DNA of 41,482 nt from Desulfuromonadales bacterium (lineage in GTDB: Bacteria; Desulfobacterota; Desulfuromonadia; Desulfuromonadales; Geoalkalibacteraceae): positions 1 through 41,482 of the forward strand of contig JAGXHK010000035.1 in assembly GCA_024636255.1 (NCBI GenBank), written 5' to 3'. The position numbers and the translations under genes are program-made. Position 1 is the first letter of the stretch; the number at the start of each line of letters is the position of its first letter. The notes beneath the pieces were generated by a model that saw only the letters and a program-made list of their open reading frames with translations, did not search any database and was not told where the DNA came from. This document shows, one piece after another, positions 1-41,482 of the stretch.

Positions 1-1
1 C

Positions 2-550
2 CTGGGTTCCCGCGGCGTCGAGCTGCCCGAGGGCGCGCCCGAGGACCCGCCGTCCGCCGATACCGTCTGCGGGCTGGGCAACCGCAAGAACGAGGCGTTC
101 AACGAGGTGCTCGCGCGCGACGGCGTGACGGCGTATCCCGGCAGCGTGGCGCTGCTCGACCACCTGCGCGATCGCGAGGTGCCGCTGGCCGTGGTCTCCT
201 CCTCCGCCAATGCTCCCGCCGTGCTTGCGGCCGCGGGCCTGCTGGACCGCTTCGCGCACGTCGTCGACGGCCGGGTGGCCACGGCCGAGGGCCTGGCCGG
301 CAAGCCCTCGCCCGAGACGTTCCTGCACGCGGCCGCGCTGCTGGGCGCCGGACCGGAGCGCAGCGTCGTGCTGGAGGACGCCGTGTCCGGGGTGCAGGCC
401 GGGGCGGCCGGCGGCTTCGGCGACGTGATCGGCGTCGACCGCGGCGCCGGTGAGCAGGTGCTCCGAGGGGCCGGCGCCACGGTCGTGGTCGCCGACCTGG
501 CAGAGCTGGTGCCCGCGGCGTCGACCCGGGCGGGGCAGGGGCCCCGATGA
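2..550 (+). CDS. HAD-superfamily hydrolase, beta-phosphoglucomutase-like (5' end truncated by window start)
   Basis: Frame is open from base 2 (LGSRGVELPEGAPEDPPSADTVCGLGNRKNEAFNEVL...). HAD-like motifs SSSANAPAVLAAAGLLDRF, KPSPETFLHAAALLG and VLEDAVSGVQAG. Stop overlaps the next start (ATGA). Confidence 0.85.
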   Translation: MGSRGVELPEGAPEDPPSADTVCGLGNRKNEAFNEVLARDGVTAYPGSVALLDHLRDREVPLAVVSSSANAPAVLAAAGLLDRFAHVVDGRVATAEGLAGKPSPETFLHAAALLGAGPERSVVLEDAVSGVQAGAAGGFGDVIGVDRGAGEQVLRGAGATVVVADLAELVPAASTRAGQGPR

Positions 551-2994
551 GGCGCGAGGCCCCCCCGCTGGACCCCCGGCGCTGGCCCGCGGCCCCGTGG
601 CGGCTCGTCGAGACTGCTCACGAGCCCGCTGACCTCGGCGTCACCGAGACGCTCTTCAGCGTCGCGAACGGCTACCTCGGCATGCGCGGCAACCCCGAGG
701 AGGGCCGCGACGCGCACGCGCACGGCACCTTCATCAACGGCTTCCACGAGACCTGGGACATCCACCACGCCGAGGCCGCCTTCGGCTTCGCGCGCACCGG
801 CCAGACCATCGTCAACGTGCCGGACGCCAAGGTGCTCAAGCTCTACGTCGACGACGAGCCGCTGATCCTCGGCACGGCCGACCTCGAGCACTACGAGCGC
901 TCCCTCGACCTGCGCGACGGCGTGCTGCGCCGCTCGCTGATCTGGCGCACGCCCGCCGGCAAGCGGGTGCAGGTGGACTCCACGCGCACCGTCTCCATGG
1001 TGGAGCGGCACCTCGCGCTGTTCACCCTCGAGGTGACCATGCTCGGTGGCGACGCCCCGGTCGTCGTCTCCTCCCAGCTGATCAACCGGCAAGACGGCGA
1101 GGACGAGTACCACGTGAGCGAGCACGCGATGGGCAGCCGCGGCGACCCGCGCAAGGCGAGCCGCTTCCCGGCCCGCGTGCTGCTCCCGCGCATCTCCTAT
1201 GCGGACGCGTTGCGCACCACGCTCGGTTTCCAGTGCGCCCGCTCGGGCATGACCCTGTGCGTCGCCGCCGACCATGCCATCGAGACCGAGGACCACCACG
1301 AGGTCGTCCACCGGGCCGGGGACGACCTCGTCAAGGCGGTCTTCCGCGTCGACGCGACGCGCGGCAGGACGCTGCGCCTGACGAAGTACGTCAGCTACCA
1401 CACCTCCCGCGGCGTGCCGCCGCGCGAGCTCTCGGACCGGTGCGACCGGACGCTCGACCGCGCGCGCAGCCACGGCGTGGCGCACTACCACCGGGCCCAG
1501 CGGGAGTGGTTCGACGCGTTCTGGCGCGATGCCGACGTCGAGGTCGCCGCCCGGGTCGACGGCGGCGGCCCGGGGGCAGCGGGGATGCCCGCCCGCGACG
1601 GGCGGGTGGCCTCGCCCGAGGCGCTGCAGCAGACGGTCCGCTACAACATCTTCAACATCGCCCAGGCCAGCGCGCGGGCCGACCAGCAGGGCGTGCCCGC
1701 CAAGGGCGTCACCGGCTCGGGCTACGAGGGCCACTACTTCTGGGACGCGGAGGTCTACGTGCTCCCGTTCCTCGTCTACACCCAGCCAGAGATCGCCCGG
1801 AACCTGCTGCACTTCCGGCGCCGAATGCTGCGGGCGGCGCGGCAGCGCGCTCGCGAGATGGCCCACTTCGGCGCCCTCTTCCCCTGGCGCACCATCAACG
1901 GCGAGGAGGCTTCGGCATATTACGCCGCCGGAACCGCGCAGTACCATATCAACGCCGATATCATCTACGCGCTGCGCAAATACGTCGAAATCACCGACGA
2001 CAAAGCCCTGCTTTTCAATGAAGGGGCCGAGATGCTGGTGGAGACCGCCCGCTTGTGGCTCGATCTGGGCTTCTATTCCAAGCGCCAGAACGGCAAATTC
2101 TGCCTCCACGGCGTGACCGGGCCGGATGAATACAATACCGTGGTCAACAACAATGCCTACACCAACCTCATGGCCCGCGAAAATCTCTGGTGCGCAGCGC
2201 AAACCGTTCGTTACATGCGGGACAATTTCCCCGAGCACTTCCAGAACCTGAAGCACCGCACCGGCCTCGATTCCGGCGAGGTCGAGCAGTGGCAAAAGGC
2301 CGGCGACAGCATGTACATCCCGTACGATGAGGAGCTCGGGATCAATCCGCAGGACGACAACTTTCTCGATCGCGAGGTCTGGGACATCGAAGGCACGCCG
2401 CGCAGCCGGTTTCCCCTGCTGCTCTACTATCATCCGCTGGTCATCTATCGGCATCAGGTGATCAAGCAGGCCGACGTGGTGCTCGCCATGTTCCTGCTCG
2501 GCGATGAATTTTCCCTGGCACAGAAAAAACGCAATTTCGAGTATTACGACCCGCTGACCACCGGTGATTCGTCGCTCTCGGCCTGCATCCAGAGCATCAT
2601 CGCCACCGAAATCGGCGATATGGCGAATGCGCTCAAATACGCCCGCTACGCCGTGCTCATGGATCTTGCCGACGCGGGCGGCAACGTCAAGGACGGCTGC
2701 CACATCGCCTCGATGGGGGGAACCTGGATGGTCATGGTGCACGGCTTCGGCGGCATGCGCGATTACGGCGGGCAGATCAGCTTCACCCCGCGCCTGCCCG
2801 CCATCATGAACCGGCTGCGCTTTCGCCTGACGGTGGGCAATCAGCTGCTGGAGGTCGATGTGGCCCGCAAGGAGTGCACCTACCTTCTCAAGGAGGGGAC
2901 CGAGTTGCCCATCCTCCACATGGGCAAAGAAGTTCTGGTGCGGCGCGGCGAGAGCGTCACCCTGCCTGTTCGCCAGCCCGATTCAACTGAATAG
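547..2994 (+). CDS. Glycoside hydrolase family 65 protein (trehalose/kojibiose/maltose phosphorylase-like); composition changes abruptly near 1.9 kb
   Basis: 815 aa; GYLGMRGNPEEG, GVTGSGYEGHYFWDAEVYVLPF, FPWRTINGEEASAYYAAGTAQYHINADI and GVTGPDEYNTVVNNNAYTN are GH65-like motifs. Confidence 0.85.
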   Translation: MRREAPPLDPRRWPAAPWRLVETAHEPADLGVTETLFSVANGYLGMRGNPEEGRDAHAHGTFINGFHETWDIHHAEAAFGFARTGQTIVNVPDAKVLKLYVDDEPLILGTADLEHYERSLDLRDGVLRRSLIWRTPAGKRVQVDSTRTVSMVERHLALFTLEVTMLGGDAPVVVSSQLINRQDGEDEYHVSEHAMGSRGDPRKASRFPARVLLPRISYADALRTTLGFQCARSGMTLCVAADHAIETEDHHEVVHRAGDDLVKAVFRVDATRGRTLRLTKYVSYHTSRGVPPRELSDRCDRTLDRARSHGVAHYHRAQREWFDAFWRDADVEVAARVDGGGPGAAGMPARDGRVASPEALQQTVRYNIFNIAQASARADQQGVPAKGVTGSGYEGHYFWDAEVYVLPFLVYTQPEIARNLLHFRRRMLRAARQRAREMAHFGALFPWRTINGEEASAYYAAGTAQYHINADIIYALRKYVEITDDKALLFNEGAEMLVETARLWLDLGFYSKRQNGKFCLHGVTGPDEYNTVVNNNAYTNLMARENLWCAAQTVRYMRDNFPEHFQNLKHRTGLDSGEVEQWQKAGDSMYIPYDEELGINPQDDNFLDREVWDIEGTPRSRFPLLLYYHPLVIYRHQVIKQADVVLAMFLLGDEFSLAQKKRNFEYYDPLTTGDSSLSACIQSIIATEIGDMANALKYARYAVLMDLADAGGNVKDGCHIASMGGTWMVMVHGFGGMRDYGGQISFTPRLPAIMNRLRFRLTVGNQLLEVDVARKECTYLLKEGTELPILHMGKEVLVRRGESVTLPVRQPDSTE

Positions 2995-3783
2995 CCGCTG
3001 CCACTGCTGTACGGTCAGGGCGTTGCGAAGATCGAAAATGATGGCCAGCAGTTTCTGGAAGATGGCGTCCTGCGCGCTGTCAAAGCGCTCGAGCCCGACC
3101 CGGAAAGAATCCGGGCGCGCATCGTAGCTGGCAAAAAGGCGCGAGAGCTGGCTTGCGGCGAGCTCAGCCTGCCGGTCAAGAGTCGCGGATTCTCGCTCGG
3201 CGCGCTCCAGAACGGCCAGAGCGTGGCTGCGCGCCGCCGGATCGCTAAGAGCGGTGCCGATTCTCGTTTCAAGCGCGCTGATGGTTTCGCGCAGGCTGCG
3301 GGGATCTTCCGGAGTAAAAAAAGGGGCCTGGTCGTCGCGCTCCGTCAGTGTCCGCCACTGTTCGCGATCGGCCATGGCTTTGAGCGTGAACAGATTGTCC
3401 ACCAGGTCCCGCCACAGCGCCCGGCGCTCGTTCTCGTAACCGGCCCGCAGGGTCTGAAACTCTTCCCGGACGCTCGCCGGATCGGCGATCAGCCTGGCAA
3501 GATCGCGGTTATAGCTGCGGGTCTCTTGCTCGAGCTCAATCGCCAGCTGCTCCATCCACTCGGCAAGCGAGCCCATCTGCGCCGCGCGCTGAGCCGGGGT
3601 GACCACGACCGGGATACGCGCCTTGAACTCGCTCAGCATCCTGGGAGGCTCCGGAGCCTGCATTGCCGGCTGCGTGGGCAGTGCAGCCTTCTCCTGCGGC
3701 CGTGCACAGGCGACAAGCAAAAGGGCGGCGACCAGTATCCAGAGGGGTTTGCTCCAGTATCGGATGTTTTTCTTCTCTGCCAT
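2983..3783 (-). CDS. Putative coiled-coil lipoprotein of unknown function
   Basis: 266 aa; N-terminal MAEKKNIRYWSKPLWILVAALLLVACARPQ has a lipobox-like LVAC. Convergent 12-bp overlap with the GH65 3' end. Confidence 0.6.
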   Translation of the reverse strand: MAEKKNIRYWSKPLWILVAALLLVACARPQEKAALPTQPAMQAPEPPRMLSEFKARIPVVVTPAQRAAQMGSLAEWMEQLAIELEQETRSYNRDLARLIADPASVREEFQTLRAGYENERRALWRDLVDNLFTLKAMADREQWRTLTERDDQAPFFTPEDPRSLRETISALETRIGTALSDPAARSHALAVLERAERESATLDRQAELAASQLSRLFASYDARPDSFRVGLERFDSAQDAIFQKLLAIIFDLRNALTVQQWQRLFS

Positions 3784-3893
3784 CGTTCTCTCCTCAATGA
3801 GCCATTTTCATCGACAATCCGCCAGGAGCGGTCAAATCTGCCATGCGTTTTAGCCGGCAGAACGAGAATTGTTTGCCGTGCATTTTGCGTCTC

Positions 3894-4805
3894 TCATCTT
3901 TGCTGCCTCGCATCCCTTCTTTCATGCAAGGCTCTGCATACAGCCTCTTCAAATCCTGTCAATTCAAAGGGGAGTAACTCCCGGATCCGTGTGTCGTTGC
4001 ACACGACATCATTTTGTACACCGGAAATAAGTGCCTGGGCCAGGCCGGTTTTTACCGGCGTGACCAGACCGATCCAGCGGGCGATGGCGCGGGGCAGAAG
4101 CGGGGGTACCGGAGCCGCGAGATGCGTACTGCCAAGGACCGCCGCAAAGCGCTCAAGCATTTCATAATAGGTCATGACCTCAGGGCCGCCGATATCGAAG
4201 GTATCCCCCCCGGTGCGCTCCTCGTACAGGCAGCCGACCAGGTAGCGGATCACATCGTCCACGGCGATCGGTTGACAGCGCGCCTGCAGCCAGTGATGCT
4301 CTGGAAGCACCGGCATGGTGCGCACCAGAAAGCGGATCATCTCATAGGATGACCCGCCAGCGCCAATAATCACACCGGAGCGCAGAACCGTAGTCTGAAA
4401 ACGTCCACTGCGCAGGATCTCTGCGACCTGCTGGCGACTCTGAAGGTGCTCGGAGAGGCCCGCTCCCGATTCGCCCAGCCCCGAGAGATAGATCACCCGG
4501 CGCACTCCGGCCTGCTCGGCCGCCTCTGCGAAATGGGTCGCCGCCCGTGCCTCGGTATCGCTGAAGCTCTTCTCTTCGCCCATAGAATGCACCAGATAGT
4601 AGGCCACATCGACGCCTGCCAGGGGGCCGTCCAGACTCTGGCGCTGGAGCAGATCGCCGGTCGCCTGCTCCACATCCGCGGGGAAGCTGTGACCGGCGTT
4701 TCTGGAAAGAGTTCTCACGCGCACATTGTCCGCAAGCAGGGCAGGGACCAGGCGTCTGCCGATAAATCCGGTGGCTCCGGAGACAAGTACGGTGCCGATG
4801 CTCAT
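3894..4805 (-). CDS. NAD(P)-binding SDR/NmrA-like epimerase family protein
   Basis: 303 aa; VLVSGATGFIGRRLVPALL Rossmann motif, VDVAYYLVHSMG, RRVIYLSGLGE. Confidence 0.8.
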   Translation of the reverse strand: MSIGTVLVSGATGFIGRRLVPALLADNVRVRTLSRNAGHSFPADVEQATGDLLQRQSLDGPLAGVDVAYYLVHSMGEEKSFSDTEARAATHFAEAAEQAGVRRVIYLSGLGESGAGLSEHLQSRQQVAEILRSGRFQTTVLRSGVIIGAGGSSYEMIRFLVRTMPVLPEHHWLQARCQPIAVDDVIRYLVGCLYEERTGGDTFDIGGPEVMTYYEMLERFAAVLGSTHLAAPVPPLLPRAIARWIGLVTPVKTGLAQALISGVQNDVVCNDTRIRELLPFELTGFEEAVCRALHERRDARQQR

Positions 4806-5006
4806 TTGCGTCGTCCTTTGCGGCTAAAGCTCCGTTTTAAGTCTATCTCTCTCATCATCCTGCGCAATAGACCCGGAACGCTGCGGTTCCGCTCTGCCTT
4901 TCGCGTCGCTGCACCTTGCCAGGGGGGCATTCCCATGGTAATTTTCAGAGCAAGATACCGGGGATTCAAGCAGTTTACCTGATTGCCAAGCGACGGGCCA
5001 GAGGCG

Positions 5007-6143
5007 ATGCAGACAGATCAGGATTGCGCGCAGTTCGAAATTCATCGCGGCGCAGAGGGAAGAGTCGAGCTGGAACTCTCAGGCCGCTGGACCATGCAGA
5101 GCCGGCTGCCCGATCGCGAACTGCTGGCAGCAATCTGCCAACCCGAAGTCAGACAGCTGGCTTATCGGACTCGGGATCTCGAGGCCTGGGACAGCATCCT
5201 GATCACTCTTCTGCGCCGGATCGAGAGAGCCTGCGGAGCGCGGGGAGTGGCCGTCGATCGCTCGGGCCTGCTCGAGAGCATCCGCCGCATGCTGCAGATG
5301 GCTGAGGCCGTTCCCGAGCGCCAAGGCGCCCGGCGCGAGGACAAAAAGAACCCCTTCGTCATAAACGTGGGGGAGCAAACCCTCGATCTGGGCCAGAGAT
5401 CTCTCGACACTCTGGCCTTTCTTGGTGATACGACACGCAGCATCGGGCGCTTTTTCACCGGCCGGGCCCGCTTTCGCCGCCGCGATCTGCTGCTCTATAT
5501 CCAGGAGAGCGGCGCCAATGCTTTTCCCATCGTCACGCTGATCAGCCTGCTGGTCGGGCTGATCCTGGCGTTCGTCGGGGCGGTCCAGCTGCAGATGTTC
5601 GGCGCAGAGATCTTCATCGCCAACGCCGTGGGGCTGGGGATGGCCCGCGATATGGGAGCGATGATGACCGGCATCATCATGGCCGGACGCACCGGCGCAG
5701 CCTTTGCCGCCCAGCTCGGCACCATGCAGGTCAATGAGGAGATCGACGCGCTGCGCACCCTGGGGATCTCGCCGATAGATTTTCTGGTGCTGCCGCGCAT
5801 ACTCGCTCTGACCCTGATGCTGCCGCTGCTCACCATCTATGCGGATCTGATGGGCATCATCGGCGGCTCTTTCGTCGGCGTTTTTCTTTTCGATATCACC
5901 CCGATGCAGTATTTTATCCAGACCCGCGACTCGGTCGCGCTGAATCATTTCTGGGTTGGACTCGCAAAAAGCGGCGTCTATGGAGTGATCGTCGCGCTTG
6001 CCGGCTGCCTGCGCGGCATGCAGTGCGGCCGCAGCGCAATGGCGGTGGGAGGCGCAGCCACCTCGGCTGTGGTTACGGGGATCGTCTGGATTGTGGTCTC
6101 GTGTGCCATACTGACGGTGATGTTTCACATGCTCGGGATATGA
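5007..6143 (+). CDS. mlaE: MlaE-family ABC lipid transporter permease with an N-terminal STAS-like extension (ORF track start is TTG at 4983; ATG at 5007 preferred)
   Basis: C-terminal part is MlaE-like: FGAEIFIANAVGLGMARDMGAMMTGIIMAGRTGAAFAAQLGTMQVNEEIDALRTLGISPIDFLVLPR. Followed by ATPase and MCE genes. Confidence 0.88.
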   Translation: MQTDQDCAQFEIHRGAEGRVELELSGRWTMQSRLPDRELLAAICQPEVRQLAYRTRDLEAWDSILITLLRRIERACGARGVAVDRSGLLESIRRMLQMAEAVPERQGARREDKKNPFVINVGEQTLDLGQRSLDTLAFLGDTTRSIGRFFTGRARFRRRDLLLYIQESGANAFPIVTLISLLVGLILAFVGAVQLQMFGAEIFIANAVGLGMARDMGAMMTGIIMAGRTGAAFAAQLGTMQVNEEIDALRTLGISPIDFLVLPRILALTLMLPLLTIYADLMGIIGGSFVGVFLFDITPMQYFIQTRDSVALNHFWVGLAKSGVYGVIVALAGCLRGMQCGRSAMAVGGAATSAVVTGIVWIVVSCAILTVMFHMLGI

Positions 6144-6168
6144 ACGCGTGGTGTTCGAATGGGGCGCG

Positions 6169-6996
6169 ATGGACAAACGTGAGGATAAATCCGTGAACGG
6201 CTGCGAGAACACTGGCGGGGAGCGCGAAAAAGCGCAGCCGCACATCCGGGTGGAAAATCTCACCATGGCGTACGGGGACTTCGTCATCCAGCGTGATCTT
6301 AATTTTACCATCCGCCGCGGCGATATCTTCATCATCATGGGCGGCAGCGGCTGCGGCAAAAGCACTCTGCTGCGCCACCTTGTCGGTCTCCATCGCCCCG
6401 CGGCCGGGCGGGTCGATTTCGACGGCATCGATTTCTGGGCCGTTGAGGATGCCGAGCGCGCCCGCCTCATGCGCCTCTGCGGCGTTCTCTATCAGCGCGG
6501 CGCGTTGTGGAGTTCGCTGACACTGGCCGAGAACATCGCTCTGCCGCTGCAGGAGTACACCAGGCTCAATTCGGCTCAGATTCGCGAACTCGCCTCTCTC
6601 AAGCTCTCCCTTGTGGGGCTGACCGGCTTCGAGGACTATTATCCTGCAGAAATCAGCGGCGGGATGCAGAAGCGAGCCGCGCTGGCCCGCGCCATGGCTC
6701 TTGATCCCGAGGTCCTTTTTTTCGATGAGCCCTCGGCAGGGCTCGACCCGATCAGCGCTCGCATGCTCGACGACCTGATCATCGAACTGCGTGAAAGCCT
6801 GGGGGCGACAGTGGTGGTGGTGACGCATGAGCTGGCGAGCATCTTTGCCATCGGCAGCGATTCAATCTTTCTCGATGCGGAGACGAAAACCATAATCGCC
6901 CAGGGGCCGCCGCGAGACCTGCTCGAACAATGTTCTGAGCCCAGGGTGCGTCAATTCCTGACCCGCGGGGAAGAAAAGAAGAAGGGAGATTCATGA
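6169..6996 (+). CDS. mlaF: MlaF-family ABC transporter ATPase (ORF track start GTG 6148; ATG 6169 likely)
   Basis: Walker A GGSGCGKSTLL, signature ISGGMQKRAALARAMALDP, Walker B VLFFDEPSAGLDP; sits between the permease and MCE genes. Confidence 0.88.
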   Translation: MDKREDKSVNGCENTGGEREKAQPHIRVENLTMAYGDFVIQRDLNFTIRRGDIFIIMGGSGCGKSTLLRHLVGLHRPAAGRVDFDGIDFWAVEDAERARLMRLCGVLYQRGALWSSLTLAENIALPLQEYTRLNSAQIRELASLKLSLVGLTGFEDYYPAEISGGMQKRAALARAMALDPEVLFFDEPSAGLDPISARMLDDLIIELRESLGATVVVVTHELASIFAIGSDSIFLDAETKTIIAQGPPRDLLEQCSEPRVRQFLTRGEEKKKGDS

Positions 6997-7979
6997 GCAA
7001 AAAAGCGAATCCGGCTCTGATCGGCGCCTTTGTTATTGGCGCTCTGATCCTTCTGGCCGCCGCGGTTATCGTGCTCGGCACGGGCAGGCTGTTCAAGGAG
7101 CACCCCCGGCTCGTGCTCTATTTCCCCGGTTCGGTGCAGGGTCTGAACATTGGCGCGCCTGTGGTTTTTCGCGGCGTCAAGGTGGGGACGGTTAGCGATA
7201 TCCGACTCCAGTTCGACGAGCAGGATGTTTCGTTTCGCATTCCGGTGGTCATTGAAGTTGATCCCGAGCGCATCAACCTGATCGACGGCGTTCAGGACCC
7301 GCTCAAGACCGAGCCCGGCGCCTTTGTCGACCGGCTGGTCGCCAGGGGACTGCGCGCCCAACTGCAGATGCAAAGCCTGGTCACCGGACAACTGCTGATC
7401 CAGCTCGATATGCGCCCGGATAAAGAGCCGCGCTTCGCTCAGGTCGAGACCGCATATCCGCAGATCCCGACCATCCCCTCGCAATTCGAGCAAATCACCC
7501 GGACCATCGAAAGCATTCCCCTTGAAGATGTTATTGAGCAGGCGCTTTCCGCCCTGGAGGGGATCGAGCGCGTGATCAACTCGCCCGAGCTCGCCAGAAG
7601 CATCCGCGGCGTGGACGAGACCCTGCAGGACGTGCGTGGGCTGGTGCGCAACATGAACGAGCGCCTGGGCACCACGGATGCCGCCATGCAGAGCACGCTC
7701 GCCGAGGTGCGTGCCTTGGTCACCGATCTCGACCGCCAGGTCGAACCGCTGGCGCTGAGCCTGCGCGAGACATCCGAGACCGCACAAGAAACCTTTGCCG
7801 CCGCCCATGATGCCATGGGGAACCTGGACGCCGTACTCGGCGAAAATTCCGAAGTCCGCTACCGCCTCCTGCAGACGCTCGAGGAAGCCGGCGCCGCGGC
7901 GCGCTCTTTGCGCGTGCTGACCGACTATCTCGAGCGGCATCCCGATGCCCTGCTGCGAGGCCGCCCTCAAGGAGAATAA
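6993..7979 (+). CDS. mlaD: MlaD/MCE-domain substrate-binding protein
   Basis: 328 aa; one N-terminal TM, then VQGLNIGAPVVFRGVKVGTVSDI typical of MCE domains, then a helical C-terminus. ATGA overlap with the ATPase gene. Confidence 0.88.
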   Translation: MSKKANPALIGAFVIGALILLAAAVIVLGTGRLFKEHPRLVLYFPGSVQGLNIGAPVVFRGVKVGTVSDIRLQFDEQDVSFRIPVVIEVDPERINLIDGVQDPLKTEPGAFVDRLVARGLRAQLQMQSLVTGQLLIQLDMRPDKEPRFAQVETAYPQIPTIPSQFEQITRTIESIPLEDVIEQALSALEGIERVINSPELARSIRGVDETLQDVRGLVRNMNERLGTTDAAMQSTLAEVRALVTDLDRQVEPLALSLRETSETAQETFAAAHDAMGNLDAVLGENSEVRYRLLQTLEEAGAAARSLRVLTDYLERHPDALLRGRPQGE

Positions 7980-7981
7980 TC

Positions 7982-8608
7982 ATGCTGCTGCAGCGCCTTG
8001 TGTTGCTGGCTCGCTATGCGACGCTGTCTCTATCGCTACTTCTGACCGGCTGTATCACCCTTGGCAGCGCCCCTGGTGAGCCGACCCGGCACTTCACGCT
8101 CCATGCCCTGAGCGAAAGCAGAGCCACACCGGCCGAATCCAGCACGCAGGGCCTGACGATCGGCGTCGGTCCCATCGACCTGCCCTCGTATCTGGAGCGG
8201 CCGCAGATCGTCACCATGCGCCAGCAAAGCGAATATGAACTCTCATCCTCCGCCCAATGGGGCGAACCTCTCAGCGAGAATGTAAAGCGGGTGCTCGCGG
8301 CGAACCTGCGCGAACTGCTGGCCACCGACCGGGTCGTCCTCTTTCCCTGGCGACGGGCCATACCGGTCGATCTGCAGGTGGTTGCCGATATCCAGCGCTT
8401 CGACGCCGGACCGGATGATCAGGCGCGGCTGGTGGTGAACTGGTCGATTCTCGATGCGAAGGGGCAATTGCTTGAGATGCAACAGAGACGATATCAGGAA
8501 CAGGTGGGCGATATCAACGAGCCCGCGGCCGTAGTGGCGGCTCTGAGCCGACTTCTGGCCGGCTTGAGCCGCGATTTTGCCGATGCGATCTTGCGCGCCG
8601 GTACGTGA
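7982..8608 (+). CDS. ABC-type transport auxiliary lipoprotein (PqiC-like)
   Basis: Lipobox LLLTGC; TIGVGPIDLPSYLERPQIVTM and VKRVLAANLRELLATDRV resemble the PqiC/auxiliary lipoprotein family; last gene of the MCE operon. Confidence 0.8.
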   Translation: MLLQRLVLLARYATLSLSLLLTGCITLGSAPGEPTRHFTLHALSESRATPAESSTQGLTIGVGPIDLPSYLERPQIVTMRQQSEYELSSSAQWGEPLSENVKRVLAANLRELLATDRVVLFPWRRAIPVDLQVVADIQRFDAGPDDQARLVVNWSILDAKGQLLEMQQRRYQEQVGDINEPAAVVAALSRLLAGLSRDFADAILRAGT

Positions 8609-8664
8609 ACAGGGCCGCCGGGCAGATTCCTTTCGGCGCCCTGAGCCGGGAGACATCACCTGAG

Positions 8665-8709
8665 GAGAATGCCGCCGCCTTTGCACATGCAGGCAAAGGC
8701 GGCGTTCTC
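8665..8709. terminator. Long hairpin between convergent genes, putative bidirectional terminator
   Basis: gagaatgccgccgcctttgc ... gcaaaggcggcgttctc inverted repeat; it overlaps the stop codon of the minus-strand lipoprotein gene. Confidence 0.55.
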
Positions 8710-9334
8710 AATCCGAGGTCAAGCGCTGATAGAAGGAGGGGCCGAGAAAGCGGAAGGATTCTGCGAACTGGTTGAAATCGTCGATATGACCGCGGTCAAA
8801 CGCGCGATCTTCCGGTCGCCACTGCGTGAAATAAAACGCCACGACCCGCTCGCCGCGACGTGCGAAGATAACGTTGACCAGCACCTTCTGAGCGAGTACC
8901 GGCTCGTGTCCGACAGTTTCGGCCCGCAGGGCCTCTTTGCCGAAAAGGGTGGTCTTCTCCAGACGCGGCTCCTCGAAATTAACCCGCGCCGCCCACAGGA
9001 AACGCTCGAAGAATTCCTCCTGGCGCTCCTCAAAGACCCGCGAATAGCCGAAGGGTTCCTCGGCATACGCCATGGTCGATTCGCAGGGGAAAACGCGCGG
9101 CATCCTGTCCGCGCAACTGTGGTAGAAGGCGACGGAGTAGTCATCCTCATCGAGTTGGATCAGACTCCAGGGCGCCGGGGGCGGCACGAACTCGTATTCC
9201 TGCTGCCAGACCACTGTCCCCGCGGGGGTGCGCAATGCGGCCAGAGGATCGGCGGGCTGCGGCTGCTGTACGGCGCAGCCGCTCAGAAAAAGCAACGCAC
9301 AGGCGAGAAAACGGAACAAGGTCGACCTGCTCAT
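8708..9334 (-). CDS. Putative lipoprotein of unknown function
   Basis: 208 aa; MSRSTLFRFLACALLFLSGCAVQQ lipobox. Start overlaps the upstream peroxiredoxin stop by 4 bp. Confidence 0.6.
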   Translation of the reverse strand: MSRSTLFRFLACALLFLSGCAVQQPQPADPLAALRTPAGTVVWQQEYEFVPPPAPWSLIQLDEDDYSVAFYHSCADRMPRVFPCESTMAYAEEPFGYSRVFEERQEEFFERFLWAARVNFEEPRLEKTTLFGKEALRAETVGHEPVLAQKVLVNVIFARRGERVVAFYFTQWRPEDRAFDRGHIDDFNQFAESFRFLGPSFYQRLTSD

Positions 9335-9894
9335 CGGCTTTTCTCCTCTTCATGCAGCGCCTTGAGCTGCAGTAGAATCTCGCGATAATCGGGGGATCCG
9401 TGCTTTAGGTAGCGGATCGTGCCCCACTTGTCGATAATCACCGTCGCGCGCGAGAACATGGGGTAGCCTTCGCGCAGAGTCCCGAAGAAGATGCCGAGAT
9501 GCCCCACCGTGTTGGAGAAAAGGGGAAATGTCAGGCCGAGGTCTTCGGCCCAGAATTTCAGTGTCTGTACATCGTTGCGGCTAACGCCCGCCACGCGGGC
9601 GTTGAAGCGGTCATAGAGATAGAGGTTTCTCTGATGACCCTCCATTTCCCCCGTTCAGACAGGGGTGAAGCCGGCCGGCACGAAGGTCATGACCAGGTGG
9701 TGCTTGCCGTAGTAATCGCGGTCGTAATCCGCCAGGGTGCCCTGCGATGTGGCGACGGCGAAGATGGGCGCACGCTCGCCGACTCCTTTCGACAGATCGG
9801 GTCTCTCCTGAGCGGCTGCCGCCGGCAGGGCGAGCAGAGCGGCCAGGAGAACAGTCGCCACCGTTCCTGACAGGATTTTCATGGTGGGATGCAT
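9331..9894 (-). CDS. Exported peroxiredoxin-like selenoprotein (in-frame TGA at 9655-9657 read as Sec80)
   Basis: ORFs 9655..9969 and 9331..9645 are in the same frame, separated by one TGA. Joined: ...HLVMTFVPAGFTPV-U-TGEMEGHQRNLYLYDRF..., where PxxxTxxU fits the peroxiredoxin PxxxT/SxxC motif. ATG at 9894 has an upstream aggaagg and a signal peptide. Confidence 0.85.
9609..9639 (-). promoter_or_regulatory. Candidate bacterial SECIS hairpin
   Basis: Minus strand 5'-GGTCAT C AGAGA AACCTCTA TCTCT ATGACC-3': 6+5 perfect pairs with one bulged C and an 8-nt loop, starting 15 nt after the TGA. Confidence 0.6.
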
Positions 9895-9922
9895 GCTTTT
9901 TCCTTCCTGAAAAATGAGGTCT

Positions 9923-10570
9923 TTAGATGAGCCGCTTTTCCTCAAGGCTGTCGATAATCGTATCCACAAGCCCTTCGATTTCCCGCTCCAGCCCCTTCCT
10001 GGCGAATGTCTCGGAAAGAGCCGACCAGATCACCTCGCCGTTTTCGGCCTGATAGAGATTGGTTTCAAGCTGATACACTGTCGCCTCGGTGGTGGTGGCC
10101 GGCGTGCGGGTCACCTGATAGCTGTGGCGATAATAGGCATCCCAGGAGCGATAATAGGGATAATGCCAGCTCGGGTAGCGATAGGGGGAGACGCCGGAAT
10201 CCACATATACGCGCTCCGGATGGCGCACCTTGACCTCTTCCTGGTCGATAATCCGGGTGATCAGAATGCTGTCGAGGCCAAGTTCGCGCACCTTCTCCTC
10301 GACCCGCGCTTTTTCCAACTGGTCGGCCTCGGGAAATACCCGATAGCTCGCAACGGCATTCACACCCCGCCGCTGCAGGGCGGTTGCCAGGTTATCTTCG
10401 GAGAGGCGGCGCAGAGTATCGTTCTTGGTCACCCCGACCACAAGCGTACTCGCCACCGGACCTTTCCCGTATTCGGGATCTTTCCACACCGCGTTAAGGG
10501 TTGTCGTAGAACAGCCGGCAAGAAGATTCAGGCCGACCAGAAAAAGGGCAGATACCAGGATTCGTCGCAT
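9923..10570 (-). CDS. DUF4136-like lipoprotein
   Basis: 215 aa; MRRILVSALFLVGLNLLAGCSTTTLNAVWKDPEYG; Y/W/H-rich centre and C-terminal ...IVDTIIDSLEEKRLI. Confidence 0.6.
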   Translation of the reverse strand: MRRILVSALFLVGLNLLAGCSTTTLNAVWKDPEYGKGPVASTLVVGVTKNDTLRRLSEDNLATALQRRGVNAVASYRVFPEADQLEKARVEEKVRELGLDSILITRIIDQEEVKVRHPERVYVDSGVSPYRYPSWHYPYYRSWDAYYRHSYQVTRTPATTTEATVYQLETNLYQAENGEVIWSALSETFARKGLEREIEGLVDTIIDSLEEKRLI

Positions 10571-10641
10571 AGGTCAACTCCTTGAAAATTCACCAACAAT
10601 TCTAGCTTAAATCGATGAGAAAGCAAGGAGCGGCAAAAAGC

Positions 10642-10806
10642 CTAGTGTCCCGTGCGGTTAGTAGCATCAATTAAATCTGAGTCATTTTGGTCGCTGTCAA
10701 GGCGCGCCGACGCAGGCATAGCCAGAGCTAAGCCGAGGAGGCGCAACGCCGAGAGCGGGCAAAAGGGCCAGAATTAGAAGAGGGAACTAGCCGCACGGGG
10801 CACTAG
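10642..10806. mobile_element. MITE-like palindromic element with terminal inverted repeats
   Basis: Left ctagtgtcccgtgcggttagt (10642-10662) against the reverse complement of right actagccgcacggggcactag (10786-10806): 19/21 identical. The interior is also quasi-palindromic; no ORF. Confidence 0.65.
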
Positions 10807-10971
10807 GGTTTTGCGCGGTTGAGCGATAAGAGGGCAGGGCGGGGGAGAGGGGAGCAGGAGAACGGAGCGCCCAGCGCAGCGGCCCGCGCTCTGCGGTTTT
10901 CACGTTGACAGCCCCGATAGCGCCAGCTACCTTGTGAAACCTGACACGAGCAAAAGCAAGGAGGACAAGAC

Positions 10972-12765
10972 ATGAGCACCATCACGGCAGAGCGGGGCTG
11001 GGATCTTTCCCCTCTCTACAAGGGACCCGGCGATCCCCGCATCGACCAGGACCTGGAAAGCCTGCAGAAACTGGCGAAGACGTTTCGCCGCGATTTTCGC
11101 GGACGGATCGACTCCGACCGCCTTTCCGCCGATCTTCTGGTGGCGGCTCTGAAAAATTACGATGATCTGCAGCGCAAGGGGCTCGTCCCCTACCTGTACG
11201 CGCATCTGCTTTTTTCACAAGACAGCCGTCCGGATGCGCACAAGGCCCTGCTGGCCCGCGTGCGCGAGCTCTGGAGCGCGGTCAGCCAGGAGGTGCTGTT
11301 CTTCGAGCTTGAAATCCTCAAGATCGACCAGGCCCGCTTTCTCGAGATTCTCAAAGACCCCGAAGCCGCCGCCTACGCCCACTATCTTCAGCAGCTGCGA
11401 GCCCACGCTCCCTACACCCTGAGCGAGGAGGTCGAGCAGGCCCTCAAGCGCAAGGATCTTTCCGGCAAAGAGGCCTTCGTGCAGCTCTTCGAAGAGCTGA
11501 CCTCCTCTCTGCGCTTCACCTTCACGATGCCGGGCGAAGAGACGGAGCGCGAGGTCACCGGCGAAGAGCTGCTCTCGCTGCTGCATCACCCGCAGCGCGA
11601 AACGCGCGAACGCGCCTACACCTGCTTTCTCGAAAAACATGCCGAGAACGCCCTGGTGCTCACCTCGTGCTTCAACAACCTGCTTCTCGACCACGCAAAA
11701 GAGGTGGAGCTGCGCAGATACCCCGAAATCATGACCCCCACCCATCTTTCCAGCGAGACCGAACCGGTCATGGTGGAGCGGATGATGGAGGTGACGGAGG
11801 ACAATTATTCCCTGGCCCAGGAATATTTCACCCTCAAGCGCGACCTGCTCGGCCTCGGGGAGATGAAAAACACCGATCTCTATGCGCCGCTTTCCGCAGC
11901 GGAGCGCAAGGTTTCCTTCGATGAGGCGCGCACGCTTGTCATCGACTCTTTTCGCGCCTTCTCAGCGCGCCTTGCCGATGAGGCGGATGCCTTTTTTCGA
12001 GAGGGGTGCATCGATGTCGATCCCGCCCCGGGAAAAACCGGAGGAGCCTTCTGCATGGGGATGCTGCCCGGCCTTTCTCCCTATGTGCTGCTCAATTACA
12101 CGGGCAATCTGCGCGACGTCAGCACCCTCGCCCATGAACTCGGCCACGGCGTGCATTTTTCCCTGTCTCAGGCCCAGAATCTTTTCCACTACCATGCCTC
12201 CCTGCCGATGGCCGAGACTGCCAGCGTTTTCGGCGAAATGCTGCTGACGCGCCACCTGCTGGCCCATGAGCAGGATCCGCAGGTCAAAATCTCGCTGCTC
12301 TGCGCCAAACTCGAGGATATCATCGCGACCACCTTCCGCCAGACGGTGCTCACGCGTTTCGAACAGGCAGCGCATAATAAACGCGCCGATGGCCTGCTCT
12401 CTCCGGATGATTACTGCCGGCTGTGGAGCGAAGAGAACGCCAGACTGTTCGGCGACGCGGTGACAATGATCGAACCCTATCGCTGGGGGTGGAGCTACAT
12501 CAGCCACTTTATCCACGCGCGATTTTACTGCTACAGCTATGTCTTCGGCGAACTGCTGGTGCTGGCTCTCTATCAGAAATACCTCGAAGAAGGGGATGCC
12601 TTTGTTCCCCGATATATGGACCTGCTGAGCCAGGGCGGCAGCCGGAATCCGCAGGAGATGCTCGCGCCTCTCGGCATCAACCTGGCCGATCCTGATTTCT
12701 GGCAGAAGGGGTATGATGCCGTGCGCGGCCTGCTTGAGGAACTGAAGGCGCTGGTGAACCGGTAA
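10972..12765 (+). CDS. pepF: Oligoendopeptidase F (M3 family)
   Basis: 597 aa; zinc-binding HELGHGVH, MAETASVFGEML, WGWSYISHFIHARFYCYSYVFGELL; upstream SD aaggaggac. Confidence 0.9.
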   Translation: MSTITAERGWDLSPLYKGPGDPRIDQDLESLQKLAKTFRRDFRGRIDSDRLSADLLVAALKNYDDLQRKGLVPYLYAHLLFSQDSRPDAHKALLARVRELWSAVSQEVLFFELEILKIDQARFLEILKDPEAAAYAHYLQQLRAHAPYTLSEEVEQALKRKDLSGKEAFVQLFEELTSSLRFTFTMPGEETEREVTGEELLSLLHHPQRETRERAYTCFLEKHAENALVLTSCFNNLLLDHAKEVELRRYPEIMTPTHLSSETEPVMVERMMEVTEDNYSLAQEYFTLKRDLLGLGEMKNTDLYAPLSAAERKVSFDEARTLVIDSFRAFSARLADEADAFFREGCIDVDPAPGKTGGAFCMGMLPGLSPYVLLNYTGNLRDVSTLAHELGHGVHFSLSQAQNLFHYHASLPMAETASVFGEMLLTRHLLAHEQDPQVKISLLCAKLEDIIATTFRQTVLTRFEQAAHNKRADGLLSPDDYCRLWSEENARLFGDAVTMIEPYRWGWSYISHFIHARFYCYSYVFGELLVLALYQKYLEEGDAFVPRYMDLLSQGGSRNPQEMLAPLGINLADPDFWQKGYDAVRGLLEELKALVNR

Positions 12766-12790
12766 ATCGGAAGCCGGATGAGCAGCAGCT

Positions 12791-12831
12791 AAACGCAAAA
12801 GGCCGCCCCGAGGGGACGGCCTTTTGCGTTT
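12791..12831. terminator. Bidirectional Rho-independent terminator
   Basis: aaacgcaaaaggccgccccgaggggacggccttttgcgttt inverted repeat between convergent pepF and the betaine-binding protein gene. Confidence 0.85.
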
Positions 12832-12849
12832 CACAGAGAACTCACCGGA

Positions 12850-13740
12850 TCAGGGCAGCCACTGCTGCACTTTTTCCGGATTCTCATTGATCCAGCGCTT
12901 GGCGCTTTCGTAGGGCTTGGCCCCCTCCTCGCGGTTCCAGACCATGACCTGCTGCATGTCCTCGGGGCTCCATTGAAAGGCGTCGAGAAACGCGTGGACC
13001 TCAGGCATGTCCTCCTGAAGTCCGGTGCGCACGATGGTGTGGATCTTTTCGGCACCTCCGTAGACTTTCTTCGGATCCTCCAGATATTTCAGGTCCCAGC
13101 GGGCGAATTTCCAGTGCGGCGTCCAGCCGGTAACCACGATCCACTCCTCGTTGCGGATGGCATCGGAGAGGGCAGCGGTCATGGTCGCGCCGCTGCCTTC
13201 GACAAGTTTGAAATTCTCCAGGTTGTACTCCTCGAATACCGTCTCGGTCTTGGACATCAGGCCTGCACCCGGGTCGATGCCGATGATCTTGCCGTTGAAT
13301 TTCTCTGCATTCTCATCGAGCTCGGCGATGGAGTCGATGGCTTCGTAAGAGGGGACGACCAGGCCGATTTTGGTCCCCTCGAGATTGGGGCCGAGGTCAA
13401 CCACTCTGTCGCCCATCTTCTCCAGGTAATGGCCGTGCGTGGTCGGCAGCCACGCACCGACCATGCCATCGACGTCACCTGTAGCCACCGCCTGCCACAT
13501 GGCGGCGCCGCTGACCGGGGTCAACTCGACCTCGTAGCCCATTTTTTCCTGCAGGACGGCCTGAACCACGTTGGTGCTCGCCACCTCGGTGGCCCACTCC
13601 ACATAGGAGAGCTCAACCGTCTTTTTTTCCGCCTCGGGCGCCGCGGCTTGTCCTTCGGATTGCTGCGCTTCCTGCTGGCAGCCGGTCACCAGCAGGGTGG
13701 CGGCCAGCAACAGTGCAATTCGGGTCAACATCTGCTTCAT
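12850..13740 (-). CDS. Glycine betaine/proline-type ABC transporter substrate-binding lipoprotein (ORF track start 13776; ATG at 13740 preferred)
   Basis: MKQMLTRIALLLAATLLVTGCQQ lipobox; VELSYVEWATEVASTNVVQAVLQEKMGYEVELTPVSGAAMWQAVATGDVDGMVGAWLPTTH is OpuAC-like. Confidence 0.88.
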   Translation of the reverse strand: MKQMLTRIALLLAATLLVTGCQQEAQQSEGQAAAPEAEKKTVELSYVEWATEVASTNVVQAVLQEKMGYEVELTPVSGAAMWQAVATGDVDGMVGAWLPTTHGHYLEKMGDRVVDLGPNLEGTKIGLVVPSYEAIDSIAELDENAEKFNGKIIGIDPGAGLMSKTETVFEEYNLENFKLVEGSGATMTAALSDAIRNEEWIVVTGWTPHWKFARWDLKYLEDPKKVYGGAEKIHTIVRTGLQEDMPEVHAFLDAFQWSPEDMQQVMVWNREEGAKPYESAKRWINENPEKVQQWLP

Positions 13741-13780
13741 CGATCTCTCCATTGTTAGGGTGAAAGACAGCATCAATATA

Positions 13781-14623
13781 TCAAGTTTTCTTCTTCGTGC
13801 CGAACCGCTGGGTCATGCGATCAAGCACCATCGCGATGATCACCACGCCGAGGCCGGCTTCAAAGCCGTCTCCCGGCTCGAAGCGCTGAATCGCCTTCCA
13901 GACTTCGCCGCCCAGACCCTTGGCGCCGATCATGGCGGCGATAACGACCATGGAGAGCGAGAGCATAATGGTCTGGTTGATGCCAGCCATGATCGTGGGA
14001 GTCGCAAGGGGCAATTGCAGCTTGAAGAGTTTCTGCATGCGATTGGCGCCGAAAGAATCGGCCGCCTCCACCAGGTCTTTGGGAACCTGCTGGATACCGA
14101 GGCAGGTCAGCCGGATAGCGGGCGGCATAGCGAAGATAACCGTGGAAAAGATCGCCGATACCGGACCCAGGCCGAAGAAGGGGATGGCCGGGATCAGGTA
14201 GACGAAGGCCGGCATGGTCTGCATGAAATCGAGGATCGGCATGATCACCCGATTCAATCCGCCATAGAGCGCGGCGGCGATGCCGATGGGCAGGCCGATC
14301 GCCACAGCGATGACGGTGGCGATCAGGACCAGGGCGATGGTGGAGACCGTCGGCTCCCACAGCTCAAGGTTCCAGATCAGCAGCAGCCCGACCAGGGTGA
14401 AAATACCGACCCGGGGTCGACGGGTCATCCACCAGGCCAGCCCTGAGAAGACCAGAATCATCACCCAGGCGGGGAAAAAGAGCATGGCGTCCACCAGAAC
14501 ATCGATGCCGGTCTCCATCAGATCAGACACAGCGCGGGTGATGAAGGCGAAATTTATCGTGAAATAATCGATGACCGCCTCGATGGCGTCACCGATCTGT
14601 AGCTTGGGTAAAGGCATATCCAT
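13781..14623 (-). CDS. Glycine betaine ABC transporter permease (ProW/OpuAB-like)
   Basis: 280 aa membrane protein; PILDFMQTMPAFVYLIPAIPFFGLGPVSAIFSTVIFAMPPAIRLT; adjacent ATPase and SBP. Confidence 0.9.
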   Translation of the reverse strand: MDMPLPKLQIGDAIEAVIDYFTINFAFITRAVSDLMETGIDVLVDAMLFFPAWVMILVFSGLAWWMTRRPRVGIFTLVGLLLIWNLELWEPTVSTIALVLIATVIAVAIGLPIGIAAALYGGLNRVIMPILDFMQTMPAFVYLIPAIPFFGLGPVSAIFSTVIFAMPPAIRLTCLGIQQVPKDLVEAADSFGANRMQKLFKLQLPLATPTIMAGINQTIMLSLSMVVIAAMIGAKGLGGEVWKAIQRFEPGDGFEAGLGVVIIAMVLDRMTQRFGTKKKT

Positions 14624-15804
14624 CAGCTGCTCCTTTTCTCCGCCAGTGCGGCAAGTACCGCCCCGCGGATGATAAGTCCCTTGAGCCGGTTCTTCTCATC
14701 GACGACCGCCACGGGAAACTTCTCCTCGGCGAAGACCTCGTTGATGCGTTCTTCCGGGTGCACGGTAGGCACATCGCGTTGAATGATCGACTCGAGGCTG
14801 GGGACGTTTTTCCTGGCCAGCTGTATGGCGCCATCGGCAGAGACCTGGCCGATCAGGCGGCGATCGGTATCGACCACGAGAATATTGGAGATGCCGATCT
14901 CTTTCATCTTGTGCAGCGCTGTCTTGGGGCCGTCCTTGGGAAAGGTGACGGCAGAAGCCTTGTGCATGATGGATCCGGCGGTGAGCACTTTGGCCAGGTT
15001 GACGTCCTCGACGAATTTTTCGACATAGGGAGTGGCCGGCTCGGTGAGGATTTCCTCGGGTGTACCGATCTGCACGATCCGTCCATCTTTCATCATGACG
15101 ATGCGATCGCCGATCTTGAGCGCCTCGTCCAGATCGTGCGTGATAAAGAGGATCGTCTTGTGGACCCGGCTCTGCAGGGCCAGCAGCTCGTCCTGCATCT
15201 CGCGCCGGATCAGCGGATCAAGCGCACTGAAGGCTTCATCCATAAGCAGAATGTCGGGGTCGATCGCCAGGGCCCGGGCCAGACCGACACGCTGCTGCAT
15301 GCCGCCCGAGAGCTGTTCGGGATAGTTATCCTCCCAACCCTTGAGTCCGACCAGCTCGAGGGCATTGCGGGCTTTCTGCTCGCGCTCGGCGACGGGGACG
15401 CGCTGAATCTCAAGTCCGAATTCGGTATTCTGCAAAACGGTTCGATGCGGCAGCAGGGCGAAGCGCTGAAAGACCATGCCGAATTTTTTGGCACGCAGGG
15501 CGAGCAACTCTTTTTCAGAGAGCTGGGTTATATCCACATCGTCGATGTAGATCTTGCCGGCAGTCGGCTCGATGAGCCGGTTGATGCAGCGCAGCAGCGT
15601 CGACTTGCCGCTGCCCGAGAGCCCCATGACCACCAGCAGCTCGCCTTTTTCGACTTCGAAAGAGGCGTCGCTGACACCCACCGCGAGGCGGGTTTTCTGC
15701 ATGATCTCTTCTTTTCCCAGCCCCTCCTCGATCATTCTGACCGCTCGGCCGGCATCGCGACCGAAGACTTTATAGACGTTTTCAACCTTGATTTGGGGTG
15801 GCAT
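14623..15804 (-). CDS. Glycine betaine ABC transporter ATPase with C-terminal CBS domains (ProV/OpuAA-like)
   Basis: Walker A GLSGSGKSTLLRCINRLIEPTAG, LSGGMQQRVGLARALAIDPDILLMDEAFSALDPLIR, then a CBS-like tail. Confidence 0.9.
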   Translation of the reverse strand: MPPQIKVENVYKVFGRDAGRAVRMIEEGLGKEEIMQKTRLAVGVSDASFEVEKGELLVVMGLSGSGKSTLLRCINRLIEPTAGKIYIDDVDITQLSEKELLALRAKKFGMVFQRFALLPHRTVLQNTEFGLEIQRVPVAEREQKARNALELVGLKGWEDNYPEQLSGGMQQRVGLARALAIDPDILLMDEAFSALDPLIRREMQDELLALQSRVHKTILFITHDLDEALKIGDRIVMMKDGRIVQIGTPEEILTEPATPYVEKFVEDVNLAKVLTAGSIMHKASAVTFPKDGPKTALHKMKEIGISNILVVDTDRRLIGQVSADGAIQLARKNVPSLESIIQRDVPTVHPEERINEVFAEEKFPVAVVDEKNRLKGLIIRGAVLAALAEKRSS

Positions 15805-16050
15805 TTCTTCCTTTCCTTCCTTGCGGGATGGTTATCCCTCCATAAATACGGGTGCCGGAACCTGGGCCGGCAGAAAAACGGTGCTTAAAAGCAGTCAAGT
15901 CAGGATTGCGGGTAGAAGCAATTTTTCGCAGAAAAAAGGAGGGTTTTTATCCCGCGGTTGCGACTGCAAATCATCTTTATTCCGTCAGCTGGCAGCGGTT
16001 TTCGCGTAAAGTTAAAAAACCCACGTCAGAACATGGGCTTTTACAACCTA

Positions 16051-16083
16051 ACAGGGGACCATAAAAAATTCATGGTCCCCTGT
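16051..16083. terminator. Perfect 12-bp hairpin downstream of transketolase (terminator-like, no clear T tract)
   Basis: acaggggaccat-aaaaaattc-atggtcccctgt. Confidence 0.5.
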
Positions 16084-16130
16084 CAAGGCGCGAGGTTCTG
16101 GAAAAGCCGTTTAAAGATCGATTTTTTCGC

Positions 16131-18131
16131 CTAGCTCCGGTCGCTTAAGGCGATCTCAACTTTTTTTGCAAGCTGCGCTCCGGTAAATCCGAAATGCTCC
16201 ATGAGAAGGTCGCCGCGCGCGCTGGCCCCAAAGCGATCCAGGCCGATAATCAGGCCGTCGAGGCCGACGTAGCGCTCCCAGCCGAAAGGGGAGGCCGCTT
16301 CCACTGCGACGCGCAGGGCGGCGCCGGGCAGGACGCTGTGCTTCCAGGAAGAGTCCTGGGCATCGAAAATCTCCCAGGAAGGTAAAGAGACGACACGGGT
16401 GCCGATCCCGTCGCCCTGCAGCACCTCTCGGGCCGCCAGCGCAGGGTGTACTTCGGAGCCGGTGGCGATAAGAATAACCTCCAGGTCCCCGTTTTCGGCC
16501 GCCAAAACATAGCCGCCGCGTTCGCTGTGGGTCGCGTCCGCGTATTTATTCCTGTCGAGCACCGGCAGTCCCTGGCGGCTTAGAATCAGCGCGGTCGGAC
16601 CACTGCGGCGGCTGATCGCCATCTGCCAGGCGACGGATGTCTCATTGGCATCGCAGGGACGGATCACTGTCAGGTTGGGAATCGCGCGCAATCCCGCAAG
16701 CTGTTCGATCGGCTGGTGGGTGGGGCCATCTTCCCCCAAACCGATGGAATCGTGCGTGAACACGTAGATCGGCGCCACCCCCATCAGGGCGGCCAGTCGC
16801 ATCGGCGGGCGCATGTAATCGGAAAAGATCAGAAAGGTCCCGCCGTAGGGAATTAGCCCCGAGGTGTGCGCCAATCCGTTGAGAACTGCGCCCATGGCAT
16901 GCTCGCGCACGCCGAAATGGATATTGCGGCCGCATCCGTAGGCGGTGAAGCTCTGCTCGCCCTTAAGCGTGGTATTGTTGGAGGGACCGAGGTCGGCCGA
17001 TCCGCCGAGCAGTAGCGGAAGCCGCGCGGCCAGTGCGTTCAGAACGATGCCGCTGGCTTTGCGGGTGGGCAGGGGGCCGTCTTCTGTTGCAAAAACCGGC
17101 AGATCTTTGTTCCAGCCATCCGGCAGATGTTCACCCTGAGCCTGCAGGTAGGTCGTCAGGGCTGAATCCGGCCGACCGGCGAGCCGCTCGAATCGTTGTC
17201 GCCAGGCGTCCTCGAGGTCGCCGCCGCGCTCGCCGCACTCGAGCAGGTGCTCTCTTACCGTCTCCGGGATGTGAAACATCGCCTCCGGATCCCGCCCATA
17301 GGCCACTTTCGTCTGGCGCAGTTCCTCGGCCCCGAGCGGCGCCCCGTGTGCCTCGGCGGTATCGACCTTGGTCGGCGCGCCGATCGCTATGTGGGTGCGG
17401 GCGATGATCAGGGAAGGGCGGGGATCGCGCTTGGCCCGCTCGATGGCCTCATCGATCTCGCGAAGGTTCTCGCCCTCGACCCGCTCCACGTGCCAGTCGT
17501 ATCCTCTGAAACGGGTGCCGACATCTTCGCTGAACGCCAGAGAGGTCTCCCCCTCGATGGTGATGCGGTTGTCGAGATAAATCGAGATCAGGTTTCCGAG
17601 TTTCAGATGGCCTGCCAGCGAGGCGGCTTCGGCGGCCACCCCTTCCATGAGGTCGCCATCCGAACAGAGCGAATAAATATGATAGTCGAACAGATCGGGA
17701 TCGATCCGTTCGGCAAGAAAGCGCCCCCCCATGGCCATGCCGACGCCGACGGCGAACTCCTGCCCGAGAGGGCCGGTGGTCGTCTCGACTCCGGGAATAT
17801 CCCCGTACTCGGGATGGCCGGCTGCGGGGCTCTCGAGCTGCCGGAAGTTGCGGATTTCCTCCAGACTGAGCGCGTAGCCCGTCAGGTGCAGCATGGAGTA
17901 GAGGAGCATCGAGGCATGTCCGCAGGAGAGAATGAACCGGTCGCGTCCGGCCCAGTCGGGATTTTTCGGGTTGTATCGCAGGTGCCGCGCATAGAGCAGA
18001 TAGGCGATTGGGGCAGCTTCCATCGGCGTTCCGGGGTGTCCCGATTTGGCCTGCTCGACGGCATCGGCGGCGAGCAGACGGATCGTATCGATCGCTTCGC
18101 GCACCAGCGTTGAATCGGTCTGAGGGGTCAT
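16131..18131 (-). CDS. tkt: Transketolase
   Basis: 666 aa; GHPGTPMEAAPIAYLLY, TTGPLGQEFAVGVGMAMGGR, VREHAMGAVLNGLAHT, THDSIGLGEDGPTHQPIEQLAGLRAIPNL. Confidence 0.95.
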   Translation of the reverse strand: MTPQTDSTLVREAIDTIRLLAADAVEQAKSGHPGTPMEAAPIAYLLYARHLRYNPKNPDWAGRDRFILSCGHASMLLYSMLHLTGYALSLEEIRNFRQLESPAAGHPEYGDIPGVETTTGPLGQEFAVGVGMAMGGRFLAERIDPDLFDYHIYSLCSDGDLMEGVAAEAASLAGHLKLGNLISIYLDNRITIEGETSLAFSEDVGTRFRGYDWHVERVEGENLREIDEAIERAKRDPRPSLIIARTHIAIGAPTKVDTAEAHGAPLGAEELRQTKVAYGRDPEAMFHIPETVREHLLECGERGGDLEDAWRQRFERLAGRPDSALTTYLQAQGEHLPDGWNKDLPVFATEDGPLPTRKASGIVLNALAARLPLLLGGSADLGPSNNTTLKGEQSFTAYGCGRNIHFGVREHAMGAVLNGLAHTSGLIPYGGTFLIFSDYMRPPMRLAALMGVAPIYVFTHDSIGLGEDGPTHQPIEQLAGLRAIPNLTVIRPCDANETSVAWQMAISRRSGPTALILSRQGLPVLDRNKYADATHSERGGYVLAAENGDLEVILIATGSEVHPALAAREVLQGDGIGTRVVSLPSWEIFDAQDSSWKHSVLPGAALRVAVEAASPFGWERYVGLDGLIIGLDRFGASARGDLLMEHFGFTGAQLAKKVEIALSDRS

Positions 18132-18280
18132 GATTATTTCCTCCAGGTTAATTTACCGAAAGATATTCAAGCAGCCGCAGTGCCTGAATTCAAGAGAAAA
18201 TGCCGCGGCGTTCAAAATTCGCTACAATAGAAAAGCGGTCTCTTTTGGCCGCGCAAATTCAGACCCAAAGGAGGTAGTAC

Positions 18281-18736
18281 ATGCTCTACTTCGCCTATGG
18301 CGCCAATCTCGACCCGGAAACCCTTGCCGCACGCGGGGTCACTTTCTCCCGCCTATGCACCGGGCGGGTTAAAAACGCCCGCCTCGTCTTCCATAAGCCG
18401 GGACATGACGGTACCGGAAAAGCTGATTTGCAGGATGACCGCGGCGGGTATGTCGAAGGGGTCATCTACGATGTGGCCGATGCGGCTTTAGACAACCTCG
18501 ATGTCTACGAAGGGGTCGATAAAGGACATTACCGTCGCATGCGCGTGACGGTGCAGACCTCACGCGGGGAGTTGGAGTGCGTCGCCTATCGTGCGGCCAA
18601 ATTCAAGACCGGACTCAAGCCGAGTCGCACCTATCTTGATGCCATGCTGCGCGGTGCCGATTACCATGACTTGTCGCCGGGATATCGCAACTTCCTCAGT
18701 TCGCATACGACCATGGAAGAAGCCGACCGGAAATAA
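18281..18736 (+). CDS. Gamma-glutamylcyclotransferase-like (AIG2-like) protein
   Basis: MLYFAYGANLDPETLAARGVTF; VEGVIYDVADAALDNLDVYEGV; SD aaggaggta. Confidence 0.82.
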   Translation: MLYFAYGANLDPETLAARGVTFSRLCTGRVKNARLVFHKPGHDGTGKADLQDDRGGYVEGVIYDVADAALDNLDVYEGVDKGHYRRMRVTVQTSRGELECVAYRAAKFKTGLKPSRTYLDAMLRGADYHDLSPGYRNFLSSHTTMEEADRK

Positions 18737-18751
18737 AGTGGTGGAGAAAAT

Positions 18752-18800
18752 TTTCAGGGCCGGTACCGGGAGGAGGCATTCCCGGTGACCGGCCCTGAAA
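18752..18800. terminator. Long two-segment hairpin, likely terminator
   Basis: tttcagggccggt ... accggccctgaaa outer stem with inner accggga ... ttcccggt stem; AAAATTTT flank on the minus-strand 3' side. Confidence 0.6.
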
Positions 18801-18974
18801 GGTCTTGCTAGAGGGAGTAAGAAATGAAGAAGGGATTCTTCACATCGAGAGCCCGCCTGCCACAACAGGCTTTCGATAGTTTTAACTATAGCCGCGGCAA
18901 CCACCAATCTCTACGGTGTTCCCCGCAAATAATAGATAGCGGACCTGCACTCGGAGACTGTGCATTTCCACAGG

Positions 18975-20354
18975 TCACGGATTGCTCGTCAGTTCGTTGA
19001 AACCACAGTGGTCAATCAGGGCCGCGACTTTCTCGTTCCGATCCCCCCGCCAGCGCTGCAGCAGACGTTCCGCCAGGGTAATGCCGCTTTCGGCGATCTC
19101 TGCGATCTCGTCGAGATAAACCGTTTCATCCAACCCGCGATCATCGCGGACCTGTTGGCGGGCCAAGCCCGCACGCGCCGCCTGAACAACCTCCAATGCG
19201 ACCTGTTGCAGGGTGCGTGAGCCCATCGAGGCTCTGAGCCCCTGGCGCCAGGCTGCGCGGTTAAGCACCTGACGCTCCTGTGCGCTCTGATGCCGAAAAA
19301 TCTCCCAGACCTGCGCCAGAGCCTGCGAGTCGTACATGATGCCCTTGACCAGAGCCGCCACCGCCATGGTCAGGCGCGGCGGCAGGCTGTCTGCGGAGCG
19401 CAGTTCGATCTGTGGGCGCAGGCGCGCTTCGGGAAACAGGGTCGAGAGATGCATGTCCCAATCGGCCAGCGTTGCGCGATGCGCGCCATGACCTTCGCGC
19501 AGATAGCGGCGAAAAGTAAAACGCTCTCGGGTCAGATCGAGATAAGCGTCGTTGCGATAAATGAAATACATTGGTACATCGAGCGCCCACTCCACATAGG
19601 TCGGAAATCCAGCCCCTTCAGCAAAGATTTCCGGCAACAGCCCGGTCCGCTCCGGATCGGTGCGATCCCAGATTTCGCCGCGGGTCGAGAGAAAGCCGCT
19701 CGGCTTACCCTCGAGCAGGGGAGAATTGGCGAACAGGGCGTAGAAGAGGGGGGCTAGGGCCAGACTCAGGCGCAGCTTGAGAATGCAGTCGGCTTCGTCC
19801 GCAAAATCCAGATTCACCTGCAGACCGGCGCTCTGCTTCATCATGCGCTGGCCCATATCCCCGGTACGGGACATGTACGGGCCCATTACCCGATAGCGTC
19901 CCTTGGGAATCCAGTCGATCTTGTCGAGGGCGGTAAAAGGCTGCACGCCAAGACCTAGAAAGGCTATCCCCAATCCCTCGGCCGCCCGGATCACCTCCTG
20001 ATGGTGGCGCAGAAAATCGCCCCAGCAGCAATGGATGTCGGGACAGAGTTCGCCGGAGAGTTCAAGCTGGCCGCCCGGTTCGAGGGTAACCGAAGAGTTG
20101 GCGCCGCTGAGCGCGATCAGCAGATCTCTCTCGCGAACCCCGCGCCATGGCGAGGTCCCTTCCAGGCGGGAAAGGAGATGGGCGATCTCGGAATAGTTGG
20201 CCGCTTCGCCGCTATCGCGCATGATCACCAATTTTTCCGACTCGGCGCCGATCCCCCAGCATTTCCGGGGCCGCGCTCCGCCTGCCAGATAGTCGACCAG
20301 ATCCTGCGGCGAATGCACAGGCATATCCAGGCCCGGTTTTGTCATTGTGGTCAT
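18975..20354 (-). CDS. gshA: Glutamate-cysteine ligase, GCS2 type
   Basis: 459 aa; GIGAESEKLVI, VTLEPGGQLELSGEL, YRVMGPYMSRTGDMGQRMMKQSAGLQVNLDF. Confidence 0.88.
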   Translation of the reverse strand: MTTMTKPGLDMPVHSPQDLVDYLAGGARPRKCWGIGAESEKLVIMRDSGEAANYSEIAHLLSRLEGTSPWRGVRERDLLIALSGANSSVTLEPGGQLELSGELCPDIHCCWGDFLRHHQEVIRAAEGLGIAFLGLGVQPFTALDKIDWIPKGRYRVMGPYMSRTGDMGQRMMKQSAGLQVNLDFADEADCILKLRLSLALAPLFYALFANSPLLEGKPSGFLSTRGEIWDRTDPERTGLLPEIFAEGAGFPTYVEWALDVPMYFIYRNDAYLDLTRERFTFRRYLREGHGAHRATLADWDMHLSTLFPEARLRPQIELRSADSLPPRLTMAVAALVKGIMYDSQALAQVWEIFRHQSAQERQVLNRAAWRQGLRASMGSRTLQQVALEVVQAARAGLARQQVRDDRGLDETVYLDEIAEIAESGITLAERLLQRWRGDRNEKVAALIDHCGFNELTSNP

Positions 20355-20435
20355 GCTCTACCTTACCATGAAGCGCCAGTGAGGCAATTTTTTCACTCCG
20401 GATGAGAAGGAGATCCGCCCCGCTTCATCAAGAGA

Positions 20436-21740
20436 TCAGCTGTGCAGGTAGCGAGTGATCGTTTTAGCGATCGTTTCGAAAATCCGGCTGAACTCCTGTT
20501 CATCCATTTCGAGCAAAGTGATGCGGAAACCCTGCAGGGGGGTGAAAAAGGATGACAGCGGAACCACGCAAATACCGGTCGCGGCCAGCAGATAATAGAC
20601 AAAGCGCTTGTCCGGAGAGACTCCGCCCGCGCTGACCAGATTCTCGACAAGGTCCCGGACTTCAGGGTTTTCAATCGGCAGGCTCTGGTGAGAAGTGAGA
20701 ACCCCTTCCTTGAAGGCGACGCTCATGTAAAAAGCGCCGTTGGTCCGGTTGACCTTGACTCCGGGCAGAACTTTGAGAATTTTGTAGGCGGTGTTCGAAT
20801 GGCGCTCGTATCGCGATTTTCGCTCTTCCAGGTATTCGGAGTATTTGGGGTGACTCAGAATGGCCGGAATCGCTTTCTGCGGCAGAGTGGTCGAGCAGAC
20901 CTCGACCATTTTCGAATCCACAACACTTTGTATATAGCGGCGAAACACCTGATCCTTGTCCGCATTATAGACTTCAATCCAGCCGCAACGCGAACCGGGC
21001 CAGGGCAGTTCCTTGCTGATCCCTTTCATGCAGATCGCCGGCACTTCGCCGATCAGGTCGGATATCGGCTTGGTCGATTGGCCGTTGTAGACCAGGTTCT
21101 GGTAGATTTCATCTGCAATGATGAACAGGTCGTATTCGCGGGCAATATCGATCATTTCACGAAGAATTCGCTCCGGCCACACGGCTCCTGTCGGATTGTC
21201 AGGATTGATGATCAGAATGCCGGAGATGGCCGGGTTGTATTTAACCGACAGGCGCAGGTCATCGAGGTCCGGATACCAGTTATTATCCGGATCGAGTCGG
21301 TAGCAGACAGGCCTCTGACCGGCGTGCGCAGCCTCGCCCGAAGAGTGCGTGGAGTAGGTGGGGGAGGGGCCGATGACACGGGCCTCGCGGCGCAGAAGAC
21401 CATAGACTTTCTGGATCGCATCGCCCAGACCATTGAAAAAGATAATGTCATCGGAGGTGATCTGGATCTTTCCGCGCCGGTTCGTCATTTCGGCTAGAAA
21501 TTCGCGTGTTTCCAGTACGCCTTTGGTCGAGCAGTACCCGTAGGTACAATCCTTCATGGCGAGATCGGCCACGATCTCCTTCATCCAGATCGGGATTTTT
21601 TCCCCCTTGGCGACCGGATCGCCGATATTCTCCATATTGACCTTGATGCCGAGTTTCTTGAGTTTCTCGGCGATCTCCACAATCGCGCGAATCTCGTAGG
21701 TCAACTCGCCAGCACCGATATGAACGATATTGTTGCGCAT
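20436..21740 (-). CDS. PLP-dependent class I/II aminotransferase
   Basis: 434 aa; INPDNPTGAVWPERIL, FIIADEIYQNLVYNG, MKGISKELPWPGSRCGWIEVYN. Confidence 0.9.
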   Translation of the reverse strand: MRNNIVHIGAGELTYEIRAIVEIAEKLKKLGIKVNMENIGDPVAKGEKIPIWMKEIVADLAMKDCTYGYCSTKGVLETREFLAEMTNRRGKIQITSDDIIFFNGLGDAIQKVYGLLRREARVIGPSPTYSTHSSGEAAHAGQRPVCYRLDPDNNWYPDLDDLRLSVKYNPAISGILIINPDNPTGAVWPERILREMIDIAREYDLFIIADEIYQNLVYNGQSTKPISDLIGEVPAICMKGISKELPWPGSRCGWIEVYNADKDQVFRRYIQSVVDSKMVEVCSTTLPQKAIPAILSHPKYSEYLEERKSRYERHSNTAYKILKVLPGVKVNRTNGAFYMSVAFKEGVLTSHQSLPIENPEVRDLVENLVSAGGVSPDKRFVYYLLAATGICVVPLSSFFTPLQGFRITLLEMDEQEFSRIFETIAKTITRYLHS

Positions 21741-21791
21741 GATTTATTCCCCCACTTTCTCAACGTTTTTTTTTGATGGAATCTAAATGCA

Positions 21792-21828
21792 AAAAGGGCT
21801 ACGCAACATTGCTGCCCGTAGCCCTTTT
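21792..21828 (-). terminator. Rho-independent terminator
   Basis: Minus strand AAAAGGGCTACG-ggcagcaatgttg-CGTAGCCCTTTTTGC. Confidence 0.8.
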
Positions 21829-21868
21829 CTCGCTGGTGACGTAAGCTGATTAATCCGAGATAGAGTCG

Positions 21869-21985
21869 TCAGACAGGCGTAGGCGATCCTGCGGTTGCCA
21901 CCTGTGCGGCGACCGCGTTCATAGCTCGCGCTATCATCGTCTGAGCGTACATTGATTGAATAACTCCGTGTATCCCACGATTCAT
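21869..21985 (-). CDS. Candidate 38-aa small ORF or part of an sRNA (not in ORF track)
   Basis: ATG...TGA translating to MNRGIHGVIQSMYAQTMIARAMNAVAAQVATAGSPTPV; followed about 40 nt later by a strong terminator. No convincing SD. Confidence 0.25.
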   Translation of the reverse strand: MNRGIHGVIQSMYAQTMIARAMNAVAAQVATAGSPTPV

Positions 21986-22085
21986 ATTATGCAGTTCTGC
22001 AATAGCATGTGGAGTAAGGAAATGTCAATCGACTTCATCGCCCCGGACACTCTTGGATTCTTCGCATTTTCCTGCTAAGTCACTG

Positions 22086-22487
22086 TTATTTCGATTTTTT
22101 CTCGGATTTTTCCGGAGTTGAGACCTGCATTTGCACCGTTCCGTTAAGGACAACCCCGTCCTCGATAAGAAGTGCCGGTGTTTCGATATTGCCTTCGATC
22201 TGTGCGGGGGACCTCAGTTCAACCCGCGAGCTGGCGACAATATTTCCTTTGATCTTGCCACTGAGAATAAGAACTCCGACATTCACTTCGGCTTGCAGAT
22301 CGGCGCTCTGACCAACGATCAGGGTATCCTTTGAGATAATTTCACCCCGAAAGGTCCCGTCCACACGCACAATTTCAGTAAAGGCAAGCTTCCCCTCGAA
22401 CTGGCTTCCGGGACCGAGAAAAGCCTTCACATCACTTTTTTCCAACGGCGTTTCTTTGCGCGCCACCTGTTTCCCCTTTCCGAACAT
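22086..22487 (-). CDS. Bactofilin (polymer-forming cytoskeletal protein)
   Basis: 133 aa; AFLGPGSQFEGKLAFTEIVRVDGTFRGEI...VNVGVLILSGKIKGNIVASSRVELRSPAQIEGNIETPALLIEDGVVLNGTVQM. Confidence 0.92.
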   Translation of the reverse strand: MFGKGKQVARKETPLEKSDVKAFLGPGSQFEGKLAFTEIVRVDGTFRGEIISKDTLIVGQSADLQAEVNVGVLILSGKIKGNIVASSRVELRSPAQIEGNIETPALLIEDGVVLNGTVQMQVSTPEKSEKKSK

Positions 22488-22513
22488 GATTTAAACCAAC
22501 ACGCGCCAGGTCA

Positions 22514-23365
22514 TCAGGAGATGCCAAGCAGCTGCACAAGCCGATTGAGATCATCGGCGGAATTGTAGGAGATTTCAATCCGCCCCCCTTTACCGCGCGG
22601 GGTGATCTTGACAGGGGCACCAAGGGCCCGTTTGAGTTCTCCGGCCAGGTGAACAAGTTCGGGATCGAGTTCCCGGGCGTTTTTTTTCTTGGGCTGGCCG
22701 AAGTTTTTGATCTTCTTGACCATCGCTTCGGCTTCGCGCACCGACATTTTCTTTCGTTGCAGTTCACTGCTGGCCTCAACAATATCCCCTTCATTCTCAA
22801 GCGCCAGCAGCGCCCGTGCGTGGCCCATGGTCAGATGTCCGAGCAGCAGATCCTTGCGCACCGGATCCGGCAGACGCAACAGGCGCAAGGCATTCGCTAC
22901 CGTTGAGCGATCCTTGCCGACGCGACGGGCCACCTCTTCCTGGGAGAGCTCGAAATTGCCCATCAGGTTGCGGTACGCGTCCGCCTCTTCGAGAGGATTG
23001 AGATCCTCTCTCTGGATATTCTCGATCAAGGCCATCTCCAGGGCCCAGTCTTCGGTGACATCCTGAATCACCACTGGAATCTCGGTCAGGCCTGCCTTTT
23101 GGGCCGCCCGCCAGCGCCTTTCGCCAGCGATGATCTGATAATGCTCATCGCCGCGGCGCACCACCAGCGGCTGGATGATCCCTTTTTCCCGCACCGAGGC
23201 GACCAGCTCTTCCATCTTCTCATCGCTGAACGTCTTGCGCGGCTGACCGGAATGGGGCTTGAGCTCTTCGATCGGACAGAGAAAGTATCGCCTCCCGTCG
23301 CTTCCGGATGACGTCGAAGTCAGAAGGGCGCCCATTCCTTTACCGAGGCCCGGACGTTTTGCCAT
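22514..23365 (-). CDS. parB: Chromosome partitioning protein ParB
   Basis: MAKRPGLGKGMGALL; LKPHSGQPRKTFSDEKMEELVASVREKGIIQPLVVR; IIAGERRWRAAQKAGL; HTH VARRVGKDRSTVANALRLLRLP. Confidence 0.95.
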   Translation of the reverse strand: MAKRPGLGKGMGALLTSTSSGSDGRRYFLCPIEELKPHSGQPRKTFSDEKMEELVASVREKGIIQPLVVRRGDEHYQIIAGERRWRAAQKAGLTEIPVVIQDVTEDWALEMALIENIQREDLNPLEEADAYRNLMGNFELSQEEVARRVGKDRSTVANALRLLRLPDPVRKDLLLGHLTMGHARALLALENEGDIVEASSELQRKKMSVREAEAMVKKIKNFGQPKKKNARELDPELVHLAGELKRALGAPVKITPRGKGGRIEISYNSADDLNRLVQLLGIS

Positions 23366-23369
23366 TTTG

Positions 23370-24134
23370 TTATCCTCCCAATCCGATGATTTCCCGAGCC
23401 AGGTCCAGATACGCCACGGCTCCTTTGGAGCTGACGTCGTAGAGCAGAACCGGCAGTCCGTGGCTCGGAGCCTCGGAGAGACGCACGTTGCGCGGGATTA
23501 CGGTTTGAAAGACCTTGCCGTTAAAATGTTTGCGAACTTCTTCGGAGACCTGGTGAGAGAGATTGTTGCGACCATCGAACATGGTCAGAAGGATGCCGTG
23601 GATCTGCAACTTCGGATTGATCTGCTGCTGAATGATGTGAATGGTGGTCATCAGCTGCGAGAGTCCTTCCATGGCGAAAAACTCGCATTGCAGCGGCACC
23701 AGCACCGAATCGGCGGCGGTAAGCGCATTGACTGTGAGCAGGCCGAGAGAAGGGGGGCAGTCGATTACGATGAAATCGTAATCGGATCGGACCCCGTCCA
23801 GCGAAACCTTCAATTTGGTCTCGCGGGAAAACGCTGAAACCAGCTCGATTTCGGCACCTATCAGATCGGTGTTGGAGGGGGCCACCTGCAGCAGTTCAAG
23901 ATCTGTGGGAATAATCGCATCGGCTAAATCGGCCTCACCGAGCAAGACATGATAGATCGTGCTTTTCAACACCGTCTTGTCGATTCCGACTCCGGTGCAG
24001 GCATTGGCCTGCGGATCCATATCGACAAGCAGAGTGCGCATTTCGGCGGCCGCCAGCGATGCGGCCAGATTAACCGCGGTTGTGGTCTTTCCCACCCCGC
24101 CTTTTTGATTGGCAATGGCGATAATTTTGGCCAT
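23370..24134 (-). CDS. parA: ParA/Soj ATPase
   Basis: MAKIIAIANQKGGVGKTTTAVNLAASLA; VIDCPPSLGLLTVNAL. Confidence 0.95.
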   Translation of the reverse strand: MAKIIAIANQKGGVGKTTTAVNLAASLAAAEMRTLLVDMDPQANACTGVGIDKTVLKSTIYHVLLGEADLADAIIPTDLELLQVAPSNTDLIGAEIELVSAFSRETKLKVSLDGVRSDYDFIVIDCPPSLGLLTVNALTAADSVLVPLQCEFFAMEGLSQLMTTIHIIQQQINPKLQIHGILLTMFDGRNNLSHQVSEEVRKHFNGKVFQTVIPRNVRLSEAPSHGLPVLLYDVSSKGAVAYLDLAREIIGLGG

Positions 24135-24215
24135 GGATCGAACTCCTCACGGATCAGTCGGAGCAAAAGATTAGCACAGGTGGAGGTTAAGCGAAAACAA
24201 TTATTGTCCACTCCG

Positions 24216-24875
24216 TCATACTGTCTTGTGCAGGACAAGAATGGTGCGCGCGGACCGGGATTCCGGCAGTCTAAAAGAACGTGTTTCGCTTAGGGAAAGT
24301 CCGCTCTCCGTGATCCTCTGGCGGCTGGTTGAGAGGTCCTCCTCCACCTCGGCCCCTTTCATGACCAGAAGACGCCCGCCCTCTTTTGTGAGTGGCGCGC
24401 AGGAATCGACAATCGTGCTCAGCGAAGCGAAGGCCCGAGAGACCACCACGTCGAATCGGTTCTTGTCTTCGGCGTTTGCAGCCAGCTCCTCGATGCGTAT
24501 ATGCAGTGCATTCACCCGATCCTGAATGCCGAGCAGGCGGACTGCATGACGCTGAAACTGAATTTTTTTCGCGACCGAATCCACGCTCGTCACCTGCAGT
24601 TCCGGCAGAGCGACTGCGAGCGGTATACCGGGGAAACCTCCCCCGGAGCCAACATCGAGAAGAGACTCGTCTTTTTTCAATAAAGGTATGAGAGTCAGCG
24701 AATCGAGCAGGTGCTTCTCAACCCCTTCTTCAAGAGAACGGATCGCTGTCAGATTCATGCGCCGGTTCCAGCGCAGAAGCTCTTGTAGGAACAGTAACTC
24801 CTTCTCGCAGACCTGGGCGCACAGGGAAATGCCGAGCGCAGCCGCCTGGCTGCGCAACCGGGACGCTGCATCCAT
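24216..24875 (-). CDS. rsmG: 16S rRNA (guanine(527)-N7)-methyltransferase RsmG
   Basis: WNRRMNLTAIRSLEEGVEKHLLDSL; LLDVGSGGGFPGIPLAVALPEL; located downstream of mnmG. Confidence 0.93.
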   Translation of the reverse strand: MDAASRLRSQAAALGISLCAQVCEKELLFLQELLRWNRRMNLTAIRSLEEGVEKHLLDSLTLIPLLKKDESLLDVGSGGGFPGIPLAVALPELQVTSVDSVAKKIQFQRHAVRLLGIQDRVNALHIRIEELAANAEDKNRFDVVVSRAFASLSTIVDSCAPLTKEGGRLLVMKGAEVEEDLSTSRQRITESGLSLSETRSFRLPESRSARTILVLHKTV

Positions 24876-26755
24876 CAGCGCCTCCGCAGCAGGACCGCAA
24901 GAATAGCGATCGCCGCGGGGGTGACCCCGGAGATCCGGGATGCCTGACCGAGGCTGCGCGGCTGGACCTTCTGCAGTTTCTCGCGAACTTCGGAAGAGAG
25001 CCCGGGAACTGCGCCGAAGTCGAAATTTTCCGGAACGCGGACGTCTTCGGTGCGCCGGAAGCGCTCCACCTGTTCACGCTGGCGCTCGATATACCCGGCG
25101 TACTTGGTGCTGATCTCGAGTTGCTCGCGTGCCTGACCTGAAATGCCCGCCAGATCCTCATCGAGAAAAAGAAGATCGGCCAGCGTGATTTCCGGGCGGC
25201 GCAGCAATTCTTCGAGCGACACGCCGTTTTTCAGGGTTTCAACGCCAAGGCGCTTTATTTTCTCTTTTTCGCCCGGTGCGATGCGTTGCTGGCCGAGGAT
25301 TTTCCGTCCCCTCTCGATTTCCTCACCCTTACGGGTAAATGCTGCCCAGCGCGTTTCGCTGACCAATCCGATTCTGCGCCCAATCGGCGTCAGGCGCAGA
25401 TCGGCGTTATCCTCGCGCAGCAGCAGACGGTATTCGGAGCGTGAGGTGAACATCCGGTAAGGCTCTTCAGCACCCTTGGTCACCAAATCATCGATCAGAA
25501 CGCCCGTATAACCAAGATCGCGCGTAATGACCAGAGGCTCTTTTTCCTGGACCCGGAGCGCTGCGTTGATACCGGCCACAAGGCCCTGCGCCGCCGCTTC
25601 CTCATATCCCGAGGTGCCGTTCACCTGGCCGGCGTGAAAGAGGCCCTCCACATGACGGGTTTCCAGGGTGGGGAAAAGTTCTGTTGGGTTGACGAAATCA
25701 TATTCGATGGCATAACCGGGACGCATGATCTCCACCTGCCCGAGACCAGCGATGGAGCGATAGAATGCCAGCTGAACGTCCGGCGGCAGCGAGGTGGACA
25801 TTCCGCTTGGGTACACTTCGTGCGTTGTGAGCCCTTCAGGCTCGAGAAACATTTGATGGTGATCCTTGTCCGGAAAACGCATCACCTTATCTTCAATGGA
25901 AGGACAGTACCGGGGTCCCACACCCTCGATCACGCCGGTATAGAGAGGAGATCTGTCCAGCCCGCCGCGAATAATTTCGTGTGTCCGCTCATTGGTGTAG
26001 GTGATATGGCAACAGATCTGGTCCTGATCGATCCCTTTTGTCAGAAAAGAGAATGGAGGCGGCGGAGTGTCGCCGGCCTGTTTTTCGAGTTTTTCATAAT
26101 CGATCGTCCGACCGTTCAGGCGGGCGGGGGTCCCCGTCTTCAGTCGGCCGACCTTGAAGCCGAGGCTGCGCAGCTGATCGGATACTCCTTCAGAGGCGGG
26201 CTCGCCCGCCCGTCCTGAAGCGTAGTGATGAAGCCCCACATGCACCAACCCGCGCATGAACGTGCCGGTCGTTAGTATCACCATCTTCCCCGCAAACGAG
26301 AGTCCTTCTCGCACTTCGACCCCTACGACGCGGCGCCCCTCGATCTGAAGGCGAACAACCGAGCCCTGCTTTAAATCAAGGCCGGGCTGCTCCTCGATGA
26401 CCTGTTTCATGCGCAGCCGGTACTGCTGGCGATCGGCCTGGGCGCGTGTCGCCCGCACCGCCGGACCCTTTTTCGTGTTGAGAGTGCGAAACTGGATCCC
26501 TGTGGCGTCGATATTGAGACCCATTTCTCCGCCCAGAGCGTCGATTTCGCGAACCAGGTGACCTTTGGCCAGACCGCCGATAGCCGGGTTACAGGACATC
26601 AGGGCGACCGCATCGATATTCATCGTGAGGAGCAGGGTTGAGCAACCCATCCGCGCAGCTGCCAAGGCAGCTTCACATCCGGCATGGCCCGCTCCAACCA
26701 CAATGACATCGTATTTTTTCCCGTAACTTGAAAGCATTTTCCGCTTACTCTTCAA
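24875..26755 (-). CDS. mnmG: tRNA uridine-5-carboxymethylaminomethyl modification protein MnmG (GidA)
   Basis: DVIVVGAGHAGCEAALAAARMG; NPAIGGLAKGHLVREIDALGGEMG; INGTSGYEEAAAQG-like motif (VNGTSGYEEAAAQGLVAGINAA). Confidence 0.97.
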   Translation of the reverse strand: MKSKRKMLSSYGKKYDVIVVGAGHAGCEAALAAARMGCSTLLLTMNIDAVALMSCNPAIGGLAKGHLVREIDALGGEMGLNIDATGIQFRTLNTKKGPAVRATRAQADRQQYRLRMKQVIEEQPGLDLKQGSVVRLQIEGRRVVGVEVREGLSFAGKMVILTTGTFMRGLVHVGLHHYASGRAGEPASEGVSDQLRSLGFKVGRLKTGTPARLNGRTIDYEKLEKQAGDTPPPPFSFLTKGIDQDQICCHITYTNERTHEIIRGGLDRSPLYTGVIEGVGPRYCPSIEDKVMRFPDKDHHQMFLEPEGLTTHEVYPSGMSTSLPPDVQLAFYRSIAGLGQVEIMRPGYAIEYDFVNPTELFPTLETRHVEGLFHAGQVNGTSGYEEAAAQGLVAGINAALRVQEKEPLVITRDLGYTGVLIDDLVTKGAEEPYRMFTSRSEYRLLLREDNADLRLTPIGRRIGLVSETRWAAFTRKGEEIERGRKILGQQRIAPGEKEKIKRLGVETLKNGVSLEELLRRPEITLADLLFLDEDLAGISGQAREQLEISTKYAGYIERQREQVERFRRTEDVRVPENFDFGAVPGLSSEVREKLQKVQPRSLGQASRISGVTPAAIAILAVLLRRR

Positions 26756-26770
26756 TAACTTAAGGTTTAT

Positions 26771-26784
26771 GTTTCACGTGAAAC
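26771..26784. promoter_or_regulatory. parS centromere site
   Basis: GTTTCACGTGAAAC, the perfect inner 14 bp of parS TGTTTCACGTGAAACA; flanks T and C give 15/16. Confidence 0.92.
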
Positions 26785-26789
26785 CTGAC

Positions 26790-28160
26790 TTATTTACCAA
26801 TACAGAAACGCGCAAAGATTCGATTCAAAACCTCTTCAGGTGTTGTCTCTCCGGTAATTTCCCCCAACGCAGAAAGGGCCCCCTGAAGGTCGACGGCGAT
26901 AAGCTCGGGAGGCACCTCAGATCCGAGTCCGGATAAAGCCGATTCCAGTTGCCGAGATGTGCGAAGAAGGGCATCCCGATGACGGCGGTCGGCAATCACA
27001 ACATCCTCTGCAGCCTCGCTGCGCTCGCCGCGGCGAAAGAAAGCGACAATCGCGTTTTTCAGATCTTCCAGACCCTGATTCTTATGGACGGAAACGGTAA
27101 TGGATGAGAAATCTGAAAAAGGGGAGGGGAGGGCACTCTTTCCAAGATCCTGCTTATTTCCGATAACAAGTATTTTTTCGGCCGGACACAGGTCAAGAGC
27201 AACAAAATCCTCTTCATTCAGGGGCCGACTCACATCGAGCACGAGAAGAATCAAGTCAGCTTCTGCAATTTTTTCGGTCGCTCGCTTAACCCCTTCTTTT
27301 TCAATTTCATCTTCGGTTACCCGCACACCCGCAGTATCAATAAGCCGTAATCGCAGACCCTCAAGGAAGATCCCTTCCTCAATGGTATCACGCGTAGTCC
27401 CGGGCAATTCCGTAACGATGGCTCGAGATTGGCCAAGAAGCGCATTCAGCAATGAGCTCTTCCCGACATTCGGCTTACCCAGAATAAGCACCCGGGCGCC
27501 ATCGCGGATAATGCGCCCCTGCTCAAAGGTGGCAACCGCGGCCGCAATTTCATCCCTGACCTCTGCGATACCTGAGGCGATACGTTCAATATCCGTGCGC
27601 TCAATATCTTCTTCGGGAAAATCAATCCAGGATTCAAGCAGCGCCAGCGCATCGAGGAGTTGGTCGCGAAATTCTGAGACCAGAGAAGACAATCTGCCTT
27701 CCATCTGCCCGACAGCCAACTGGCAGGCCCTTTCGGATTGAGCACGAATGACATCGACGACGCCTTCGGCCTGGGCCAGATCAATGCGTCCGTTGAGAAA
27801 AGCGCGCAGCGTGAATTCGCCGGGCCGAGCCAGCCGTGCTCCTTGATCGATAAGCTGATCGAGAATGCGCCGAGTCACCAGCACCCCACCATGGCAATGA
27901 ATCTCTGCGACATCTTCGCGGGTGTAACTGCGCGGCGCCTGCATAAAAACAGCCATGACCTCATCGCGCACATCACCATGAGGCCCGATGATCTGCCCGT
28001 GATACAGATGATGAGAGGCAAATTCATCCTTGAGTCGGGCAGAGGGGCGGAAAGCTTTTTTCAATAAAGGAAGTGCAGATGGCCCGGAGAGGCGAAGAAT
28101 GTTAACACCCCCGTCACCGATGGCGGTGGCGGGGGCGACAATGGTATCTTCTTCAAACAC
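26790..28160 (-). CDS. mnmE: tRNA modification GTPase MnmE (TrmE)
   Basis: DTIVAPATAIGDGGVNILRLSG; GKPNVGKSSLLNALLGQSRAIVTELPGTTRDTIEE; C-terminal CIGK. Confidence 0.97.
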   Translation of the reverse strand: MFEEDTIVAPATAIGDGGVNILRLSGPSALPLLKKAFRPSARLKDEFASHHLYHGQIIGPHGDVRDEVMAVFMQAPRSYTREDVAEIHCHGGVLVTRRILDQLIDQGARLARPGEFTLRAFLNGRIDLAQAEGVVDVIRAQSERACQLAVGQMEGRLSSLVSEFRDQLLDALALLESWIDFPEEDIERTDIERIASGIAEVRDEIAAAVATFEQGRIIRDGARVLILGKPNVGKSSLLNALLGQSRAIVTELPGTTRDTIEEGIFLEGLRLRLIDTAGVRVTEDEIEKEGVKRATEKIAEADLILLVLDVSRPLNEEDFVALDLCPAEKILVIGNKQDLGKSALPSPFSDFSSITVSVHKNQGLEDLKNAIVAFFRRGERSEAAEDVVIADRRHRDALLRTSRQLESALSGLGSEVPPELIAVDLQGALSALGEITGETTPEEVLNRIFARFCIGK

Positions 28161-28179
28161 GATTTAATTCCGCTTTCAG

Positions 28180-29796
28180 CTAGTCTTTTTTGCGATTGAT
28201 CAGGGCCTGTTGGCCGATTGTGAGAACATTATTCACCAGCCAGTAGATCACCAGGCCAGAGGGGAAGTTGAGAAACAAAAAGGTAAAAACAATCGGCATG
28301 GCCAGGAAAATTTTCGCCTGGGTCGGGTCCATCTGTGTGGGTGTCATTTTTTGCTGAAGAAACATCGTGGCACCCATCAGCAACGGCGTGACGTAGTAGG
28401 GGTCCTTAGCAGAAAGATCGGTGATCCAAAGAAAAAATTCGGCCTGGCGTAACTCGATAGAGAACAATAACACCTTGTACAGTGCAAAGAAAACAGGGAT
28501 CTGGATGAGCATCGGCAGACATCCGCCAAGTGGGTTGACCCGGTGTTCTTTGTATAGATTCATCATCTCCACATTGAGGCGCTGCTTGTCATTCTTATGC
28601 TTTTCCCGCAGTTTCTGCATTTCAGGCTGCAGTTTCTGCATATTTTTCATTGAACTATAGCTTTTCTGAGTCAGAGGCCAGAAAAAAGCTTTTATAATCA
28701 CGGTGAGAAGAATAATGGCAACCCCGTAGTTGCCGATGAAAGAGTAGAAAAATTTCAGAACATGCAGAAGCGGCCGAGAGAGAAAACCGAAAAAGCCGAA
28801 ATCAATTGCCTCCGATAGTTGATGATCGACACTTTTAAGAATATCGAAATCTTTCGGGCCAAAATAACCAAGAAAATCAAAACGTGCGGACTCTCCCGGG
28901 TTCAGACTCCGGTAAGGGGTGATTACCGAATTGATCACCAGATCGCCGCTTCCCTCGATCCGTGCCCGCTCGCTCGAGCCTACCAGAGGAACAAATGCGG
29001 AAAGAAAATATTTCTTCTGAAAGCCGGTCCAGGCAATATTATTTTGAAATTCCTTTGACCCTTCAGCAAGATCATCGACATCGACATTATTTAATTCGCC
29101 ACCCGAATATATGGACGGACCAACGAATTCATTGTAAGAACCCGCCATCGACTCGTCCCAAATTTCAGCCACCCCGACCGCAATATTTCCCGACAGCGTC
29201 CCGCCGCTGCGATTGAGAACTTCGACGGAAAAATCGACGTCGTAACTCTCCGCAGAGAACCGATAAACTTTGGCGATATCAAGGCCGTTATCAAGGCGGG
29301 TCGAAAAAACGATTTCGACCTCTTCCCCGGGAGCAAGACGGACTTCATCGCGCTCCAAATTCACCTGATAGAGAGCGTCTTCTTCTACCCCGAACCCATC
29401 GGAACCGCGGGTAAACAAACTTCCCCCCGGGCGCCCGCTAAAGTCGGAAAGGGTAACGGCGCCGGTTACCTTTTCCTTATCCTTTTGATATTCGGTCAAC
29501 GCGACCTGCTTAATTACCCCCCCTTGGGAGGACAGGATATACTCATAGATCCCGCTGCGAACGGTTATTCGACGCGCTTCGGCTTGCCGATCGGCGGTGA
29601 AACGCGGAGCCGGGACGGCATCCGCAGTCCCCTCAATCGAGGATGCCGGCGTCTGCTCAGCCACAGGTGCTCGGGTTTCCTCGGTTTGCTGATCAGCCGG
29701 CCCACCGGTCGGCTTTTCCGGGGGAAACAGGACGGTAAATCCCATCCAGACGATAAGCATAAGCAGGATGGCGATCAGTGTCCGTTTGTTTTCCAT
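28180..29796 (-). CDS. yidC: Membrane protein insertase YidC
   Basis: MENKRTLIAILLMLIVWMGFTVLFPP; YGVAIILLTVIIKAFFWPLTQKSYSSMKNMQKLQPEMQKLREKHKNDKQRLN. Confidence 0.97.
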   Translation of the reverse strand: MENKRTLIAILLMLIVWMGFTVLFPPEKPTGGPADQQTEETRAPVAEQTPASSIEGTADAVPAPRFTADRQAEARRITVRSGIYEYILSSQGGVIKQVALTEYQKDKEKVTGAVTLSDFSGRPGGSLFTRGSDGFGVEEDALYQVNLERDEVRLAPGEEVEIVFSTRLDNGLDIAKVYRFSAESYDVDFSVEVLNRSGGTLSGNIAVGVAEIWDESMAGSYNEFVGPSIYSGGELNNVDVDDLAEGSKEFQNNIAWTGFQKKYFLSAFVPLVGSSERARIEGSGDLVINSVITPYRSLNPGESARFDFLGYFGPKDFDILKSVDHQLSEAIDFGFFGFLSRPLLHVLKFFYSFIGNYGVAIILLTVIIKAFFWPLTQKSYSSMKNMQKLQPEMQKLREKHKNDKQRLNVEMMNLYKEHRVNPLGGCLPMLIQIPVFFALYKVLLFSIELRQAEFFLWITDLSAKDPYYVTPLLMGATMFLQQKMTPTQMDPTQAKIFLAMPIVFTFLFLNFPSGLVIYWLVNNVLTIGQQALINRKKD

Positions 29797-29848
29797 AAGA
29801 TGTCCTCCGCTGAAGCGCAGTCTGTTTTTTCATGAAAGATGATAGAGT

Positions 29849-30073
29849 TTACGAATCCTTGCAGCGAACCGGGTCGAATCCGCCGGGATGCCAGGGATGA
29901 CAGCGCAAAATACGCCGGAAACCGAGCCACAATCCCTTGATGGCACCATGGATCTGCAAGGCTTCGATGCAGTAGGAAGAACAGGAAGGATAAAAGCGGC
30001 AGGTGGGCGGATTGAGAGGGGAGATGACTTGCTGATAAAAACGGACCGTCAGGATCAGAGTTTTTTTGACCAT
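29849..30073 (-). CDS. yidD: Membrane protein insertion efficiency factor YidD
   Basis: [36 protein letters not shown]; lies between yidC and rnpA. Confidence 0.95.
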
Positions 30074-30423
30074 GAGGTGTTCTTCCCAAGTCCCAGCAGG
30101 AGTTCCTCCCTTACCTGGGAGAAATTGAGCCGAGCCGCCCCCGGCTTGGCAATAATCGAGAAATCGTAATCGTTTTCAAATTCGGTGCTAAATTTCCGAA
30201 AAAATTCCCGCACAAATCGCTTGACGCGGTTGCGTACAACGGCGCCGCCCACTCTGCGACTCGCTGTTATTCCAAGGCGACTCGGCGGTTTTTCCCGTGC
30301 TCTGACGTAAACAATAAAGTGGGGCGTTTTCAACAAACGCCCCTCCTTTTTGACCTCAAGAAACTCCTTGCGCCGCCTTAATCTCTTTTCGGGAGGGTAG
30401 GTGAATTCACCCCGGCCCGGCAC
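30055..30423 (-). CDS. rnpA: Ribonuclease P protein component (proposed GTG start at 30423; frame open upstream to 30672)
   Basis: [63 protein letters not shown]. Confidence 0.88.
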
Positions 30424-30428
30424 GCGGA

Positions 30429-30581
30429 TTACTTCTTCGGCGTACTTGCGCACAGGCTCTTGCGCCCGCGTGAGCGACGACGGTTGATCAAATGACGGCC
30501 GTTTTTCGTCTGCATCCGCTTGCGGAACCCGTGTGTTCTTTTTCTCCGGATTCGACTCGGCTGATAAGTTCGTTTGGACAT
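30429..30581 (-). CDS. rpmH: 50S ribosomal protein L34 (not in ORF track)
   Basis: Manual translation gives [50 protein letters not shown]; upstream ggagc SD. Confidence 0.97.
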
Positions 30582-30732
30582 TCTTTTGCTCCTTTATCTC
30601 TCTTCGAAAAGCGTCAAGTAAAGGGGATTTTAAAACACACATCAACTCCGAAGTCAAGCGCGAAAAGGCCAACCCGTTGCTCTTCGAATCGCCAAATCCG
30701 AAAGAGAAACTCCCGAGTTAAATTTTTTCTCT

Positions 30733-30741
30733 TTATCCACA
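30733..30741 (+). promoter_or_regulatory. DnaA box
   Basis: TTATCCACA, perfect consensus, between rpmH and dnaA. Confidence 0.75.
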
Positions 30742-30954
30742 AAATATCCAGCGACAAAGAGGCTTGCATTCCGTGCGCCCTCTCTGTTACTTTATTCAAT
30801 CCTTTAAAGGATTCAGAATATTAGATACAAAGCCTTGAAAATAAAGATTTTTTCCTTGTTCCACAGCTGTTTATAAGCTGTGAATTGTCTGTATTGAAAA
30901 GGCGGGAGAGAACGCGAACGCCTCCCCTTATAAAAAAAGATAATTGTATTTTCA

Positions 30955-32310
30955 ATGGATAGACTCTGGCGCGAAACATTAACAGCTCTTGAACAGACGA
31001 TGAAGCCCCAACACTTCACAACCTGGATTAAACCGATCCGGTTTGTGCGGGTCGATAAATCGGAAGTTTATCTGGAGGTGCCGAATCGCTTCTTTCTCGA
31101 CTGGGTCCGGGATAATTATGCCGGCCAGATCACGCAGACCCTCTCCTCGATCGGCGCGATCGATTACCAGGTCAGCTTCCAGGTGGCGCAAAAACATCCC
31201 GGGGAAAAACCCGGCCGCGGTTCCGAACCTCGCCCGGAGCCGGCCATGCCGCAGCCGCCGGTAAAAACTCCCGCCAAATCGGAGAGCTTTGCCTCGAATC
31301 TGAATCCGAAGTATATTTTTACCGACTTTGTCCCAGGATCATCAAATCAATTTGCTCACGCCGCCGCAATGGCTGTGGCGAATAATCCCGCAACCACTTA
31401 CAATCCCCTGTTCATCTACGGAGGCGTTGGCTTGGGAAAAACCCATCTTGCCAATGCAATCGGCAATGCCATCCTCAAGAAGAATCCGGAGATGAGCGTC
31501 TGCTATTATGCTTCCGAAAAATTTATGAATGAGTTGATCAACTCGCTGCGCTATGCCCGAATGGATGAATTTCGCAACAAATTTCGCTCCATGGATGTCC
31601 TGCTTATCGACGATGTTCAGTTTATCGCCGGCAAAGAACGTACGCAGGAAGAGTTTTTCCACACGTTCAACGCCCTTTACGAGTCGCACAAGCAGATCGT
31701 TGTGACCTCGGATAAATTTCCGAAGGAGATACCGGGTCTCGAGGAGCGTCTGCGCTCGCGCTTTGAGTGGGGGCTGATTGCAGATATACAACCACCGGAT
31801 GTGGAGACCAAACAGGCGATTCTGCGCATGAAGGCAGAGAAAAACGGGATTGAGCTTCCGGAGGATCTGGCTATTTTTCTGGCCAATTCCGTATCAAGCA
31901 ACGTTCGGGAACTCGAGGGCTATCTGATAAGGCTGGGCGCTTACGCCAGTCTGACTTCCACCCCGATCACCCTGGAGCTGGCGCGCGACGTTCTCAAGGA
32001 TATTCTGATCGAAAAGAACCGGGAATTGGGGGTGGATGAAATCCAGAAGGTCGTCGCCTCTCATTTCGGCATAAAAATTTCAGATCTCAAATCGGCCAAA
32101 AGACTTAAGGCCCTGGTGCTGCCTCGCCAGATTGCCATGTATCTTTCGCGTCAACTTACGTCTCTCTCATTTCCCGAGATCGGCGATCGCTTCGGTGGCA
32201 AGGATCATTCGACAATCATTCATGCGATTAAGAAAATTGAGAAGAAAATGGAGGAGGACCTGCAGCTTCGCTCAGCGATCACAACGCTCAGAAATAGCCT
32301 CTCCCGTTAA
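30955..32310 (+). CDS. dnaA: Chromosomal replication initiator DnaA
   Basis: NPLFIYGGVGLGKTHLANAIGN; DVLLIDDVQFIAGKERTQEEFFHTFNAL; C-terminal FGGKDHSTIIHAIKKIE. Confidence 0.98.
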   Translation: MDRLWRETLTALEQTMKPQHFTTWIKPIRFVRVDKSEVYLEVPNRFFLDWVRDNYAGQITQTLSSIGAIDYQVSFQVAQKHPGEKPGRGSEPRPEPAMPQPPVKTPAKSESFASNLNPKYIFTDFVPGSSNQFAHAAAMAVANNPATTYNPLFIYGGVGLGKTHLANAIGNAILKKNPEMSVCYYASEKFMNELINSLRYARMDEFRNKFRSMDVLLIDDVQFIAGKERTQEEFFHTFNALYESHKQIVVTSDKFPKEIPGLEERLRSRFEWGLIADIQPPDVETKQAILRMKAEKNGIELPEDLAIFLANSVSSNVRELEGYLIRLGAYASLTSTPITLELARDVLKDILIEKNRELGVDEIQKVVASHFGIKISDLKSAKRLKALVLPRQIAMYLSRQLTSLSFPEIGDRFGGKDHSTIIHAIKKIEKKMEEDLQLRSAITTLRNSLSR

Positions 32311-32543
32311 AATGGAGTGTGCATAACCTCGGTATGTGCCGGGGGATGGATCGGGGGATAACTACTTTTCCACAATCGGCCCGCCAGAAGGGTCGCTTCG
32401 GCCACACCCCCATGCACACGCGCCAGAGCGGACTGCGACTGGGCCAGAGCTGCGTTTCAACATATACACAGCCCCTACTATGTACTACTATTTAAAGCTT
32501 TAAAACCTATAATAACAATAGGTCATGTGAATAAGGAGGCTTT
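32311..32543. other. Candidate oriC (dnaA-dnaN intergenic region)
   Basis: TGTGCATAA (32318-32326, TTATGCACA on minus strand), TTTTCCACA (32366-32374), ATATACACA (32462-32470), then GCCCC and TACTATGTACTACTATTT plus an AT-rich tract. Confidence 0.75.
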
Positions 32544-33662
32544 ATGAATTTCGCCATTGAAAAGGAATTTTTTCTCAAGGGGCTTGCCAGAATTCAAGGC
32601 ATCGTCGAAAGACGCAACACCATCCCTGTTCTGGCCAATGTGCTGATCGAGACCCATGAGGGAGAAATCTGTCTGACGGCTACCGATCTCGAAGTCGGAA
32701 TGCGATCCTTTTATCCGGCTAAAATAAAAGAATCGGGACGGATCACCGTTTCGGCTAAAAAGCTCTACGAAATCGTGCGCGAGTTGCCCGAGGGTGAACT
32801 CTCCTTTAAAGCGAAAGAGAACTGCTGGATCGAGATCCGCTCGGGCAAAGCAATTTTCAACATTGTCGGTCTTTCACCAGAGGAATTTCCCCATTTTCCC
32901 GATACGGCGCAGCAGGGGTTCATCTCGCTGCCTCCCGAAACTCTCAGGGAGATGATAGATAAAACCACTTTCGCCATGTCGACGGACGAAACCAAATACA
33001 ACCTCAATGGCATTTTTTTCCGCTCCTTCAGCGACGATCAGGTGCATCATCTGAGCCTGGTGGCCACCGACGGCCATCGCCTGAGCAAAATAGAGCGTGA
33101 AATCCCCGCAGTAGATATTCCGCAGTTGCACAAAGGGGTTATCTTCCCGCGCAAGGGGATTATGGAGTTGAAGAAAATGTCGGAAGAGGGAGAGGGGAAT
33201 CTCGAACTCGGCTTCATAGAGAACAGCGCAGTCATCCGGCGCGCCAAAACCGTGGTCGTCATGCGCCTGGTTGATGGTGAATTTCCCGAGTACGAACGGG
33301 TCATTCCGCGCGACAACGAGGTTTCGGCTATCATCCCGACCGCTGTTTTCCTGCAGGCCCTGCGCCGCATGGCGATTCTATCCAGCGAAAAATCGCGCGG
33401 TGTAAAAATATCCCTGCAGCCTGGCGTGCTGGAGGTTTCCTCTTCGAACCCCGAATTTGGCGACGCCCGTGAAGAGATCGGGGTAGACTTTGATGGACAG
33501 GCGCTGTCCATCGGTTTTAATGCCCGCTATCTTCTCGATATTCTTCAGAGCATGGAGGCGGAGAAGGTTGATTTGCGGCTCAAGGACAACCTTTCCCCGG
33601 GGCTTCTCGTGCCCGAGGAAGAGGGGAATTACCTGGCGGTGATCATGCCGATGCGTCTTTGA
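32544..33662 (+). CDS. dnaN: DNA polymerase III beta subunit (sliding clamp)
   Basis: 372 aa; MNFAIEKEFFLKGLARIQGIVERRNTIPVLANVLIE; C-terminal YLAVIMPMRL; aaggagg SD. Confidence 0.97.
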   Translation: MNFAIEKEFFLKGLARIQGIVERRNTIPVLANVLIETHEGEICLTATDLEVGMRSFYPAKIKESGRITVSAKKLYEIVRELPEGELSFKAKENCWIEIRSGKAIFNIVGLSPEEFPHFPDTAQQGFISLPPETLREMIDKTTFAMSTDETKYNLNGIFFRSFSDDQVHHLSLVATDGHRLSKIEREIPAVDIPQLHKGVIFPRKGIMELKKMSEEGEGNLELGFIENSAVIRRAKTVVVMRLVDGEFPEYERVIPRDNEVSAIIPTAVFLQALRRMAILSSEKSRGVKISLQPGVLEVSSSNPEFGDAREEIGVDFDGQALSIGFNARYLLDILQSMEAEKVDLRLKDNLSPGLLVPEEEGNYLAVIMPMRL

Positions 33663-33733
33663 GGAATCGGCTCCCGCCAAACGGAAAGGCTTTTTTCTAT
33701 TAAAAAGCTTTTTTTTTGACGGGAGAGATTGGT

Positions 33734-37223
<3,490 letters not shown>

Positions 37224-37330
37224 AAGCCGGACCTGTAGGCATAAGGCGCCGGTGCCGGGAACCTGCTCTTCTCCCGGCGCCTTGCGGGCCAGGAGCCGAT
37301 CGGCCGATTTTAAAAAAGGACCATTGAACA

Positions 37331-39844
37331 ATGCTCGAATCATCAAAATTCACCGTCAATATCGAAGACGAGATGCGCAAGTCCTACATGGACTATGCGA
37401 TGAGCGTTATTATCGGGCGTGCCCTGCCCGACGTGCGCGATGGGCTCAAACCGGTCCACCGACGGGTTCTCTTTGCTATGCACGATCTGGGCAACGAGTG
37501 GAACAAGCCGTATAAAAAATCGGCGCGCGTGGTCGGCGACGTGATCGGTAAATATCATCCCCATGGCGACTCAGCGGTCTACGACACGATCGTGCGTATG
37601 GCGCAGGAATTCTCGATGCGCCATCCTCTGGTCGACGGCCAGGGGAACTTCGGCTCGATCGATGGCGACTCGGCCGCAGCGATGCGTTACACCGAGGTGC
37701 GCATGGCCCGCCTGGCTTCGGAACTGCTCGACGATATCGAAAAAGAGACGGTCGATTTCTCACCGAACTATGATGAATCTCTGCATGAACCGATTGTCCT
37801 GCCGGCGAAATTCCCGAATCTTCTGGTCAACGGCGCAGAAGGTATCGCGGTGGGCATGGCGACCAAGATTCCGCCTCATAACCTGGGCGAAATCGTTGAC
37901 GGGCTGGTGGCGATCATCGAGGATCCGCGCATCCGAATGGATGAACTGATCGAGAAGATTCCCGGGCCGGATTTTCCCACCGCCGGTTTCATCTTCGGTG
38001 TCGAAGGGATTCGCGAAGCCTATCGCACAGGGCGGGGTATCCTGCAGATGCGCGCGCGGGCCCTGGTCGAGGTGGACAAACGGACCGGCCGCGAGGCCAT
38101 CGTTATTACGGAAATCCCCTATCAGGTCAATAAGGCCCGCCTGATCGAAAAGATAGCCGAGCTGGTCAAAGACAAGAAAATCGAGGGAATATCGGACCTG
38201 CGCGACGAGTCGGACCGCGAAGGAATGCGCATTGTCATTGAACTCAAGCGCGATGCGATCCCCGGCGTCATACTCAACCAGCTCTTCAAGATGACGGCGA
38301 TGCAGTCCAGCTTCGGCATCATCATGCTCGCTATTGTCTCCGGACAGCCGCAGATACTCGATCTGCGCCGGATGCTCGAGCTGTTCATCGAGCACCGCAA
38401 AGAGATCGTCACCCGCCGCTGCATCTTCGAGTTGAAGAAGGCCGAGGCCCGTGCTCACATCCTCGAAGGCCTCAAAATTGCGCTTGAGAACCTCGATGAG
38501 GTGATTCAGATCATCAAAACCTCGGCCAATCCCCGCGAAGCCCAGGATCGATTGATCGAGCGCTTCAAATTCAGTGAAATCCAGGCCAAAGCCATTCTCG
38601 AGATGCGTCTGCACCGACTCACCGGCCTCGAGCGCGACAAGATCATCGCCGAGTATGAAGAAGTTCTGGCAACGATACGCCGGCTCAAGGAGATTCTTGC
38701 CTCCGAGGTGGAAATCCTCAAGATCATCAAGACCGAGCTTCTCGAGATCAAAGAGCGCTTCGCCAACCCGCGGCGCACCGAAATCGTGCCGCACACCGGC
38801 GATCTCTCCCTCGAAGACCTGATTGTCGAAGAAGACATGGTGGTGACCGTTTCTCATACCGGCTACATCAAGCGCAACGCCGTTTCTCTTTACCGTGCCC
38901 AGCGCCGCGGCGGCAAAGGCAAGACCGGGATGCGCCCCAAGGAAGAGGACTTCGTCGAGCGTTTATTCATTGCTTCGACGCACAGTTACATCCTGATCTT
39001 TACCGATCTGGGGAAGGTGTACTGGCTCAAGGTTCACGAAATACCCCAGGGCGGCCGGGCCTCGCGCGGCAAAGCGATTGTCAACCTGCTGAATCTGGCA
39101 CCCAATGAACGCGTGATGACCATCCTGCCGGTCAAGGACTTCGAGGAGGGCAAATACATCATTACCGCCACCCAGAAAGGGGTGGTCAAGAAAACCGAAC
39201 TGATGGCGTATTCCAAGCCGCGTACCGGCGGGATCATCGCTCTGACCATCGACGAAGATGATCATCTGATCGCGGCCCGGCTCACCGATGGTGAGCAGGA
39301 TATACTGCTCGCCACCCGCAACGGCAAAGCGATTCGCTTTCACGAAACCGGCGCCCGTTCCATGGGACGTACCGCTCGCGGAGTGCGCGGCATGATGCTC
39401 GAGGGCGACGACGAGGTGATCGGGATGGAGGTTGTCACCGGGGCGACCGCCGCGACTCTGGTCACAATCACTGAAAACGGCTATGGCAAACGGACTGAAA
39501 TCGACGAATACCGGGTTCAGAGCCGCGGGGGGAAGGGGATCATCACCATCAAAACCTCGGCGCGCAATGGCAAGGTCGTCGATATCAAGCTGGTTGGTGA
39601 AGATGAGGACCTGATGCTTATCACTAATCGCGGCAAAGTGCTGCGCACCCGGGTTTCGCATCTCTCGATCATCGGGCGCAATACCCAGGGGGTACGCATG
39701 ATGGTCCTTGAACCGGAGGAGCGCATCGTCGCCGTGGCCAAGCTCGCCGAAAAGGATGAGGAGAATGGACTCGAACTCGGTCCAGAAGCTGAAGAAGAGG
39801 ATTCTGAAGGAGGAATTGAGCCGGAGGAAGGGCAGGAAGAGTAG
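37331..39844 (+). CDS. gyrA: DNA gyrase subunit A
   Basis: 837 aa; [48 protein letters not shown]; GyrA box QRRGGKG; acidic C-terminal tail. Confidence 0.98.
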
Positions 39845-40658
39845 GCGCCGGCTACTTCTAATTCTGTTTCTCCTGCTTCTGGTAGCGACGGGCGGGGCTG
39901 TCATCGGCGGTGAATTTTACAGTCGGGAGGCGATTGCCGAGCGCCAGTTCGCCCGTGCCGAAAAGCTGCTCGCCGAAAAAAAATATGCGGATGCGTCCGG
40001 TGCTTTTCGGGAAATCTACCAGCTCTATCCGAATCATCACCTGGCTCCGCGCTCCCTGTTCACCAGCGGTGAAATCAAGCACCTCTATCTTGAAAGCCCG
40101 GAAAAAGCCCTGCTCGATTTTCTCCTGGTGGAGAAAACGTACCCGGACAGCGATTTCCGCGAAACCGCCCAGCGCCGGATCGCCGCGCTCTACATGGAAA
40201 GGCTCGAGGATTTCGAGCGGGCCGTCGTGGCCTATCAGAAGCTGCTTGACGAGGGCGTTGCGGATGCCGACGGCATTCAGTACCGCATCGGCGAAGCGTA
40301 TTTCAAGCTCAATAATTTTGAACAGGCGCGCATCGAATGGGAAACCCTGCTGAAAAGATCACCTGAGAGCGCTCTGCTCCCTGAGGCGCTCTACCGCATC
40401 GGGGTCACCTGGTCGCTGGAGAAGGATTACCAGGCGGCCGAAGAGACGTTTCTGCAGGTGATGGACGCATATCCGCAAAGTCCGTACGCACCGGAGGCGC
40501 GCTTTTCCCTGGCGGCCATCTACGAGGAACAGGAGCGCTTGGCTGCAGCCTTGGATCTTCTTGAAACGCTTCAAGGCGAATATCTGAGCCAAAAGGCCCT
40601 GGATAAGAAAATGGAGCAGGTGCGTGAACGAATGACGAGAAAGAAAAAAGCGATTTAG
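39765..40658 (+). CDS. Membrane-anchored tetratricopeptide-repeat protein (track start 39708; ATG 39765 has an aggag SD)
   Basis: Basic N-terminus [32 protein letters not shown], then TPR-like repeats ([61 protein letters not shown]). Confidence 0.85.
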
Positions 40659-40695
40659 CCCCGGACGGGTTTTTTGCAAGTGGGAGGAGTCAGAG

Positions 40696-41482
40696 ATGCG
40701 TATCGGAGTCATCGGCGCTGGAAGTTGGGGGACAACCCTGGCAGACCTGGTTGCCCGGAAACAACACGATGTGACCCTGTGGGCCTATGAACCTGATTTG
40801 GTGGAGCGCATGCGCGCGCGGCGCGAGAACGATCTGTTTCTTGCCGGGCACTCTCTGGACCCGGGGCTGAAGTATACCAACTCCTTGAGCGAGGCGGTCA
40901 CAGGGATGGACCTGCTCGTGCTGGTTCCGCCGGCGCAGGTGATGGGAGCGCTGATGGAGCAGGCGGTGGCGCATATTTCCACCGACTGCCTGGTCGTTTC
41001 GGCGTCAAAGGGGATCGAAACGGAGTCTCTGAAGACCATGTCGGAGGTGCTCGAAGCGATTCTCCCCGGCGAGTTGCAGAATAGGCTGGTCTTTCTCTCC
41101 GGGCCATCCTTTGCCAAAGAAGTTGCCGCCGGCATGCCGACCGCGGTGGTCTCCGCTTCGCGCAGCGCCTCTGCTGCTCTGCGTGCCCAGGAGGCGTTCA
41201 GTACCGAAACCTTTCGCGCCTATACCAACGACGATCCGATCGGAGTGGAACTCGGCGGCGCGCTGAAAAATGTCATCGCCCTGGCCGCAGGTGTTTCCGA
41301 CGGACTCGGCTTCGGGTACAACAGCCGCGCCGCACTGATTACCCGCGGACTGGCTGAGATGACGCGCCTTGGCGTTGCCAAAGGGGCCAAGGCCGCCACC
41401 TTCGCGGGCCTGGCCGGAATGGGCGACTTGGTTCTCACCTGTACCGGCGATCTGTCGCGCAACCGAACCGTCGGACTCGAAC
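40696..41482 (+). CDS. gpsA: NAD(P)H-dependent glycerol-3-phosphate dehydrogenase (3' truncated by window end)
   Basis: Manual translation MRIGVIGAGSWGTTLADLVARKQHDVTLW...SGPSFAKEVAAGMPTAVV...GGALKNVIALAAGVSDGLGFGYNSRAALITRGLAEM...GLAGMGDLVLTCTG; ggagg SD. Confidence 0.96.
   Translation, partial: MRIGVIGAGSWGTTLADLVARKQHDVTLWAYEPDLVERMRARRENDLFLAGHSLDPGLKYTNSLSEAVTGMDLLVLVPPAQVMGALMEQAVAHISTDCLVVSASKGIETESLKTMSEVLEAILPGELQNRLVFLSGPSFAKEVAAGMPTAVVSASRSASAALRAQEAFSTETFRAYTNDDPIGVELGGALKNVIALAAGVSDGLGFGYNSRAALITRGLAEMTRLGVAKGAKAATFAGLAGMGDLVLTCTGDLSRNRTVGLE

Follow-up and report, generated by a model that had tools for sequence, protein, structure and literature searches.

Related systems

Glycoside hydrolase family GH65 includes inverting alpha-glucoside phosphorylases such as kojibiose phosphorylase (3WIQ) and maltose phosphorylase (1H54). 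Substrate recognition in kojibiose phosphorylase involves residues Trp391/Glu392 and Thr417, and, as recounted in the same source, laboratory chimeras of kojibiose and trehalose phosphorylases (Yamamoto et al.) can retain activity when segments of the two enzymes are combined within the (alpha/alpha)6 barrel (PMC8537180). Chimeras of another kind arise in metagenome assembly: in benchmarks with Illumina metagenomes, the number of chimeric contigs per genome ranged from 2.6 (SPAdes) to 22 (MEGAHIT) (PMC11261854), and species with low to intermediate coverage were the most prone to them (PMC7881036).

The locus described here shares features with each of these systems. The window (the whole stretch of 41,482 nt analyzed, from a draft genome of the order Desulfuromonadales) encodes a GH65 protein with all three domains of the 3WIQ and 1H54 phosphorylases, yet its two halves belong to different GH65 lineages. 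As in the chimeras of Yamamoto et al., as far as they are described in the source cited above, two GH65 segments are joined within the (alpha/alpha)6 barrel, in this case in loop 3; those chimeras were deliberate, whereas the two parents of the window protein do not differ in this loop, and hence no new specificity would be expected even if the gene were real. As in interspecies chimeric contigs (PMC11261854, PMC7881036), DNA of two organisms is found with the foreign piece at the contig tip, with the difference that here the join is in frame and within one gene family, leaving a protein that looks intact.

Gene structure at the contig start

The window starts at base 1 of its contig (C115), where the first open reading frame is already open. 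This frame (positions 2 to 550, forward strand) is the 3' part of a gene for a beta-phosphoglucomutase-like hydrolase of the HAD superfamily (Pfam PF00702/PF13419), cut by the contig start; its best NCBIfam model was TIGR02009 (beta-phosphoglucomutase family), with a score that fell below the cut-off of the model on this fragment. An ATGA at 547-550 couples it to the GH65 ORF (547-2994, forward strand, 815 codons), in which the N-terminal, central catalytic and C-terminal GH65 domains (PF03636, PF03632 and PF03633) were all detected above cut-off, and whose best solved relative was kojibiose phosphorylase 3WIQ. On the basis of family membership, the HAD-GH65 pair is compatible with a pathway in which an alpha-glucoside is cleaved by phosphorolysis and the resulting beta-glucose 1-phosphate is passed to beta-phosphoglucomutase.

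Compositional switch within the GH65 ORF

GC content reached 74% in bases 1-1900, while a background sample of 855 windows of 1.9 kb, drawn from 474 kb of the same genome (42 contigs other than C115), showed a mean of 58.7% (SD 2.9%) and a maximum of 67.1%. Codons ending in A or T represented 2.9% of the GH65 ORF 5' of nt 1909 and 19% of it 3' of that position. Maximum-likelihood analysis of third-position A/T along the 815 codons placed the best changepoint at codon 455, nt 1909 (2-lnL interval 1768-1915), with a log-likelihood ratio (LLR) of 30.8 compared to a maximum of 9.5 across 1000 permutations. The sharp compositional junction that the first-pass annotation had proposed near 1909 was recovered by this analysis, and its counts by eye were close: about 2 A/T-ending codons had been estimated among the 95 preceding 1909, where 3 were counted, and the estimate of about 12 among the following 44 was exact. 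The reading frame and the GH65 motifs were also found to continue unbroken across the switch, as had been noted.

The GC3 of the half encoding residues 1-454 was 0.97, compared to 0.98 in GH65 genes of Nocardioidaceae and 0.76 in those of the host's own order, while the half encoding residues 455-815 had a GC3 like that of the own order. Reference genes showed no split of this kind, either in Nocardioidaceae (0.98 in each half) or in the own order (0.76 and 0.77 in the two halves). A GC step of 0.13 was also present on one other contig, so the step by itself is not unique; the junction stands out by its absolute GC level, its GC3 and its ancestry, not by the size of the step. On that contig, C24 (L157), GC rises near position 9300 from 0.56 to 0.69, the largest step among the sampled contigs and as large as that at the junction; GC3 there was about 0.8 on the coding strand, no sign of foreign origin was found, and the step looks like ordinary gene-level variation.

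Compositional variation of this sort is what could be invoked for a gene without any join, inherited vertically, with a 5' end that would merely be GC-rich and more conserved towards actinobacteria, since GC varies along other contigs and one of them carries a step of similar size. Such an explanation is at odds with the equal GC3 of the two halves in own-order GH65 genes, and it is refuted by the reversal of identities and the half-by-half trees given below, which leave it a negligible probability.

Ancestry of the two halves

Residues 1-454 (positions 547 to 1908, forward strand) were 71% identical to the GH65 protein of Nocardioides kribbensis and 65-70% identical to those of other Nocardioidaceae, but only 46-50% identical to own-order GH65 proteins. 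The pattern was reversed for residues 455-815 (1909 to 2994, forward strand), with 65-75% identity to own-order GH65 proteins and about 50-56% to those of Nocardioides and other actinobacteria. Accordingly, the tree of residues 1-454 placed the window sequence inside Nocardioidaceae (SH-aLRT 99), and that of residues 455-815 placed it inside the own-order clade (support 100). Taken together, the reversal of identities and the two differing trees exclude a common history of the halves. The GH65 protein is thus a hybrid of two parents, its N-terminal domain and the start of its central domain being derived from the foreign, Nocardioides-like half and the remainder being native to the host.

The upstream gene followed the same pattern. 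The HAD fragment was 70-75% identical to the HAD protein whose gene precedes GH65 in the majority of the Nocardioides loci compared and 52-55% identical to the HAD proteins of those own-order genomes that have one, and no match to it was found upstream of GH65 in the same-family genomes G001-G003. Given that it resembles the gene preceding GH65 in Nocardioides, bases 1-1908 are one colinear piece of actinobacterial DNA. In three loci of the host's order (L127, L128 and L131) an HAD gene lies directly upstream of GH65, its product being 52-55% identical to the HAD protein of the window.

These results agree with the suggestions of the first-pass annotation that the 815-residue protein may be a hybrid and that the ATGA-coupled HAD phosphatase is actinobacterial; the separate comparison of the two halves that it had called for returned best matches in different phyla (Nocardioides and the own order, respectively). 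Two parts of a single contig therefore differ in phylogenetic origin, as is characteristic of chimeric metagenome contigs.

The junction zone

The switch falls in the peptide GALFPWRTINGEEASAYYAAGTAQ, which is identical in both lineages, and the surrounding DNA (1876 to 1910, forward strand) is nearly identical in both parent lineages. The window matched two Nocardioides loci (L033 and L107) exactly over 1876-1910 and an own-family locus (L008) exactly over 1882-1910; as the exact matches end at 1910 in both lineages, the join lies in, or at the 3' edge of, 1876-1910. Relatives of both parents thus share a word of 29-35 nt with the window at this point, in line with the first-pass proposal that the switch lies in conserved catalytic-domain sequence where unrelated GH65 genes could have near-identical DNA. 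Words of 21 and 27 nt that GH65 genes of the own order have in common with actinobacterial ones were concentrated at this site; of 1200 such gene pairs, 108 shared a 27-mer, and the junction was the commonest place for it. Within the bin the junction word occurred once, even with up to 3 mismatches allowed, and it was absent from the viral contigs searched. In an alignment to 3WIQ the join fell within loop 3, after the position of Trp391/Glu392 and before that of Thr417.

In principle, some 30 bp of identity might serve to anchor recombination, and a genuine, recent event would have to be considered in which Nocardioides-like donor DNA crossed over at this word in a homology-facilitated manner, replacing the 5' half of the host GH65 gene together with the DNA upstream, bringing the HAD partner along and producing a real hybrid phosphorylase. 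Since the frame is kept at the join and both parents encode the same peptide there, the product could fold; each half is uninterrupted. On the other hand, the exchange would have crossed phyla, retaining the full codon usage of the donor and including its neighboring gene, and the bin is a fragmented draft in which the foreign DNA occupies precisely the end of a contig, with no second crossover visible within that contig. Moreover, no hybrid relative was seen among the GH65 proteins found in 136 genomes of the order, in which the best whole-protein identity was 62%. Neither a foreign tract between native flanks nor a hybrid in independent relatives, either of which would have argued for recombination, was observed, and we consider such an origin improbable.

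Origin of the join

The bin is a draft of 201 contigs (82% complete, 2.1% contamination). The initial 1.9 kb of the contig is foreign, and this tract has no end inside the contig, the arrangement expected of a chimera at a contig end; there is no native flank upstream of it within the contig, although one may lie past the contig end. A same-family N-terminal half was used as query to look in the rest of the bin for the native 5' half of the GH65 gene, which was not found; apart from the window, the query matched only a distant paralogue on contig C50. This second GH65 gene (L134, about 4682-6976) has an open frame of 834 aa, is about 30% identical and is apparently native. In the same-family genome G003 a small lipoprotein is encoded upstream of GH65; it was not found in the bin, and ribosomal protein S7 also gave no match there, as can happen in an incomplete bin. 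Contig C81 (6.4 kb), which carries OtsA, a gene located upstream of GH65 in G003, was considered as the broken partner contig and discarded, since no GH65 adjoins that gene.

The contig is very probably a metagenome-assembly chimera formed at the shared word, and the 815-residue hybrid enzyme is probably not real. We infer that a short-read assembler would have taken the word of approximately 29-35 bp around 1876-1910, common to two unrelated GH65 genes, and linked the native 3' half of the host gene to the 5' half of the gene of a Nocardioides-like actinobacterium living alongside the host, with the HAD-GH65 pair of the latter then continuing to the contig end; the binner would have retained the contig because 95% of it is native. 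Loss of the native 5' half at the break would account for its absence from the bin. Of the two origins offered by the first-pass annotation, assembly chimera or homologous recombination, the former is much likelier: in a fragmented draft bin the foreign piece forms the end of a contig, and no other hybrid appeared among the GH65 genes found in the 136 genomes. By comparison, a replacement across phyla that keeps the frame, shows no amelioration and stops at a contig end would be a rare event, which favors an artefact.

Some features speak against a chimera. The ORF is uninterrupted and would encode a hybrid that is plausible as a full-length enzyme, yet a join at homologous codons yields an unbroken frame automatically. 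The shared word is also short relative to the large k of final assembly rounds; on the foreign side of the join, the sequence that the host itself carries could share more than the word of about 30 bp with the actinobacterial gene.

Consequences for annotation

The contig needs trimming at its start (bases 1 to about 1910), and neither the 815-residue protein nor the HAD fragment should be entered as genes of the host genome. The native 3' half indicates that a GH65 gene is present at this locus in the host, but the 5' half of that gene is absent from the assembly. The significance of a chimera lies in quality control: conserved catalytic motifs of carbohydrate-active enzymes can give rise to in-frame, normal-looking hybrids in metagenome-derived databases, which checks of frame or length would miss. 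Were the join real, it would represent a clear case of cross-phylum intragenic recombination and a natural hybrid enzyme in a Gram-negative bacterium.

The contig downstream of the junction

Downstream of GH65, an Mla-type lipid transport operon (4983 to 8605, forward strand; MlaE, ABC ATPase, MlaD and ABC_trans_aux, assigned by Pfam) marks the host as an outer-membrane bearer, and the same genes follow GH65 in the same order in the same-family genomes G001 and G003. Beyond it lie mnmG/gidA, yidC (28180-29796, reverse strand), dnaA (30955-32310, forward), gyrB (34815-37223, forward) and gyrA (37331-39844, forward), the stretch from yidC to gyrA (28180-39844) being a chromosomal origin-type gene cluster. 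The conserved Mla synteny and the origin cluster indicate that the remainder of the contig is native, with the gene content of an ordinary chromosomal origin region in a Gram-negative host. GC content was lowest (41%) at 30501-31000; this segment lies immediately 5' of dnaA, extends over the start of the gene and likely corresponds to the oriC region.
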